From contig NZ_NIVS01000011.1 in the NCBI RefSeq assembly GCF_002205165.1, forward strand, positions 62,001 through 126,000: a DNA stretch of 64,000 nt. Direction: 5' to 3'. Both the position numbers and the translations under genes were made by a program. Positions within the stretch are counted from its first letter, which is position 1. Each line of letters opens with the position of its first letter. Under the pieces are notes generated by a model. It made no database searches. It was not told the DNA's origin and worked only from the letters and a program-made list of their open reading frames with translations. Below are positions 1-64,000 of this stretch, piece by piece. The DNA is from Stenotrophomonas maltophilia (GTDB lineage: Bacteria; Pseudomonadota; Gammaproteobacteria; Xanthomonadales; Xanthomonadaceae).

Positions 1-942
1 CGCACCCGCGACAACGTCGATATCGCCCTGCTCGCCAATGCCGAGTCCAGCGAAGACGTCACCCAGGCGCATGCACTGGGCGCTCATGGGCTGGGCCTGT
101 ACCGCACCGAATTCCTGTTCCTGCAGCGCAACGAGCTGCCGGACGAGCAGGAGCAGTTCGAGACCTACCGCAATGCCGCGCTCGGCATGAGCGGGCGGCC
201 CGTCACCATCCGCACCCTGGACCTGGGCGCGGACAAGGCCGACCGCACCGGGCTGACCCTGAGCAACGAAGAAAACCCGGCCCTGGGCCTGCGCGGTGTG
301 CGCCTGTCGCTGGCGCGGCCGAAAGTGGCCGACACCCAGCTGCGCGCGATCCTGCGCGCCTCGGCCTACGGCAAGCTGCGCATCCTGATTCCGATGGTCA
401 GCACCCGCGAGGAGATCCTCGCCGTCCGCCGGCGCCTGGCCAAGCAGGCCGAGCTGCTGCGCGCCGAAGGCCACGAGGTGGCCGAACACATCCCGTTCGG
501 CGCGATGATCGAAGTCCCGGCGGCGGCGATCGCGCTGGAGAGCTTCATCGATCTGGTCGACTTCCTCTCGATCGGCACCAACGATCTGGTCCAGTACCTG
601 CTCGCCGCCGACCGCAACAACGAGGCAGTTGGCGAGCTGTATTCGCCGCTGCACCCGGCGGTGGTGCGTCTACTAGCGCATATCCTGCGCACCGGGCAGG
701 CCTACAACATCCCGGTGGCAGTGTGCGGCGAGATCGCCGGCGATCCGCTGATGACGCGTCTGCTACTGGCGCTGGGGCTGACGGAGTTCAGCCTGCACCC
801 GGGCACGCTGCTGGAAGTACGCCGCGCGGTGCGCGACAGTGACCTGTCCGTACTGCAGGCGATGGCCCCCAAGCTGCTGCAGGCGCGCGACCGCCGCGGC
901 ATTGAACGCTGGATCGAGAAGGCGAGCCTGGCGACCGCGTGA
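1..942 (+). CDS. ptsI: PTS enzyme I (PEP-protein phosphotransferase), C-terminal part
   Basis: The frame is open from base 1, so the 5' end lies outside the window; 313 residues are visible. Enzyme I takes phosphate from phosphoenolpyruvate and passes it to HPr in the cytoplasm. The visible part is the PEP-binding TIM barrel: GLGLYRTEFLF at about residues 30-40, RTLDLGADK just after residue 65, and the signature VCGEIAGD at about residue 241, whose Cys is the catalytic acid of the family. The phospho-His domain is not in view. Next to mgtE this matches the usual xanthomonad order. An EI-Ntr (ptsP) identity cannot be excluded because the N-terminus, where a GAF domain would be, is missing. Confidence 0.93.
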   Translation, partial: RTRDNVDIALLANAESSEDVTQAHALGAHGLGLYRTEFLFLQRNELPDEQEQFETYRNAALGMSGRPVTIRTLDLGADKADRTGLTLSNEENPALGLRGVRLSLARPKVADTQLRAILRASAYGKLRILIPMVSTREEILAVRRRLAKQAELLRAEGHEVAEHIPFGAMIEVPAAAIALESFIDLVDFLSIGTNDLVQYLLAADRNNEAVGELYSPLHPAVVRLLAHILRTGQAYNIPVAVCGEIAGDPLMTRLLLALGLTEFSLHPGTLLEVRRAVRDSDLSVLQAMAPKLLQARDRRGIERWIEKASLATA

Positions 943-1002
943 CCGCTGGCATCGCCTGCGGTGATGGCCTACCGGATTGACATGTAAGCGCGCGATAATG
1001 AC

Positions 1003-1059
1003 GCGGTGACCACCGCCCATGCCGCATCCTCTACCGGATAGCGGCCTTTTTCTTTTTCC
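1003..1059 (+). promoter_or_regulatory. mgtE leader: two hairpins, the second followed by a T-rich tract
   Basis: A short hairpin (GCGGT/ACCGC, 1003-1016) is followed by a second one with arms GCCGC-ATCC (1021-1029) and GGAT-A-GCGGC (1036-1045), then CTTTTTCTTTTTCC (1046-1059). The Shine-Dalgarno AGGAG of mgtE begins three bases after the T tract. A terminator this close to a ribosome binding site is typical of attenuators and riboswitch expression platforms, but it could simply terminate ptsI transcription. The 9-mer CTACCGGAT of the hairpin also occurs at 970-978, which gives a possible competing fold. No known Mg2+ riboswitch class was recognised. Confidence 0.5.
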
Positions 1060-1072
1060 GCAGGAGCTGCGC

Positions 1073-2434
1073 ATGGCCGAAGCCGTACGCCACGACAAGA
1101 CGGCGCGCCAGCTGCGGCTGTTGTCCGATGCACTGGACAGCGGGCGGTTGGGTCCGGTCCGTCGGTTGGTCAATACCCTGGCGCCGGCGGAAATCGGCAA
1201 CCTGCTCGAATCGCTGCCCCCGGGCAAGCGCGAGATTGTCTGGGGCCTGGTCGATCCGGAAGACGACGGCGAGGTGCTGGTCCACGTCGGCGAGGAAGTG
1301 CGCGAAAGCCTGCTGGCCGACATGGACCCGGACGAGATCATCGCCGCGGTCGAAGACCTGGACATCGATGACCTTGCCGACCTGGTCGAGGATCTGCCGG
1401 ACACGGTCATCGATGAAGTGCTCAAGTCGATGGACCGCGAGAACCGCGAGCGGCTCGAGCAGGTGCTGTCGTACCCCGAGGACAGCGCCGGCCGCCTGAT
1501 GAACCCGGACGTGGTGACCGTGCGCGCCGACGTCAACGTGGATGTGGTGCTGCGTTACCTGCGCCTGCGTGGCGAACTGCCCGACCACACCGATCACCTG
1601 TTCGTGGTCAGCCGCCGCCATCAGTACCTCGGCCGCCTCTCGCTGGCCGCACTGGTGACGCATGAGGACAACACCCCGATCAACCGCCTGATCGACGACG
1701 AGCAGCCGGCGATCGATGTCGGCGAGAGCGCCGATGAAGTCGCGCGCCAGTTCTCCGATCATGACTGGGTCTCCGCCCCGGTGGTGGACGACAACAACAT
1801 CCTGCTCGGCCGCATCACCATCGATGACGTGGTCGACATCATCCGGTCGCAGGCCGAGCACCAGGCGCTGGGCGCCGCCGGTCTGGACGAAGAAGAAGAT
1901 CTGTTCTCGCCGATCAAGCGCGCCGTGCGCGGCCGCGTGGTGTGGCTGGGCATCAACCTGTGCACCGCGTTCCTGGCGGCCAGCGTGATCGGCCAGTTCG
2001 AGCTGACCCTGCAGAAGGTGGTGGCACTGGCCGTGCTGATGCCGATCGTGGCCGGCGTCGGCGGCAATGCGGCCGTGCAGGTGCTGACCCTGATGGTGCG
2101 CGGCATCGCGCTGGGCCAGGTTGGCCAGAGCAATGCGCGCATCCTGCTGTGGAAGGAATCGCGGGTCGCGCTGATCAACGGCACCCTGATCGGCACCGTG
2201 GTCGGCATCATCGCCTACCTCTGGTTCCACAGTTTCCTGCTCTCGCTGGTGATCACGATGGCGCTGATCATCAACTTCTGCGCCGCGGCCCTGGCCGGCG
2301 TCCTGCTGCCGTTGCTGCTCAAGCGCATGAACGTGGACCCGGCCGTGGCCGGCACCGTGGTGGTGACTGCCGTCACCGATGTCATGGGCTTCTTCAGCTT
2401 CCTCGGCCTGGCCAGCCTGATCCTGCTGCACTGA
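1073..2434 (+). CDS. mgtE: magnesium transporter MgtE
   Basis: 453-residue Mg2+-selective channel of the inner membrane. The order is that of the family: a superhelical MgtE N domain (to about residue 135, with repeated acidic stretches such as DLADLVEDLPD), two CBS domains (about 140-270) that sense cytoplasmic Mg2+, a plug helix, and five membrane segments in the last 180 residues, including the conserved PIVAGVGGNAAVQ pore region. The start at 1073 is chosen because AGGAG lies seven bases upstream; an in-frame ATG at 1019 has no such site and lies in the leader hairpin. The small zinc ribbon gene follows after 13 bases and is probably cotranscribed. Confidence 0.96.
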   Translation: MAEAVRHDKTARQLRLLSDALDSGRLGPVRRLVNTLAPAEIGNLLESLPPGKREIVWGLVDPEDDGEVLVHVGEEVRESLLADMDPDEIIAAVEDLDIDDLADLVEDLPDTVIDEVLKSMDRENRERLEQVLSYPEDSAGRLMNPDVVTVRADVNVDVVLRYLRLRGELPDHTDHLFVVSRRHQYLGRLSLAALVTHEDNTPINRLIDDEQPAIDVGESADEVARQFSDHDWVSAPVVDDNNILLGRITIDDVVDIIRSQAEHQALGAAGLDEEEDLFSPIKRAVRGRVVWLGINLCTAFLAASVIGQFELTLQKVVALAVLMPIVAGVGGNAAVQVLTLMVRGIALGQVGQSNARILLWKESRVALINGTLIGTVVGIIAYLWFHSFLLSLVITMALIINFCAAALAGVLLPLLLKRMNVDPAVAGTVVVTAVTDVMGFFSFLGLASLILLH

Positions 2435-2447
2435 CCCTGGACCCCGC

Positions 2448-2714
2448 ATGGCCGTGACCCTCGACAATTACTTCGTCCCCGGTTGGCGCGACGCGACCTA
2501 TACCTGCGCTGCCTGCGAATGGCAGGGCAGCGCGCGGCAGATGCCGATGGAACTGCACGAAGACGAAGCGCAGTTCGACTGCCCGCAGTGCGAGAACCCG
2601 ATCCTGCTGGTGGTCCACCCCAGCCTGGCCCAGGTGCAGGCGGCCGCTGCGGGTGGCCACCCCGAGGCGATCGAACAGCTGGACATCCTCGCCGCGGCGC
2701 CGCGCCCGGACTGA
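2448..2714 (+). CDS. small zinc ribbon protein
   Basis: 88-residue acidic cytoplasmic protein. It carries two Cys pairs, CAAC (about residues 20-23) and CPQC (about 45-48), spaced as in a zinc ribbon; the C-terminal half is Ala-rich and probably helical. There is no signal peptide or membrane segment. It starts 13 bases after the mgtE stop, which suggests one transcript. The function is not known; a link to Mg2+ handling is only suggested by position. Confidence 0.75.
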   Translation: MAVTLDNYFVPGWRDATYTCAACEWQGSARQMPMELHEDEAQFDCPQCENPILLVVHPSLAQVQAAAAGGHPEAIEQLDILAAAPRPD

Positions 2715-2781
2715 TGCACTGCACGATGCTCCGGCGCGCTACCGGGCCTAGACTGAAATCGATTTCAGACAAGGCACGACA

Positions 2782-3582
2782 ATGGCGCGACGCTGGGGAA
2801 GCTGGCTGCTGTGGGCGGTGGCGATGATGACGGTGGCCGGATGCGCGAGCACGCCGGAAACATCCGGGGGCCAGTTCGTCGGCCGCGCGGTCAAGGTGGA
2901 GGGGCAGACTGCGTATTACCAGGTATTCGTGCCTCGCAACGCAGCGGCCTCGCGCGGCGAACTGCCGGTGGTGCTGTTCCTGCACGGCTCCGGCGAACGG
3001 GGCCGCGACGGCCGCCGCCAGACCCAGGCCGGGCTCGGCCCGTACCTGCGCCAGCACCCCTCCACTTTCCCGGCGCTGGTCGTGTTGCCGCAGACGCCGG
3101 ATGACCAGGAGTGGTCCGGCGAGAACAATCGCATCGCCTTGGCGGCGCTGGATGCCGCCATCGCCGAGTTCGGCGCCGACCCGCAACGCCAGTACCTGAC
3201 CGGCATGTCGATGGGCGGCTATGGCAGCTGGAACATCGCGCTGGCCGAACCGGCCCGCTTCGCCGCGATCGTACCGGTCTGCGGCGCGGTGCTGTCGCCG
3301 CGTGCGGTGCGCCCCACCCTGTTCGTGGAGGACGTCGCCCACGAAGCCGATCCGTACGCAGCCATCGCCCAGCGCCTGAAGCACGTCCCGATCTGGATGT
3401 TCCATGGCGCGCTGGACGACGTGGTGCCGCCGGAGGACGACCGCAAGCTGCACGCCGCGTTCCAGCAGGCCGGCGCGAGGGATGTGCGTTACACCGAGTA
3501 TCCCGATGGCAACCACAACGCGTGGGACGCGACGTATGCCGATGCGGCGATGTGGGCGTGGCTGTTCGCGCAGCAGCGGTGA
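2782..3582 (+). CDS. lipoprotein alpha/beta hydrolase (predicted peptidase/esterase)
   Basis: 266 residues. A signal sequence ends in a lipobox-like VAGC (Cys at about residue 21), so it is probably anchored in the envelope. The hydrolase core shows the oxyanion segment LFLHGSGERG, the nucleophile elbow GMSMGGYGSW (Ser at about 145), an acid in FHGALDDVVPP and the His in DGNHNAWD near the C-terminus, a complete Ser-Asp-His triad. This layout is that of the COG4099 predicted-peptidase/PHB-depolymerase-like esterases. The substrate is unknown. It stands alone, downstream of the zinc ribbon gene and convergent with pyrB. Confidence 0.85.
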   Translation: MARRWGSWLLWAVAMMTVAGCASTPETSGGQFVGRAVKVEGQTAYYQVFVPRNAAASRGELPVVLFLHGSGERGRDGRRQTQAGLGPYLRQHPSTFPALVVLPQTPDDQEWSGENNRIALAALDAAIAEFGADPQRQYLTGMSMGGYGSWNIALAEPARFAAIVPVCGAVLSPRAVRPTLFVEDVAHEADPYAAIAQRLKHVPIWMFHGALDDVVPPEDDRKLHAAFQQAGARDVRYTEYPDGNHNAWDATYADAAMWAWLFAQQR

Positions 3583-3597
3583 TTGGATGACCGGCAG

Positions 3598-3619
3598 GTG
3601 CCCACCGTGGTGGGTACCG
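3598..3619. repeat. SMAG-like extragenic palindrome
   Basis: Near-perfect inverted repeat GGTGCCCACC/GGTGGGTACC just past the stop of the esterase gene and before the end of pyrB. It resembles the GTAG-type palindromes of Stenotrophomonas but with GGTA at the head. Between convergent genes it may act as a bidirectional terminator or mRNA stabiliser. Confidence 0.55.
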
Positions 3620-3670
3620 CCATACGCCCGTATCAACCAACGGGCGATCCCTGCCGTGTTGAAAGGCTGC

Positions 3671-4621
3671 TTACCCCAGCAACGTTTCCAGCACCGCCAT
3701 GCGCACGGCCACGCCATTGGCGACCTGGCGCAGCACCCACGACTGCGGGCCGTCGGCCACCTCGTCGGTGACTTCCACGCCGCGGTTGATCGGGCCCGGG
3801 TGCAGTACGGCGGCATCGGTGCCGGCACGCTTGAGGCGCGCGGCATCCAGGCCGTACTGCGCGTGGTACTGCTCCAGCGAGGGCACCAGGCCTTCTTCCA
3901 TGCGCTCGCGCTGCAGGCGCAGCATCATCAGCGCGTCGGCGCCTTCCAGCATGGCGTCGAAATCGTCGCCGACGATGCAGCCCTTGAGGGTGTCATCGTC
4001 CGGCAGCAGCGACTGCGGGCCGCACACGCGGATCTCGCCGACACCCAGCGTGCGCAGCGCATGCAGGTCGGTGCGGGCCACGCGCGAGTGCTTCACGTCG
4101 CCGACGATGATCACCTTCATCTTCGAGAAATCGCTGCCCTTGGCCTGGCGCAGGGTCAGCATGTCCAGCAGGCCCTGGGTCGGGTGCGCGCTGCGGCCGT
4201 CACCGGCGTTGACCAGGGCCGTGCCCTCGCCGGCCGCCGCGGCCAGCGCCGCCACCGCACCATCCTCGGGATGGCGGACGACGAAGCCGCGCACACCCAT
4301 CGCTTCCAGGTTCTTCAGCGTGTCGCAGGCGGTCTCGCCCTTGCGCGTGGAGGAGGTGGAGGCATCGAAGTTCAGCACGTCCGCGCCCAGCCGCTGGGCG
4401 GCCAGCTGGAACGAGCTGCGGGTGCGCGTGGAGGGTTCAAAGAACAGCGTGCAGACCGCCGAGCCGCCGAGCACGTGGCGCTTGTTGCCGACCCGGCCAA
4501 CCGCCGCGTCGCGGATCTGGCCGGCGCGGTCGAGCAGCTGCAGCAGGGTTTCGCGGGGCAGACCTTCCAGGGTCAGCAGGTGGCGCAGGCGTCCATCGGA
4601 ATCGAGTTGCGAGGCGGTCAT
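3671..4621 (-). CDS. pyrB: aspartate carbamoyltransferase catalytic subunit
   Basis: 316 residues; joins carbamoyl phosphate and L-aspartate in the second step of pyrimidine synthesis. Diagnostic segments are FFEPSTRTRSSF (carbamoyl-phosphate loop), the DASTSSTRKGE segment after it, HPTQGLLDMLT, and HPGPINRGVE near the end. The length is that of ordinary catalytic chains. The start at 4621 is chosen because alignable sequence begins there; a start at 4660 would overlap ruvX by 23 bases. No leader peptide or UMP attenuator was seen. It follows yqgE and ruvX on the same strand with a gap of only 16 bases, so it is probably part of that operon. Confidence 0.95.
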   Translation of the reverse strand: MTASQLDSDGRLRHLLTLEGLPRETLLQLLDRAGQIRDAAVGRVGNKRHVLGGSAVCTLFFEPSTRTRSSFQLAAQRLGADVLNFDASTSSTRKGETACDTLKNLEAMGVRGFVVRHPEDGAVAALAAAAGEGTALVNAGDGRSAHPTQGLLDMLTLRQAKGSDFSKMKVIIVGDVKHSRVARTDLHALRTLGVGEIRVCGPQSLLPDDDTLKGCIVGDDFDAMLEGADALMMLRLQRERMEEGLVPSLEQYHAQYGLDAARLKRAGTDAAVLHPGPINRGVEVTDEVADGPQSWVLRQVANGVAVRMAVLETLLG

Positions 4622-4637
4622 GGGCAGGGTCTGAGGG

Positions 4638-5135
4638 TCAGGAAACGGGGGTGGCGTCATCCGGGCAGGAGAGCCAGCGTTCGATGATCACCGCCGCGGC
4701 CACGGCATCCAGTGCCGCGGCATCACGGCGGCGTTTGCGGCCTTCGGCGCGCTCGACCGCGAACCGGCGTGCCGCCTCGACCGAGCTGGAGCGCTCGTCG
4801 ACCAGCACCACCGGCAGTTTGAAACGTTCCCGCAGCTGGCGGGCAAAGCCCTGCGCGCGCTTGCGGTTGGGCTGGTCCTGGCCATCCAGGGTCAGCGGAT
4901 CGCCGACCACCAGGCCGTCCGGCCGCCACTCTTTGATCAGGCGCTCCACGGCGGTCCAGTCCGGGCCGTTGCCGTGGACATCGACCACGGCGATCGCGCG
5001 CGCATGGGTGCCGAACGAGCTGCCGATGGCCACGCCGATGCGGCGCGAACCGACATCGAAGCCGAGCACGGTACCGTCGCGACGGATGGTCGGCGGTGCG
5101 GCCGCCGCGGGCGCGGGCGTGACCGGCTCAGACAT
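4638..5135 (-). CDS. ruvX: Holliday-junction resolvase-like RNase YqgF/RuvX
   Basis: 165 residues with the RNase H-like fold. [14 protein letters not shown] near residue 25 holds the first acidic residue, [10 protein letters not shown] the middle motif and [13 protein letters not shown] the second acidic site, as in YqgF proteins implicated in pre-16S rRNA 5' end maturation. The N-terminus has about 18 extra residues rich in Ala and Pro. The ATG at 5135 overlaps the yqgE stop by eight bases, indicating translational coupling. Frames starting further upstream would run antisense to nothing but through yqgE and lack family similarity. Confidence 0.93.
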
Positions 5136-5694
5136 GGCCGCTGTAATCGGTGAGGCGGAACAGGTCCACGCCGATGCGTGCCGCCGCGCCCTGCCAGCGC
5201 TCGTCCAGCGGCGTGCTGAACAGCAGATCCGCATCCGCGGGCACGGCCAGCCAGGTGTTCTCGGCCAGTTCGGATTCCAGCTGCCCCTCGCTCCAGCCGG
5301 CGCAGCCCAGGGTGACCAGCGCATTGCGCGGGCCTTCGCCGCGGGCCATCGCTTCGAGGATGTCGCGCGAAGTGGTGAGGAACACGCCCTCGCCCACCGC
5401 CAGACTGGAATCCCAGCCGCGCGCATCGTCATGGATCACGAAGCCGCGCTCGGGATGCACCGGGCCGCCGTTGAGCACGATCTGGCCGGGCAGCGTATCG
5501 CTGGTGGTGGTGATCTCCATCTGGGCCAGCACATCGCCGAGGGTGTACTCGGAGGGCTGGTTGACCAGCACGCCCATCGCGCCGTTCTCGTCGTGCTGGC
5601 AGATCAGCGCCACGGTACGGGCAAAGGTGGGGTCGGTCAGCGACGGCAGCGCGACCAGCAGGTGGTGGGCAAGCGAAGTGGACAATTCAGACAT
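5128..5694 (-). CDS. yqgE: YqgE/AlgH family protein
   Basis: 188 residues, full length for the UPF0301 family. Typical segments are [13 protein letters not shown] at the start, [33 protein letters not shown] and [18 protein letters not shown]. AlgH was named from alginate regulation in Pseudomonas, but the biochemical role is unsettled. It is the first gene of the yqgE-ruvX-pyrB run and shares its upstream region with the divergent tag gene. Confidence 0.94.
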
Positions 5695-5735
5695 GGGCCC
5701 ATTCTAGCCGCTGGCCGTGATGTGCGCTTTCGCGC

Positions 5736-5744
5736 TGACATAAT
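5736..5744 (+). promoter_or_regulatory. possible extended -10 promoter for tag
   Basis: TG-A-CATAAT lies 58 bases before the GTG of tag in the tag/yqgE divergent region. The extended TG would compensate for the lack of a recognisable -35. Seen only by inspection. Confidence 0.3.
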
Positions 5745-5801
5745 GCAGCCCTGCGTGTGCCCTGGCCCGCGCGCCTGATCCGCCATCGCAAGGAGCTGCA
5801 C

Positions 5802-6338
5802 GTGTCCGGTTACTGCCTCATCGCCCCCGGCCATCCGGTTCACGGCCACTACCATGACCACGAATACGGCTTTCCGCAGCGCGAGGAGCGTGAGCTGTTC
5901 GAGCGCCTGATCCTGGAGATCAACCAGGCCGGCCTGAGCTGGGAGACCATCCTGAAGAAACGCGAGGGCTTCCGTGTCGCCTACGACGGCTTCGACGTGG
6001 ATACCGTGGCCGCCTACGGCAAGCGCGATATCGAGCGCCTGCTCAACGATGCCCGCATCATCCGCAACCGGCTCAAGGTGCACGCGGCCGTCCACAACGC
6101 CCAGGTGATCCAGCAACTGCGGGCCAGCCATGGCAGCTTCGCAGGGTGGCTGGATGCCCACCATCCGCTGGACAAGGCCGGCTGGGTGAAGCTGTTCAAG
6201 AAGACCTTCCGCTTCACCGGCGGAGAGATCACCGGCGAGTTCCTGATGAGCCTGGGTTACCTGCCCGGCGCGCACAGCCCGGACTGCCCCGTGTTCAAGC
6301 GCATCGACACGCTCAAGCCGGCCTGGCGCCAGAAGTGA
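5802..6338 (+). CDS. tag: DNA-3-methyladenine glycosylase I
   Basis: 178 residues; removes 3-methyladenine from alkylated DNA as the first step of base excision. The family pattern is present: a paired His region (YHDHEYGFP), FERLILEINQAGLSWETILKKRE with the catalytic-pocket Glu, the HhH-like DARIIRNRLKVHA and the zinc-ligand C-terminus SLGYLPGAHSPDCPVFKR. The usual N-terminal Cys near the start (GYCLI) is there too. GTG at 5802 is chosen for the AGGAG at 5791-5795; a longer reading from 5757 has no ribosome site. The stop overlaps the next gene in GTGA. Confidence 0.93.
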   Translation: MSGYCLIAPGHPVHGHYHDHEYGFPQREERELFERLILEINQAGLSWETILKKREGFRVAYDGFDVDTVAAYGKRDIERLLNDARIIRNRLKVHAAVHNAQVIQQLRASHGSFAGWLDAHHPLDKAGWVKLFKKTFRFTGGEITGEFLMSLGYLPGAHSPDCPVFKRIDTLKPAWRQK

Positions 6339-7474
6339 CCCACCCCGTCGTGCGGGCTGCGCTGCTCGCTGCCCTGAGCCTGCCCCCGCTGGCTGCCGCA
6401 AGCGACCTGGATGGCGTGCTGGAGCGCCTGCGCGCGGAGATCGCCGCCGTGGCGGCCGACGACCCGGCCCCGATCGACACCGTCCTGGCCCGTTACCGCG
6501 ACGAGACCGGCATCGACCTGCAGATTCCGGTGGCCGGCGATAGCGATGCCCCGCTACCCGCGCTGGTGCGCCCGGCCACGGTCGCCCCGGCCGATTGGGA
6601 CGCGGTCACCCGCTATCTGCACCAGACCGACGCCCGGCACACCGTGCCGGTGGAGATGGGCGAGCTGTCGCTCTCCCTGCTCGATCTGGACGGCGACGGG
6701 CAGCGCGACCTGGTGCAGAGCGCGTACAGCGGCGGCACCGGCCTGTACACGCAGGTGGACCTGCTGCGGCGCGATCCGCAGCGCGGCTTCGTGGTGCCCG
6801 ACAGCCTGGACCCGCAGCGCCCCTGGGCGCAGGGCCAGTACGGCATCAGCGGGCGCGGCAGCGACCAGGGGCTGTACTGGCTGCGCATCGACGGGGTCAG
6901 CTACATCGCCTACCGCGATGGCGACTATTACGGCGATACCCTGCTGCTCAACCGGCCGTTGTCGGCGGACCCGCGCGAGCGCAGCCCCACGGTGCAGTTG
7001 AAGGTGCGCTATGGCCGCGAGCATCGGCTGGCCGATCCCGTGATACATGTCGACGGCGAACCGCTGGACGCGAACGCCACCGCAATCGCGGCCGACCGGC
7101 GCCTGCTCAAGCACATCGACCGCCTGCTGGCCGCGCTGACCCTCGATGGCGACGGCGTGGCGCACTTTGGCGACGAACAGGCGCGTTGCCCGGTGCCACC
7201 CGGCACCGATCCGGGCGAGGCCGAGATCTGGCCGTGGCGCGGCGCGGGCAGCTACACCTTCGATACCGCCGCCGACACCGTGATCCGGTCGGGGAAGCAG
7301 TGCTACAGCGCCACGCTCATCGCCCTGCGCAGCAGCTATGCCGGCGACCATGCGCTGTGCTGCCAGCTGTGGCTGTACCGCGGCCCCGGCGAGCAGGCGG
7401 CCACGCTGGACCTGCGCAGCCGCCGCTGGGTCTCCGGCGTGACGCTCGTGCCGGTCCCGCCGCAGGGTGAGTAG
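6335..7474 (+). CDS. exported protein of unknown function, coupled to tag
   Basis: 379 residues starting at a GTG that overlaps the tag stop (GTGA). The first 23 residues form a Sec signal with a probable cut after LAAA. A segment SLLDLDGDGQRDLVQSAY near residue 115 looks like an FG-GAP/EF-hand-like calcium loop, and three Cys in the last third may form disulfides. No catalytic family was recognised. The GTG choice rests on the overlap and signal peptide; a start at 6146 inside tag would bury the signal. The coupling to a DNA glycosylase gene has no obvious functional meaning. Confidence 0.75.
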   Translation: MTHPVVRAALLAALSLPPLAAASDLDGVLERLRAEIAAVAADDPAPIDTVLARYRDETGIDLQIPVAGDSDAPLPALVRPATVAPADWDAVTRYLHQTDARHTVPVEMGELSLSLLDLDGDGQRDLVQSAYSGGTGLYTQVDLLRRDPQRGFVVPDSLDPQRPWAQGQYGISGRGSDQGLYWLRIDGVSYIAYRDGDYYGDTLLLNRPLSADPRERSPTVQLKVRYGREHRLADPVIHVDGEPLDANATAIAADRRLLKHIDRLLAALTLDGDGVAHFGDEQARCPVPPGTDPGEAEIWPWRGAGSYTFDTAADTVIRSGKQCYSATLIALRSSYAGDHALCCQLWLYRGPGEQAATLDLRSRRWVSGVTLVPVPPQGE

Positions 7475-7480
7475 CGGGCG

Positions 7481-8188
7481 TCAGACGCCCATGTAGCGGC
7501 CCGGGCGGTGGTTGAACATCAGCACCAGGCTGAGCACCACCGCGCCGATCGCCGAGTACATCACCTTAGAGGGGGACAGGACCGAGAAGGCCACGCACAT
7601 CAGCAGGGTGTCGAACGACATCTGCACCTTGCCGGCGCTCCAGCCACGCGTGCGCTGCAGGTACACCGCCAGGATGCCGATGCCGCCCAGGCTGGCCCGG
7701 TGGCGGATGTAGAACAGGATGCCCAGGCCGGCCAGCGCCCCGCCCACGATGGCCGAGTACAGCGAGCTCATGTGGGCGAAATCGGCCCAGCGCGGCAGCA
7801 GGTCGGTCAGCACGCCGCAGGCGGTGACCGCCGCAAAGGTCTTCAGGGTGAATTCCCAGCCCATGCGCCGCACGGCCACCCAGTAGAACGGCAGGTTGAC
7901 CAGCACGAACACCACGCCGAAGTTCCAGCCGAAGGCGTAGTGCGCCAGGAAGGCGAGCCCGGCCATGCCGCCGATCATCAGCCCGCCCTTGGCGAAGATC
8001 GCCAGGCCGAGCGAGGCGACCAGCGTCGCCAGGACCATGCCCTGCACGTCCTCGGCCACGGAATGGCGCAGGGCTTTCTCGTCAGCCACGGTGCCGGCGC
8101 TATCCGGTGGCGGGGTCAGCGGACCTGCGGTGACCAGGTGGCCGTCAGCGTCGTCGCACGGCGCGGGGCCATGGGAATCAAGGGACAT
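7481..8188 (-). CDS. YitT family integral membrane protein
   Basis: 235 residues. After a polar N-terminus of about 45 residues come five to six hydrophobic segments with GGLMIGGMAGLAFLAHY, LVNLPFYWVA, GALAGLGILFYIRHRASLGGIGILAVYLQ and a final MYSAIGAVVLSLVLMF. The GG-x-GG and RxxxSxGGxDI-like patterns are those of the YitT/DUF161 membrane family, here without the cytoplasmic DUF2179 domain of Bacillus members. Substrate unknown. It is monocistronic, convergent with the tag unit, and divergent from the next hydrolase gene. Confidence 0.85.
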   Translation of the reverse strand: MSLDSHGPAPCDDADGHLVTAGPLTPPPDSAGTVADEKALRHSVAEDVQGMVLATLVASLGLAIFAKGGLMIGGMAGLAFLAHYAFGWNFGVVFVLVNLPFYWVAVRRMGWEFTLKTFAAVTACGVLTDLLPRWADFAHMSSLYSAIVGGALAGLGILFYIRHRASLGGIGILAVYLQRTRGWSAGKVQMSFDTLLMCVAFSVLSPSKVMYSAIGAVVLSLVLMFNHRPGRYMGV

Positions 8189-8393
8189 GGGGGTGGGGGT
8201 GTGACGTGGGGAGCGGTATTAGACACGATCGGCGTGACAGTTGCTGGTGAAATTGATTCAGCCACCGCTGGTGCAGGGGCTGGGCCACCGACGCCAGACC
8301 GACATCCGCCGTTCATCGCGGCTGAACACCCTGCGGCCGCAGCATGCACGGGTACCCCGTCGTCCCCTTCCCCTCCCTCAGGAGTTGCGTGCC

Positions 8394-9215
8394 ATGCCCT
8401 ACGTCACCACCGCAGACAAGACCGAGATCTTCTACAAGGACTGGGGCAAGGGCCAGCCCCTCGTGTTCCATCACGGCTGGCCGCTCAGCGCCGATGACTG
8501 GGACACCCAGCTGCAGTTCTTCCTGCTGCAGGGCTACCGCGTGATCGCGCACGACCGCCGCGGCCATGGTCGCTCCTCGCAGACCAGCGGCGGGCATGAG
8601 ATGGACACCTACGCCGCCGACGTAAACGCGCTGGCCGATCACCTGGAACTGCGCGATGCGATCCACATCGGCCATTCCACCGGCGGTGGTGAGGTCGCCC
8701 ACTACGTGGCACAGGCCAAACCGGGGCGTGTGGCCAAGGCGGTGCTGATCGGTGCGGTGCCACCGATCATGGTCAAGAGCGAGGCCAACCCGGGCGGCAC
8801 GCCGAAGGAGGTCTTCGATGGCTTCCGCCAGGCACTGCTCGCGGGCCGTGCGGCGTTCTACCGCGAAGTGCCGATTCCGTTCTACGGCTTCAACCGCGAG
8901 GGCACGCCCCTGCAACAGGGCATCGTCGATAACTGGTGGCGGCAGGGCATGATGGGCGCGATCAACGCGCACTACGATTGCATCAAGGCGTTTTCGGAAA
9001 CCGACTTCACCGACGACCTGAAAAAAATCGACGTGCCGGTGCTGGTGATGCACGGCGACGACGATCAGATCGTGCCAATCGCCGATTCGGCGGAGCTGGC
9101 CATCAAGCTGCTCAGGCACGGCACGCTGAAGGTCTACAAAGGGTATCCACATGGCATGTGCACCACCCATGCGGACGTGATCAACGCGGATCTGTTGGCG
9201 TTCATTCGCGGGTGA
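8394..9215 (+). CDS. alpha/beta hydrolase, non-heme chloroperoxidase/arylesterase type
   Basis: 273 cytoplasmic residues. [13 protein letters not shown] gives the oxyanion hole, [13 protein letters not shown] the nucleophile elbow (Ser at about residue 97), HGDDDQIVP the acid and YPHGMCTTH the His. The [10 protein letters not shown] and the C-terminal ADLLAFIRG match the cofactor-free haloperoxidase/esterase group. Start at 8394 follows CAGGAG at 8379-8384. The natural substrate is not evident. The gene ends in a pair of SMAG palindromes facing the convergent aldo-keto reductase gene. Confidence 0.9.
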
Positions 9216-9220
9216 GGTGT

Positions 9221-9245
9221 GTACCGACCCACGGTCGGCACCTAC
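9221..9245 (-). repeat. SMAG palindrome, first of an inverted pair
   Basis: On the minus strand GTAG is followed by GTGCCGACC-GTG-GGTCGGTAC, the GTAG-plus-hairpin layout of Stenotrophomonas SMAG elements. It begins six bases after the hydrolase stop and forms a head-to-head pair with the copy at 9263. Confidence 0.85.
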
Positions 9246-9262
9246 CCGAGATGTGTGGGACG

Positions 9263-9288
9263 GGTAGCGCACGACCGTTGGTCGTGCG
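9263..9288 (+). repeat. SMAG palindrome, second of an inverted pair
   Basis: GTAG followed by CGCACGACC-GTT-GGTCGTGCG on the plus strand, a nine-base perfect stem. Together with the preceding copy it fills the space between two convergent genes, where such dimers probably end or stabilise transcripts. Confidence 0.88.
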
Positions 9289-9302
9289 CCCCATCGCCCC
9301 GC

Positions 9303-10391
<1,089 letters not shown>

Positions 10392-10434
10392 TCATCAATG
10401 CGGCGTCCCAATGCCGTTCGTACGGCCATGGAAA

Positions 10435-10938
10435 TCACGCCAGCAAGCGCGGCACCACCCAGCCCATGCCACCGATGACGATCACCAGTAACAGACCCAG
10501 CTCCAGATACTGATACGCCAGCACGAATGCCACCGCACCGCCGTTTCGCTGACGTGACTGCAGCACCAACCGGGGTGCCAGGATCGCCACATAGCCCAAG
10601 AAGACCAACAGCATCGCGACCGTGCCCATCAGCTTACCGAACAGCGCACCGACCATTGTCGACGCCGCGACGGCGAGCAACACCGCGCAGGCGCGGCCCA
10701 GCAAGCCATAGCCAACGAAGGTGTCGCGCGCGGACACCGCCTTCTCCGCTGCCAGCCTGCCACGCGCCGACGCCAAGGACGCCAGCTCGGCTGGGGCGAT
10801 CCCACGCTCGGCCAACTCGGCAGCGAGGATCGTCTCGGCCCAGTCGAGCCGCTCGTGATTCGCCCACAGCTCCAACAGCGTATCCGTCTCCGTGCCGGCG
10901 AAACTCGCCTTCAATGCCGCTTCCTGTGTCACCGACAT
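10435..10938 (-). CDS. small membrane protein of unknown function
   Basis: Up to 167 residues: a soluble, Ala- and Leu-rich helical N-terminal half (about 70 residues), then three to four membrane helices with short basic loops. No known family was recognised. The ATG at 10938 lies only one base from AAGGAGG, whereas an in-frame GTG two codons later (10932) sits at the ideal distance of seven, so the true start is probably the GTG. It lies downstream of pilU in the same direction, separated by a hairpin. Confidence 0.7.
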   Translation of the reverse strand: MSVTQEAALKASFAGTETDTLLELWANHERLDWAETILAAELAERGIAPAELASLASARGRLAAEKAVSARDTFVGYGLLGRACAVLLAVAASTMVGALFGKLMGTVAMLLVFLGYVAILAPRLVLQSRQRNGGAVAFVLAYQYLELGLLLVIVIGGMGWVVPRLLA

Positions 10939-10987
10939 TCCTCCTTGAATGACGTACAAGCCAGCGCAGTGCGCTGCTGAAATGAAG

Positions 10988-11012
10988 CGGGCCGCAAGGT
11001 TTTTGCGGCCCG
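10988..11012 (-). terminator. hairpin behind pilU, possible terminator
   Basis: Inverted repeat CGGGCCGCAA/TTGCGGCCCG with a short T-containing loop, 25 bases after the pilU stop. The following minus-strand sequence (CTTCATTT) is only weakly T-rich, so termination is probable but not certain. Confidence 0.55.
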
Positions 11013-11036
11013 TGAACGCACTGCGGAACTCGTTGC

Positions 11037-12173
11037 TCAGCGGACTTCCGAAATCTCCACCCCATCCAGCCCCTGCGACAGCGTGCGTGCATCGCCGCCC
11101 TGCGAGAGCTTGATGCGCAGGCGCACTTCGTTCTGCGAATCGGCGTAGCGCAGTGCGTCTTCGTAGCTGATCTCGCCGGCCTGATAGAGCTCGAACAGGC
11201 TCTGATCGAAGGTCCGCATGCCCAGCTGGACCGAGTCCTTCATCACTTCCTTGAGCTTGTGGATCTCGCCGTCGCGGATGTAATCCTGCACCAGCGGCGT
11301 ACCCAGCATGATTTCCATCGCGACCTTGCGCGTCTTGCCATCCGGCGAGGGAATCAGCTGCTGGGCGACCACGCCCTTGAGGTTCAGCGAGAGATCCATC
11401 AGCAGCTGGTTGCGCCGGTCTTCCGGGAAGAAGTTGATGATGCGGTCCATCGCCTGGTTGGCGTTGTTGGCGTGCAGCGTGCACAGCACCAGGTGGCCGG
11501 TTTCAGCGAAGGCGATGGCGTGGTCCATGCCCTCGCGGGTGCGCACCTCGCCGATCATGATCACGTCCGGCGCCTGGCGCAGGGTGTTCTTCAGCGCTGC
11601 TTCCCAGCTGTCGGTATCGATGCCGACTTCGCGCTGGGTGATGATGCAGCCTTCGTGCTTGTGCACGAACTCGATCGGGTCTTCGATGGTGATGATGTGG
11701 CCGGTCGAGTTGTGGTTGCGGTAGCCGATCATCGCCGCCAGCGAGGTCGATTTACCGGTACCGGTCGCGCCGACGAACAGGATGATGCCGCGCTTGGTCA
11801 TCGCCAGCGTCTTGACGATCGGCGGCAGGCTCAGCTCTTCCACGGTGGGAATGCGCGTCTCGATCCGGCGCAGCACCATGCCGACCTGGTTGCGCTGGTA
11901 GAAGCAGCTCACGCGGAAGCGGCCGACACCGGACAGACCGATGGCGAAGTTGCATTCGTGGGTCTTTTCGAACTCTTCGCGCTGCGCCGGCGTCATCACG
12001 TTCAACACCAGATCGCGGCTCTGCTGCGGCGTCAACGGTGTCTGGGTGATCGGCGAGATCTTGCCGTTGACCTTGATCGCCGGCGGCATGCCCGCGGTGA
12101 TGAACAGGTCCGACGCCTTCTGGTGCGCCATCAGCTTGAGGAACGAGGTGAAGTCGATGGTGGTGGTGCTCAT
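11037..12173 (-). CDS. pilU: type IV pilus retraction ATPase PilU
   Basis: 378 residues of the GspE/PilT secretion ATPase family, working with PilT at the inner-membrane base of the pilus to power retraction. Walker A is GATGTGKST (about residue 135), the Asp box ITIEDPIEFVH, the Walker B region DVIMIGEVRTREG and the His box TGHLVLCTLHANNA. The N-terminal ASDLFITAGMPPAIKVNG and the C-terminal extension beyond the ATPase core distinguish PilU from PilT. It is 62 bases downstream of pilT with a palindrome in between. Confidence 0.95.
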   Translation of the reverse strand: MSTTTIDFTSFLKLMAHQKASDLFITAGMPPAIKVNGKISPITQTPLTPQQSRDLVLNVMTPAQREEFEKTHECNFAIGLSGVGRFRVSCFYQRNQVGMVLRRIETRIPTVEELSLPPIVKTLAMTKRGIILFVGATGTGKSTSLAAMIGYRNHNSTGHIITIEDPIEFVHKHEGCIITQREVGIDTDSWEAALKNTLRQAPDVIMIGEVRTREGMDHAIAFAETGHLVLCTLHANNANQAMDRIINFFPEDRRNQLLMDLSLNLKGVVAQQLIPSPDGKTRKVAMEIMLGTPLVQDYIRDGEIHKLKEVMKDSVQLGMRTFDQSLFELYQAGEISYEDALRYADSQNEVRLRIKLSQGGDARTLSQGLDGVEISEVR

Positions 12174-12200
12174 CGCGGTGTACTCCGAAGGTTGCCTGGA

Positions 12201-12219
12201 GCCGGCCTGCGGCCGGCAC
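12201..12219 (-). repeat. SMAG-like palindrome between pilT and pilU
   Basis: Minus-strand TGCCGGCC-GCA-GGCCGGC preceded by CAG instead of GTAG. It occupies most of the 62-base pilT-pilU spacer and may set their relative expression by stabilising or ending the pilT transcript. Confidence 0.7.
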
Positions 12220-12235
12220 TGCCCTGATTCGAAAC

Positions 12236-13273
12236 TTATTCGAAGATCCGCTTGTCCTTGGCGTACTCGCGCGCCTGGTTGCGGGTGATCAGGCTGCGCT
12301 TGACCAGGTCCTGCAGGTGCTGGTCCAGGGTCATCATGCCCATCTGCTGGCCGGTCTGGATCGCCGAGTACATCTGCGCCACCTTGTCCTCGCGGATCAG
12401 GTTGCGGATGGCCGGGGTGCCGACCATGATTTCCCATGCGGCGGTACGCCCACCACCGACCTTCTTCAACAGCGCCTGCGAGATCACCGCACGCAGCGAC
12501 TCGGACAACATCGAGCGCACCATCGGCTTTTCGCCGGCGGGGAACACGTCGATGATGCGGTCGATGGTCTTGGCGGCCGAGCTGGTGTGCAGCGTGCCAA
12601 ACACCAGATGGCCGGTTTCCGCGGCAGTCAGCGCCAACCGGATCGTTTCCAGATCGCGCAGTTCGCCGACCAGGATGATGTCCGGATCTTCACGCAGGGC
12701 CGAACGCAGCGCTTCGTTGAAGCCGTGCGTATCGCGATGCACTTCGCGCTGGTTGATCAGGCACTTCTGCGAGGTGTGCACGAATTCGATCGGATCCTCG
12801 ACGGTGAGGATATGGCCGTATTCGTTCTTGTTGATGTGGTCGATCATCGCCGCCAGCGTGGTCGACTTGCCCGAACCGGTCGGCCCGGTGACCAGGATCA
12901 GGCCCTGCGGCTGATCGATCAGCTCGCGGAAGATCGGCGGGCAGGCCAGGTCTTCCAGCGTGAGCACCTCGGAGGGAATGGTACGGAACACCGCACCCGC
13001 GCCGCGGTTCTGGTTGAAGGCGTTGACGCGGAAGCGTGCCAGCGAGGGAATCTCGAACGAGAAATCGACCTCGAGGAACTCTTCGTAATCGCGACGCTGC
13101 TTGTCCGACATGATGTCGTACACCAGCGCGTGGACCTGCTTGTGGTCCAGGGCCGGAATATTGATGCGACGGACATCGCCGTCAACGCGGATCATCGGCG
13201 GCAGGCCGGCCGACAGATGAAGATCCGACGCTTTGTTCTTTACAGAAAACGCCAACAGCTCGGCGATATCCAT
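12236..13273 (-). CDS. pilT: type IV pilus retraction ATPase PilT
   Basis: 345 residues, the usual PilT length. Hexameric ATPase that depolymerises pilin for twitching motility. Visible: the N-terminal ASDLHLSAGLPPMIRVDGDV, Walker A GPTGSGKST (about residue 131), Asp box LTVEDPIEFVH, Walker B ILVGELRDLET, His box TGHLVFGTLHTSSA and the C-terminal AIRNLIREDKVAQMYSAIQTG needed for retraction. It is divergent from yggS across 108 bases; pilU follows. The pair matches other xanthomonads. Confidence 0.97.
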   Translation of the reverse strand: MDIAELLAFSVKNKASDLHLSAGLPPMIRVDGDVRRINIPALDHKQVHALVYDIMSDKQRRDYEEFLEVDFSFEIPSLARFRVNAFNQNRGAGAVFRTIPSEVLTLEDLACPPIFRELIDQPQGLILVTGPTGSGKSTTLAAMIDHINKNEYGHILTVEDPIEFVHTSQKCLINQREVHRDTHGFNEALRSALREDPDIILVGELRDLETIRLALTAAETGHLVFGTLHTSSAAKTIDRIIDVFPAGEKPMVRSMLSESLRAVISQALLKKVGGGRTAAWEIMVGTPAIRNLIREDKVAQMYSAIQTGQQMGMMTLDQHLQDLVKRSLITRNQAREYAKDKRIFE

Positions 13274-13381
13274 GCGCTGCTACTCCCCATGACTGCTGCG
13301 ACTGGAAGGTTCTTTCCCCGGGCGGCAGTATAGAGCGAGATGTGCACAATACGCTTCAGCCCCTGATCCACCGGACCCGCC

Positions 13382-14062
13382 GTGACCGCCCAGCCCCTGC
13401 CCACCCTCCTGACGAACCTGCACAACGCGGCCGCTGCCGCCGGGCGGCCAGATCCGGTGCTGCTGGCGGTCTCCAAGACGCAGCCGGCCGAGGCCGTGCA
13501 GGCCCTGGCCGCGCAGGGCCAGCGCGCCTTCGGCGAGAACTACGTGCAGGAGGCGGTGGCCAAGATCGAGGCGTTGGCCGCGCTGGGCCTGGAGTGGCAC
13601 CTGATCGGTCATCTGCAGTCCAACAAGGCCGACCTGGCGGCCCGCCATTTCGACTGGGTGCAGAGCGTGGACCGCCTCAAGCTGGTCACCGCGCTGGCCA
13701 CGCATCGCCCGGCCGGCCAGCCGCCATTGAACGTGCTGATCCAAGTCAACATCGATGACGAGGACAGCAAGCACGGCTGCGCGCCGGAGGACATTCCCCC
13801 CCTCGCCGCCGCCATCGCTGCGGCGCCGCAGCTGCGCCTGCGCGGGCTGATGGCGATTCCAGCCCCGTGGCCTGACGCCGAACGCCGGCAGGCCGCCTTC
13901 ACCCGCATGGGTGCGTTGTTTGCCACGCTGGCGGCAACGTATCCGCATGTGGATACGCTGTCGATGGGGATGAGCAGCGATTACCCTGAAGCCATCGCCC
14001 ATGGCGCCACCCTGGTCCGCATCGGCACCGCGCTGTTCGGCGCCCGCCCGCGGCCGGCCTGA
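13382..14062 (+). CDS. yggS: pyridoxal phosphate homeostasis protein YggS
   Basis: 226 residues, PLP-binding TIM-barrel of the YggS/PROSC family without known catalysis; it buffers PLP and affects amino-acid balance. LLAVSKTQPAEAVQAL contains the PLP-lysine, followed by FGENYVQEAVAKI, WHLIGHLQSNKA and the phosphate-binding LSMGMSSDYPEAIAHGATLVRIGTALFG. Start is the GTG at 13382. proC follows after 27 bases, a very common pairing. It shares a divergent control region with pilT. Confidence 0.95.
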   Translation: MTAQPLPTLLTNLHNAAAAAGRPDPVLLAVSKTQPAEAVQALAAQGQRAFGENYVQEAVAKIEALAALGLEWHLIGHLQSNKADLAARHFDWVQSVDRLKLVTALATHRPAGQPPLNVLIQVNIDDEDSKHGCAPEDIPPLAAAIAAAPQLRLRGLMAIPAPWPDAERRQAAFTRMGALFATLAATYPHVDTLSMGMSSDYPEAIAHGATLVRIGTALFGARPRPA

Positions 14063-14089
14063 GCGCCCCGCCCGTTCCAAGGAGAGTTC

Positions 14090-14911
14090 ATGAGCACGTC
14101 CCCCATCACCTTCATCGGCGGCGGCAACATGGCCCGCAGCCTGATCGCCGGTCTGGTCCGCCAGGGCGTGGCCCCCGCCAGCCTGCATGTCGCCGAGCCG
14201 GTCACCGCGCTGCGTGAAGCGCTGACCGCCGAGTTCGGCATAAAGACCTACGCCAGCGCGACCGAAGCCGCCGCACAAGGCACGGTCTGGGTGCTGGCAG
14301 TGAAACCGCAGGTGCTGCGCGATGTCTGCGCCTCGCTGACCGATATCGCCCGGAGCAAGCAGCCGCTGGTGGTCTCCATCGCCGCCGGCATCACCAGTGG
14401 CCAGCTGGATCGCTGGTTGGGCGGTGGCCAGGCCGTGGTCCGCGCGATGCCCAACACCCCCGCCCTGCTCGGCGCCGGTGTAACCGGACTGTTCGCCACC
14501 GCGGCCGTCAACGCCGCACAGCGCGCGCAGGCCGACACCGTACTGGCCAGCGCGGGGCGCACCGTATGGATCGATGACGAAGCGCGCATGGATGCCGTCA
14601 CCGCCGTCTCTGGCAGTGGCCCGGCCTACGTGTTCCTGCTGGCAGAAGCAATGGAAGCGGCCGGCATCGCCCAGGGCCTGCCCGCCGACGCGGCCCGCAC
14701 GCTGGTCGTACAGACCCTGCTGGGCGCCTCGCGCATGCTGGACGAGTCCGGCGAAGCCCCGGCCGAGCTGCGTCGCCGCGTGACCTCGCCGAACGGCACC
14801 ACCCAGGCCGCGATCGAGCGTTTCCAGGCCGACGGCTTTGAAGCCATGGTCGCGCGCGCGATCGACGCGGCGACGACGCGCGGGCAGGCATTGTCGGCGG
14901 CGAATGATTGA
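14090..14911 (+). CDS. proC: pyrroline-5-carboxylate reductase
   Basis: 273 residues; last step of proline synthesis, reducing pyrroline-5-carboxylate with NADPH. The N-terminal Rossmann fold begins FIGGGNMARSLIAGL; VLAVKPQ and RAMPNTPALLGAGVTG follow; the C-terminal dimer domain holds DAVTAVSGSGPAYVFLLAEAM and the signature RRRVTSPNGTTQAAI. AAGGAG six bases upstream supports the start. It forms an operon with yggS. Confidence 0.97.
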   Translation: MSTSPITFIGGGNMARSLIAGLVRQGVAPASLHVAEPVTALREALTAEFGIKTYASATEAAAQGTVWVLAVKPQVLRDVCASLTDIARSKQPLVVSIAAGITSGQLDRWLGGGQAVVRAMPNTPALLGAGVTGLFATAAVNAAQRAQADTVLASAGRTVWIDDEARMDAVTAVSGSGPAYVFLLAEAMEAAGIAQGLPADAARTLVVQTLLGASRMLDESGEAPAELRRRVTSPNGTTQAAIERFQADGFEAMVARAIDAATTRGQALSAAND

Positions 14912-14920
14912 CGACCAAGC

Positions 14921-14946
14921 GCAGCCACACATGGCGTGGCTCCGCC
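14921..14946 (-). repeat. SMAG-like palindrome behind proC
   Basis: Minus-strand hairpin AGCCACGCCATGTGTGGCT, the same core as the element at 62491 but with GGCG in place of GTAG. It is ten bases past proC and before the SDR gene, so it may end the yggS-proC message. Confidence 0.7.
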
Positions 14947-14971
14947 CCTTACGTTTACGGGAGACATGCAC

Positions 14972-15574
14972 ATGAAGATCCTTCTTGTCGGTGCCAGCGG
15001 CACCCTGGGCCAGGCGGTCGCCAGCACGCTTGGGGTCCACCATGAACTGATCCGCGCCGGTCGCCACGGCGGCGATGTGCAGGTCGATCTCACTGACGAC
15101 GCCAGCGTGCACGCGCTGTTCGCCAAGGTGGGCAAGGTCGATGCGGTCATCGCGACCACCGGCCAGGTTCACTTCGGTCCACTGGCGCAGATGCGGGCCG
15201 CCGACTTCAACCTGGGGCTGCAGGACAAGCTGCTCGGCCAGGTGCGGCTGAGCCTGACCGCCCAGCATCACCTCAACACCGGCGGCTCGATCACCCTGAC
15301 CAGCGGCATCATCAGCGCCCAGCCGATCCGGGATGGCGCCAACGCCACGGCGGCCAACGCCGCGCTGGAGGGTTTCGTGCGCGCCGCGGCGTGTGAACTG
15401 CTGCCGCGCGGGCTGCGCATCAATGCGGTCAGCCCGAACGTGCTGGCCGAATCGATGGACGACTACGGTGCGTACTTCCCGGGCTTTGAACCGGTGACGG
15501 CGCAGCGCGCGTCGCTGGCCTACCAGCGCAGCGTGGAAGGCATCCAGAGCGGACAGGTGTTCACCGTCTGGTGA
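14972..15574 (+). CDS. short-chain dehydrogenase/reductase
   Basis: 200 residues, short for the SDR family. The Rossmann motif is VGASGTLGQAV at the N-terminus; an active Ser is in ITLTSGIISAQP, but the usual YxxxK is replaced by ANATAANAALEGFV, so the catalytic Tyr appears to be missing (an Asn-Ala region aligns there). Such short atypical members are common in proteobacteria, often annotated as SDR oxidoreductases. Start at 14972 is preferred over 14936 because GGGAGA lies at a suitable distance. It is convergent with soxR. Confidence 0.85.
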   Translation: MKILLVGASGTLGQAVASTLGVHHELIRAGRHGGDVQVDLTDDASVHALFAKVGKVDAVIATTGQVHFGPLAQMRAADFNLGLQDKLLGQVRLSLTAQHHLNTGGSITLTSGIISAQPIRDGANATAANAALEGFVRAAACELLPRGLRINAVSPNVLAESMDDYGAYFPGFEPVTAQRASLAYQRSVEGIQSGQVFTVW

Positions 15575-15580
15575 GGCGGG

Positions 15581-15596
15581 CGCCGGCCGGCACTAC
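15581..15596 (-). repeat. partial SMAG element supplying the soxR stop codon
   Basis: Minus-strand GTAGTGCCGGCCGGCG. The TAG inside the GTAG head is the stop codon of soxR, so the repeat abuts or has overwritten the end of that gene. The second arm is shortened. Confidence 0.55.
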
Positions 15597-16027
15597 TCCC
15601 AGCGGCGCGGGCCGTCGCCCTGATCGCCCAGCGTGTCGCCGGGGTTGGTCAGGCGGCAGCGCTTCAACGACAGGCAGCCGCAGCCGATGCAGTCGGTGAG
15701 CTGGTCGCGCAGCAGCAGCAACTGCTCGATGCGCTGGTCCAGCTCACTGCGCCACAGCGCCGACATCTTCGCCCACTCGGCCTTGGTCGGCGTTTTGTTT
15801 TCCGGCAGCGCCGCGAACGCACTCGCCACCGCTTCCAGCGGCATGCCGACTCGCTGCGCCACCCGGATCACCGCCAGCCGGCGCAGTACATCGCGGGCAA
15901 AGCGGCGCTGGTTGCCGGCGGTGCGCAGGCTGCGGATCAGGCCCTTGCGCTCGTAGAAATGCAACGCCGATACGGCCACGCCGCTCCGTTTGGCGACTTC
16001 GCCTACACTCAGTTCCTGCGCGATCAC
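15593..16027 (-). CDS. soxR: redox-sensing transcriptional activator SoxR
   Basis: 144 residues of a MerR-family regulator. The winged helix begins [26 protein letters not shown]; after the dimer helix the cluster [12 protein letters not shown] matches the CX2CXCX5C ligand set of the SoxR [2Fe-2S] centre, which is oxidised by redox-cycling drugs. Start is a GTG. It is divergent from an MFS exporter with a SoxR-like dyad between them, as in non-enteric bacteria where SoxR directly controls efflux and redox genes instead of soxS. The stop codon lies in a SMAG element. Confidence 0.95.
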
Positions 16028-16030
16028 TGC

Positions 16031-16061
16031 TTGACCTCAACCATGGTTCAGGTGGCATCCT
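16031..16061 (+). promoter_or_regulatory. SoxR-type operator and promoter in soxR/MFS spacer
   Basis: The 20-base dyad ACCTCAAC-CATG-GTTCAGGT (16034-16053; one mismatch per arm) resembles the enteric SoxR box. It sits inside an over-long 19-base spacer between TTGACC (-35, 16031-16036) and CATCCT (-10, 16056-16061), the promoter geometry that MerR-type activators need. The dyad is in the centre of the region between the two divergent starts. Confidence 0.75.
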
Positions 16062-16116
16062 GCGCGCCGCCGGAATGCACTGCAAGCCCGGCCCTCCCCC
16101 GATGTCTGGAATCCGC

Positions 16117-17490
16117 ATGTCCGCTGACGCCTCCACACCACCCGCCACCGCTCCGGTGGAGGATGCCCCGATCCCCTCGATCCTGTCGCCGGCCTACCGC
16201 GCGACCACGATCGGCATGGTCGCGCTGGTCTCCCTGCATGGCTTTGAAGCCCTGGCGGTAGCCGCGGCGATGCCGACCGTCGCCCATGACCTGGACGGGC
16301 TGCGCCTGTATGCGCTGGCCTTCGGCGGCACGCTGGCGACCAGTGTGATCGGGATGACGCTGTCCGGGCGCTGGAGCGACCTGCAGGGCCCGGCGCGGCC
16401 GCTGTGGCTGGGCCTGGCCTGCTTCATCGCCGGCCTGCTGGTGGCCGGCTTCGCCCAGCATATGCCGGTGCTGGTGCTCGGGCGGTTGATGCAGGGCCTG
16501 GGTGCCGGCGCGATTTCCGTGGCGCTGTATGTGCTGGTCGGGCGCTCATTCCCCGAGCCGATGCGGCCGCGCGTGTTCGCCGCATTCTCTGCCGGCTGGG
16601 TGGTGCCCTCGCTGATCGGCCCCAGCATCAGCGGCCTGATCGTGCAGCACCTGGGCTGGCGCTGGGTGTTCCTGATCGTGCCGCTGCTGGCGATCCCGGC
16701 GGCACTGCTGCTGCGCCCGGCGCTGCGCCAGGTCGGCACGGTGACCGCCGGCACCCGTGGCCGCAACGTGGTGCCTTGGGCGGTGGGGGCCTCCTTCGGC
16801 GCGCTGGCGCTGTACATCGGCGGCCAGCAACAGGGCTGGCTCGCCATCGCACTGCTGGCGCCCGCCCTGGCCCTGCTCGCCCTGTGCAGCTGGAAGCTGC
16901 TGCCGACCGGCACGCTGCGCCTGCGCCGCGGCCTGCCCAGCGTGATCGCGCTGCGCGGTATCGCCGCCTCGGCGTTCTTCGGTTGCGAAGCCTTCCTGCC
17001 GCTGCTGCTGCAGCGCGAGCGGGGTCTGACGCCGGTCGTGGCCGGCGTGGCGCTGAGCCTGGGTGCGCTGGGCTGGTTCTCCGGCTCCTGGCTGCAGGGC
17101 CACCAGCGGCGTGGCTGGTCGCGCCGGCAACTGCTGCAGGCCGGCGCCCTGTTGATGTGCGTGGGCATCCTGGCAACCTCGCTGGCGATACAGCCGGGCA
17201 TCCCGCTGTGGTCGGCGATGGTCGGTTGGGTGCTGACCGGCCTCGGCATGGGCCTGATCTACCCCAGCCTGTCGGTGCTGACCCTGTCACTCTCCCCGCC
17301 GGCGCAGCAGGGCGCCAACACCTCCGCCCTGCAGCTCAGCGAGGCCCTCGGCGTGGCGACCACGCTGGCCGTCTCCGGCTCACTGTTCGCGCTGTTCCTG
17401 GAGGGCCGTGAGGCGCTGGGCTACCTGCTGACCTTCGCGATCATGCTGGTGCTGGCGATGCTCAGCGTGGTGGTGGCGCGGCGCATCTGA
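16117..17490 (+). CDS. MFS multidrug exporter, probable SoxR target
   Basis: 457 residues with about 14 membrane helices, of the DHA2-like major facilitator group. Motif A-like sequence GRWSDLQGPARPLWLG follows helix 2, and LGRLMQGLGAGAISVALYVLVGR in helix 4/5 is the GxGGA-type motif C region of drug:H+ antiporters. The start at 16117 is preferred because the predicted transcript start from the SoxR promoter falls near 16068; starts at 16075 and 16102 are in frame. The divergent SoxR arrangement suggests export of redox-active compounds. Confidence 0.88.
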   Translation: MSADASTPPATAPVEDAPIPSILSPAYRATTIGMVALVSLHGFEALAVAAAMPTVAHDLDGLRLYALAFGGTLATSVIGMTLSGRWSDLQGPARPLWLGLACFIAGLLVAGFAQHMPVLVLGRLMQGLGAGAISVALYVLVGRSFPEPMRPRVFAAFSAGWVVPSLIGPSISGLIVQHLGWRWVFLIVPLLAIPAALLLRPALRQVGTVTAGTRGRNVVPWAVGASFGALALYIGGQQQGWLAIALLAPALALLALCSWKLLPTGTLRLRRGLPSVIALRGIAASAFFGCEAFLPLLLQRERGLTPVVAGVALSLGALGWFSGSWLQGHQRRGWSRRQLLQAGALLMCVGILATSLAIQPGIPLWSAMVGWVLTGLGMGLIYPSLSVLTLSLSPPAQQGANTSALQLSEALGVATTLAVSGSLFALFLEGREALGYLLTFAIMLVLAMLSVVVARRI

Positions 17491-17502
17491 AGCAGGGGCT
17501 GC

Positions 17503-17524
17503 CACGCATCCTCACGGATGCGTG
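17503..17524. repeat. palindrome between convergent genes
   Basis: Perfect nine-base arms CACGCATCC/GGATGCGTG with a TCAC loop; the TCA in the loop is the complement of the stop codon of the minus-strand lipoprotein gene. No T tract. It may serve as a terminator for the convergent MFS and hydrolase genes. Confidence 0.6.
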
Positions 17525-19461
17525 TCGCCAACCTCTTTGAGGTCCTCGCGCAGGATGCGGCGGATCTCCAGCACGGCCTGCGGGGTCTCCTGCACGCTGT
17601 GCCCGGAGATGATCACCTTCTCCGATACCGCACCGTCCAGGTGCGCACTCCAGTACGGCACCAGGCCATCATCGGACTGCTGCAACGGCACCTCCGGTTT
17701 GCGCTGGGCGATGATCGAGTGGTACTTCAGGCCCGGCGTGATCGGCAGCGCGCCGGCGGCCTTCACGAATGGATCGCTGGCCTTGAGGTTGTCGATGCTG
17801 TTGGGAATCTGCAGCTTGGTGGTGCTGTTGGCCGACTCGGATTCCTGCAGGGTCAGGAACACGTCCTCGAACTTGCCCAGGATCGTGATCGGCAACCGCA
17901 CCAGCCGGCCGATCAGCCGCCCCAGCCGGTTGCCCGCGATGTCGGTGCCCTTGTGCGGGGCGGCGATGAAGATCACCCGCTCCACGTTCGGTTCGGCGGT
18001 GAAATGCAGCAGCGGGCCCAGCTTGGCCTCGACCCGCTTCAGGCGTTCGCCCTTGAGGTCGTAGTTGGCCAGCAGGTCGTTCCACAGCACATCGCCGGAA
18101 GAGGTCACCAACAGGCGCGCGAGCACGCCGCCCATGCTGTGCCCGATGAACACCATGTCCTTGGCCGCTGGCGTGCTGCCGGTCGGGTCGAAGTGCTTGA
18201 GCGTGTTGTTGAAGGCCTGGTTGATCTCGTAGCGGTTCAGCGCGATCGGGGCATTGGTCGGGTAATACACCTGCCAGACCTGGAAGTGCCGGCGCAGCTC
18301 GGGATCGCCCATGATCTCGTTGGCCACGTTGACCCAGGCTTCCGGGCTGCTGCCCAGGCCGTGCAGCATGAAGATGATGCGACGGTTCGGGTCCCACGGC
18401 TGCATCAGGTACATGTGCGGCGCGCCGATGCCTTCGCTCATGCCGAACAGCGTGCGCAGCGACTGCGTGGCAAAGCCGGACTGCGCCAGCCACAAGCCGT
18501 AGGCCGCGGTGAAGTTGCCGGCCAGCGGCACCTTCTCACCGTGCAGGTCCACGCTCTCGGTGGACTCGGGCGAGTACACATCGAACAGCACCTGGGTGGT
18601 ATCGAGCACCTGCTGCAGGTTGTCGCCCTTGAAGCGCAGCAGCGCGGTGGCATTGATCGCCGACATCTCGCTGTACTGCGGAATCTCCGCTTTCTCGCCA
18701 TCAGCCGGGGCGACCAGCTTGGGCGGGTCCATGATCACCACCAGCTCGGCGCCGAAGCCATCGCGGCGATAGGTGCTGCGCAGCCCGGCGAAACTCACCG
18801 CCGAGGCGGACACCATCCGGGTCGGGATGCTCTGCATGCGCAGCTCATCGAAATCGGAGGTCAGCGTCCAGCGCTCACCGGCCACCGCGGCATTGTAGTC
18901 CTCGCCTTCCAGCGCGCTCTCGCGGCTGCGCTTGAACACCACCGAGGCGGTCTGCTCGGCAGCGTAGTTGTAGTAATCGCGAACCTGGGTCTGGCGATCC
19001 TCGAAGGCACGGTCCGAAGGCGTTCGCCCGCTGAAGAACAGGTAGGCGTACGCATAGCGCGCAGCTTCCAGCCACGCATCCAGCGCCGCGTCGGACATCG
19101 GCGTTTTCTCGCGGTCCTTGGGCTTGGGGGTCAGCGCCAGCGCGGTTTTCACCCACAGCTCGGACTGCGCCGACAGCCGCTGTTCTTCGGGCAGGACATC
19201 GGTGTCTTCCAGCGTCTTCTGGCAGGTGGCCACGTCCTTTTCGCACTGCGCCACGTCCATGCCGATCACGCTCAGCGTTTCCTGTGAGGCCGCGCTGAGC
19301 TTGCCCGAGGTCAGCACGTCGCCGCGCTTGTTGGCCAGGTACTCGGTCGGGGCCACCTGCTTCATGGTGACCATCGCGCAGCCGCTGGAGAGCAGCAGCG
19401 AAAGCACCACGGCCAGCAGCGGCAACGCGCGGTGCGGGAACAACTTCACTATGGACATCAT
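17512..19461 (-). CDS. alpha/beta hydrolase lipoprotein
   Basis: 649 residues. A signal sequence ends in LLSSGC, so the protein is a lipoprotein. After about 330 residues without a recognised domain (helical, Cys pair CEKDVATC near residue 75), a lipase-like hydrolase domain follows: FMLHGLGSSPEAW, the elbow GHSMGGVLARLL, FIAAPHKGTDIA, the acid in SDDGLVPYW and His in ISGHSVQ. Substrate unknown; position and anchoring suggest a lipid or envelope ester. The start overlaps the stop of the DUF4105 gene, implying coupling. A start one codon later (19458) is equally possible. Confidence 0.85.
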   Translation of the reverse strand: MMSIVKLFPHRALPLLAVVLSLLLSSGCAMVTMKQVAPTEYLANKRGDVLTSGKLSAASQETLSVIGMDVAQCEKDVATCQKTLEDTDVLPEEQRLSAQSELWVKTALALTPKPKDREKTPMSDAALDAWLEAARYAYAYLFFSGRTPSDRAFEDRQTQVRDYYNYAAEQTASVVFKRSRESALEGEDYNAAVAGERWTLTSDFDELRMQSIPTRMVSASAVSFAGLRSTYRRDGFGAELVVIMDPPKLVAPADGEKAEIPQYSEMSAINATALLRFKGDNLQQVLDTTQVLFDVYSPESTESVDLHGEKVPLAGNFTAAYGLWLAQSGFATQSLRTLFGMSEGIGAPHMYLMQPWDPNRRIIFMLHGLGSSPEAWVNVANEIMGDPELRRHFQVWQVYYPTNAPIALNRYEINQAFNNTLKHFDPTGSTPAAKDMVFIGHSMGGVLARLLVTSSGDVLWNDLLANYDLKGERLKRVEAKLGPLLHFTAEPNVERVIFIAAPHKGTDIAGNRLGRLIGRLVRLPITILGKFEDVFLTLQESESANSTTKLQIPNSIDNLKASDPFVKAAGALPITPGLKYHSIIAQRKPEVPLQQSDDGLVPYWSAHLDGAVSEKVIISGHSVQETPQAVLEIRRILREDLKEVGDTHP

Positions 19462-20471
19462 GGAACGCTTCCCTGCCCTGTCCCCGGGACGTCCCGGCGG
19501 ATCACCCGTGAAAAATCATCGTTTTCATTGCTCGCCCGCGCACGTTCGGTGATCCGCCCGCGGGCCTTCAGCGTTTCGAACGGCACGCCCGGCATGAGCA
19601 CGCCCAGATCGCGCGCGTATTCGGCGAAGTAGCCCGAGGCCAGCAGCCGGTAATCCATCGGCAGGCCCGGCGCGATCTGCTTGGCCAGTTCGTACACGAT
19701 GGTGGTGCAGTTGCTGGTCAACGTGTTGTAGAACGCCGGCGCAGCGTCGAGCTTGCGCGCCTCGCCAAGGTAGGACACGAACAGCGCCTTGAGCTGCTCC
19801 TGGGTCATGCCGTGCAGGCGGTACAGATACACATCCTCGCCCCGCGCATTGGTGCGGGTGCGCACGATGTCGGTTTCCTCCGAAGCGACCAGGGTCATCT
19901 CGAACTTGCGGAAAAACCCACCCAAGGCGGAGAACGACTCGCCGCGCTCCTTGCGGATCTCCAGCGAGAACACCAGGTAGCGGCCGTCGTCGAAGCCGAA
20001 GGAAATCAGCGTGTGCGCGATCGCCGGGCCCATCCAGTAGGACAGGATCAGATCGGCCGAGCGCAGCTGATCCAGGTTGTACTCGCGGCGTACCCAGCGC
20101 GCGTCGTAGTCGGTCTCGCTGCGCCAGGTGAAATCACGCACGTTCTCGAGCACCACCCGCGGGCCGTCCACCTCGACGACCTTCAGCCGCTGGGCGACAT
20201 CATCGGCCCAGATGCGATCCTGGCGCGGGGTGAGCAGCAACCACCAGATGCCCGAGACCACCAGCGCCACGCCGTACAGCACGCCCGGCCAGCGCCCGGC
20301 GCGCGCACGCGCCACCCCGATCGCACCGGTAACGGCAAATACCGCCCACAGGCCGACCAGCAGATACCGCAACCAGCCCGGACCGGGCAGCTGGTAGGCC
20401 AGCAAACCGGTGATCCACAGCGCTGCCAGCAGCATCAGCAGCGCCAGCCCCCATCGTCCTGCCTTCTTCAC
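19458..20471 (-). CDS. DUF4105 membrane protein
   Basis: 337 residues. Two to three N-terminal membrane helices (to about residue 85) precede a periplasmic domain with the DUF4105 hallmarks: RSADLILSYWMGPAIAHTLISFGF, YLVFSLEIRKERGESFSALGGFFRKFE, and FYNTLTSNCTTIVYELAKQ, whose Cys and the His earlier in the domain suggest a papain-like hydrolase fold. The biochemical activity is unknown. Start is a GTG. It is cotranslated with the following hydrolase lipoprotein, so the two probably act together in the envelope. Confidence 0.85.
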   Translation of the reverse strand: MKKAGRWGLALLMLLAALWITGLLAYQLPGPGWLRYLLVGLWAVFAVTGAIGVARARAGRWPGVLYGVALVVSGIWWLLLTPRQDRIWADDVAQRLKVVEVDGPRVVLENVRDFTWRSETDYDARWVRREYNLDQLRSADLILSYWMGPAIAHTLISFGFDDGRYLVFSLEIRKERGESFSALGGFFRKFEMTLVASEETDIVRTRTNARGEDVYLYRLHGMTQEQLKALFVSYLGEARKLDAAPAFYNTLTSNCTTIVYELAKQIAPGLPMDYRLLASGYFAEYARDLGVLMPGVPFETLKARGRITERARASNENDDFSRVIRRDVPGTGQGSVP

Positions 20472-20644
20472 GCATCGATCCGTCGTCTATCCGGGGCGCT
20501 AGTTAGCCATAACCCCTGTGTGCGCCGCATGTCGAGCCTGTTCAGCTTCGGCCGGCGTTCACCCCCGGACCCAGCACCATCTGGCTCCGCCCGCCTGCGG
20601 GATCGCATACTTGCCGCACCATTGGCTACCCGGAAGCGTCTCCC

Positions 20645-21055
20645 ATGCAGGGACTCACCACCATCGGCGGGGTGCCCATCCAGCGCCACAATCTGCTGCG
20701 CTGCCACTGCGGCGCGGTGGTCCTGCGCCTGCATCTGCCGGACGGCGTGGTCTCGCCCCGCCGCTGCGACTGTTCGATGTGCCGGCGACGCGGCGCGATC
20801 GTGGCCTCGGTGAAGCTGGCCGGTCTGGAGATTGTGCAGGGCCACGACGCACTGCGCCTGTACCAGTTCAACACGCATGTGGCCCGACACCACTTCTGCG
20901 GCGTGTGCGGCATCTACACGCATCATCAGCGCCGCTCTTCACCGGACGAATACGGCTACAACGTCGGCTGTCTGGACGGGATCAATCCGTTTGATATCGG
21001 GCAGGTACCGGTAAACGACGGGGTCAACCACCCCGCCGATGCCAAGCGCCCTTAG
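20645..21055 (+). CDS. GFA/CENP-V family zinc protein
   Basis: 136 residues. The zinc-binding signature is complete: CHCGAVVLRL at residue 20, CDCSMCRRRGAIVASV near 42, and HHFCGVCGIYTHHQRR near 81. The fold is that of glutathione-dependent formaldehyde-activating (GFA)-like proteins, most of which have no proven activity. Its end overlaps the stop of the small gene on the other strand by four bases. Confidence 0.92.
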   Translation: MQGLTTIGGVPIQRHNLLRCHCGAVVLRLHLPDGVVSPRRCDCSMCRRRGAIVASVKLAGLEIVQGHDALRLYQFNTHVARHHFCGVCGIYTHHQRRSSPDEYGYNVGCLDGINPFDIGQVPVNDGVNHPADAKRP

Positions 21056-21270
21056 CGGCGGCCCGGGCCGATCTTCTGCCACGGGGCCATGCCCTTGCGC
21101 CCATGCAACAGCGGGCGCTTGAGCGGCAACCGGCGCGGCATCGGGATGCCCACGCCGGGCGCGGCGGTGTCGTCCTGGCGCAGCGACTCGGCGCGTTGGC
21201 CCACCAGCAGCGCCGCCACTTCTTCCAGTCCGTTTCGCATGGTGCGAGCGACCGTCTGCAGGGGATTCAT
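21052..21270 (-). CDS. small basic protein of unknown function
   Basis: 72 residues with an amphipathic N-terminal helix (MNPLQTVARTMRNGLEEVAALL) and a basic, Pro-rich tail ending KIGPGRR. No family was recognised; similar small proteins seem usual in xanthomonads. It overlaps the GFA gene tail-to-tail by four bases. The gene could be spurious, but its position in an otherwise empty stretch and codon use support it. Confidence 0.5.
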   Translation of the reverse strand: MNPLQTVARTMRNGLEEVAALLVGQRAESLRQDDTAAPGVGIPMPRRLPLKRPLLHGRKGMAPWQKIGPGRR

Positions 21271-21382
21271 GGCGTGTCTCCAAGCGCTGTGGGGACGATC
21301 TACGCTAATGGCCCGGCGGCATGGACACCGTGAACGGAATGGGTCAAAAAGATGAAATCGGGGGTGCGGGGCCTCCCTTGGT

Positions 21383-24300
21383 TCAGGGTTGTGCCTGCGG
21401 ATCGGGTCGGGCCCTGCCCAGCCGCCGCACCAGCACGAAGAACAGCGGCACCAGCAAGATCGCCAGCAGCGTGCCGGAGAGCATGCCGCCGATCACGCTG
21501 ACCCCGATCTCACGCCGGCTCACCGCGCCCGCGCCGGTTGCCAGGGCGAGCGGAATCACGCCAGCCACGAAGGCCAGGGAAGTCATCACGATCGGCCGCA
21601 GACGCAGGCGGGCGCCCTTCAGCGCCGCCTCCACCGCCGAACTGCCCGCGCGGTACTCGGCCTCGGCGAACTCCACGATCAGGATCGCGTTCTTGGCCGA
21701 TAGACCGATCGTGGTCAGCAGCCCCACCTGGAAGTAGATGTCGTTGACGAAGCCGGCCGCGGTGGTGGCGATCACCGTGCCGATCACGCCCAGCGGGATC
21801 ACCAGCATCACCGCCATCGGTACCGTCCAGCTCTCGTAGAGCGCGGCCAGGCACAGGAAGATGAAGGCAATGGACGCCGCATACAGCCACAGCGTCTGAT
21901 TGCTGGAGAGCTGTTCCTGGTAGGAGAGCCCGCTCCACTGCAGTTCAAAACCGGGCTGATCGGCCACCAGCGACTGCATGGTCTGCATCGCCTCGCCCGA
22001 GCTGCGCCCTTCGGCGGCACTGCCCTGGATCTGCATCGCCGGCAGGCCGTTGAAGCGCTGCTGCAGCTGCGGCCCGCGCGACCAGTGGCTGCTGGCGAAG
22101 CTGGCGAACGAGGCCATCTGCCCGTTGCTGCCGCGCACGTACCACTGGCCGATGTCATCGGGCACGCTGCGGTAGGGCTGGTCGCCCTGCACGTACACAC
22201 GCTTGACCCGGCCGCGGTCCAGGAAGTCGTTGACGTAGGTGCCTCCCCACGCCGAGGAAAGCGTTGAATTGATGTCGGCCTGGGCCAGGCCCAGTGCGCT
22301 GGCCTGCGCCTGGTCGATGTCCAGATGCAGCTCGGCCTTGTCGCCAAGACCGTTCAACCGCACCGAGGTCAGCCGCTCGTCATCACTGGCAGCCTGCACC
22401 ACTTTTTCCTGCGCGGCCTGCAGGGCCGGACGGCCGGCCGCGCTGTTGTCCTGCAGCCACAACTCGAACCCGCTGGACTGCCCCAGCCCGCGCACCGCCG
22501 GTGGCGCCAGCACGTTGACCTTCGCATCGGGCAGGTTGCGGAAGTAGGCGTTGGCGCGGGCGATGATCGCGCCGGCGCTGTGCTGCGCATCGCGTTCGGA
22601 CCACGGTTTGAGCGCCATGAACCCCTGCCCCGCGTTCTGGCCGGTGCCGGCGTTGTTGCGGCCGACCACCACGAACACGACGTCCAGGCTGTCCTTCTCG
22701 TGCTCCATGAAATAGCGGCTGATCTGCTCGCCCAGCGCCTCGGTGCGCGCCATCGGCGTGCCTTCCGGGGTGGAGAACTGGAAGGTCACCTGGCCCTGGT
22801 CTTCCACCGGCAGGAAGCCGGTCGGCATGCGCGCATACAACGCGACCACAGCGATCACCAGCAGCACATAGAAGGCCATCCAGCGCCGCGGGTGCGCCAC
22901 GATTCCACCCAGCCTGGCGCGGTAGCCGTTCTGGCTGCGCTCCACGCCGCGGTTGAACCAGGCGAAGAAACGACCTGGCGGCTTCTGCGCGCTGGACGGC
23001 TTGAGCAGGGTCGCGCACAGCGCCGGGGTCAGGGTCAGTGCGACCAGCGCCGACAGTGCCATTGCAGAGGCGATGGTGATCGAGAACTGCCGGTAGATGA
23101 TGCCGGTGGAACCGCCGAACAAGGCCATCGGCAGGAACACCGCGCCGAGCACCACGGTGATGCCGACCAGCGCACCGGTGATCTCACCCATCGATTTCTC
23201 GGTCGCCTCGCGCGGTGGCAGATGCTCCTCGTGGATGATGCGCTCCACGTTCTCCACCACCACGATCGCATCGTCCACCAGCAGGCCGATCGCCAGCACC
23301 ATCGCGAACAGGGTCAGCGTATTGATGGTGAAGCCGGCCACCGCCAGCACGCCGAACGTGCCCAGCAGCACCACCGGCACGGTGATCGCCGGGATCAGTG
23401 TCGCGCGCAGGTTCTGCAGGAACAGGAACATCACCACCACGACCAGCACGATCGCCTCGATCAGGGTGTGGATGACACCCTCGATGGAGACCCGCACGAA
23501 CGGCGTGCTGTCGCGTGGATAGGCTACTTCCAGGCCCGGTGGGAAGCTGGGACGCAGGCGCTCGATCTCCGCGCGCACCGCATCGGCGGTTTCCAGTGCG
23601 TTGGCGCCGGAGGCCAGCGTCACCGAAAAGCCGGCGGCGGGATAGCCGTTGAGGAAGCTGCTGGTCTGGTAGTTCTCCGCACCGATCTCCACCCGCGCCA
23701 CGTCGCCCAGGTGCACCGCCGCGCCACTGGGCAGCGTGCGCAGGATGATCGCGCGGAACTGCTCGGCGGTCCGCAGTCGCGACTGTGCAGTGACGGTGGC
23801 GTTGAGCGCCTGTTCCGGGCCGGTCGGGAGGGCCCCCAGCTCACCGGCGGTGACCTGGGTGTTCTGCGCCTGGATCGCAGTGCGCACATCCGAAGGCATC
23901 AGATCGAACGCGCGCAGCTTGTGCGGGTCCAGCCAGATGCGCATCGCATACGGCGAACCGAACACATTGATTTCGCCCACGCCGGGAATGCGGCTGATCG
24001 GGTCCTGCACATTGCTGACCAGGAAATCGGAGACGTCCACCCGCTCCATGCGCCGATGGGTGTCATACAGCGACACCACCATCAGCGAATCGCCCTGCGA
24101 TTTGGCCACGGTCACGCCCTGCTGCTGCACTTCCTGCGGCAGCCGGTTGATCGCCTGGTTGACGCTGTTCTGCACCTGCACCTGGGCGATGTCCGGGTTG
24201 GCGCGCTGGTCGAAGGTGACCGTGATCCGCGCCTGGCCCGAGGACGAACTGGTGGAGGAGAAATACAGCAGGTGGTCGATGCCCTTGATCTGCTGCTCGA

Positions 24301-24496
24301 TCACCTGGGTGACGCTGTCTTCCACCGTCTGCGCCGAGGCGCCGGTGTAGTTGGCAGTGATGTTGACCTGCGGTGGCGCGATATCCGGGTACTGCTCCAC
24401 CGGCAGCTGGGTCACCGCGATGGTGCCCAGCGCCATGATGCAGATGGCCAGGACCCAGGCGAAGACCGGGCGGTGGATGAAAAAGCGCGGCAGCAT
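21383..24496 (-). CDS. RND multidrug efflux permease (HAE1 family)
   Basis: 1037 residues, full length for AcrB/MexB-type trimeric H+/drug antiporters of the inner membrane. Seen: RHPVFAWV-like start (FIHRPVFAWVLAICIM), porter-domain segments (VQVQNSVNQAINRLPQEVQQQGV), the proton-relay pair in GLLVDDAIVVVENVER of helix 4, and GLLTTIGLSAKNAILIVEFAE in helix 10/11. It follows its membrane-fusion partner by seven bases; no outer-membrane factor gene follows, as in the smeYZ system of S. maltophilia, which also lies next to a divergent two-component system. The SmeZ identity is inferred from layout only. Confidence 0.94.
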   Translation of the reverse strand: MLPRFFIHRPVFAWVLAICIMALGTIAVTQLPVEQYPDIAPPQVNITANYTGASAQTVEDSVTQVIEQQIKGIDHLLYFSSTSSSSGQARITVTFDQRANPDIAQVQVQNSVNQAINRLPQEVQQQGVTVAKSQGDSLMVVSLYDTHRRMERVDVSDFLVSNVQDPISRIPGVGEINVFGSPYAMRIWLDPHKLRAFDLMPSDVRTAIQAQNTQVTAGELGALPTGPEQALNATVTAQSRLRTAEQFRAIILRTLPSGAAVHLGDVARVEIGAENYQTSSFLNGYPAAGFSVTLASGANALETADAVRAEIERLRPSFPPGLEVAYPRDSTPFVRVSIEGVIHTLIEAIVLVVVVMFLFLQNLRATLIPAITVPVVLLGTFGVLAVAGFTINTLTLFAMVLAIGLLVDDAIVVVENVERIIHEEHLPPREATEKSMGEITGALVGITVVLGAVFLPMALFGGSTGIIYRQFSITIASAMALSALVALTLTPALCATLLKPSSAQKPPGRFFAWFNRGVERSQNGYRARLGGIVAHPRRWMAFYVLLVIAVVALYARMPTGFLPVEDQGQVTFQFSTPEGTPMARTEALGEQISRYFMEHEKDSLDVVFVVVGRNNAGTGQNAGQGFMALKPWSERDAQHSAGAIIARANAYFRNLPDAKVNVLAPPAVRGLGQSSGFELWLQDNSAAGRPALQAAQEKVVQAASDDERLTSVRLNGLGDKAELHLDIDQAQASALGLAQADINSTLSSAWGGTYVNDFLDRGRVKRVYVQGDQPYRSVPDDIGQWYVRGSNGQMASFASFASSHWSRGPQLQQRFNGLPAMQIQGSAAEGRSSGEAMQTMQSLVADQPGFELQWSGLSYQEQLSSNQTLWLYAASIAFIFLCLAALYESWTVPMAVMLVIPLGVIGTVIATTAAGFVNDIYFQVGLLTTIGLSAKNAILIVEFAEAEYRAGSSAVEAALKGARLRLRPIVMTSLAFVAGVIPLALATGAGAVSRREIGVSVIGGMLSGTLLAILLVPLFFVLVRRLGRARPDPQAQP

Positions 24497-24503
24497 CGGC
24501 GGC

Positions 24504-25709
24504 TCAGCCTTCGCCGGCCGGCGCGGCGGCGGGCGCCGTGGCCGGTGCGGCTGCGCCCGCGGGTTTGATCCGCACCGTGGCCCCCTCGCTCAGGCCCTGG
24601 CGGCCACTGAGCACGACCTGCTCACCGGCACGCAGGCCGTCGAGCACCAGCCACTGATCGCCGACCGCGCGCGCGGTCGTGAAAGTGCGTTGATGCACGC
24701 GGCCGTCCGTAGCCACCACCCATGCCAGCGCCTCGCCTTTCGGGCTGCGGTCCACCGCTGCCTGCGGCACCAGCAGGGCCTGCTGGCGCGTGCCCTGCCC
24801 GACCCGGGCGCGCACATACATGCCCGGCAACAATTGGCCCTGAGGATTCGGGAACTGTGCGCGCAGGGTGATGCTGCCGGTTTCCTGGTCCACATCGATG
24901 TCGGCAAATTCCAGCGTGCCGGTCACGGCGTAATCCGTGCCCTCGGACAGTTTGAGCTGCACCGGCGCGGTCGTCGCTTCCACGCCGCCGTCGGCGATCG
25001 CGCGCCGCAGCGCGAGATACTCGTTGCTGGACTGGGTGATATCCACGTTCATCGGATCCACCTGCTGGATGCGCGCCAGCGGTTCGGCCTGGCCGTTGGT
25101 CACCAGCGCGCCCGGGGTGAACAGCGCGCGGCCGATCCGCCCGCTGATCGGGGCGGTCACCCGCGCAAAGCCCAGGTTGGTGCGTGCGGTATCGCGCACC
25201 GCCTGCGCCGCCTGCACCGCCGCCTCGGCCTGCTGGTGGGTGGCCACTGCATCATCCACGTCCTGCTGCGCCGCCAGCTGACCGACGCCGAGCTGCTGCA
25301 TGCGCTGCGCACGCAGCCGCGCCGCCACCGCAGTGGCCTCGGCCGTGCGCAGGTTGGCCTGCGCTTCGTTCACCGAGGCCTGGTACAGCGCCGGTTCGAT
25401 CTGGAACAACGGCTGTCCGGCCTTCACCATCTCGCCCTGCTCGAACAACCGCGCCTGCAGCACCCCGGAGACCTGCGGGCGCACCTCCGATTCCTGCGAG
25501 GCCACCGTGCGCCCGGGCAACTCCTGGGCCAGCGCCAGCGATTGGGTCTGCAGGGTCAGCACCGTCACCTCCGGCGCCGGTCCCTTTGCCTTGGGCGCTT
25601 CCTTGCTGCAGGCGGCCAGCCCCAACGCCACGGCCAGCCCCAGCAGCGGCAGGCGCCAAGGGCCGGACAACAGGCCGGGGGCCGGGGAGGACGGGAGCGG
25701 ATCGGTCAT
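24504..25709 (-). CDS. RND efflux periplasmic adaptor (membrane fusion protein)
   Basis: 401 residues. Lipoprotein signal with LAACS (Cys at about residue 34). Then the family order: barrel-sandwich half-motif GRTVASQESEVRPQVSGVLQARLFEQGEMVKAGQPLFQIEP, a coiled-coil hairpin (about 100-170) rich in Ala/Gln/Arg, the matching lipoyl half TAPISGRIGRALFTPGALVTNG, beta-barrel and membrane-proximal domains, and an Ala-Pro tail. It links the permease to an outer-membrane channel encoded elsewhere. Start 25709 gives a normal signal peptide; the open frame to 25823 would prefix 38 unlikely residues. SmeY-like by context. Confidence 0.93.
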   Translation of the reverse strand: MTDPLPSSPAPGLLSGPWRLPLLGLAVALGLAACSKEAPKAKGPAPEVTVLTLQTQSLALAQELPGRTVASQESEVRPQVSGVLQARLFEQGEMVKAGQPLFQIEPALYQASVNEAQANLRTAEATAVAARLRAQRMQQLGVGQLAAQQDVDDAVATHQQAEAAVQAAQAVRDTARTNLGFARVTAPISGRIGRALFTPGALVTNGQAEPLARIQQVDPMNVDITQSSNEYLALRRAIADGGVEATTAPVQLKLSEGTDYAVTGTLEFADIDVDQETGSITLRAQFPNPQGQLLPGMYVRARVGQGTRQQALLVPQAAVDRSPKGEALAWVVATDGRVHQRTFTTARAVGDQWLVLDGLRAGEQVVLSGRQGLSEGATVRIKPAGAAAPATAPAAAPAGEG

Positions 25710-25814
25710 GGGGGACGGTATTCCAGGCGTGAACGGGGCACATGACCCCGGGCGGCAGGGCCACTGCTCGGGGCGAATATAGGAGAAGCGGGGGGAGGAT
25801 CCGGCGAAAACCGC

Positions 25815-25830
25815 ATGAAACATTTTTCAT
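25815..25830. promoter_or_regulatory. AT-rich dyad in efflux/two-component divergent region
   Basis: ATGAAA-CATT-TTTCAT is a perfect six-base inverted repeat in otherwise GC-rich DNA, halfway between the adaptor gene and the response regulator gene. It is a candidate binding site for the adjacent OmpR-type regulator or another repressor; a TATAGG element lies nearby. Confidence 0.4.
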
Positions 25831-25887
25831 TTGCAGTCCCCACAGGGGGTTGCGACGATGCACCGGTCCCAATCGTCAAAGTGGCCC

Positions 25888-26571
25888 ATGCCGCGCGTAC
25901 TCACCATCGAGGACGACCTCGTCACCGCCGAGGAAATCGCCACGGAACTGCGCAGCCACGGCTTCGAGGTGGACCGGGTGGGCAACGGCGAGGACGGCCT
26001 GGCCATGGCCTGCCGCGGCGACTACGCCGTGATCACCCTGGACCGCATGCTGCCGGGCATGGATGGGCTGGCCCTGGTCACCGCCCTGCGGCGCCAGGGC
26101 ATCACCACCCCGGTGCTGATGATCAGTGCCCTTTCCGATGTGGATGAGCGGGTCCGTGGCCTGCGCGCCGGCGGCGATGACTACCTGACCAAACCCTTCG
26201 CCTCCGATGAGATGGCCGCCCGCGTGGAGGTCTTGATCCGTCGCCATGGGCAGCCTGCCGTGGCGGAGAACCAACTGCGTGCAGGCGACCTGGAGCTGGA
26301 CCTGATGACCCGCACCGCGCGCCGCGCCGGCGAAGAGATCGCCCTGCTGCCGACCGAGTTCAAACTGCTGGAATTCCTCGTGCGCAACGCCGGCCAGGTG
26401 GTCACCCGCACGATGTTGTTCCAGGAGGTATGGGGCTATCACTTCGATCCTGGCACCAACCTGATCGACGTCCACATCGGCCGCCTGCGCAAACGCATCG
26501 ACCAGCCTGGCCGTGCCCAGCCGATCCGCACCGTGCGTGGCACCGGCTATGTCCTGGACGAGCATGTCTGA
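25888..26571 (+). CDS. OmpR-family response regulator next to RND pump
   Basis: 227 residues. Receiver domain: acidic pocket VLTIEDD, phospho-Asp in VITLDRMLPGMDG, Thr/Ser region VLMISALSD and Lys in YLTKPFAS; C-terminal winged helix ALLPTEFKLLEFLVRNAGQVVTRTMLFQEVWGYHFDPGTNLIDVHIGRLRKRID. Start at 25888 is placed just before the first strand; in-frame starts at 25858 (better ribosome site) and 25831 would add 10 or 19 residues. It is divergent from the pump genes and overlaps its kinase gene by eight bases. SmeRy-like by layout. Confidence 0.93.
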   Translation: MPRVLTIEDDLVTAEEIATELRSHGFEVDRVGNGEDGLAMACRGDYAVITLDRMLPGMDGLALVTALRRQGITTPVLMISALSDVDERVRGLRAGGDDYLTKPFASDEMAARVEVLIRRHGQPAVAENQLRAGDLELDLMTRTARRAGEEIALLPTEFKLLEFLVRNAGQVVTRTMLFQEVWGYHFDPGTNLIDVHIGRLRKRIDQPGRAQPIRTVRGTGYVLDEHV

Positions 26572-27934
26572 TCACTGGCGTTCCTCCAGCAGCCGGCTGC
26601 TTGGGCTGTACTGCGTGCTGTTCGTCGCCTGGTCCAGCGTGCTGCTGGGGGTGATGTACTGGCGCGTCTCGGACTACCTCAACGACCTCGCCGAATCCGG
26701 CCTGCAGCAGCGCGCGCACCTGTTCGAGAAGTTCGAAGGCCAGGCGCTGGACGATGCGCTGCGCGACAGCCTGCGCTACGACCTGCATGGTGCTTACGCC
26801 TACGGCATCTTCAGCCGCAGCGGGCAGCCGCTGGCCGGTCCGTTGCTGGCGATTCCCGGCGACCTGCGCATGGATGGACATGCACAGGCAGTGGACCGCT
26901 GGTCATTGCGCAGCGGCCCGATCAATGCCCCCGGGCGCGCGCTTGGCGTGGAAACCCAGGACGGCCGCCTGCTGGTGTTCGTGCGCCAGAGCGGCAAGCT
27001 CACCGCGGTCAACAGCATCATCCTGGACGCGCTGCTGTGGGGCGTCTCGCTGACCATCATTCCCGGCCTGGCCGGTTGGCACGTCCTGCGCCGACGGCCT
27101 CTTAAGCGGATCCAGGAGATCGAAGCAGCCACCAAGCGGATCATCGCCGGCGATCTCGGCCAGCGCCTGCCCGTGTCCGGCCGCCCGGATGAGATCGACC
27201 GCCTGTCGAGCATCGTCAATGCCATGCTCGAACGCATCGAGCAGTTGATGACGGAGGTCAAAGGCGTGTGCGACAGCATCGCCCACGATCTGCGCACGCC
27301 GCTTACCCGCCTGCGCGCACATCTGTACCGCACCCGCGTCGGGCTGGAGGAAGATGACCCGCGCGCGGCGCAGCTGGACAAGGCGCTGACCGAAACCGAC
27401 CGGCTGATGGCACGCTTTGGTGCACTGCTGCGCGTCTCCGAACTGGAAAGCCACCAGCGCCGCTCCGCCTTCGTCGAACTGGATGCGGGCGAGCTGCTGC
27501 AGGAACTGCATGCGTTCTACCTGCCGCTGGCCGAGGAGAAGGACCAGCAACTGCTGCTGGAAATCGACCCGCAGGCAGGCGCGCTGTGGGGCGACCGCGA
27601 GCTGCTGTTCGAAGCGTTGGCCAACCTGCTCTCCAACGCGCTGCATTTCACCCCGGCCCAAGGCCGGATCGTGCTGCGCGCGGTGGAGGACCACGGCGCG
27701 CCGCGCATCGATGTGATCGACAACGGCCCGGGCATTCCCCCCCAGGACCGCAGCCTGATCTACCAGCGTTTCTTCCGCGGCGGCAGCGGCGGCGAGACGA
27801 CCGAGGGCTTCGGGCTTGGGCTGTCGATCGTGGCCGCCATCGCCGGCCTGCACGGGTTCCGGGTCCGCGCCGGAGACGCGCCGGGCGGCGGCGCATGGCT
27901 GAGCATCCGCTGCGCGGCCGAGGGGCTTCGCTGA
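26564..27934 (+). CDS. sensor histidine kinase next to RND pump
   Basis: 456 residues. Two membrane helices (about 9-31 and 160-185) flank a periplasmic sensor domain; a HAMP segment (RRPLKRIQEIEAATKRIIAGDLGQRL) leads to the H-box DSIAHDLRTPLTRLRAHL, the N-box LLSNALHFTP, G1 VIDNGPGIPP and G2 GFGLGLSIVAAIA. The start overlaps the regulator stop in ATGTCTGA, so the pair is translationally coupled. It probably detects an envelope or drug signal and controls the divergent pump. Confidence 0.94.
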   Translation: MSDHWRSSSSRLLGLYCVLFVAWSSVLLGVMYWRVSDYLNDLAESGLQQRAHLFEKFEGQALDDALRDSLRYDLHGAYAYGIFSRSGQPLAGPLLAIPGDLRMDGHAQAVDRWSLRSGPINAPGRALGVETQDGRLLVFVRQSGKLTAVNSIILDALLWGVSLTIIPGLAGWHVLRRRPLKRIQEIEAATKRIIAGDLGQRLPVSGRPDEIDRLSSIVNAMLERIEQLMTEVKGVCDSIAHDLRTPLTRLRAHLYRTRVGLEEDDPRAAQLDKALTETDRLMARFGALLRVSELESHQRRSAFVELDAGELLQELHAFYLPLAEEKDQQLLLEIDPQAGALWGDRELLFEALANLLSNALHFTPAQGRIVLRAVEDHGAPRIDVIDNGPGIPPQDRSLIYQRFFRGGSGGETTEGFGLGLSIVAAIAGLHGFRVRAGDAPGGGAWLSIRCAAEGLR

Positions 27935-28019
27935 CATCCGGGGCCCGTGCACATCGAGGCGATGCGCAACGCACTAGCATCGGACGCGACGTTTGATTCG
28001 CTGCAAGGTGTACCCCTCG

Positions 28020-28832
28020 ATGTCCGCATTGCCTGGCCCGCGCTTCCTCAACACCGTCCTGCTTGGCGGCAGCACCCCCGAGAACCTCGATGCCGCGGCG
28101 GCGGCAGGGTTCGCGCAGGTTGAGCTGTGGCGCGAAGACGTGGCGTCCTCATCGGTCGCCGATGTACGCGCCGTGCTCGCGCGCACCGGCCTTCAGCTCA
28201 CCGATGTGCAGGTGCTGCTGGATTTCGACGGCGCTTCGGCCGCCACCCGCGAGGGCAAGCGTGCAGAGGCGGTGTCATTGCTCGCGCTGGCGAACGCCAT
28301 GGGCGCAGGCACCGTACTGGTGCCCGCCTGCACCGCGAACGACTACGCACCCGAACGTGTCACGGATGATCTGCGCTGGTTATGCGCGCATGCCGCCGGG
28401 CACGGCCTGCGGATCACCTACGAAGGCATGGCCTGGAGCCGCCTGCACTCCACCCTGCCCTCGGCGTGGCAGCAGATCGAGCAGGTCGGTGCACCGAACC
28501 TGGACATCGTGGTGGATGCGTTCCATCTGTTCGCTACCGGGCGCACGGCCGATGACCTGCGCGATATCCCGGTGGAGCGCATCGCGCTGGTGCAGCTCTC
28601 GGATGTGCTGACCCAGCCGCTGCCGGGACAGCTGACGGCGCAGGCGCGGCATCACCGCTGCCTGCCGGGTGAGGGCATCTGGCCGCTGGACACGCTGATC
28701 CATGCGCTGGCGAAGAGGGGCTATGCCGGCCCGATCGGGTTGGAGGTGTTCAACGATGCGCTCAAGTCACGTGATCCGCATGAGGTGGCGCGTGAGGCGA
28801 TGGCGGCGCTGGAGGCTGTGCTGGCGCGTTGA
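28020..28832 (+). CDS. sugar phosphate isomerase/epimerase-like TIM barrel protein
   Basis: 270 residues of the xylose-isomerase-like (AP endonuclease 2) superfamily. NTVLLGGSTPENLDAAAAAGFAQVELWRED opens the barrel; metal ligands are expected at ITYEGMAW (Glu), DIVVDAFHLF (Asp, His), LVQLSDV and LEVFND (Glu). The substrate cannot be told from the sequence. ATG 28020 has AAGGTG ten bases upstream; a TTG at 27993 is in frame. It follows the kinase gene after 85 bases. Confidence 0.88.
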   Translation: MSALPGPRFLNTVLLGGSTPENLDAAAAAGFAQVELWREDVASSSVADVRAVLARTGLQLTDVQVLLDFDGASAATREGKRAEAVSLLALANAMGAGTVLVPACTANDYAPERVTDDLRWLCAHAAGHGLRITYEGMAWSRLHSTLPSAWQQIEQVGAPNLDIVVDAFHLFATGRTADDLRDIPVERIALVQLSDVLTQPLPGQLTAQARHHRCLPGEGIWPLDTLIHALAKRGYAGPIGLEVFNDALKSRDPHEVAREAMAALEAVLAR

Positions 28833-28870
28833 TGCATGTTCGGCCGCCACCCGCGGCGACGTCTTTGACG

Positions 28871-28893
28871 CTGCGGGCGAATACTGCCCGCAG
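28871..28893. repeat. palindrome downstream of TIM barrel gene
   Basis: Perfect eight-base arms CTGCGGGC/GCCCGCAG around a seven-base loop. The 207-base spacer between two convergent genes holds this hairpin and nothing else recognised; it may be a terminator, although no T tract follows. Confidence 0.45.
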
Positions 28894-29039
28894 ATCACGT
28901 GGGTAACGCACGTCCGCAGCCTCGGTCAGCCGGGTGGCAGGGCACCACCCATTGCTGGCGCGCAGGTCATGTCGACAGCATCGGCCCTGCATTGCCGCCG
29001 CACCCATACCATTGGAGGGCCGCGCAGCGCGCCCAACCT

Positions 29040-30428
29040 CTACAGCGGCAGCCGGTTCGCCACGAAGTTCACCACGTTGCCCATCGCATCCGGATCCACA
29101 TTGGCCAACCCGACCAGCACTACCGCCTGTTCGGGAAGCACGTAGAACACCGCGTTGGCGCCCAGGGCGCCCCCCTCGTGGCCGTACACGCGCTCCTTGC
29201 CCTGTCCGCGCACCATGAAGCCATACCCGTACCAAGCCTTGTGGTTCTGCGGCGAGGTGGCAGCCGCCAGCGATGACGGGGACAACAGCTTGCCACTGCG
29301 CAACGCCTCGCCGAACTTCAGCAGATCGCCCACAGTGCTGTAGCCGCCGCCGGCCGACGTACCACGCCACGGCAGCGACCTGGTCTCGCGCTGCCACCGA
29401 TCATCAACTCGGGTATACGCCTTGGCCAGGCCCGGCACGTGGCTGGATTCCGGGGCGGAGCCCGTCGCGGTCATGCCAGCCACGCGGTAGATATGCGCAT
29501 CCACGTAGTCGTAATACGACTGCCCGGAGACGGCCTCGATTACCGTCCCCAGCAGGATGAAGCCGTAGTTGGAGTACTGATCCTTGCTGCCCGGCGGGAA
29601 CACCGGCGCCGCATCGGAAAACACCGCCCAGTAGTCCTGCAGTGTCTTGAGCGAACCGGCATTGGCATCCGCCTTCTCACCGAAAATGTCGCCCAGCCCG
29701 CTGGTGTGGGTCAGCAGCTGCCGGAGGGTCACGCCGCGCAGGTTCTGCGGTGCCGGATAGTCCGGCAAATGTTGGGCCACGGGGTCGTCCAGCGACAGCT
29801 TGCCTTTCTCCTGCAACTGCAGGATCGCCACCGCAGTGAACATTTTGTTGAGCGAGGCCAGGCGGAAGGGTGTATCGACGCCGACAGGTACCACGCTCTC
29901 GCGGTCGGCCATCCCGCCGTGCCACGCCATCTGCACCTCGCCCGCCTTCGCGACCAGGAACGTACCAGCGACGGCATCTGAGGCTACCAGTGCATCCAGG
30001 CGCTGCTTTGCCTCTGCCAGCAGGGCGGTGGTCTCCATCCGCTTCGGCTTGAACCGATCCGGCGTTTCCGCGCCTTCAAACTGGAATGTGGCCGCGTGTC
30101 CCACCGGATCCAGCGTGGTGGTCACCAGCATGGTGCGATCATTGGAGCGTGGCTGCACCAGCAGCTGCGCTCTGCCCGGCGTACTCTCCCTGATCTCCAG
30201 CACCTGCAGGCCGCCGGTGTCCGCGCGGAACTCCAGGTCCCCCTGCGCATCCGGGCGCATCTTATAGCGGGCACGGAAAGCCATGAGCGCTTCGCGGTCG
30301 GCATCGTTGAACGCGTTGATCCACGCGCGCAAGGCCTGCTCAGCCTGATCCGGCGCCGCCGGCGCTTTGGCATGCAGGGCCATCGAAACCAACAGCACAC
30401 TCAACATCACCCATCTGAACAGCCTCAT
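29040..30428 (-). CDS. beta-lactamase-fold serine hydrolase with N-terminal domain
   Basis: 462 residues. A signal peptide (to LHAKA) and a domain of about 110 residues with an NTF2-like feel (EQALRAWINAFNDADREALMAF) precede a class C beta-lactamase/DD-peptidase-like domain: SLNK (the SxxK nucleophile, about residue 195), YSNYGFILLG (YxN), and HEGGALGANA (the HxG/KTG equivalent). Such proteins are periplasmic esterases or peptidases more often than true beta-lactamases. Start 30428 yields the signal peptide; the in-frame upstream start at 30446 is less likely. Monocistronic. Confidence 0.9.
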   Translation of the reverse strand: MRLFRWVMLSVLLVSMALHAKAPAAPDQAEQALRAWINAFNDADREALMAFRARYKMRPDAQGDLEFRADTGGLQVLEIRESTPGRAQLLVQPRSNDRTMLVTTTLDPVGHAATFQFEGAETPDRFKPKRMETTALLAEAKQRLDALVASDAVAGTFLVAKAGEVQMAWHGGMADRESVVPVGVDTPFRLASLNKMFTAVAILQLQEKGKLSLDDPVAQHLPDYPAPQNLRGVTLRQLLTHTSGLGDIFGEKADANAGSLKTLQDYWAVFSDAAPVFPPGSKDQYSNYGFILLGTVIEAVSGQSYYDYVDAHIYRVAGMTATGSAPESSHVPGLAKAYTRVDDRWQRETRSLPWRGTSAGGGYSTVGDLLKFGEALRSGKLLSPSSLAAATSPQNHKAWYGYGFMVRGQGKERVYGHEGGALGANAVFYVLPEQAVVLVGLANVDPDAMGNVVNFVANRLPL

Positions 30429-30510
30429 GCATTCCACCTCGTCCATTGGAGAATGTGCAGCGCATAAAAAGCGATGCGTTGCAGGAGCACAGCCAGCATT
30501 ACCTGAAACG

Positions 30511-30894
30511 TCAGAGGTGCGTGGGCTCGACGATCACCGCCGTCCCGTAGCAAAGCACTTCAGTCAAGCCGGTCATCACATCGGTAGCGTCATAGCGCAT
30601 CGCGATGATCGCATTGGCGCCGAGCAGCCGCGCATGGTTGGACATGTCCCGGTAGGTCTCTTCGCGCGCTTGCTCGCACAGCTGCGTGTAGATGGTGATG
30701 TTGCCGCCGAAGATGGTCTGCAGCCCGCCGAGGAAGTTGCCCACGATGGAACGCGAACGCACGGTGATGCCGCGTACCACGCCCAGGCTGCGCACCACGC
30801 GGAAGCCGGGCAGCTCCATCGCCGTGGTCACCATGGAATCGTCGAGCCGGGTTGCGGGGCCGGCGCGGCCACCGCTGTTATAAGGATCTGCCAT
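30511..30894 (-). CDS. YbjQ family protein (UPF0145)
   Basis: 127 residues. [61 protein letters not shown] and [13 protein letters not shown] match the YbjQ/heavy-metal-binding-domain family that forms pentamers; the molecular role is unknown. The N-terminus has about 20 additional residues relative to the E. coli protein. It lies 58 bases upstream of the next minus-strand gene in a row of small unrelated genes. Confidence 0.93.
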
Positions 30895-30952
30895 TGCTGC
30901 CTCTATCCAGGTTGGGAAACGGGAGTCCGACGCGCAGTGCGTCCGACGGTGA

Positions 30953-31393
30953 TCATGGGGAATCCGGCGCTTGCGATACGGCGGTGGGCGTGCCGGTTCG
31001 CCGGGCTCGGGACGGCCAACGCCACAGCAGCCAGACCAGGGCTGCCAGCGTCAGCCACACCAACGCACAAAGGATGACCGCCACCGCCGGAAGAAGAGGC
31101 TCGTCGTGAGTGGTCTGCGGCCAGAGCCGCCAAGTGTCCACGTACGCGACACCGATACCGGCAAGCAGGATCGGGACAGCGACAACCGTCCCCACGACAC
31201 GTACATAGCGATGACGACGGAAGATCAGCAGGACCCCAAGCAGCAGCCCGGTGAGTGCGAAGATCGGCATGGCAATGTACAGGGTCAAAAACCCGGTGAA
31301 ATCAGAGGCCATCGCAGGCAGCGGGAGAAACAACAGCGCAGTTGCTGCCCATCGGACTGGTGCGGCTACTGAATCGCGGGCTGACTTACACAT
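30953..31393 (-). CDS. membrane protein of unknown function
   Basis: 146 residues: a signal-like first helix ([15 protein letters not shown]), then three further membrane helices (about 38-60, 65-88, 105-128) and a polar tail. No family was recognised. Start at 31393 has AAGGA six bases upstream. Confidence 0.7.
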
Positions 31394-31503
31394 GGGTCGT
31401 CCTTGGGGTGCAGCCGGTTGCCCGGGATGACGGCCATCTTAGCCGAGGCGGTCATGCGCAGGTCATGCCAACGGCCCCCTGTCCCGGGCCAACGGCATGC
31501 AGA

Positions 31504-31800
31504 TCAGACACCGCCGAGCCGGACCACCTGGTACACCGCCATATTCTGCTCGGCCAGCGCCCGCACCACCTCGGGAATCAGCTGCATCGGCAGGTCCACT
31601 TCGTAGCCGTGTGGACGCGCGTGCAGCAGAGAGGCGTCGAAATCAAAGGCAGGGTGGTCCCGGGCCCGTTCGACAAGGAACGTGGTGATCGCCTCGCGCG
31701 CGATGCCCTCCCACTCGCCCACTTCGAGATACACCCGGTACAGCGTGTCGCCGTAATCGTCGGGCGTGCCGTGCACGGATGCCACCGCTGAATCGGTCAT
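31504..31800 (-). CDS. small protein of unknown function
   Basis: 98 acidic residues, cytoplasmic, with no recognised domain. GDTLYRVYLEVGEWEGIAREAITTFLVERARDH is likely helical; the C-terminus predicts a strand-rich VYQVVRLGG. AGGAGG at the right distance from the ATG at 31800 makes this start firm; the open frame continues to 32226 only as an antisense shadow of the next gene. Confidence 0.75.
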   Translation of the reverse strand: MTDSAVASVHGTPDDYGDTLYRVYLEVGEWEGIAREAITTFLVERARDHPAFDFDASLLHARPHGYEVDLPMQLIPEVVRALAEQNMAVYQVVRLGGV

Positions 31801-31897
31801 CGCGTCCTCCTGTGTGGGCGCAAGCGCCAGGGCCAGCCGAAACCATACACCCCGGTCGGTCCACAGCGCCTGCACACAGTCGCACTTCCGGCAGCCC

Positions 31898-33415
31898 TCA
31901 ACGCCCCCGCGGATCCACCAGATCGCTCTTGCTACGCGCAAACACCGGCGCCCCCACATCCAGCTCCGCATCACCCACCGGCCGACCCGCCAAAAAGTCC
32001 GTGATGCCGGCGGCGACGGCAGTGTTCCCGAGCCACAGCTCGTTGTCGTGGCTGGCCCCGCGCACCCGCAATGTGCGGCTGTCGCTGAAGCCCGGCCGCA
32101 GCGCCTCGGCGTTGGCCGGCGGCGTACGCCCATCCAGCGTGCCACTGATGAACAACACCGGCACGTCGCTGCGCAGCGGGCCGCGGAAAGCATCGCCGAG
32201 ATCGACCAGCCCCAGGCCATCCCCAAGCGCCGGGAAGGGGAAGTTCAGCGCATCGCCGAACAGGCTCTCGCGTGCCTGCGCCTCGGCCAGTGCGCGGCGC
32301 TGCGGAGTCTGGCCCGAGGCCACATCCATCGCCAGCGACATCGCGCCGTGGCTGCCGTACTCACTGCGCAGCAGCAGGACCATCGCCGCCAGCAGATCGT
32401 AGTCACCGTTCTCGGCCTCGCGCAGGATCAGCGGAAGCCACTGCTGGGTCATGCGGCGCCCGAGACAGGCACTGATCGCCAACTGCGCGTCGTACTCGCC
32501 GATCATCACGGGCTTGCCGCCATGCATGACACTGTGGCCCTGGCGCGGCTGCTCGCGCAGGTCGGCCAGCACGCGCGTCGCCGAGCCGGTCAGATCATCG
32601 AATCCGGCCGCCTTGGCCAACACGCTCAGCTCCGCCAGCAGCGCATCGGCCGACAGCGGCAGCTTCAGGGTGTCATCGGGCCCTTCGGTACCCATCAGCA
32701 CCACGCGGTCCAGACCGGCGCCGTGCAGGCGCACCGTGGCCAGCGCCAGATGCGTGCCGTAGCTCATGCCCCACAGGCTGATCTTCGGCACCTTCAGCGC
32801 ACGCCGCAGGTCCTCCAGGTCACCAGCACTCTCGGCGGTGGTGTAGGCACCCAGATCCACACCGGCCTTCCGCCAGTACGTCACGCAGCGGACGGCGACG
32901 TCGTGCAGCGCCGCGAGCGCGGCATCGCGCTGCAGCGGCTGTGCATCGTCGAACGTGTGCTCGTGCGGGCACGGCGGCGGCGGCTCGGACTCGCCCGCCC
33001 CGCGCTGGTCGAGCAGCAGCACGTCGGTCTCGCGCCGGACCTGATCGAACACCGGCCAGCGCGGGCCGCGCCCGGTGCCGATCCCTGAGCCACCTGGACC
33101 GCCGGCCAGATACACCACCGGTGCCACACGGCCATCGCCACCCGTTGCCGGAAGGCGCACCACCCGCAGACGCATGCGCGGTCCGTTCGGATCGGCATGC
33201 CGACGCGGCACCTCCAGATAGCCCGCCTCGGCGTCGATGGTGCCGTGCTTCTGTGTCTCGAACGCATAGGGAGTGAACACCAGCGGCGCCGAGGCATCGC
33301 CTGCCAGGAGGGGTGGCGCCCCAACAAGGGCCAGACACAGCACCGCCAACCGCATGCACCGCGGGCGCCGGCCAGAGGGAGAAGAACGGAACAGGAACAG
33401 CGGGGCGTTGGACAT
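31898..33415 (-). CDS. exported alpha/beta hydrolase, TAP/proline iminopeptidase type
   Basis: 505 residues. A long N-terminus (about 20 residues) precedes a typical signal peptide (MRLAVLCLALVGAPPLLAG). The core has VVYLAGGPGGSG, LLLDQRGAGESEPPPPCP, the nucleophile elbow WGMSYGTHLALA, a lid region, the acid in FISGTLDGRTPP and His in GASHDNELW, followed by a TAP-like C-terminal domain. It is thus a periplasmic tripeptidyl-aminopeptidase-like hydrolase. GGAG eight bases before 33415 favours this start; an internal start at 33355 also gives a good signal. Divergent from the LytS-type kinase gene. Confidence 0.9.
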   Translation of the reverse strand: MSNAPLFLFRSSPSGRRPRCMRLAVLCLALVGAPPLLAGDASAPLVFTPYAFETQKHGTIDAEAGYLEVPRRHADPNGPRMRLRVVRLPATGGDGRVAPVVYLAGGPGGSGIGTGRGPRWPVFDQVRRETDVLLLDQRGAGESEPPPPCPHEHTFDDAQPLQRDAALAALHDVAVRCVTYWRKAGVDLGAYTTAESAGDLEDLRRALKVPKISLWGMSYGTHLALATVRLHGAGLDRVVLMGTEGPDDTLKLPLSADALLAELSVLAKAAGFDDLTGSATRVLADLREQPRQGHSVMHGGKPVMIGEYDAQLAISACLGRRMTQQWLPLILREAENGDYDLLAAMVLLLRSEYGSHGAMSLAMDVASGQTPQRRALAEAQARESLFGDALNFPFPALGDGLGLVDLGDAFRGPLRSDVPVLFISGTLDGRTPPANAEALRPGFSDSRTLRVRGASHDNELWLGNTAVAAGITDFLAGRPVGDAELDVGAPVFARSKSDLVDPRGR

Positions 33416-33575
33416 GACGGACTCCGGGTAGAAGGAAGGGCGAACCGGGCGCCGAGGGACGGCGCATGCACCACGCCGCCAGCATCACCTTCCCCACGGC
33501 AGCCGAGGACGGTCCGTCCGCCGAACAGCTCCAGCCGGGGGTCCAGTGACTCCGTGCAACCGATACGATGGGGCC

Positions 33576-35285
33576 ATGCAGATCCCACGCACCCTGACCG
33601 CCCTCGCCGTCCTGCTCATCGCGGTTGCCGCGTGGCTGCTGTTGGTCGCGCCTGCACCAGGCGTGCGCTACTACGAAGCCCAGGAAATGGCGATTGCCAC
33701 GCTGGGCGCTGATGGCGCATTGCCCACCGCACCACCGACGACACTGGAGTGGCAACCGGCCAACCAACGCGAGCTGGTGCAGTGGCGCGGCCCTTACTGG
33801 CTGCGCTGGCGCGTGCCTGCGCCGGCAGCCCACGACGCGGCCGACCGTGCACTGCGCATCTCGGTGCGCGCCGCCAGCCAGCCCTTCTGGAATGGCCAGC
33901 CATTGGCTGCCAATGGCACCGTCGGTCGCAATGCGGACGAAGAGCAGCCGGGGCAGGTGGACATCATCCGCGTGCTGCCGCCCTCCTCGCCCAGCGGTAC
34001 CGACGAGGTGGTGCTGCTCGCCTCCAGCCATCATCGGTGGATCAAGCCGCGCGGTGCGGATGCCTTCGTTGCCATCGGGCCGTCCGCCTCGATCTATGGC
34101 CACGGCTTCGGACCGTGGCTGATCGCGGCGCTTGCCACCGGTGCACTCGGTGCGGCGTTCCTGTACTTCCTCGCCGCACAGCGTGGCCGCCCAAGGGTGC
34201 CGGGTGCGCGCCTGCTGCTGGCGCTGGGCGTGGTCGGCCTTGCACTGCCCATGGTGGAAGCATGGCGACCGCTGGTGGGCTATGCCTACCTGTGGCACGG
34301 CCCGCGACTGCTCATGCTGCTTCTGCTGCACCTCGCCGCAGCGATCCTGCTGCCGGCTTACCTGGCGCGTCGTTTCGGCGTCGCGATGCCGATGACAGCC
34401 CGCATGGCCTATCTCGCCACCCTGCTGGCGCTGGCCGCCTTCGTGCCCAGCTTCGACGGCCGCGGTGCCGCACTCCTGCTGCTCAGCCTGCTGACCTCCG
34501 CCTACGTGCTGCTGCGCGCCCGTGGCGAGCCTGACCAACGCTGGCCGATCCTCACATTGGTCTTGGCAGGCGCACTGGCCGTGCCCTTGGCCGGCGGCAT
34601 CTTCCTGGATGGCCCTTACTTCCTGTTCCTGGCCGTGCTGATGGGCTTTCTGCTGATCCGTCACGCCGCCCAGCTGCGCGCCTTGGACCATCACAACGCG
34701 CTTTTACGGGAAGAGCGCGCCCGCCTCTCGCTGCAGTTGCTGCAGCGAGGGATTCACCCGCATTGGCTGATGAACACCCTCACCGGCCTGCAGGAGCTGA
34801 TCGAACAGGCACCGATGCGCGCGAGCCGCTTGGTCGAATCGTTGGCTGAGCAGTTCGACCGCCTGCGCGAGAGCAGCACCCGCCCCAGCGTACCGCTGGA
34901 CGAAGAGCTGGCGCTGTGCCGCAACCACCTGGACATCGTCGGCCTGGCGCTCGATCGCCACATCGGTTTCGAGATCGAGGGCGAGCACACCGGCCTGTGG
35001 CTGCCGCCCGGCGTGCTGCATGCCCAGGTCGAGAATGCGCTGACTCATGCAGGAGCCGTCGCGTGTGCCGAGCATCCCTTCCGCCTGCGTATCCAACGCG
35101 AGGGCGACCGTTGGATGCTGGAACTGCGCAGCGCATGTGGCACCGCCCCGCATCGCGGGCAAGGCACGGGCACTCGCTACATTGAGGCAAACCTGGCGGC
35201 CACCTGTCCCGAGAGCTGGCGCTTTGAACAAGGTCCCGATGGCAACGACTGGTACGGCCGCATGGAGCTGACATGCGCATCCTGA
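33576..35285 (+). CDS. LytS-type sensor histidine kinase
   Basis: 569 residues. A signal/anchor helix and a periplasmic domain of about 150 residues (7TMR-DISM-like) are followed by seven or eight membrane helices (about 175-370), then a His_kinase domain of the LytS class: RGIHPHWLMNTLTGLQELIE holds the phospho-His (consensus HPHFLFN, here HPHWLMN), LPPGVLHAQVENALTHAG the N-box and GTGTRYIEANL the G-box. Start 33576 lacks a strong ribosome site; a GTG at 33546 is in frame. It overlaps the LytTR gene by 13 bases, forming one two-component system. Confidence 0.9.
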   Translation: MQIPRTLTALAVLLIAVAAWLLLVAPAPGVRYYEAQEMAIATLGADGALPTAPPTTLEWQPANQRELVQWRGPYWLRWRVPAPAAHDAADRALRISVRAASQPFWNGQPLAANGTVGRNADEEQPGQVDIIRVLPPSSPSGTDEVVLLASSHHRWIKPRGADAFVAIGPSASIYGHGFGPWLIAALATGALGAAFLYFLAAQRGRPRVPGARLLLALGVVGLALPMVEAWRPLVGYAYLWHGPRLLMLLLLHLAAAILLPAYLARRFGVAMPMTARMAYLATLLALAAFVPSFDGRGAALLLLSLLTSAYVLLRARGEPDQRWPILTLVLAGALAVPLAGGIFLDGPYFLFLAVLMGFLLIRHAAQLRALDHHNALLREERARLSLQLLQRGIHPHWLMNTLTGLQELIEQAPMRASRLVESLAEQFDRLRESSTRPSVPLDEELALCRNHLDIVGLALDRHIGFEIEGEHTGLWLPPGVLHAQVENALTHAGAVACAEHPFRLRIQREGDRWMLELRSACGTAPHRGQGTGTRYIEANLAATCPESWRFEQGPDGNDWYGRMELTCAS

Positions 35286-35977
35286 TCGTCGAAGACGAAC
35301 TGCTGGTTCGCCAGCGGCTGCTGCGGATGTGTACCGAACTGGCTGGCAGCCGCGCGCGCTTCGATGCCGTGGCCGACCTGGACGCTGCCGGTGACCGGCT
35401 GCAGCGGAGCGTGTATGACGGCCTGCTGCTGGATTTGAACCTGGGTGGTGAGGATGGCTTCGACCTGCTGAAGCGCGTCGTGGCTGGGCGATACCACTGC
35501 GTGGTGGTCTCCGCGCATCGGAAGCGGGCGCTGCAGGCGTTTGAGCATGGGGTGCTGGATTTCGTGCCGAAGCCCTTCTCACGCGAACGACTGGGGCAGG
35601 CGCTGGAACGGCTGCTGGATGTTGGGCGGTATCGGTCTGGCGCCGCGCGCTACCTGGGCGTCTGGCATGCACAGGGGACGGCGATGGTTGAGCTGGCCGA
35701 TGTGATCTGGATTCGTGCTGATGGGGACTACAGCGAAGTACGTATGCGCGATGGGCGCAGTGAGCTGCACGACAAATCGCTGGCGAGTCTTACTGCCGTG
35801 CTACCGCCGGACTTTGTGCGCTGCCATCGGTCGTATCTGGTCAATCTGACGCATGTGCGGACGTTGCATGCTGCTTCAGGGAGCCGGTATTGGCTGGTGT
35901 TGAATGACGGGGCTGAGGTGCCGGTGGGGCGGGCGTTTGTTGAGGAGATTCGTAGGATCATCGGGTCGACCGGTTGA
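35273..35977 (+). CDS. LytTR-type response regulator
   Basis: 234 residues. Receiver: acidic pair IVEDE, phospho-Asp in LLLDLNLGGEDGFD, VVVSAHRK and Lys in VPKPFSRER; then a LytTR DNA-binding domain (about 135-230) with IWIRADGDYSEVRM, the characteristic FVRCHRSYLVNLTHVR and VPVGRAFVEEIRRII. AlgR/LytR-type regulators often control envelope or exopolysaccharide genes. The last 450 bases are clearly less GC-rich and use more T-ending codons than the kinase gene. Confidence 0.94.
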   Translation: MRILIVEDELLVRQRLLRMCTELAGSRARFDAVADLDAAGDRLQRSVYDGLLLDLNLGGEDGFDLLKRVVAGRYHCVVVSAHRKRALQAFEHGVLDFVPKPFSRERLGQALERLLDVGRYRSGAARYLGVWHAQGTAMVELADVIWIRADGDYSEVRMRDGRSELHDKSLASLTAVLPPDFVRCHRSYLVNLTHVRTLHAASGSRYWLVLNDGAEVPVGRAFVEEIRRIIGSTG

Positions 35978-36065
35978 ATCCAGGTCCACAACGCGGCATG
36001 TAGCGCACGAGCACAATTTCGCCATGCATCGCTGGTTTGACTTCACGCTCCGGCGACCGGTAAGT

Positions 36066-36785
36066 CTACGGCGCGAAAGCCACTTCCCACTTGCCGTACG
36101 GCGTCAGCCCGAGCGATTGTGCAAGTGCATTCGATGCGACGTTGTCACACTGGCAGCGGTACTGCGCCCCATATCCACGGCTCTCAGCATGACCAACCAT
36201 GGCTCGCACCAACGAAGTTGCCAGGCCCCTACCTCGCGCGCGAGGCATGGTCAGTACGCCCATATCCGCAATGGCTGCGCCGCCCCATGGGTAGATGCTG
36301 GCCACCGCCAATAGTTGCGACTCAACGAACGCGCCGAATGTCGCCCAATGCCCTAGCTCTACAGACGCGTCATTCTGGTCATCTACCGAGATCTGCGACA
36401 TGAATTCATCGAACAGCGACGCATCATCAGAGGCCAACTGGCGAACCTCAACCGCGTTGACGCTGCCCGCGGGCGGCAATCCGGTAGCTGCCACGTGGTA
36501 GATGACATCTGGCGCATGCAGTTCGACGCCAGCAGTGTGAAGCGCCTCGCGTAGCCATTGCAGTGAGACCGGCGGGCTGCCCGAAGCAACTCCCAATGTG
36601 GAGGCCGTGTTTGGGGAAATGGCAGCGCGCGTGCTGCCATTGGCAAGCATCACGATCATTGCCCGTCACTCGTCGGTGAGGCTGGGGTTTATGACGAGAC
36701 TGAAGCTGTCCCGAGTAGACACACGGATGCCCGACTCAAAGAGTCCATTCCAATATAGAGCAACGGCGGAAGCACGTTGGTACAT
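36066..36785 (-). pseudogene. GNAT acetyltransferase gene with in-frame TGA
   Basis: The intact part from 36659 (197 residues) contains a GNAT acetyl-CoA site: VLTMPRARGRGLATSLVRAMVGHAESRG and the C-terminal NVASNALAQSLGLTPYG. In the same frame, coding sequence goes on upstream: an ATG at 36785, preceded by GGAG at seven bases, starts 39 codons (MYQRASAVALYWNGLFESG...) that join exactly, broken only by TGA at 36666-36668. A single C-to-T change of CGA to TGA explains it (LTDE-stop-RAMIVML). The upstream ATG and ribosome site show that 36785 was the original start. Either a recent nonsense mutation, a sequencing error, or readthrough; a restart at 36659 would lack the N-terminal strand. Confidence 0.75.
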
Positions 36786-36881
36786 TTTTGACTCCACAGT
36801 TTGCTTGAAGAGTTCGATTCTGCATCGTTGGAAGCAGTTGCTAACATTGCAAGCTACTCCTCCCTGAAAGGACGTGGCCGC

Positions 36882-38573
36882 ATGCCTTTCCTCCCGGCGT
36901 TTCGCCGAGTCGCAGCGCTGACGCTCGTGGCATTGCCGGTCTGTCCGTTTGCTACCTTATCAGCGGCGGAGCCTGCTTCCGAGACCCGCGCCTTCATCCA
37001 CCCCATCAACAATGCCGAAGACGCCCCCTTGATAGAACTGGGCAGCAACGGCCTGCTGCGCTATGCCTTGTACTCCGAACGCGGTAGCGATCACGCCCGC
37101 AACATCGTCCCGGACTTCTCCCGCGCCGGCTATCAAGGCGGCGGCGTCAGTCTGCCCACGCGCTCCAGCATTCCTGTTATCGAGGTCCTTGAGCCAAACG
37201 TGGAGGGTGACGACTATCCCCGCATCCAGGCAGCCATCGACGCGGTCGCCGTCCGTGCCCAGGACAGCCGGGGCATACGTGGCGCAGTCCTGCTCCGGCG
37301 CGGCGGCTATAGGTTGAGCAAGACGCTGACCATCCAGGCCAACGGCGTGGTGTTGCGCGGTGAAGGTCGAGGTGCCGACGGCACGGTAATCCGCTCCGGA
37401 GTCAGCGAGCGACAGGGCAGAATTCTTGAAGTGGGCAGCAGCGAATCCGCGGTTCCCCGCGCCGCTCTGGATCCACGCCGGACCGCCATCACCATGGACT
37501 ACGTGCCGGTGGGAGCGACGCGGATCACGGTGCAGTCCGCAGCCGGCTATCGCGTGGGCGATACGGTGTCGATCGCGAGGGAACCCAATGCCCGCTGGGT
37601 AGGCCCCGAGGGTATCGATACCGCACGATACCGCTGGACGGCCAGCGACTACGCCACGTACAGCGAACGCGTCGTCACCGCGGTAGATCGTGACACGATC
37701 ACTCTCGATGCCCCGATCATGGATGCCATCGGGTCGCGCTTTGGTGGCGGCAGCGTCTATCGCACGGATCCGGTCCGTATCTCGCAGGTTGGCATCGAAG
37801 ACCTCCGCCTTGAAGGTGACCCCCAGACCGGTATGGTCAACGGCACCGCCGATTCCGGCCCCTTTACCGCACTCCGCCTGGGTGCAACGTACAACTCATG
37901 GGTTCGCGATGTAACCGTGCGTTATGTATCGCATGGCTTCGTGACCCGTAATGGCGCGCAGTTCAATACCCTCCAGGACATCGCCTATCTCGACCCCAGG
38001 TATGGCGAAACCCAGGGCGCCCGCCGCTATGTGTTCCTGTACGAGGGCAACGCCGCCTTCAATCTGATCCAGCGCTGCTACAACCAGGGCGGCCGGCATA
38101 CCTTCGTCATCGGTGCACGGGTACCCGGCCCCAACGTGTTTCTGGACTGCCTGGCCGTGGGCGACAGCAACGACAGCGGCCCCCATCATCGTTGGTCCAC
38201 CGGCACGCTGTACGACAACACCAAGGGATACATGCTGCGGGCACAGAACCGCCGGTACAGCGGAACGGGGCACGGGTGGGCGGGCGCGCAGCAGATGTTC
38301 TGGAACACCGAGCACGACATCTACGTCGTCCAGGCGCCGCCCTTCGCGATGAACTGGAGCGTAGGACAGGTGGGCGCTACTGCACCGGGGAAATTCCCGC
38401 CTGAGGAGCCTGCGGGGATCGTGCAGTCCATGGGCCAGGTGGTGACACCTCGCAGCCTGTATCTGCAGCAGTTGCGTGATCGTCTCGGCGTACAGGCGGT
38501 GATCAACGTCACCACTGAAGCACAACGTGACGGACGTATCTGGGACAGTCTGGCAGCTGGTGCGGGGGAATAG
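36882..38573 (+). CDS. exported right-handed beta-helix protein (pectate lyase-like fold)
   Basis: 563 residues with a signal peptide cut after about residue 30 (LSAAEPA). A pectate_lyase_3-like opening (DDYPRIQAAIDAVAVRAQ, GAVLLRRGGYRLSKTLTIQANGVVLRGEG) leads into parallel beta-helix rungs such as IEDLRLEGDPQTG, SWVRDVTVRYVSHGFVTRNGAQFNTLQDIAYLD and HTFVIGARVPGPNVFLDCLAVGDSNDSGPHHRWSTG. Enzyme class (lyase, hydrolase or binding) cannot be told; catalytic residues are not identified. Local base composition is lower in GC upstream of it. It ends at a bidirectional terminator next to tRNA-Val. Confidence 0.8.
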   Translation: MPFLPAFRRVAALTLVALPVCPFATLSAAEPASETRAFIHPINNAEDAPLIELGSNGLLRYALYSERGSDHARNIVPDFSRAGYQGGGVSLPTRSSIPVIEVLEPNVEGDDYPRIQAAIDAVAVRAQDSRGIRGAVLLRRGGYRLSKTLTIQANGVVLRGEGRGADGTVIRSGVSERQGRILEVGSSESAVPRAALDPRRTAITMDYVPVGATRITVQSAAGYRVGDTVSIAREPNARWVGPEGIDTARYRWTASDYATYSERVVTAVDRDTITLDAPIMDAIGSRFGGGSVYRTDPVRISQVGIEDLRLEGDPQTGMVNGTADSGPFTALRLGATYNSWVRDVTVRYVSHGFVTRNGAQFNTLQDIAYLDPRYGETQGARRYVFLYEGNAAFNLIQRCYNQGGRHTFVIGARVPGPNVFLDCLAVGDSNDSGPHHRWSTGTLYDNTKGYMLRAQNRRYSGTGHGWAGAQQMFWNTEHDIYVVQAPPFAMNWSVGQVGATAPGKFPPEEPAGIVQSMGQVVTPRSLYLQQLRDRLGVQAVINVTTEAQRDGRIWDSLAAGAGE

Positions 38574-38654
38574 CGCTCGCATCAGAGAGAGCTGGCAGCC
38601 ATCGCTTTGACGATCGGCTCTGCGGTAAGCGGTAGGTGGAGGGCACAACCCAAC

Positions 38655-38683
38655 AAAAAAGCCCCCGTTTCCGGAGGCTTTTT
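38655..38683. terminator. bidirectional rho-independent terminator
   Basis: AAAAAA-GCCCCCG-TTTC-CGGAGGC-TTTTT: GC-rich stem with A tract before and T tract after. It ends the beta-helix gene on the plus strand and tRNA-Val on the minus strand. Confidence 0.9.
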
Positions 38684-38694
38684 CGACTGAATCA

Positions 38695-38769
38695 TGGTGG
38701 GCGGTACAAGGTTCGAACTTGTGACCCTTGCCGTGTGAAGGCAATGCTCTACCGCTGAGCTAACCGCCC
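38695..38769 (-). tRNA. tRNA-Val (CAC anticodon)
   Basis: 75 bases including encoded CCA. Acceptor arms GGGCGGT/ACCGCCC, D-loop with AGCTCAGCGGTAGAGC, anticodon arm TTGCC-TTCACAC-GGCAA (anticodon CAC, reads GUG), and T arm with GTTCGAAC. It follows pilZ in the same direction and ends at the terminator above. The 3' end faces the beta-helix gene. Confidence 0.97.
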
Positions 38770-38834
38770 GATGCTGCTGAGCCGCTCATTATAGGGCGGC
38801 AAATTTGGACGTCAACGGTTTCGCCGAAATTTCT

Positions 38835-39188
38835 TCACATCGTGTGCGTGGGCTTGTCCGCGGTCAGGATGCCGGCCAGCAGGGTCTCGATCCGGTGGCG
38901 GACGGTCTCCCCTTCCGCGCCATCGGCCAGCTGTACACCGATGCCTGCCGCGCGGTTGCCTTGGGCACCGGCGGGGGTCACCCAGATCACCTTGCCGGCC
39001 ACCGGCAGGCGCTCGCTGGAGTCCGGCAGGGTGAGCAGCAGGAACACCTCATCGCCCAGGAAGTAGCGCTTGGGCGTGGGCACGAAGATGCCGCCGTTCT
39101 TCACGAACGGCATGTAGGCGCTGTACAGCGCGGCCTTGTCCTTGACGGCAAGGGACAGGATGCCCTGTCGGGCGTTGGTGGCGCTCAT
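38835..39188 (-). CDS. pilZ: type IV pilus protein PilZ
   Basis: 117 residues of the original PilZ type required for pilus biogenesis. It has the PilZ barrel (GGIFVPTPKRYFLGDEVFLLLTLP, AGKVIWVTPAG, AAGIGVQLAD) but lacks the RxxxR and D/NxSxxG motifs that bind cyclic-di-GMP, as in other orthologous pilus PilZ proteins, which act through PilB and FimX. Start overlaps the holB stop in ATGA. Last protein gene of the long fab-pilZ block. Confidence 0.95.
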   Translation of the reverse strand: MSATNARQGILSLAVKDKAALYSAYMPFVKNGGIFVPTPKRYFLGDEVFLLLTLPDSSERLPVAGKVIWVTPAGAQGNRAAGIGVQLADGAEGETVRHRIETLLAGILTADKPTHTM

Positions 39189-40144
39189 GCTCTATTCCCC
39201 TTGGCGTGCCGTTCGTTGACCTTTCCCCAGGCCAGCAGCAGCTCCACCACCGCAAGATCGGCGCGCACCGTGGTGCGCAGCAGGTCGCGGGTGCGGTTGG
39301 CCGCATCGAACCAGGCGGCCAGCTTGTGCAATCGATCGGGATCGGTCAAGCCACCGCCGGTGGCCTGGGCCAGGGCGAGATCGGCGGCGTGGCGAAGGCG
39401 CAGGGCGGCGTTGTCGTCGGCGGTCCAGCGCTGGGCCAGTTCCACCGCGCCGGAGCGCCCGGCAACGAGCGCTTCCAGGTCGGTGGCGACCTGACGGCGC
39501 AGGGTCAGGCCATCCTCGCGCAGCCACTGGTCGGCCAGGCCGGGGTGGCCACGGGCGGCGTCCAGGGCTTCACGGGCGCTCGCTTCGCTGTGACCGAGGG
39601 TCTGCAGCCAGGCGAGGGCTTCCTCGCGCGGCGGCAGCTTGAACTCCAGGCGCTGGCAGCGGCTGCGGATGGTGGCCGGCAGGCGCGCGGGGTCGGCGCT
39701 GATCAGCCACAGGTAGCGGCCGGGCTGCGGCTCTTCCAGGGTCTTGAGCAGGGCGTTGCAGGCGGCGCGGTTGATGGCATCGGCGGGATCGACGATCACC
39801 ACCTGGGCCACGCCGTACTGCGGGGTCAGCGAGAGTTTCTGCGAGACCTCGCGGATCTGCTCGATCACGATCTCGGTGCGCAGCTTGTCGCCGGATTTGT
39901 TGGGAATGAACGAGATCCGCTGCAGGTCCGGGTGGGTCCCGGCGGCCAGCAGCTGGGCGCTGCGCTTGGCCGCGGCAGGCTCGCCCTGCCCCAGCACGTG
40001 CTCGGCCAGTCGCAGTGCGACGCCCAGCTTGCCCAGGCCGGCCGGGCCGCAGAACAGCAGGCCATGGCCGAGGCGACCGGCGTCGAGCGCGGCCACGGTC
40101 TGGTCATAGGCGCGCTGCTGCCAGGGGGAAAAGGGTTCAGCCAC
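39185..40144 (-). CDS. holB: DNA polymerase III delta' subunit
   Basis: 319 residues, AAA+ clamp-loader stator. [15 protein letters not shown] is a degenerate Walker A as expected for the non-ATPase delta'. [38 protein letters not shown] is the sensor/SRC region. The four-Cys zinc module of E. coli delta' is absent: its place reads [22 protein letters not shown] start at 40144 overlaps the tmk stop by eight bases; the frame extends further upstream but only through tmk. Confidence 0.94.
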
Positions 40145-40805
40145 GTTCCGGCTCCTGTGCCAACCATGCCTCCACGGCCGCCACCACCGCGCCGGCGACG
40201 CCGGCCTGGTCCTGGCTGGCATCGATCAGGCGGTAGCGTGCGGGGTCTTCGCTGGCACGCTGGCGGAACACCGCGCGCACCCGCTGGAAGAAATCATCGT
40301 GCTCGCTTTCAATACGATCCGGCCACATGTCGCGGCCGTTGGCGCGCGCACGGCCGACCGCCACGTCCACGTCCAGCAGCAGGGTCAGGCCGGGCAGCAG
40401 GCCGACGGCGCGGCGCTCCAGATCGGCGATCCACGCCGGGTCCAGGCCGCGGCCACCGCCCTGGTAGGCGTAGCTGGAATCGGTGAAGCGGTCACACAGC
40501 ACATAGGCACCGCGCTGCAGCGCAGGGGCGACCACCTGGCGCACGTGCTGGGCGCGGGCGGCGAACACCAGCAGCAGCTCGGCCTCGGCCGAGAGTGGCT
40601 CGGCGGCGATCTCCGCGTCCGGCTTGAGCACCAGCGCGCGGATGCGCTCGGCCAGTGCGGTGCCGCCGGGTTCGCGGGTCAGCACCACCTCATGGCCGCG
40701 GGCCTGCAGGGCCTCGCGGATCGCGTTGATGGCGGTAGTCTTGCCGGCGCCCTCGCCCCCTTCCAGGCTGACGAAATGCGGGTGCCGGTGCAGCGCGGGA
40801 CTCAT
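40137..40805 (-). CDS. tmk: thymidylate kinase
   Basis: 222 residues; phosphorylates dTMP to dTDP. P-loop [26 protein letters not shown] (the DR/E motif region), the LID and base pocket [18 protein letters not shown], and [17 protein letters not shown]. The Arg-rich P-loop/LID arrangement is that of E. coli-type enzymes. It overlaps mltG by four bases upstream and holB by eight downstream, as in many gammaproteobacteria. Confidence 0.96.
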
Positions 40806-41863
40806 TGGGGTGCGGCCTCGTTGGTGCGTTTGCTGCGCAGTTGCTGCAGGTAGCGGGCAACGGCGGCGTTGTGATCGGTGTAGTTGGCCGAGAAGATGTG
40901 CGCGCCACTGCCATCGCCCACGGCCACGAAGTACAGCGCGTCGCCCTTGGCCGGCTGCGCGGCGGCATGCAGCGCGTCGCGCCCGGGCATGGCGATCGGG
41001 GTCGGGGTCAGGCCGGCGCGCGTGTACGTGTTGTACGGCGTATCGGTGGTGAGGTCGCGCTTGCGGATGTTGCCGTCGTAGCTGCTGCCGATGCCGTAGA
41101 TCACGGTCGGGTCGGTCTGCAGCCGCATGCCGATCTTCAGGCGGCGCATGAACACCCCGGCGATCTGCGGGCGCTCGCTGGGCAGCGCGGTTTCCTTCTC
41201 GATGATCGAGGCGAGGATCAGCAGCTCATACGGCGAGTTCAGCGGCAGGTCGTCCACGCGGCTGTCCCACGCGGCGGTGAGTTCTTTTTCCATCGCCGCA
41301 TGCGCACGCTTGAGCACGTCGATGTCGCTGTCGCCACGCTGGTAGACGTAGGTCTCGGGCAGGAAGCGGCCTTCCGGGTGTTCGCCGGGGAAGCCGACCG
41401 CCTTCATCAGGGCGGCATCGTCCAGTTCGTCGGTGGTGTGCACCAGCGGATCGGCACGCTTGAGCGCAGCACGCAGCTGACGGATGTTCCAGCCTTCCAC
41501 GATGGTGACGCGGTGCTGCAGGACACGGCCCTGGCGCATGCGGGTCAGCAACTCGCGCGGGGTCAGCGCGGGATCGAGCGCGTATTCACCCACCTTGAGC
41601 TTGCCGGCGGCATCGAGCTGGCGTGCCAGCAGCTGCCACTGGGTGTCGCTGCCTTCGTCCACGCCGGCCTGGCGCAGCTTGCCGAGCACGGTGCTGAAGC
41701 CGTCACCGGAGGCGATCACCACGCTCTCCGCGCTGGGGGTGAGCGGTGCATCGGCGAACGCGCCCTGGCGATACCAGAACCATGCGCCTGCGGCCGCGAC
41801 CAGCAGGGCCAGCACCAGCAACACGGCCAGTACGGCCAGACATCCCCGTTTCGCACCCGCCAT
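40802..41863 (-). CDS. mltG: endolytic murein transglycosylase MltG
   Basis: 353 residues: one N-terminal membrane anchor ([24 protein letters not shown]), a LysM-like region, then the YceG catalytic domain. [34 protein letters not shown] carries the catalytic Glu and [12 protein letters not shown] follows; [19 protein letters not shown] is the conserved C-terminal part. It cuts nascent glycan strands in the periplasm and thus sets strand length. A GTG two codons upstream (41869) is an alternative start. Confidence 0.95.
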
Positions 41864-41929
41864 GGTCACCTCGAATCAAATTCTTCGCCGCGCAGCATAC
41901 CGCGCGGGTACTGCACACTGCCAAACGGC

Positions 41930-43285
41930 TCAGGCGTCGCTGCCCAGCGCCCGCAGCAGGCCACGGGCCTTGGCGCGGGTCTCGTCCAGTTCCTTGTCGG
42001 CCACCGAATCGACCACGATCCCGGCCCCGGTGCGGAAGCTGGCGGTATCGCCGGCCACTTCGGCGGTCCGGATCAGGATGTTCAGGTCCAGGTCGCCATC
42101 GCGGTTCAGCCAGCCGAACGCACCGGTGTAGGCGCCGCGCGCGGTCTGCTCCAGCTCGGCGATGATCTGCATGCAGCGCACTTTGGGGCAGCCGGTGATG
42201 GTGCCGCCGGGGAAGGTCGCGGCGATCACCTGGCCGGGGCTGACCTCCTCACGCAGGCGGCCACGCACGTTGCTGACGATGTGGTGTACGTGGGCGTAGC
42301 TCTCCACGGTCATCAGCTCATCCACCTCCACGCTGCCCGGCGCGCAGATGCGGCCGAGGTCGTTGCGCTCCAGATCGATCAGCATCACGTGCTCGGCGCG
42401 TTCCTTGGGATGGCCAACCAGTTCCTGGATCCGCGCGGCATCGTCATCGCCGGCAAAGCGCGGGCGGGTGCCGGCGATCGGGCGGGTCTGTACGTCATCG
42501 CCATGCACCGAGACCAGGCGCTCGGGCGAAGAGCTGACCACCGCCCTGCCCTGCGCCATGAACAGCCCAGCGAACGGTGCGGGGTTGGCCACGCGCAGCT
42601 GCGCGTACAGCGCCTGTGGCGAAAGCACCTCGGCGAACTGCGCGTTCCAGCGGCGCGACAGGTTCACCTGGAACACGTCGCCCGCGCGCAGGTAATCGAT
42701 CACCTTGCCGACGCCCTCGGTGAAGCGCGGTGGCGCGTCTTCGCCGATGGCCACCGGTGGCTGCCACGTCGGCAACGGGGCCAGCGCGGCGGCCGCGGCA
42801 AGGTCGTCCTGCAGGGTCTGCAACAGCGTGGCCTGACCGGTCTCGCATACGGCATGGAACTGGCCGAGCACGCGGTCGTGCAGCACGGCCGCCGGGCAGC
42901 GCAGCGCCAGCGCCGACGGCAGCCCATCGGCGCGCGCCGGCAAGGCCAGCACTTCTTCGATCTGCCCGGCCAGTTCGTAATCCAGCATCAGTGCCCAGCC
43001 ACCGCGGAACGGCAGTGTGGTTTCTTCGCGCGGCAGCCGCAGCGCAGCCCAGTGCGCGTCCAGCACCTCCAGGAAGCGGCCGTCATGCGCCACGCCATCG
43101 GCATCACGCACCACGCCATCGGCGTGCAGCGCGAGCACCTCACCGTTGCCCATCAGCAGCAGGTCCCAGCGCCCCTGTGCGGTGCCCGAGGCGGTGGACT
43201 CCATCAGCAGCGGGTAGCGCTGCGGGGCCAGGCGCTGCAGGGCCAGCAGGTCGGTGGTGGCGGGCAGCGGAAGCGTCTGGAACAT
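41930..43285 (-). CDS. pabB: aminodeoxychorismate synthase component I
   Basis: 451 residues of the TrpE/PabB chorismate-binding fold; with glutamine amidotransferase PabA it makes aminodeoxychorismate for folate. DVFQVNLSRRWNAQF, VSSSPERLVSV, ERNDLGRICAPGSVEV, and FPGGTITGCPKVRCMQII identify it. The position occupied by Lys in the PIKGT motif of E. coli PabB is Ala here (RPIAGTRPR), as in anthranilate synthases and some PabB proteins, so a covalent lysine mechanism is not available. Identity as PabB rather than TrpE rests on its place between fabF and mltG. Confidence 0.9.
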   Translation of the reverse strand: MFQTLPLPATTDLLALQRLAPQRYPLLMESTASGTAQGRWDLLLMGNGEVLALHADGVVRDADGVAHDGRFLEVLDAHWAALRLPREETTLPFRGGWALMLDYELAGQIEEVLALPARADGLPSALALRCPAAVLHDRVLGQFHAVCETGQATLLQTLQDDLAAAAALAPLPTWQPPVAIGEDAPPRFTEGVGKVIDYLRAGDVFQVNLSRRWNAQFAEVLSPQALYAQLRVANPAPFAGLFMAQGRAVVSSSPERLVSVHGDDVQTRPIAGTRPRFAGDDDAARIQELVGHPKERAEHVMLIDLERNDLGRICAPGSVEVDELMTVESYAHVHHIVSNVRGRLREEVSPGQVIAATFPGGTITGCPKVRCMQIIAELEQTARGAYTGAFGWLNRDGDLDLNILIRTAEVAGDTASFRTGAGIVVDSVADKELDETRAKARGLLRALGSDA

Positions 43286-43335
43286 GACAGGACACCGGAA
43301 GGGCGCGCAGCGTGCGCGGGGGCCAGATACACCAA

Positions 43336-43354
43336 GGCCGCCATGATGGCGGCC
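43336..43354. repeat. palindrome between fabF and pabB
   Basis: Perfect eight-base arms GGCCGCCA/TGGCGGCC with a TGA loop, 27 bases after the fabF stop. It may partly terminate the fabF transcript ahead of pabB; the following T tract is weak. Confidence 0.5.
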
Positions 43355-43380
43355 CGGGTGGGAATACACGGAACGGGCGG

Positions 43381-44643
<1,263 letters not shown>

Positions 44644-44702
44644 TGCAGATTCTCCTGACCCGGGTGTTGCGGGTATCACGCGGTAAAACGCTCAAAAGCA
44701 CA

Positions 44703-44720
44703 GGGCCGCAAGCGCGGCCC
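44703..44720 (-). terminator. hairpin between acpP and fabF, partial terminator
   Basis: Arms GGGCCGC/GCGGCCC with an AAGC loop; on the minus strand TGTGCTTTT follows. A leaky terminator here would explain the large excess of acyl carrier protein over FabF that cells need. Confidence 0.6.
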
Positions 44721-44779
44721 CATGGGTTTGCCGCACGCGGTCGCAGCAATCGCCACGGCCGCGCGCGAGCCGCCTGACA

Positions 44780-45019
44780 TCAAGCCTTGACGTGGGCGTT
44801 GATGTAGTCGATCGCAGCCTGCACGGTGCTGATCTTTTCGGCTTCTTCGTCCGGGATTTCGCACTCGAACTCTTCTTCCAGCGCCATCACCAGTTCAACG
44901 GTGTCCAGCGAGTCAGCGCCCAGGTCATCGACGAACGATGCGCTGTTGGTGACTTCCTCTTCCTTGACGCCAAGCTGTTCGACGACGATTTTCTTGACGC
45001 GTTCTTCGATGGTGCTCAT
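44780..45019 (-). CDS. acpP: acyl carrier protein
   Basis: 79 residues, acidic. [50 protein letters not shown]-type sequence with the phosphopantetheine Ser in GADSLD (residue about 37). Central carrier for fatty-acid, lipid A and lipoate synthesis. The start has GGAG eight bases upstream. The 153-base gap to fabG, with a TACACT element at its centre, suggests an own promoter as well as readthrough from fabG. Confidence 0.98.
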
Positions 45020-45172
45020 TGGATATCGCTCCAGATGGAGTAGTGGTTCAAAAATGACGCCATCCGGTGAGGGATGACCGTGGGATAGTGTAGTGGAAAC
45101 CAGCGACACCTTGCATTGCAGCAAAACATCAAACGGATCAACCACTTGCGGCGCAATCCATGCGCCACATGC

Positions 45173-45916
45173 TTACGGCATGTACATGCCGCCGTTCACA
45201 TGGAGGGTTTCGCCGGTGATGTAGCTGGCCGAAGGACCGGCCAGGAACGCCACCGCGTTGGCGATATCGGACGGCTCGCCGAGCCGCTCCAGGGCGATCG
45301 ACTTGACCAGGCCGGTGCGCTGCTCTTCCGGCAGGGCCTTGGTCATGTCGGTGTCGATGAAGCCCGGCGCGACCACGTTGACGGTGATCCCGCGCGAGCC
45401 GATTTCCTTGGCCAGCGACTTGGAGAAGGCAATGATGCCGGCCTTGGCCGCGGCGTAGTTGGCCTGGCCGGCATTGCCGGTCACGCCGATCACCGAGGCG
45501 ATGTTGATGATGCGGCCCTTGCGCGCCTTCATCATGCCGCGCATGACGGCCTTGGAGGTGCGGAAGACGCTGGTCAGGTTGGTGTCCAGGATCGCCTGCC
45601 AGTCTTCTTCCTTCATCCGCAGCAACAGGTTGTCGCGGGTGATGCCGGCGTTGTTGACCAGGATGCTGATGGCGCCGAATTCCTTGGCGATACCGTCCAG
45701 CACGGCCTCCAGCGCAGCAGCGTCGGTGACGTTCAGCGCGCGGCCGTGGCCACCCACGGCCGCCAGGCGCTCGCCAATGGCGGCGGCACCGGCATCGGTG
45801 GTGGCGGTGCCGATGACGGTCGCGCCCTGCGCGGCCAGTGCATCGGCGATCGCGGCACCGATACCCCGGCTGGCGCCGGTGACCAGTGCGATTTCACCCT
45901 GAAGGGGCTTGCTCAT
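45173..45916 (-). CDS. fabG: 3-oxoacyl-ACP reductase
   Basis: 247 residues, NADPH-dependent SDR of the elongation cycle. TGASRGIGAAIADAL, NNAGITRDNLLLRMKEEDW, IINIASVIGVTGNAGQANYAAAKAG with the catalytic Ser-Tyr-Lys, and the C-terminal ITGETLHVNGGMYMP are all as in E. coli FabG. It follows fabD after 74 bases containing a GACCGGCC/GGCCGGTC palindrome. Confidence 0.97.
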   Translation of the reverse strand: MSKPLQGEIALVTGASRGIGAAIADALAAQGATVIGTATTDAGAAAIGERLAAVGGHGRALNVTDAAALEAVLDGIAKEFGAISILVNNAGITRDNLLLRMKEEDWQAILDTNLTSVFRTSKAVMRGMMKARKGRIINIASVIGVTGNAGQANYAAAKAGIIAFSKSLAKEIGSRGITVNVVAPGFIDTDMTKALPEEQRTGLVKSIALERLGEPSDIANAVAFLAGPSASYITGETLHVNGGMYMP

Positions 45917-45990
45917 CTCATTTCCTCAAACGGGACCGGCCTGGCCGGTCTGGCGCGAAGCCATTCCAGCACGGGCGCGATCGGAAGACA

Positions 45991-46935
45991 TCAGGCGGCC
46001 CAGGTCTCGCGGGCCGTCTCGAAATCGGCGGGCGTGGACAGTGTGCGCGCGTCCAGCGATTTGTCGATGCGCTTGATCAACCCGCTCAGCACCTTGCCCG
46101 GGCCGCATTCGGCCACGCGGGTAACGCCGCGGGCGGCCAGCGCCTGCACGCAGCCGGTCCACTGGACGGGCAGGTACAGCTGCTGGACCAGCGCCTGGCG
46201 GATCGCATCCACGCCGTCATGCACGCGGGCATCCACGTTCTGCACCACCGGCAGGGCCGGGGCGCGCCAGTCCAGGCCGGCCATGGTTTCGGCCAGGCGG
46301 TTGGCGGCTTCGCGCATCAGCGGGGTGTGCGAAGGCACGCTGACAGCCAGCTTGACGGCCTTGCGGACGCCCTTCTCGGCCAGCAGCGCCAGCGCGCGAT
46401 CCACGGCAGCAGCGTCGCCACCGATGACGATCTGCCCGGGCGAGTTGTAGTTGGCGGGAACGACGATCTGGCTGCCGGCGGCCTGCTCGCAGACCTCCAC
46501 GACCAGGGCGTCTTCGGCGCCGAGGACGGCGGCCATCGCACCCACGCCGGTCGGGGCGGCTTCCTGCATCAGCTGACCACGCAGGCGCACCAGGTGGGCG
46601 CCGTCACGCAGGGTCAGCGCACCGGCCGCCACCAGGGCGGTGTATTCGCCGAGGCTGTGGCCAGCCAGGACGGCCGGCTGGGCGCCACCCACGGCGTTCC
46701 AGGCACGCCAGACGCCGATGCTGGCGGCCAGCAGGGCCGGCTGCGTGTATTCGGTACGGTTGAGCATTTCCTCCGGACCGCCCTGCGACAGCGCCCACAG
46801 GTCGACACCGGCGCCGTCGGAGGCTTCGGTGAAGGCCTCGCGGATCTGCGGGTGCAGCTCGGCCAGTTCGGCCAGCATGCCCAGCGACTGCGAGCCCTGG
46901 CCCGGGAACACGAATGCGAGATTGGTATCGGTCAC
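45991..46935 (-). CDS. fabD: malonyl-CoA:ACP transacylase
   Basis: 314 residues. FVFPGQGSQSLGML at the start, nucleophile GHSLGEYTALVAAGAL (Ser about 93), Arg in LVRLRGQLMQ, His in SVPSHTPLM and the Gln/Asn NYNSPGQIVIGG. Loads malonyl units on ACP. GTG at 46935 starts just before the conserved N-terminus; a TTG at 46953 is in frame. Confidence 0.97.
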   Translation of the reverse strand: MTDTNLAFVFPGQGSQSLGMLAELAELHPQIREAFTEASDGAGVDLWALSQGGPEEMLNRTEYTQPALLAASIGVWRAWNAVGGAQPAVLAGHSLGEYTALVAAGALTLRDGAHLVRLRGQLMQEAAPTGVGAMAAVLGAEDALVVEVCEQAAGSQIVVPANYNSPGQIVIGGDAAAVDRALALLAEKGVRKAVKLAVSVPSHTPLMREAANRLAETMAGLDWRAPALPVVQNVDARVHDGVDAIRQALVQQLYLPVQWTGCVQALAARGVTRVAECGPGKVLSGLIKRIDKSLDARTLSTPADFETARETWAA

Positions 46936-47024
46936 GCGATCATCCGCCTGCAAAAATCGAACGGCGAATGATAAAGGGGAACGTCGCCCTTCGTCTGTAC
47001 TGCCGCGTATGTGGGGGTGGCCCG

Positions 47025-47807
47025 TCAGGTGAACAGCTGGAGGATGTCCAGGTCGCCGTCGCTGAAGAAGTCGATGCAGATCACGGCCAGCATCAGCACG
47101 CCCAAGGTGGTGGCGCCATGGACGATCAGAATGGAGTGGGCCAGTGCGCGGGCGGAGCGGCCCATCTTCATGCTGGCGCGGGCCAGCCCCTGCAGGCGGC
47201 CGGTGACGTCGTGGGCATGCGCCAGCACCGGAGCTTCGGCACCGTCCATCGCCTGCGCCATGAGGGTCTGCAGCTGTTGCGGGCGCTCTTCGTAGTACTT
47301 GGCGACACCGTAGCCGAACATCAGCCAGTCGCGGGCCTGGGCCTGGGCGAGGTCCATGACTTCCAGGGGATCTTCTTCGAAATCGATGAAGCCGATCTCC
47401 TTGCCATCCCAGGTGAGGTTGCGCGGGAGCGGCTGGCCGAAATACGCGCCTTTGCTGTGCGCCTGGGCGATGGCATTCATCGCGGCGGACACGAGGCGGT
47501 CACGGCCGGCATCATCGGCTTCGCGCAGGCAGGTATTGAACGAGGAGCCGTTGTCGCCCAGCACCAGGGCAGCGTGACCGCTGCCGATCACGTTGGGGAC
47601 GTTGACCCCTTGCGCCTGCAGTTCGGACAGGCGGCGGGCTTCGGTTTCGCGGGCGGCGTCGCCGCCACGGTGCGGCGGTGGGCGCAGGGCATCGAGCTGG
47701 AAGCGGCGGGCGATGAAGTTCAGCAGGCCCAGCGCGACCACGCGGCTTCCTTCGCCGTACTGCTTCAGCCAGGCGCGCTGCCCTTCAATGACGATGGGCT
47801 CAACCAT
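47025..47807 (-). CDS. membrane-anchored kinase-like protein, probable pseudokinase
   Basis: 260 residues, with a small-kinase (Kdo/RIO-like) fold and a C-terminal membrane helix (about 225-247). The N-lobe has IEGQRAWLKQYG with a likely beta-3 Lys; the loop that should read HxDLxxxN is KGAYFGQPLPRNLTW, so the catalytic Asp is Gln while the metal-binding Asn is kept; GFIDFEEDP replaces DFG and keeps the Asp. It may bind nucleotide without transfer. It lies inside the fatty-acid operon between fabH and fabD, behind two hairpins; a link to membrane or LPS assembly is inference. AGGAG fixes the start. Confidence 0.75.
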   Translation of the reverse strand: MVEPIVIEGQRAWLKQYGEGSRVVALGLLNFIARRFQLDALRPPPHRGGDAARETEARRLSELQAQGVNVPNVIGSGHAALVLGDNGSSFNTCLREADDAGRDRLVSAAMNAIAQAHSKGAYFGQPLPRNLTWDGKEIGFIDFEEDPLEVMDLAQAQARDWLMFGYGVAKYYEERPQQLQTLMAQAMDGAEAPVLAHAHDVTGRLQGLARASMKMGRSARALAHSILIVHGATTLGVLMLAVICIDFFSDGDLDILQLFT

Positions 47808-47827
47808 GACAGTTCTCCTGAAATGCG

Positions 47828-47871
47828 TACGGCCCCGTAATGGGGCCGTAACGACAGCGTCACGTTGTCGT
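47828..47871 (-). promoter_or_regulatory. tandem hairpins between fabH and kinase-like gene
   Basis: Two adjacent stem-loops: TACGGCCCC/GGGGCCGTA (47828-47850, perfect nine-base) and ACGACAGCG/CGTTGTCGT (47851-47871, one G-T). They fill the 75-base intergene right after the fabH stop and end 12 bases before AGGAG of the next gene. No T tract follows, so mRNA processing or attenuation is more likely than simple termination. Confidence 0.55.
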
Positions 47872-47882
47872 AACTGACACTA

Positions 47883-48860
47883 TCAATAGCGCAGCAGAGC
47901 AGAACCCCACGTGAAGCCGCCGCCGAAGGCTTCCAGCAGCAGCAGCTGGCCGCGCTCCACGCGGCCGGAGCGGACCGCGTGATCCAGCGCCATCGGCACC
48001 GAGGCCGAGGAGGTGTTGCCGTGCTTGTCCACCGTCACCACTACCTGGTCCATGGACATCTCCAGGCGCTTGGCGGTGGCTTCGATAATGCGCAGGTTGG
48101 CCTGGTGCGGGATCAGCCAGTCCAGGTCGTCCTTGGTCAGCGCATTGGCTTCCAGGGTTTCGTCGACGACCGAGTCCAGCGCCTTGACGGCGTACTTGAA
48201 CACGTCGTTGCCCTTCATCAGGATCGCGCCGCGGGCATTGTCGCCCTCGCCGAAACCGGCCGAGACGCCCACCGGGTTCCACAGCAGCTCTTTCTTGCTG
48301 CCATCCGAATGCAGGTGGGTGCTGAGGATGCCGGTCTCTTCGTCGGCCTTAAGCACGACGGCGCCCGCGCCATCGCCGAACAGCACGCAGGTGGTGCGCT
48401 CGGTCCAGTCGACGATACGGGTCAGGGTTTCCGCACCGATGACCAGCACATGGCGTGCATCACCGGAACGAATGAATTTGTCGGCCACGCTCAACGCGAA
48501 CACGAAGCCCGAACAGGCCGCATTGACGTCGAAGGCGGGGCAACCGCTCGCACCGAGCTTGGCCTGGATCAGGCACGCGGTGGACGGGAAAATCAGATCA
48601 GGCGTGGTGGTGCCCACCACGATCATGTCGAGCTGCGAAGCGTCGATACCGGCCGCTTCAAGCGCACGTACCGCGGCGTGGTAGCCGAGGTCGCTGGTGG
48701 TCTCGCCTTCGGCCGCAATGTGCCGTTCGCGGATACCAGTGCGCGATTGAATCCACTCATCGCTGGTGTCGACCATTTTCTCCAGATCCTGGTTGGTCAA
48801 CACTTTTTCGGGCAAATAACTACCGGTGCCCGCGATCCTCGAGTAGATCCGCTTGCTCAT
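47883..48860 (-). CDS. fabH: 3-oxoacyl-ACP synthase III
   Basis: 325 residues; starts fatty-acid synthesis by joining acetyl-CoA and malonyl-ACP. Catalytic Cys in [13 protein letters not shown] (about 113), His in [12 protein letters not shown] and Asn in [11 protein letters not shown]-terminal [30 protein letters not shown] is typical. Downstream of rpmF across a strong hairpin. Confidence 0.97.
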
Positions 48861-48912
48861 TGCATGTCCTGTAGCTCGATCGCCAAACGTGACGATCGGG
48901 AAGAATGGGGTA

Positions 48913-48942
48913 AAGGCCGCCGCCCGACCGGGCAGCGGCCTT
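48913..48942 (-). terminator. hairpin between rpmF and fabH, attenuator
   Basis: Long stem with outer arms AAGGCCGC/GCGGCCTT and inner GCCCG/CGGGC. On the minus strand TTTACCCC follows. A partial terminator here would uncouple abundant L32 message from the fab genes, as known for other rpmF-fab operons. Confidence 0.7.
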
Positions 48943-48948
48943 CACAAA

Positions 48949-49146
48949 TCAATCTTCTTCGACGGCCGAGTTCGACTTGGTCGTGATCACCTTCTTGCCG
49001 CGGTAGAAACCGTCAGCGGTGATGTGGTGACGCAGATGCACTTCACCGGTGGTCGGATCGGTGGACAGCTGCTTGGCGCTCAGGGCGTCATGCGCACGGC
49101 GCATACCGCGGCGGGACGGGGTGACACGGGATTTCTGCACAGCCAT
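48949..49146 (-). CDS. rpmF: 50S ribosomal protein L32
   Basis: 65 residues. [19 protein letters not shown] start and the [14 protein letters not shown] core are diagnostic; the zinc Cys pairs of some L32 forms are absent, so this is the zinc-free form. It lies between yceD and fabH in the classic order. Confidence 0.97.
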
Positions 49147-49254
49147 GGGATTGCTCCAAACTCGGTTCGTTTTGCTTCGTCGTATCGTCGCGCAGGACGC
49201 CAGCGCCCAGCACAGTTTTCGCTTTCGCCGCAGCCGCCGACGACAATCCGGCTG

Positions 49255-49764
49255 CTATTGTTTTTTCAGTGCCGCCAACGCCGCGAACGGATTGGCCTTG
49301 CTGATTTCTTCTTCGGTCGGTGCCCAGTCCTTGTCCACGGCCTCACCATCGGGAGACAGCGGCACGACGGGCACGGCCAGGACGAGTTCGTCCTCGACCA
49401 GTTCCAGCGGTCGCAGCATGCCGTCTTCCGGCACCAGCCACGGTTCCCAACCTTCCGGCAACGAGGACTCTTCCTCTTCGCTGCGGATCAGGCCGAGCCG
49501 CTGCACCATCGAAACCGGCAACAGGAAACGCTGCAGGCTGCGCTGACAGATCAGCGGCAGCGCGGTGTCGATGGACAGTTCAACATAGGATACCTGCAGG
49601 ATGTCGTCGTGCGCGAATTCCAGTGCATAGGTGCACGTTCCTTCGGTATCGGCGACAAGGCCCTGGAGGCGGGTCAATTCCGCTAGATTCACCTGGCCGT
49701 CGAAGCACCTGCGCGCTGCGACCATCCGCCAAGCATCCAGCATTTCGGGCACGTTTGCGGACAT
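49255..49764 (-). CDS. yceD: YceD/DUF177 family protein
   Basis: 169 residues, acidic. The DUF177 core CQRSLQRFLLPVSMVQRLGLI, WEPWLVPEDGMLRPLELVEDELVLAVPVVPLSP is clear; the family works in 23S rRNA accumulation, probably with the L32 assembly step. The usual CxxC reads CTYALE..ICQR, so the zinc pair is incomplete. The start at 49764 is preferred over a TTG at 49803. First gene of the block; divergent from maf. Confidence 0.9.
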   Translation of the reverse strand: MSANVPEMLDAWRMVAARRCFDGQVNLAELTRLQGLVADTEGTCTYALEFAHDDILQVSYVELSIDTALPLICQRSLQRFLLPVSMVQRLGLIRSEEEESSLPEGWEPWLVPEDGMLRPLELVEDELVLAVPVVPLSPDGEAVDKDWAPTEEEISKANPFAALAALKKQ

Positions 49765-49878
49765 AAGCCGCTGAATGTTAAGGATCGCCCGGCCCGCTGT
49801 CAAATGCCTGCGCAGTCAGGTTGCCGATCCTTGCCCCGAGGGGCCAGACTGCCGCCCTTCCGTGCCCGGTATTGTCGC

Positions 49879-50451
49879 ATGACCCCGCTGCTGCTTGCTT
49901 CCACCTCCCGCTACCGCCGTGAATTGCTGGAGCGGCTCGGCCTGCCCCTGGAGACCGCCCGTCCCGAGGTGGATGAGACGCCGGGCCCCGGCGAAGCCCC
50001 AGAGGCCGTGGCGGTTCGCCTGGCGCGGGCGAAGGCCGAGGCCGTCGCCCGCCTGCACCCCGGCCGATGGGTGATCGGCTCGGACCAGGTGGCGGAACTG
50101 AACGGCGCCCCGCTGGGCAAGCCGGGCACCGTGGAGGGTGCGCAGGCGCAGCTGGCCGCGATGTCCGGGCAGGTGGTCGCCTTCCACACGGCCGTGAGCC
50201 TGGTGCGCGACGGCGAAGCCCTGGAAACCTGTGATCTGACCCGGGTCCACTTCCGGGCGCTGAGCCCGGCCGAGATCGCCCGCTATGTGGCCGCCGAGCA
50301 GCCGCTGGACTGCGCTGGCAGCTTCAAGTGCGAAGGCCTGGGCATCACCCTGTTCGACGCGATCGAGAACCGAGACCCGACCGCGCTGATCGGGCTGCCG
50401 CTGATCGCAGTGAGCCAGTTGCTGCGGCAGGCCGGCTACACCCTGCCTTGA
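49879..50451 (+). CDS. Maf-like nucleotide pyrophosphatase (YceF type)
   Basis: 190 residues. LLLASTSRYRRELLERLGLP with the conserved SxR, the acidic VDE, WVIGSDQVAEL (GSDQ is the YceF variant, against GADT in YhdE), FHTAVSLV and DCAGSFKCEGLGITLFDAIENRDPTALIGLPL. Hydrolyses modified NTPs such as m7GTP in the YceF group. Start 49879 follows the loss of family similarity upstream; the frame extends back to 49804. Divergent from yceD. Confidence 0.93.
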   Translation: MTPLLLASTSRYRRELLERLGLPLETARPEVDETPGPGEAPEAVAVRLARAKAEAVARLHPGRWVIGSDQVAELNGAPLGKPGTVEGAQAQLAAMSGQVVAFHTAVSLVRDGEALETCDLTRVHFRALSPAEIARYVAAEQPLDCAGSFKCEGLGITLFDAIENRDPTALIGLPLIAVSQLLRQAGYTLP

Positions 50452-50454
50452 GGC

Positions 50455-52161
50455 TCAGCGCAGCTGCAGTGCTTCCAGGCAGCCGGCATCGAGGTGACCG
50501 GTGGCCCAGCCGACCCAGCGCCCTGCCAGCGGCATGGCCAGGCCCACGGGGCGTCCACTGCATTGAAGAACCAGCCGCGGTGCGTTGCTCTGGGCGCTGA
50601 AATCGATACGCCAGGCCCAGCCACCGAGGGTATTGCGCACCGCCACGAGGGACACATCGCCGATCGGGACGGCCACGCTGCTTGCTGTCGTCGCCCCGCC
50701 TTGCAGATACCGGGCCTCAGGCCAAGCGAACATGGCCACCCCATGCGCGCGCAGGCTCGGTAGTGCCGCCTGCACTTCGCCGGGCACGCTCTCGCCATGG
50801 GTCTGGTCCGGATCGACCACGCCGGCCGCGGCAGCCGTGGCGGTCATGTTCGCCACCCGCTGCATGCTGGCGCCGAGGTAGGCCATCCACGCTGTACTCG
50901 GCACGGCCACCAGCGCAAGCAGGAGTGCGCCCCAGGCCGCCCGCCGCGGGCGGCGCAGGCCGATCCGTATGGTCGCCCACAGCACCAGGCCGGACCAGAA
51001 CAGCCACGACCAGGGCACATACCGCGGCGCGGCCAACTGCGTCGGGTAGTCGGCGAAATAGGTCCAGCGACTGAGCGCGACCAGCCCGCCCACTGCCACG
51101 CCAAACCACGCCATCGCCAGCGCCACCGACTCCCCTGCCCCGGCGCTGCGGCCGCGCTGCCAGGTTCGCCAGGTCATACCGCAGAGCGCGGCCAGCCCGG
51201 CCGCACCGATCAGCAGATGCGGCCAGCGCGAGGTCAACACCGGTCCGAACAGCGCCTGATAACTGCTCGCCACGGCATGCACTACATCGCGCACCGGCGC
51301 GAACGGCAATTGCTGCGCCGCGGCCGGATCCAGTGCCGGCCAGGCCAGATAGATGAAGGGCGAGGCCAGCCAGCGCAGCAACACGTCCAGCTGCGGCAGC
51401 GGGGCCACCGCCATCTGCGCAGGCATCCCGGTCCGCCCCATGCCCAGGTGCAGCCCGACCGCCACGAGCAGCCCGGCGATCCATGGCACCCAATGCGACA
51501 ACGGCGCATGCCGCACCACCAGCACCGCCGCCAGCCCCACGAACACGGCCACGCCGCTGCCGAAGGAGAATGTCGCTGCCACGCCGCACACGGCGGCCAA
51601 TACGGCACCGCGACGGTCCCCGCGCAGCAGCAGGGCGGCGCCTGCCATCAGCGCCACGGTGATCAGGTACGCGTGGACCGATTCGTTGGCATGGGTGAGC
51701 GCCCGCTGGCTGCCCAGCCAGAAGATCGACAGCGCTGCGACCACGGTCGCGGCGGCGCGCACCGGCGGTGCTAGGGCATCGGACCTGATGATCCGGGCCA
51801 GCAGCCAGACCGTCGCCAGTGCCAAGGCCACACCGGTACCGATCTGCAGCCATTGATTGCCATGCAGCCACTCCAGCTCGGCATAGCGCACCAGGTTCGG
51901 CAGGATTTCGCGGTGGCCGTTGTCTGACACCAGCACATTGGCCGGCCACGGCATTTCCAGCAGCTTCTGGGTGAAGCGCCACGGATCGGCGTACAGCACG
52001 CGCGGCGAGAGCCATACCATCGCTGCAACGCCCACCGCGATGATTGCAGCCACCGCCAACCACAGCAGGCGAATCAGCGCAGGCGACACCGGCGTGGCAG
52101 CCTGGGACACGGGCAACGGGGGAGATTCCTGCGAGGCATTGCGCATGACGTGGTCATCCAT
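50455..52161 (-). CDS. polytopic membrane protein of unknown function
   Basis: 568 residues with about 11 membrane helices between residues 25 and 430, then a soluble domain of about 120 residues at the C-terminus (QVQ..LPSLRAHGVAMF, ending CLEALQLR) with two Cys. The helix pattern is like GT-C-fold glycosyltransferases, but the usual acidic ExD motif in the first loop is not evident (a DP in YADPWR is the only candidate). It lies 14 bases downstream of the GT39 gene, so the two are probably one operon. A start at 52146 is also possible. Confidence 0.75.
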   Translation of the reverse strand: MDDHVMRNASQESPPLPVSQAATPVSPALIRLLWLAVAAIIAVGVAAMVWLSPRVLYADPWRFTQKLLEMPWPANVLVSDNGHREILPNLVRYAELEWLHGNQWLQIGTGVALALATVWLLARIIRSDALAPPVRAAATVVAALSIFWLGSQRALTHANESVHAYLITVALMAGAALLLRGDRRGAVLAAVCGVAATFSFGSGVAVFVGLAAVLVVRHAPLSHWVPWIAGLLVAVGLHLGMGRTGMPAQMAVAPLPQLDVLLRWLASPFIYLAWPALDPAAAQQLPFAPVRDVVHAVASSYQALFGPVLTSRWPHLLIGAAGLAALCGMTWRTWQRGRSAGAGESVALAMAWFGVAVGGLVALSRWTYFADYPTQLAAPRYVPWSWLFWSGLVLWATIRIGLRRPRRAAWGALLLALVAVPSTAWMAYLGASMQRVANMTATAAAAGVVDPDQTHGESVPGEVQAALPSLRAHGVAMFAWPEARYLQGGATTASSVAVPIGDVSLVAVRNTLGGWAWRIDFSAQSNAPRLVLQCSGRPVGLAMPLAGRWVGWATGHLDAGCLEALQLR

Positions 52162-52175
52162 GAAGACACATGCGC

Positions 52176-54017
52176 TCAGCGCGCGGGGACGGTGAAGGCC
52201 TGTTCCTGCCACTGCTCCACGCTGCCGTCCTTGCCGTACAGCGTCATGCCGAGCCAATGACGACCGGGCGTGAGGTGGTGGGTCTTCAACGTGGCATCGA
52301 AGGCCACGTTCGGGTGCTGCGGGTCGGTGGAGATCTTCCACGCGCCGGTAATGTCGTAGGGCCGGCCGTAGACCGCATCGCCCACCGGCGCACCATCGAT
52401 GAGCAGCTCGACACGTTCGATGCCCACGCCGTCCTTGAAGGCCCAGCCGCGCACGTCCAGCGTGCCACCCACCTTCGCATCCGGCTGCGGCGTATCCAGC
52501 CAGGCCATCGCCGGGGTCACGCACGGGCCTGCCACGCGCTCGGCCGGCAGCTTGAACAGCAGGAACCGCTGATAGCCATGATCGTTGCTGACCACGCGCG
52601 GCGGCGGCAGCGGCCCGACCTGCTCGCAGACCGCGTGGTAACGCGCCAGCAGATCGCGGTAGCGCTGGTCGCTGGGCGACAGCACCAGCAGCATCGGCGC
52701 GTCGCGCTGGCCATCGTGGAGCAGCCCCCACAGCCCCAGCTGCGCACTGCGGCCATGTTTGTCGTTCAACGGGTGGCGCAGCACCTCGATCGAAGGATCG
52801 CGCAGCTGGAAGCCCAGCTCCGCGCCCACCTTGAAGTTGCCGGCCAGCACGCGGGTGCCGGGCGGCATGCTTTCCAGCTCGTCGCGCACGGCGCCTGCCA
52901 GGGGTTCCCAGCCGGCAAAGTTGCGCGGGTAGTACTTGTAGCCGGCCAGCTGCTCGCGCACGCTCGGGATGGAGACCGTCAGGTAATAGCCGAAGGCCAG
53001 GGCGAGCCCGGCACCGGCCAACCACCAGCCGGTACGGCGCAGCCAGCGCGGCCAGCCGTTGAGTACCACCGGCACTGCGATCAGCAGGGCGAGATAGCCG
53101 GGCAGCGGCCAATGGAAACTGATGCGCTCCACATCGGTGAAGAAGCCCAGGCCGAAGATGGACAGCGTCGACACCGCGCCGATCAGGCCGAAGTAGCGCC
53201 ACTGCGCGCGCGCGCCGCCGCCGGAGCGGGTGCCGGCCAGGGCCACCTTCCACATCGCGATGCACAGGATCGGGGTGACCAGCATCGGCTGGATCACCAG
53301 GAACCACAGCCCGCTCCACTCGAACGCCCACGGGTGGCGCTCGACCACCTGGAATTTCAGGCCCGCATCATGGTTGTCGGCATTCCACGACAACAGCGGC
53401 AGCCACGCCACCACACCGACGGCCAGGGCCACCCAGACGCGCGGATCGCGCAGCATGCGCCGGCCCTGCGGCAGCACCAGCAGCGCAATGAAGCCGACCA
53501 CGATCACCCCGATGAAGCGATAGTGGCTCAGCGCGCCGATCGACAAGCCGGCCGCCAGCTTCACCGCCGCGGCGGCATCGACACTGCGCAGCAACCGCGC
53601 GCCGGCGTCCAGACACAGCACCGCAGCCAACGCCATCGGCACATCGGGCACGGCCAGCATGCCCAGCGTGGCCGACAGCGGCATCAACAAGGTGAGACTG
53701 CCCGCCTGCCAACCGGCCACCGCGCCGAACCAGCGCGTGGCGATCCGCGAGACCAGCCACGGCAGCCACGCACCGATCGCCAGGAACGGCAGGCGCAGCG
53801 CCAGTACATGGTTGCCGCCCACTTCCACGCCCAGGCGCGCCAGCCATGCGGTCAGCCCGGGCAGGTCCGAATAGGCCGCGGCCAGATGCTGGCCTTCCTG
53901 CCAGTAAAAAGCTTCGTCCACGAACAAGGGCAGACGTGCGGCCACCACCAATTTGACGGCGGTGACCAGCGTCCACAACAACAGGAATATGGTGCGTGCG
54001 CGTTGTTCGCCCTGCAT
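52176..54017 (-). CDS. GT39-type glycosyltransferase with C-terminal beta domain
   Basis: 613 residues. The N-terminal 350 residues are a GT-C membrane enzyme of the ArnT/PMT kind: the first loop has FVDEAFYWQEGQHLA (Asp-Glu catalytic motif) and the region LPGLTAWLARLGVEVGG; about ten helices follow. It would move a sugar from a polyprenyl donor in the periplasm. From about residue 505 there is an added Ig-like domain (DTPQPDAKVGGTLDVRGWAFKDGVGIERVELLIDG). Starts 40 bases from the divergent moxR; the next membrane protein follows it. Confidence 0.85.
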   Translation of the reverse strand: MQGEQRARTIFLLLWTLVTAVKLVVAARLPLFVDEAFYWQEGQHLAAAYSDLPGLTAWLARLGVEVGGNHVLALRLPFLAIGAWLPWLVSRIATRWFGAVAGWQAGSLTLLMPLSATLGMLAVPDVPMALAAVLCLDAGARLLRSVDAAAAVKLAAGLSIGALSHYRFIGVIVVGFIALLVLPQGRRMLRDPRVWVALAVGVVAWLPLLSWNADNHDAGLKFQVVERHPWAFEWSGLWFLVIQPMLVTPILCIAMWKVALAGTRSGGGARAQWRYFGLIGAVSTLSIFGLGFFTDVERISFHWPLPGYLALLIAVPVVLNGWPRWLRRTGWWLAGAGLALAFGYYLTVSIPSVREQLAGYKYYPRNFAGWEPLAGAVRDELESMPPGTRVLAGNFKVGAELGFQLRDPSIEVLRHPLNDKHGRSAQLGLWGLLHDGQRDAPMLLVLSPSDQRYRDLLARYHAVCEQVGPLPPPRVVSNDHGYQRFLLFKLPAERVAGPCVTPAMAWLDTPQPDAKVGGTLDVRGWAFKDGVGIERVELLIDGAPVGDAVYGRPYDITGAWKISTDPQHPNVAFDATLKTHHLTPGRHWLGMTLYGKDGSVEQWQEQAFTVPAR

Positions 54018-54057
54018 TGCTCTATAGAATCAGTGGAATCATCGAATCGAGACGGAC

Positions 54058-55011
54058 ATGGATCATTCGCCCCCCGTGCCAGCCATGCTAACCGATGTAC
54101 TGCGACAGTCCCTTCGCGCCGCCCAGGATCAGGTCAACGGGCTGGTGCTGGGCAAGGCGCAGGAGGTGCGGCTGGCCTTCGTGGCGCTGCTCTCCGGCGG
54201 CCATCTGCTGATCGAGGACCTGCCCGGGCTGGGCAAGACCACCCTCGCCCACGCCATGGCCTCCAGCCTCGGGCTGGGCTTCCAGCGGGTGCAGTTCACC
54301 TCCGACCTGCTGCCTGCCGACGTGCTCGGCGTCTCGGTCTACGACGCCGGCAGTCGGCAGTTCCAGTTCCATCCCGGCCCCGTCTTCACCCACGTGCTGC
54401 TCGCCGATGAGATCAACCGCGCGCCGCCGCGCACCCAGAGCGCACTGCTGGAAGCGATGGCCGAGCAGCAGGTCACCCTGGATGGCGTGACCCATCCCCT
54501 GCCCGATCCGTTCTTCGTCATCGCCACCCAGAATCCGGTCGACCTCTCCGGCACGTTCCCGTTGCCGGACTCGCAGCTGGATCGTTTTCTGCTGCGCCTG
54601 GCGCTGGGCTACCCGAATCCGGAATCGGAGCGCGAACTGCTGCGTGGCACCGATCGCCGCCATCTGATCGCACAGGCCAGCGCGCGTTTGACCGACGTGG
54701 AAGTACGCACACTGCGCGAGGCGGTCGGCCAGGTGCATGCCAGCGAGGCGTTGGTCACCTACGTGCAGGCGCTGCTGGCCCGCAGCCGCCAGCATGCAGG
54801 CGTCCGCGTCGGCCTGTCGCCGCGCGCCGGCCTGGCCTTGCTGCGCGCCGCCAAGGCACATGCACTGCTGCTGGGCCGCGCGCATGTAGTGCCTGAAGAC
54901 GTGCAGACTCTGTTCGTCGCGGTGGCCGGGCATCGCCTGGTGCCGGAGGCCGAAGCCGGCAACGGGCCGGCACTGGCCCGCGCGATCCTCCAGACCGTGC
55001 AGGTCGACTGA
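54058..55011 (+). CDS. MoxR-family AAA+ ATPase
   Basis: 317 residues. Walker A EDLPGLGKTTLAHAMA (about residue 62), LLPADVLGVSVYDAG, Walker B VLLADEINRAPPRTQSALLEAM, sensor 1 IATQNPVDLSGTFPLPDSQLDRFL and the C-terminal lid. MoxR ATPases act as chaperones with von Willebrand/DUF58 partners. Here the DUF58 gene starts one base after the stop. Shares a 40-base spacer with the divergent GT39 gene. Confidence 0.95.
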   Translation: MDHSPPVPAMLTDVLRQSLRAAQDQVNGLVLGKAQEVRLAFVALLSGGHLLIEDLPGLGKTTLAHAMASSLGLGFQRVQFTSDLLPADVLGVSVYDAGSRQFQFHPGPVFTHVLLADEINRAPPRTQSALLEAMAEQQVTLDGVTHPLPDPFFVIATQNPVDLSGTFPLPDSQLDRFLLRLALGYPNPESERELLRGTDRRHLIAQASARLTDVEVRTLREAVGQVHASEALVTYVQALLARSRQHAGVRVGLSPRAGLALLRAAKAHALLLGRAHVVPEDVQTLFVAVAGHRLVPEAEAGNGPALARAILQTVQVD

Positions 55012-55012
55012 G

Positions 55013-55969
55013 ATGCGCCGCGGCTGGGGAGCCCGCTGGCAGCAACTGCAACATCTGGCGCGACCGCGCCGACCGGAGCACCTGCCGTGCCGGTTCGACC
55101 GGCGCCGCATCTATGTGCTGCCGACGCGCTTCGGGCTGTTCGTCGCCGCGCTGCTCTCGGCGATGCTGCTCGGCGCACTGAACTACAACAACAATCCGGC
55201 CCTGCTGCTGGCCCTGCTGCTGGCGACCGTCAGCATCGCCAGTGCGATCAGCGCGCATCTGCAGCTTTCCGGATTGCAGGTGGATGCCGTGTCCGCCGAG
55301 CCGGTCAGCGCAGGCGCGCCGTTGCGGCTGCGTATCAGCCTCTCGCGCGCCGACACCCGTGCACGCCGCGGCCTGCAGGTGGAGCACGATGGCGTGGCCG
55401 CGTTCGGGCATCTGGTCGACAGTGACCAGATCGAAGTGGATCTGGATCTGCCCACACATCGACGCGGCTGGTTCGATCTGGCCCGTATCCGCATCGCCAC
55501 CACCCAGCCACTTGGCCTGGTGCGTGCATGGTCGTGGGTGTGGCCGGAGACGCCGTTGCTGGTCTATGCCGCGCCGGAAGCGCACGCACCGTCCCTGCCT
55601 GAAAGCGGCGGCGATCCGTTGCACACCCGCGTGCACGCCAGTGGCGACGAGCTGCATCAGCTGCGTCCGTATCGCCCCGGCGACCCGACGCGCAGCATCG
55701 CGTGGAAACACTCGGCGCGGCGGGACACCCTGCTGGTGCGTGAGTACGAGAAGCCGGTGGGGGTGGAGATCGTGCTGGACTGGTGGCGCCTGGCTCCGCT
55801 GGGCACTGAAACGCGGATCGCGCGCATGGCGCGCTGGGTCGACCTGGCCGAGCGCGAAGGCCGGCGCTATACGCTCAAGCTGCCCGGTCAACCGGTGCTC
55901 GGGCCCGGCAACGGCAGCGCCCATCACCATCTGTGCCAGCGCGCGTTGGCGCTGTTGCCCCATGACTGA
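55013..55969 (+). CDS. DUF58 domain membrane protein
   Basis: 318 residues: two N-terminal membrane helices (FGLFVAALLSAMLLGALNYNNNPALLLALLLATVSIAS), a beta-rich middle, and the DUF58 box HQLRPYRPGDPTRSIAWKHSARRDTLLVREYE at about 215-245. The partner of MoxR ATPases. Start follows the moxR stop by one base; it overlaps the transglutaminase gene by eight, so the three genes are coupled. Confidence 0.93.
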   Translation: MRRGWGARWQQLQHLARPRRPEHLPCRFDRRRIYVLPTRFGLFVAALLSAMLLGALNYNNNPALLLALLLATVSIASAISAHLQLSGLQVDAVSAEPVSAGAPLRLRISLSRADTRARRGLQVEHDGVAAFGHLVDSDQIEVDLDLPTHRRGWFDLARIRIATTQPLGLVRAWSWVWPETPLLVYAAPEAHAPSLPESGGDPLHTRVHASGDELHQLRPYRPGDPTRSIAWKHSARRDTLLVREYEKPVGVEIVLDWWRLAPLGTETRIARMARWVDLAEREGRRYTLKLPGQPVLGPGNGSAHHHLCQRALALLPHD

Positions 55970-57914
55970 CCGCCCCGTCTGCCTGCTCAATGCCGGCGCG
56001 CGCTACTGGACGCTGGCCAGCGCGGCGCTGGGCCTGCTGCCGCTGCTGCTGCAGCTGCCCACCGTGCTGGCCGTCGTCATCGCCGGGGTCGCCGTGCTCA
56101 CCGCGCTGGCCTCGCGCCAGCGTCTGTTGCCAGGCGCGCTGCGCCTGCTGCTAGTGCTTGGCATGCTCGCCGCCATCTACTGGCAGATGGGCCCACGCCC
56201 GGGCCGCGATACCGGCTGCGCGCTGCTGGCCGCGATGCTGGCGTTGAAGTCCAGCGAACTGCGCAGCCTGCGCGATGCCCGCAGCCTGGTCGGCTTCGGG
56301 CTGTTCGGCCCCTTCGCGGCGTTCCTGCTTGACCAGGGGCCACTGACCATGACGCTGGCGGTGCTGGCGGGTCTGGTCGCCCTGCTCGCCCTGCAACGCC
56401 TGGCACATCTGGAGGGTCAGGCGCCGCCGGCACCACTCAAGCGCCAGCTGCATGGCATCGGGCGGCTGGTCCTGCTCGGCCTGCCGCTGGCGCTGGCCGG
56501 TTTCTGGTTGTTCCCACGGCTGAGTGAACCGCTCTGGGGCATCCCGGACCGCGCGGTCGGCAAACCCGGCCTGTCCGACACGATGGAGCCCGGGCAGTGG
56601 CTGGACCTGATGGCCGACGACACCCCGGCGCTGCGCGTGCAGTTTTTTGGCGCGGTTCCGGAACCGCAGCAGCGCTATTGGCGCGGGCCGGTACTGACCC
56701 ATTTCGATGGCCAGCGCTGGGAGCAGGACCGGCGACAGATCGAGCGTGCGCCTGCGGCGGTCACCCATGCCACCACCCGGTGGGAGTACCAGATCGACTA
56801 CGAGCCGACCGATCGCCGGCAACTGGTCGCCCTGGACCTTCCGCTGCAAGCACCGCCCGGCAGCGATCTGGATGCCAACCACAGCCTGCGCAGCCGCGCG
56901 GCGTTGAACGCGCTGACCCGTTGGCGACTGACCTCCGCACCGGCCGTGGCCTATACCGACGCATTGACGCCTTACGAGCACCGGCAGGCCCTGCAGCTTC
57001 CCGAAGGCCTGAATCCGCGTACGGCAGCGCTGGCCCGGCAGTGGCGGCAGGAGGCGGGCCGCGATGATGCGGCGATCGTGCAGCGCGCGCTTGACTGGGT
57101 GCGGGCGAGTTTCGTCTACACCCTGGATACGCCCGAGCCCGGCCGCGATGGCGCGGACGAGTTCCTGTTCGATCAGCAGGCCGGCTTCTGCCAGCATTTC
57201 AGCTCCGCGTTCGTGGTGCTGATGCGCAACGCGGGCATCCCGGCGCGGGTGGTGACCGGCTTCGCCGGTGGCCTCCGCAACCCGTATGGCGACTATTGGG
57301 TGCTGCGCCGGATGGACGCGCATGCGTGGGCCGAAGTGTGGCTGCCCGGGCGCGGCTGGGTGCGGGTGGACCCGACCGCTGCAGTGGCGCCGGAACGCAT
57401 CTACGACACTCTCGAAGACCGGCTGGGGACCGGCGCCGCCGGTACCACACTGGACAGCCGCTGGCTGCAGATCGGGCAGATGGGCGACTGGCTGCGCCGG
57501 GGCTGGAACGACCTGATCCTGTCCTTCGATGCCAATCGCCAGCAGCAGCTTCTTAAACCGTTTGGTTTCGAGCGGCTGGATCCGACACAACTGGTCGGCA
57601 TTTTCATTGTCTTCGCACTGGCCGCGCTAGGGTGGATGGCATGGCTGCTGGCCCGCGGCGAACGCGAGCGCGACCCGCTGCTACGGGCCTGGCACCGGCT
57701 GGGACGCCGCTACGCACGCTATGGGCTGGCCCGTGCCAGCGCCGAACCGGCTGGCGAGTGGGCACGCCGGGTGGACCGGCAGCGACCCGATCCTGCGCTG
57801 CTGTCGCTCAGCGCGCGTTTCGTCCAGGCGCGCTACGCTGGCGCTGACGTCGACCTCACTTCATTATTGCGCGACCTGCGCAGGCATCGCCCGACCTCCG
57901 GAGCATCCCCATGA
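55962..57914 (+). CDS. transglutaminase-like membrane protein (TgpA type)
   Basis: 650 residues. Six to seven membrane helices (first 190 residues, DUF3488), a periplasmic domain, then a papain-like transglutaminase core with catalytic Cys in DEFLFDQQAGFCQHFSSAFVVLMR, His in RRMDAHAWAEVW and Asp in VRVDPTAA, a last helix (about 545-565) and a cytoplasmic DUF4129-like tail (RERDPLLRAWHRLGRRYARYG). ATG 55962 overlaps the DUF58 stop (ATGACTGA). With MoxR-DUF58 it forms a widespread operon; the substrate is unknown. Confidence 0.93.
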   Translation: MTDRPVCLLNAGARYWTLASAALGLLPLLLQLPTVLAVVIAGVAVLTALASRQRLLPGALRLLLVLGMLAAIYWQMGPRPGRDTGCALLAAMLALKSSELRSLRDARSLVGFGLFGPFAAFLLDQGPLTMTLAVLAGLVALLALQRLAHLEGQAPPAPLKRQLHGIGRLVLLGLPLALAGFWLFPRLSEPLWGIPDRAVGKPGLSDTMEPGQWLDLMADDTPALRVQFFGAVPEPQQRYWRGPVLTHFDGQRWEQDRRQIERAPAAVTHATTRWEYQIDYEPTDRRQLVALDLPLQAPPGSDLDANHSLRSRAALNALTRWRLTSAPAVAYTDALTPYEHRQALQLPEGLNPRTAALARQWRQEAGRDDAAIVQRALDWVRASFVYTLDTPEPGRDGADEFLFDQQAGFCQHFSSAFVVLMRNAGIPARVVTGFAGGLRNPYGDYWVLRRMDAHAWAEVWLPGRGWVRVDPTAAVAPERIYDTLEDRLGTGAAGTTLDSRWLQIGQMGDWLRRGWNDLILSFDANRQQQLLKPFGFERLDPTQLVGIFIVFALAALGWMAWLLARGERERDPLLRAWHRLGRRYARYGLARASAEPAGEWARRVDRQRPDPALLSLSARFVQARYAGADVDLTSLLRDLRRHRPTSGASP

Positions 57915-58435
57915 AGATTCAAATCCTGCTTCCCCTTGCTGCCTCTCTGGCACTGGCTGCCTGCGCCACCGCGCCCAAGCCGCTGCAGGGGCAGTTCAGT
58001 ATGGTCAGCCCGCGTGACGCGGTTCCCACCCAGCAGGTGGGCACCCCGGTACGCTGGGGTGGCCGCATCATCGAAACCAATCCGGGCCAGGGCCAGACCT
58101 GCTTCCAGATGATTTCGCGCCCGCTCAACGGCAGTGGCCGCCCGAGCACCACCTCGGCCGACGCCAGCGACGGCCGCTTCATCGCCTGCCGCGCCGGCTT
58201 CTACGATCCGGCGGTGTTCGAGCCGGGCCGCGACGTGACCTTCATCGGCAAGATCGGCGGCTACGAGAACACCCGCATCGGCGAGTACGACTATCGCCTG
58301 CCGAAGCTGGATGCCGACGTGATCTACCTGTGGCCGGAACAGCGCCAGGTGGAGGTGGTGCCTGCCTACCCATACGGCCCGTGGGGCCCGGGCTGGGGTC
58401 CGGGCTGGGGTTACCGCGGCTGGGGCTGGTGGTAA
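57911..58435 (+). CDS. Slp-family outer membrane lipoprotein
   Basis: 174 residues. Lipobox LAAC (Cys at about 18), GTPVRWGGRIIETNPGQGQTCFQMISRPL, DGRFIACRAGFYDPAVFEPGRDVTFIGKIGG and YLWPEQRQVEVV are Slp signatures; the C-terminus is a Gly-Trp-Pro tail (YGPWGPGWGPGWGYRGW). Slp is starvation- and acid-induced in E. coli. Start overlaps the transglutaminase stop by four bases, so it is the last gene of that operon, closed by a strong terminator. Confidence 0.93.
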   Translation: MKIQILLPLAASLALAACATAPKPLQGQFSMVSPRDAVPTQQVGTPVRWGGRIIETNPGQGQTCFQMISRPLNGSGRPSTTSADASDGRFIACRAGFYDPAVFEPGRDVTFIGKIGGYENTRIGEYDYRLPKLDADVIYLWPEQRQVEVVPAYPYGPWGPGWGPGWGYRGWGWW

Positions 58436-58450
58436 CACGCTGACGCAGAA

Positions 58451-58478
58451 ACGCCGCCCTCGGGCGGCGTTTTTGTTT
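58451..58478 (+). terminator. rho-independent terminator of the moxR-slp operon
   Basis: ACGCCGCC-CTCG-GGCGGCGT followed by TTTTGTTT. The minus strand has GAAAC on the other side, so it may partly serve the convergent HIT gene. Confidence 0.93.
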
Positions 58479-58491
58479 GCGCCGGGTCCGC

Positions 58492-58851
58492 TCAGCCGTT
58501 CGGCGTACCGAAGTGGCCCAGCTGCGCGCCGGCCAGCAGGTGCAGGTGGATATGGAACACGGTCTGCCCGGCATGCTCGCGGCAGTTCATGACGATCCGG
58601 TAGCCCTCCTGCGCGAAACCTTCGCGGCGGGCGTACTCGGCCGCCGCCATCGCCAGCTTGCCGATCAGGTGCGCCTGGTCCGGCCGCACGTCATCCAGGG
58701 TCGGGATCGCCTCGTGCTTGGGAATGAACAGCACGTGCACCGGCGCCTGCGGGGCGATGTCCTTGAAGCCGAGCACCTCGTCGTCTTCGTAGACGATGGT
58801 GGCCGGAATTTCGCGGCGGATGATCTTGCCGAACAGGGTGTCGTGGCTCAT
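58492..58851 (-). CDS. HIT family (HinT-like) purine phosphoramidase
   Basis: 119 residues. Start TLFGKIIRREIPATIVYEDDEVLGFKDIAPQAPVHVLFIPK and the His triad HIHLHLL near the end (QTVFHIHLHLLAG) place it with HinT. Hydrolyses AMP-NH2-type nucleotides. Monocistronic, recR follows upstream on the same strand after 88 bases. Confidence 0.94.
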   Translation of the reverse strand: MSHDTLFGKIIRREIPATIVYEDDEVLGFKDIAPQAPVHVLFIPKHEAIPTLDDVRPDQAHLIGKLAMAAAEYARREGFAQEGYRIVMNCREHAGQTVFHIHLHLLAGAQLGHFGTPNG

Positions 58852-58939
58852 GAGGGCACCTCGTGGAACAGGGCCTTGGAGAGTAGCGCGGATGCGCCCC
58901 GGGTTTCGATCACCCGCGCGCGGTGCGCGGTGCGCGGCA

Positions 58940-59539
58940 TCATTCCTGGACTTCGGTACGCGTGCCGAAGGCGTGAGACAGCGTGCCGCGATCCACGTAT
59001 TCCAGTTCGCCCCCCAGCGGCAGCCCCTGCGCGAGGCGACTCGGCCGCACCTTGTGGCTGCGCGCCATCTGCGCCAGGTAATGCGCGGTCGCTTCGCCTT
59101 CCACGGTGGCGCTGGTGGCGATGATCAACTCGTTGACCTCGCCCTGCTTCAGGCGCGCCTCCAGCTGATCCAGCCCGAGTTCGCGTGGGCCGATGCCATC
59201 CAGCGGCGACAGCCGCCCCTGCAGTACGAAGTACACCCCGCGGAAGCCGGTGGCCATTTCGATCGCCAGGCGATCGGCCGGTGATTCCACCGCGCACAGC
59301 TGCTGGCGCTCGCGGCTGCCGTTGGCACAGACCGCACAGATCTCGGTCTCGCTGAAATCCCGGCATTGCTCGCAGTGCCCGATCCGTTCTATCGCCTTGG
59401 CCAACACCTCGGCCAGCTTCTGGCCGCCCTCGCGCTCGCGCTCCAGCACGTGATACGCCATGCGCTGGGCAGTCTTCTGGCCCACGCCGGGCAACACGCG
59501 GAAGGCCTCGATCAATTGTTCGAGCAGGGGCAGGCTCAT
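58940..59539 (-). CDS. recR: recombination mediator RecR
   Basis: 199 residues. HhH LPGVGQKTAQRMA, zinc finger CEQCRDFSETEICAVC, and Toprim acidic residues in LCAVESPADRLAIE...GVYFVLQGRLSPLDGIGP. Loads RecA with RecF/RecO at gaps. Downstream of ybaB and dnaX, the classic order. Confidence 0.97.
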   Translation of the reverse strand: MSLPLLEQLIEAFRVLPGVGQKTAQRMAYHVLEREREGGQKLAEVLAKAIERIGHCEQCRDFSETEICAVCANGSRERQQLCAVESPADRLAIEMATGFRGVYFVLQGRLSPLDGIGPRELGLDQLEARLKQGEVNELIIATSATVEGEATAHYLAQMARSHKVRPSRLAQGLPLGGELEYVDRGTLSHAFGTRTEVQE

Positions 59540-59638
59540 GGCGGATCGCTCATCTCAGAAACAAGCGCGCGAAGCCCGAAGGCTTCGCGGCGCGGTCACC
59601 ACGGTTGCGCCAGGCAGGCACCCGGCGCAGGCGGTGGG

Positions 59639-59959
59639 TCAGAACGGCAGCTTCATGCCCGGGGGCAGCTGCATGCCGGCGGTCGCCGAACCCATACGGT
59701 TCTTCGACTCGGCATCGATCTTGTTGGAGGCATCGTTGAACGCCGCGGCCACCAGGTCTTCGGTCATTTCCGCATCGGACAGCACCGACGGATCGATGCG
59801 CACCTTGCGGCATTCCTTGGTGCCGGTCAGGGTCACGCTGACCATGCCGCCGCCGGCGCTGCCGGTGACTTCCAGCTTGGCGAGGTCTTCCTGGGCCTTC
59901 TGCAGGTTTTCCTGCATCTTCTGGGCCTGCTGCATCAGTTGGGCGATATTGCCGCGCAT
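59639..59959 (-). CDS. ybaB: nucleoid-associated protein YbaB/EbfC
   Basis: 106 residues. [37 protein letters not shown] and [24 protein letters not shown] are family hallmarks. DNA-binding dimer of the dnaX-ybaB-recR operon, six bases after dnaX. Confidence 0.97.
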
Positions 59960-59965
59960 GGTTCT

Positions 59966-61984
59966 TTACTCTTCAAAAGGACGAATGGAATCGGCGACGA
60001 CCCGGGCACCGTGTTGCTGGACCAGCAACTGCACCGAGGGGTCGGCCATGAAAGCGGCTTCCGCCGCCGTTTGGCGTTCGCCACGCTGGCGGTCAGCGCG
60101 CTGATGCAGGGTCTCGGCACCGGCCGCGCCGGTATCGATCACCAGACGCGGCGCCTGGCCCAAGGGGCCGGTCAACGCCGCGATCAGCGCCGCCTGCGAG
60201 CGGTCCGAACTCAAGTACTCAAATCCGGGCGAAATCGCCAGTTTCAAGACGCCGTGCTGGTAGCTGATGAACGCCGAGTGCGCGGCCAGCTGCTTGGACG
60301 GGCCATTGAGCTGGCTGCCGGCCACCAGTTCCAGCCAGGCATCGGCGGTCAGCTCGCCTGTCTCGCCCGCCGGCGCAGCCCCCGCGTGTGAGGGTGCGAT
60401 GGCGATGCCCTGCGGGCGCGCCGCCGGAGTGGGTGCCGCCGGCGCCGGCGCCGGGGTGGCAGCGCGGGCCACGGCCCGCTCGGGCGGCGCTTCCCACGGC
60501 GCAACCATGGCCGCATCCGGGGTGGCCATCTCAGCGGCCAGCGCTTCGTCGCGATCGGCCGCGTCGTTTTCCTGGTGCCACGGCGGCAGATCATCGTCCG
60601 CGGCGGGGGCCACGACGGTGGACTTGGCCGGATTCACCGGTTCGGCGGCGGCGGGTGCGGGTGCAGCTTGTTTCAGCGGCGAGGCTGCGGCCTGGGAGGG
60701 CGCGACGACCGGGGCTTCGACCGGCGCCTCAGGTGCCACCGGGGCTGCCTGAGCGACAGGCGCGCTGACCTTGGCGGGCGCCGCGGGCGGAGCCGGAGCA
60801 GCGGTCGCGGCCGCAGCAGCCATGCCGGTGCCCTGGCCGCTGGCATGGCCACCGCTGTTCACTTCGGTGCCGGTGCCCGGATCGCGGGGCACCGGCGGTA
60901 CAGCCGCCGCCGGCCGGAACGCCAGCATGCGCAGCACGGCCATCTCGAACCCGGCACGCGGGCTAGGGGCCAGGTGCAGGTCACGGCGGCCGCCCAGGGC
61001 CATCTGGTACCAGAGCTGGACCACTTCCGGGCGCAGGCGCTGGGCGAAGGCTTCGGCATCGATCCCCTCGCCCGCCGTTGCCGCACCCGGCACCAGCTGC
61101 TGCACCTGGATCCGGTGCAGGGCCTCGGCCAGGGCGTCGAGCACCCCGCTCCAGTCCGGCGAGAACTCGGCCAGCAGGGCCACGGTCTGCAGCAGGCGCG
61201 GACCATCGCCATCGGCCAGCGCATCCAGCATCGCGGCGACCTGGGTGCGGTCGACCGTACCCAGCATCGCGCGCACCACATCCTCGCGCAGCGCACCGCC
61301 GGCATAGGCGATCGCCTGGTCCAGCAGCGACAGACCATCACGCAGGCTGCCATCGGCGGCCTTGGCCAACTGCACGATCGCGGTCGGGTCGGACTCGATC
61401 TCCTCGGCGGCCAGGATCTTCGTCATCTGGCCCTGGATCTGCTCCTCGTCCAACCGCTTCAGGTTGAACTGCAGGCAGCGCGAGAGCACCGTCACCGGCA
61501 GCTTCTGCGGATCGGTGGTGGCCAGCAGGAACTTCACATGCTCCGGCGGCTCTTCCAGCGTCTTGAGCAGCGCATTGAACGCCGCCTTGGACAGCATGTG
61601 CACTTCGTCGATCAGGTAGACCTTGTACTTGCCCCGGGAGGGCATGTACTGGGCGTTCTCGATCACCTCGCGGACATCATCCACACCGGTATTGGACGCG
61701 GCATCGATCTCGAGCAGATCGATGTAGCGGCCGGAGTCGATATCCAGGCAGGCCGGGCACTGGCCGCACGGATCGGCGCTGGTGCCCTGCTCGCAGTTCA
61801 GCGACTTGGCGAAAATACGGGCAATGGTGGTCTTGCCGACCCCGCGGGTGCCGGTAAACAGGAACGCATGGTGCACCCGGCCGCTGTCCAGCGCATTGCT
61901 GAGCGCACGGACCACGTGTTCCTGGCCCACCAGCTCGGCAAAACGCTTCGGACGCCACTTGCGGGCAAGGACGAGATAGGACAT
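59966..61984 (-). CDS. dnaX: DNA polymerase III subunit tau
   Basis: 672 residues, clamp-loader ATPase. Walker A FTGTRGVGKTTIARIFAK, zinc module C...CGQCPAC, Walker B VYLIDEVHMLS, sensor 1 LLATTDPQKLPVTVLSRC and a 200-residue Ala/Pro-rich linker before the tau C-terminal domain. The E. coli slippery heptamer A-AAA-AAG is not found, so a frameshifted gamma product of that kind is not supported. First gene of dnaX-ybaB-recR. Confidence 0.96.
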   Translation of the reverse strand: MSYLVLARKWRPKRFAELVGQEHVVRALSNALDSGRVHHAFLFTGTRGVGKTTIARIFAKSLNCEQGTSADPCGQCPACLDIDSGRYIDLLEIDAASNTGVDDVREVIENAQYMPSRGKYKVYLIDEVHMLSKAAFNALLKTLEEPPEHVKFLLATTDPQKLPVTVLSRCLQFNLKRLDEEQIQGQMTKILAAEEIESDPTAIVQLAKAADGSLRDGLSLLDQAIAYAGGALREDVVRAMLGTVDRTQVAAMLDALADGDGPRLLQTVALLAEFSPDWSGVLDALAEALHRIQVQQLVPGAATAGEGIDAEAFAQRLRPEVVQLWYQMALGGRRDLHLAPSPRAGFEMAVLRMLAFRPAAAVPPVPRDPGTGTEVNSGGHASGQGTGMAAAAATAAPAPPAAPAKVSAPVAQAAPVAPEAPVEAPVVAPSQAAASPLKQAAPAPAAAEPVNPAKSTVVAPAADDDLPPWHQENDAADRDEALAAEMATPDAAMVAPWEAPPERAVARAATPAPAPAAPTPAARPQGIAIAPSHAGAAPAGETGELTADAWLELVAGSQLNGPSKQLAAHSAFISYQHGVLKLAISPGFEYLSSDRSQAALIAALTGPLGQAPRLVIDTGAAGAETLHQRADRQRGERQTAAEAAFMADPSVQLLVQQHGARVVADSIRPFEE

Positions 61985-62122
61985 CAGGCCACCGTCTTCA
62001 TCGGGACGACCATTGTGCCACGCCTGTCCAGCCCCCCTGCCCCCCCGTGACGAACCGCTTGTGCGATTCCGATTCCCCCGCTAGAATCTGCGCCCCTGCA
62101 GCGGGTTGTGTGCGGCAGGTCC

Positions 62123-62215
62123 GGAGAGGTGTCCGAGTGGTTGAAGGAGCACGCCTGGAAAGTGTGTAAGCGTCTAAACCGCGCTTCGGGGGTTCGAATC
62201 CCCCTCTCTCCGCCA
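62123..62215 (+). tRNA. tRNA-Ser (GGA anticodon)
   Basis: 93 bases including CCA. Acceptor GGAGAGG/CCTCTCC, D-loop with GAGTGGTTGAAGGA, anticodon arm CACGC-CTGGAAA-GTGTG (anticodon GGA), long variable arm typical of tRNA-Ser, T arm GGGGGTTCGAATCCCCC. Divergent from dnaX; followed by a strong terminator. Confidence 0.97.
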
Positions 62216-62259
62216 GACAAATAAAAAGGCCGCCCCCAGGGGCGGCCTTTTTATTTGTC
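62216..62259. terminator. bidirectional terminator behind tRNA-Ser
   Basis: A 20-base-pair perfect stem starting GACAAATAAAAAGGCCGCCC at 62216, loop CCAG, then the T-rich arm. It starts right after the CCA of the tRNA, which is an unusually tight arrangement. Confidence 0.95.
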
Positions 62260-62545
62260 TTCCGGAAAGCATGGGGGCCGAGAACCCCAACGGGTTCGAC
62301 GGATTCGCCAGGAGCGAATCCGGACAGCCGAACGGCTGGCCCTGGAGCGCGCGAGCGCGGAAGGGCTGGGTGCATGGATGCACCCAGCAATCGCAATGAA
62401 GCGGCCACCCACCGGCCCACCCCGCTGCATGCCGTCGAGATGGCACTCGACCTGGCGCCACACTAAGCGGCGCCAGCGCAACGAGCGCGTCAGCCACGCA
62501 TGGCGTGGCTCTACCCCCTGGCGCGCAGACGGCGTTTTGAACGCC
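62260..62545. repeat. intergenic region with a run of palindromes
   Basis: No gene is supported here. Six perfect or nearly perfect inverted repeats follow each other: GAACCC/GGGTTC (62282-62298), GGATTCGC/GCGAATCC (62301-62321), CAGCCG/CGGCTG (62325-62338), CTGGGTGCAT/ATGCACCCAG (62367-62388), GTCGAG/CTCGAC (62434-62451), CTGGCGCC/GGCGCCAG (62452-62476), and then the SMAG listed next. Open frames on the minus strand across the tRNA are typical false ORFs. Confidence 0.7.
62491..62514 (-). repeat. SMAG palindrome
   Basis: Minus-strand GTAG followed by AGCCACGC-CAT-GCGTGGCT, a canonical Stenotrophomonas SMAG. It lies behind sugE on the minus strand, 32 bases after its stop, and may terminate it. 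Confidence 0.9.
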
Positions 62546-62863
62546 TCAGCTGCTCGACAACTTCATCAACACCAACCCGCTCACGATCAGCACCGCCGCC
62601 GCGATCCGCATCACGCTGACCTGCTCGCCGAGGAAGGTAATGCCGATCACGAACGCGCCGACCGCGCCAATGCCGGTCCAGATCGTGTACGCGGTACCCA
62701 GCGGCAACGTGCGCATCGCCAAGGACAGCAGCCAGAAGCTGGCGATCATGGTGACGAGGGTGATGATCGAGGGGGTGAGCTTGCTGAACCCCTCGGATTG
62801 CTTCATCGAGAACGCCCAGACGATTTCCAGTACACCGGCTGCCAATAGATAGATCCAGGCCAT
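62546..62863 (-). CDS. sugE: guanidinium exporter, SMR family (SugE/Gdx)
   Basis: 105 residues with four membrane helices. The Gdx signature is clear: AGVLEIVWAFSMKQSEGFSKLTPS with the essential Glu (about residue 13), LPLGTAYTIWTGIGAVGAFVIGITFLGE. It exports guanidinium in exchange for protons as a dual-topology dimer. Start at 62863 has AAGGAGG five bases upstream. A guanidine-II-like riboswitch lies directly in front. The open frame to 63055 is a non-coding extension. Confidence 0.95.
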   Translation of the reverse strand: MAWIYLLAAGVLEIVWAFSMKQSEGFSKLTPSIITLVTMIASFWLLSLAMRTLPLGTAYTIWTGIGAVGAFVIGITFLGEQVSVMRIAAAVLIVSGLVLMKLSSS

Positions 62864-62883
62864 GCGGCCCTCCTTGATGGGGG

Positions 62884-62932
62884 CCAGGCCGTCCTGGTCA
62901 GTAGTTCCCGAAATGGGGGAGGCCGTTCCTCC
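62884..62932 (-). ncRNA. guanidine-II (mini-ykkC) riboswitch before sugE
   Basis: On the minus strand two small hairpins occur in order: GGAGG-AACGG-CCTCC (62932-62918) and CCAGG-ACGG-CCTGG (62897-62884), joined by 20 bases. Both loops contain ACGG, matching the ACGR loops of the mini-ykkC class, and the downstream gene is the class's usual target. The second hairpin ends nine bases before the AAGGAGG site. The CCTCC arm of hairpin 1 can also pair with that site, so guanidinium, by holding hairpin 1, would free it (an ON switch). The first loop has one base more than the usual tetraloop. Confidence 0.85.
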
Positions 62933-62942
62933 TGTGCCGCGT

Positions 62943-62951
62943 ATTTTAGCA
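62943..62951 (-). promoter_or_regulatory. extended -10 promoter of the riboswitch-sugE unit
   Basis: Minus-strand TG-C-TAAAAT. A start about seven bases further would begin the RNA at about 62936, just before riboswitch hairpin 1, a fitting position. No convincing -35 is present. Confidence 0.6.
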
Positions 62952-63134
62952 ATCCGCCCGCCGGATGGCCGCTTCCGGCGGCATCGGGCTACACGGGATT
63001 CAGCCTTCGCGTCTGGCACTGCATGCCGCGCATGCGCTAGAATGCGCGACTGCACTGCCGGACCTGTTCCTGCGATGCACCTTCCGCCTGCGGCCGGCTG
63101 ATCCCTGATCGCCCTGCAGCCGGAACGTCTCTAT

Positions 63135-63250
63135 GGTGGCCCCGTCGGCCCCTCGCGACGCTAGGTCGAAAATCCCGCCAGGGCCGGAAGGCAGCAACGG
63201 TATCGATCGACGCGGGCGCCGAGGTCAGCCGGCGGGGCCGCCACCTTTTT
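63135..63250 (+). ncRNA. ffs: 4.5S SRP RNA
   Basis: About 110 bases folding into one long hairpin, 5' GGTGGCCCCG pairing with CGGGGCCGCCACC at the end; the apical conserved part GGGCCGGAAGGCAGCA is the Ffh-binding GGAA-loop region. TTTTT after the last arm terminates it. With Ffh it targets membrane proteins. The nearest -10-like TAGAAT is at 63038-63043, about 90 bases upstream, so a trimmed precursor is likely. Confidence 0.92.
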
Positions 63251-63284
63251 GGGCGCCCGGTTTTCCCTCCAGCGATGCTGCCGC

Positions 63285-63653
63285 TCAAGGCGCCGCGGGC
63301 GTGCCCTGATGGAACACCACCCGCCATGCCTCGCCGTGCCGGCGCCACAACGAACTGCGCAACACCTCGCGCTGGCGCTCACCGTCGATCACATACCAGC
63401 TGCGATAGCGCACCTGTGCCAGCGTGGGAACGAGCAGTACGCAGTCGTAGTCGGTGGAGACAATCTCAACCTGCGCACGTTCGCGCGGAATCTCGGCCAA
63501 CGCAGCAGCCCGGTCGAAGCAGACGCCCGAGCTGCCGATCTCGCGGAAGTCGTCATCCAACAAGGCAGCCAACTGCGCGACATCACCGCGGACCACCGGG
63601 TCATGCAACGCGCGTTCGAGCGCCTGCAGATGGGCGGCCAGCGCGTCGTCCAT
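63285..63653 (-). CDS. NTF2-like (DUF4440) protein
   Basis: 122 residues. LALERALHDPVVRGDVAQLAALLDDDFREIGSSGVCFDRAAALAEI and the C-terminal YVIDGERQREVLRSSLWRRHGEAWRVVFHQGTP make the cone-shaped NTF2 fold of DUF4440 proteins. No catalytic residues can be named. It starts three bases after the stop of the MBL-fold gene; probably cotranscribed. Confidence 0.9.
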   Translation of the reverse strand: MDDALAAHLQALERALHDPVVRGDVAQLAALLDDDFREIGSSGVCFDRAAALAEIPRERAQVEIVSTDYDCVLLVPTLAQVRYRSWYVIDGERQREVLRSSLWRRHGEAWRVVFHQGTPAAP

Positions 63654-63655
63654 GC

Positions 63656-64000
63656 TCAGGGAGGATCCTGCGCCAGCACGTGCATCGCGGTCGGGGTGGC
63701 CAGCGACACACGTTCGCCGGGCAGGGCCACACGATGGCCACGCTGGCGCAGCGCCTCGCCGTCGCTCTCGCTGGCATAGTGGTACAGCATCATCCGCGCC
63801 TGCAGCTCGGCCGTGTACTCACGCTCCAGGTCGTCCACGCCGGTATGCGATGGGTTGCCGTGCAGGCCGCAATCGTGGGCGATCAGTTCGTTGTCGTCGG
63901 CGTAGCGCGCCAGCATTTCCGGAATCGGGCGGGTATCGCCGCTCCAGGTGACCGCGCCCTTCAGGCGCAGGCCATAGGCGGTTTCCGGCCAGTGATGGCG
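63656..64000 (-). CDS. MBL-fold metallo-hydrolase, C-terminal part
   Basis: The frame is open to the window end, so the N-terminus is missing; 114 residues are visible. VTWSGDTRPIPEMLARYADDNELIAHDC, then HGNPSHTGVDD and the closing strand ATPTAMHVLAQD match the C-terminal half of RNase Z-like metallo-beta-lactamase proteins (the SGDT Asp and the later His bridge zinc). The HxHxDH motif is outside the window. Upstream of the NTF2-like gene. Confidence 0.85.
   Translation of the reverse strand, partial: RHHWPETAYGLRLKGAVTWSGDTRPIPEMLARYADDNELIAHDCGLHGNPSHTGVDDLEREYTAELQARMMLYHYASESDGEALRQRGHRVALPGERVSLATPTAMHVLAQDPP

Follow-up and report, generated by a model that had tools for sequence, protein, structure and literature searches.

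What does a kinase-like protein that lacks the catalytic aspartate do inside a fatty-acid synthesis cluster? The question is raised by a 64,000-nucleotide stretch of Stenotrophomonas maltophilia DNA (contig NZ_NIVS01000011.1; the window hereafter), in which fabH, preceded by rpmF and a YceD-like gene, is followed on the same strand by the kinase-like gene, fabD, fabG, acpP and fabF. The kinase-like open reading frame lies between fabH and fabD exactly where the initial annotation had placed it, starts with ATG, and runs for 260 codons, at a distance of 75 nt from the end of fabH and 71 nt from the start of fabD (Table 1). Most of the upstream regions compared from Stenotrophomonas retain its AGGAG ribosome-binding sequence. 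The closest named relative, from Stenotrophomonas rhizophila, is 98% identical, and a genome search found no second copy in the source genome. To our knowledge, bacterial pseudokinases have been little studied, and we know of few beside core metabolic genes. With a kinase-fold protein encoded in a fab cluster, one can ask directly whether such a fold can serve lipid supply when it transfers no phosphate.

Table 1. Positions in the window of the kinase-like gene, its active-site codons, its neighbours and the elements in the two flanking gaps.
Feature	Position	Strand	Basis
Asp-less kinase-like protein, 260 aa, C-terminal membrane anchor (predicted)	47025..47807	-	ORF, Bud32 profile match, AF2 model, orthologues
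Shine-Dalgarno AGGAG, 7 nt ahead of ATG	47815..47819	-	Read from sequence
Lys15 codon, beta-3 lysine equivalent	47763..47765	-	Invariant, 110/110 distinct homologues
Glu56 codon, alpha-C glutamate equivalent	47640..47642	-	Invariant, 110/110; inside model helix 49-65
Gln125 codon replacing catalytic (HRD/HGD) Asp	47433..47435	-	Aligned with Kdo kinase Asp175
Asn130 codon, catalytic-loop metal-binding Asn equivalent	47418..47420	-	Invariant, 109/109
Asp142 codon, DFG-Asp equivalent in IDFEEDP	47382..47384	-	Invariant, 109/109
C-terminal hydrophobic segment, predicted membrane anchor, about residues 226-247	47067..47132	-	Kyte-Doolittle
Inverted repeat / RNA hairpin GGCCCC-loop-GGGGCC, no T run	47828..47851	-	Between fabH and kinase-like gene
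Promoter-like element GTACAGACG-N19-ATCAT, upstream of fabD	46968..47000	-	Conservation
fabH (context)	47883..48860	-	ORF; orthologous neighbour in relatives' loci
fabD (context)	45991..46953	-	ORF; orthologous neighbour in relatives' loci

The kinase-like fold proposed from the sequence was borne out by profile and structure comparisons. The NCBIfam Bud32 model TIGR03724 matches residues 54-185 (E 5e-7) with 29.4 bits, which does not reach its curated cut-off of 125 bits, and the Pfam match to the RIO family PF01163 (RIO1) is also below threshold (11.4 versus 22 bits). In the same Pfam scan, up to E 10, no match was listed to the Kdo/WaaP family PF06293, whose HxDL motif is absent from the protein, or to SelO. 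Among 52 diverse homologues, 28 match the Bud32 model, and matches of further ones are to Kdo, InaA, APH or lanthionine-synthetase models. The AlphaFold2 model, built on the 52-sequence alignment, has a mean pLDDT of 93.3, and its best match among solved structures is Bud32/PRPK (Z 15.5, 181 residues, 3.1 A), followed by RIO1 and RIO2 (RIO Z 14.8), APH(3') and WaaP (6dfl, Z 12.4); a Z of at least 8 was reached by 933 of 1000 chains, with Bud32 and RIO in the top rows. The Bud32 profile matches, the model and the structure matches make the predicted fold secure and place the protein in the Bud32/RIO/Kdo-type (APH) kinase superfamily, whereas the source protein cannot be assigned securely to a single named family because it missed the curated cut-offs. 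The proposed comparison with Kdo kinase, RIO and WaaP structures thus upheld the fold and pointed to Bud32/PRPK, not Kdo kinase, as the nearest relative. Like Bud32/PRPK, the KEOPS kinase/ATPase and the best match by both profile and fold, the source protein is small, with a short N lobe, a beta-3 Lys, an alpha-F Asp, an IDF motif and the TExxRLxxLxxxGVxVP helix and strand pattern. Unlike it, the source protein lacks the catalytic Asp and the beta-1/glycine loop, and belongs to a bacterial family found in the fab cluster, in which many members carry a C-terminal anchor. The RIO kinases are alike in fold and give weak profile matches to some homologues, and they too differ from the source protein, which is without the catalytic Asp. 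Bud32 is a partner of Kae1/TsaD in t6A synthesis; no KEOPS context was found in the fab cluster, and such genes should not be annotated as kinases or KEOPS subunits.

The active site departs from that of canonical kinases in the catalytic loop, which reads YFGQPLPRN. When the profile of the protein is aligned with that of Kdo kinases from the same bacterial family (hhalign E 7e-5, with a probability of only 62%), F123 G124 Q125 P126 L127 P128 R129 N130 pair with HADLNAHN, and the IDF that is equivalent to DFG pairs with IDF. The loop pairing is backed by a PDB profile alignment, in which kinase chain 9x4g has HGDLTTSN at the same place. Gln125 therefore aligns with the catalytic Asp of Kdo kinase, in agreement with the initial annotation, which read GQPLPRN in place of HxDLxxxN. 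The alignment of orthologues that it had proposed at this Gln gave 106 Gln, three Ala and not one Asp in the 109 distinct homologues with this column (one of the 110 lacks it). The beta-3 Lys, loop Asn and DFG-equivalent Asp that had been read as retained are indeed so: K15, N130 and D142, together with E56, are invariant down to 26% identity, as are the alpha-F D160 and W13, R129, E144, D146, P147 and R159 in the alignment of distinct homologues. Seventeen residues are invariant across the 52 diverse members of the family; the probability that K15, E56, N130 and D142, four nucleotide/metal sites specified beforehand, would all fall by chance among 17 invariant positions of 238 profile columns is 1.8e-5. 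The N lobe is also reduced. Only two strands precede alpha-C in the model, and its first residue falls opposite PRPK residue 46, which we take to lie after the PRPK glycine loop. The beta-1 strand and the glycine-rich loop thus appear to be missing from the modelled protein, so that two canonical kinase elements would be absent instead of one; this loss is a feature beyond those in the first sequence reading. Judged by its sequence, the protein is a pseudokinase under the definition that at least one of the beta-3 Lys, HRD-Asp and DFG-Asp is lost, since the HRD-Asp is missing. Two features of active kinases, the HxD catalytic Asp and the glycine-rich loop, were not found in it.

Distant homologues across the class are also without the Asp (LSQAxxRN, HGRPAxRD and HG[AG]AQxRN), so the loss of the Asp is probably older than the position between fabH and fabD (the fab slot). 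The individual distant relatives L132-L137 read LSQAFSRN, HGRPAFRD, HGGAQTRN and HGAAQIRN. One copy (L061:4001-4660) has lost the catalytic-loop region through an in-frame deletion, which leaves 220 aa versus 260 and may be real or an assembly fault.

The loss of the Asp could be compensated if another carboxylate, E144 or D146 of IDFEEDP, took its place and the protein were a working phosphotransferase. Both are invariant and, in the alignment, follow the metal-binding Asp by two and four residues. However, they align in the DFG segment, outside the catalytic loop, and the glycine loop is missing as well. Furthermore, a separate gene of the Kdo-kinase family is present in each of the genomes tested, so the phosphorylation of LPS Kdo is not a vacant role; all 30 such genes extracted carry HxD and read HADLNA[HQ]N, and the source genome also encodes a canonical kdkA of its own at a distance of about 17 kb. 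We consider a phosphotransferase of this kind improbable. On the same evidence of a separate HxD Kdo-family gene in every genome tested, a role as LPS Kdo kinase was rejected. The WaaP/KdkA LPS kinases (PF06293) nonetheless belong to the same superfamily, as the KdkA alignment and the WaaP structure match indicate, and are likewise bacterial and lipid-related; the difference lies in the loop, HADLNAHN in KdkA and [FL][GS]QPxxRN in the kinase-like family.

The explanation that we tentatively favor, at a little short of even confidence, is an ancient conserved bacterial pseudokinase, probably nucleotide-binding, membrane-tethered in this organism, and tied to lipid or acyl-ACP metabolism. It is favored because the Asp and the glycine loop are gone while Lys, Glu, Asn and the DFG-Asp do not vary. 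The fold, the residue replacement, the residue conservation, the synteny and the purifying selection were all computed. With its Lys-Glu pair and metal-binding Asn and Asp, the pocket would probably bind a nucleotide with Mg2+, and Gln125 in place of Asp together with the lost glycine loop would probably preclude ordinary phosphotransfer. The protein would most likely act by binding or scaffolding, in response to a nucleotide, a partner in the lipid pathway, possibly acyl-ACP or an ACP-using enzyme. Retention of the pocket stands out because several reviewed bacterial pseudokinase families lose the Lys and/or the DFG motif too (PMC12599244). The source family is not among the bacterial pseudokinase families named in that review. 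The GLW pseudokinases described there (PMC12599244) are alike in being proteobacterial, with the HRD replaced and a transmembrane segment after the kinase domain. They are defined by a GLW motif and a beta-3 Lys replaced by Leu/Trp, whereas the source family has an invariant Lys and FGQ or LSQ and falls outside this group.

The same residues leave room for an active enzyme with a noncanonical reaction, for instance nucleotidyl transfer of the SelO kind or, following SidJ, some other ATP-dependent modification. Both precedents lack the HRD Asp and keep the Lys and the DFG-Asp, as the source protein does, and they demonstrate that a kinase fold lacking the Asp can catalyze a different reaction (PMC12599244). 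Such an enzyme would use Lys, Glu, Asn and Asp together with the family-specific R129, E144 and D146, and its target could be a lipid-pathway protein. Over the range of 26-100% identity, neither the nucleotide/metal residues nor several additional polar ones vary; the invariant R129, E144, D146 and R159 near the site fit a noncanonical enzyme as well and count against the pseudokinase reading. On the other hand, neither SelO nor SidJ has a sequence match to the source protein, the glycine loop is absent, and Gln125 is not strictly needed because it is Ala in three homologues. We regard noncanonical catalysis as unlikely on balance, while a serious competitor. A more specific version, to which we assign a low probability, would be an undescribed lineage of Asp-less Bud32-like proteins in the Gammaproteobacteria (in the GTDB sense), with the motifs [FL][GS]QxxxRN, HGRPxxRD and HGxAQxRN followed by DFE, carrying out a noncanonical ATP-dependent reaction. 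Its fab-slot branch, often anchored, would modify or grip ACP or a Fab enzyme and so control fatty-acid/acyl-ACP flux directly.

The C-terminal membrane anchor suggested by the initial annotation corresponds to a real hydrophobic segment, with a best Kyte-Doolittle mean of 2.31 over 19 residues starting at residue 227, and forms part of helix 217-250 in the model. Under the pseudokinase reading, this helix would anchor the domain on the cytoplasmic face of the inner membrane. Most fab-slot members have such a segment, several fab-slot lineages are without it, and none of the members outside the slot has one. The predicted anchor is thus a feature of the source protein and not of the whole family.

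The gene is neither universal nor decaying. A match was found in 106 of 395 genomes of the same bacterial family, covering 22 of 54 genera; the other 289 were unmatched, and some genomes of the same genus are also without the gene. Any role must therefore be accessory. About 100 orthologues have an open reading frame. Of 30 fabH loci from genomes without an intact match, 28 show no such gene in the gap and two have broken copies, and low-stringency tblastn detected no remnants in the fabH-fabD gap of the same-genus genomes that lack the gene. The two broken copies (L164 and L163, from G295 and G325) belong to one genus and show an internal deletion with stops in one and a frameshift in the other. 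They are the only observation in favor of a decaying gene or an annotation artefact, a reading that is very improbable and, as far as decay is concerned, refuted by the selection data: dN/dS is 0.06-0.30 against eight orthologues, mostly somewhat above that of fabH or fabD, and the gene is clearly constrained, under purifying selection. The open frame in about 100 genomes, the good ribosome-binding site and the invariant residues across the 52 diverse members also speak against decay.

The link of the kinase-like protein to lipid metabolism is positional, resting on a conserved fabH-fabD slot and one supported clade. At every locus examined in the same bacterial family, the gene lies between fabH and fabD, down to about 33% identity, with the exception of one diverged second copy. 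This copy (L100:4076-4780), from a single Stenotrophomonas genome, lies outside the fab cluster, is 38% identical, has no anchor, and has the loop VGQPVARN. In other bacterial families of the order, L111 and L112 are in the slot and the rest are elsewhere. The maximum-likelihood tree places all fab-slot members in one clade (support 100/97), with four members from elsewhere nested inside, and the simplest reading is a single entry into the slot followed by descent with repeated loss. For the homologues outside the slot, no consistent or informative neighbors were recognized. One distant Asp-less relative adjoins an MsbA-like transporter gene, as read by eye.

This history would also be expected if the protein had no functional link to fatty-acid synthesis, that is, if the gene had entered the fabH-fabD gap once and then been inherited in place as an accessory gene with expression of its own. 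Since it concerns the pathway and not the chemistry, this explanation overlaps the others. A single entry explains the distribution, many fab clusters with intact fabH-fabD order are without the gene, and relatives elsewhere have unrelated neighbors; the lack of the gene in most genomes of the same family and the inconsistent surroundings outside the slot also weigh against the pseudokinase reading. The flanking gaps add to this. The 85 nt upstream of the gene fold at about -37 kcal/mol and contain the GC-rich hairpin, with a similar stem in Stenotrophomonas orthologues. Throughout the bacterial family, the conserved GTACAGACG...ATCAT element precedes fabD whether or not the kinase-like gene is present, and it looks like an unrecognized promoter; consensus scans for sigma-70 promoters and terminators called nothing in either gap. 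If the hairpin is a 3'-end signal and the element is a promoter, expression of the gene may be separate from that of fabD and the genes after it. A simple operon argument is weakened by the separate expression that the two elements suggest. However, the slot has been kept at deep divergence though members elsewhere (L100 and L114-L116) survive, and anchored forms were found only among slot members. The absence of any fatty-acid link is possible, and we rate it as somewhat unlikely.

The one structural precedent for a lipid link is WaaP, a structural relative of the source protein. The kinase domain of Pseudomonas aeruginosa WaaP binds acyl-ACP tightly and needs it for stability, and its structure was solved in complex with acyl-ACP (PMC6147952), which makes an ACP partner thinkable for the source protein. 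A kinase fold that binds acyl-ACP in the WaaP manner would be marked by a hydrophobic tunnel and a basic patch. By this analogy, acyl-ACP would be a sensible first candidate partner, if a rather doubtful one, and the precedent yields one simply testable prediction. The initial annotation had proposed a regulator that could couple the supply of phospholipid or LPS to fatty-acid synthesis. The deeply conserved position and the binding of acyl-ACP by WaaP (PMC6147952) speak for that part of its claim; the many relatives without the gene, the broken copies in some, and a possible lack of strict co-expression with fabD onwards speak against it. Replacement of PlsX by the kinase-like protein was considered separately. 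The usual order rpmF-plsX-fabH lacks plsX in the window (48860-49146), and plsX (PF02504) was found neither in the source genome nor in 59 of 63 further genomes tested; those that do have it belong to two other bacterial families of the order. A simple replacement was rejected because the 60 of 64 genomes that lack plsX include carriers of the kinase-like gene as well as non-carriers.

The initial annotation knew of no described function, and no description of the gene or family was found in the open-access literature searched; searches with Xanthomonas locus tags, or with fabH/fabD together with kinase or pseudokinase, likewise returned nothing about this gene. Two minor observations concern the loci compared. 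In some Stenotrophomonas loci (L035, L037 and L038), the gap from the gene to fabD is larger by about 400-900 nt. One of them, L037, comes from a record titled Bacillus subtilis SK7B5 and carries a Stenotrophomonas-like fab cluster with 88% protein identity, which is probably due to contamination or mislabelling.
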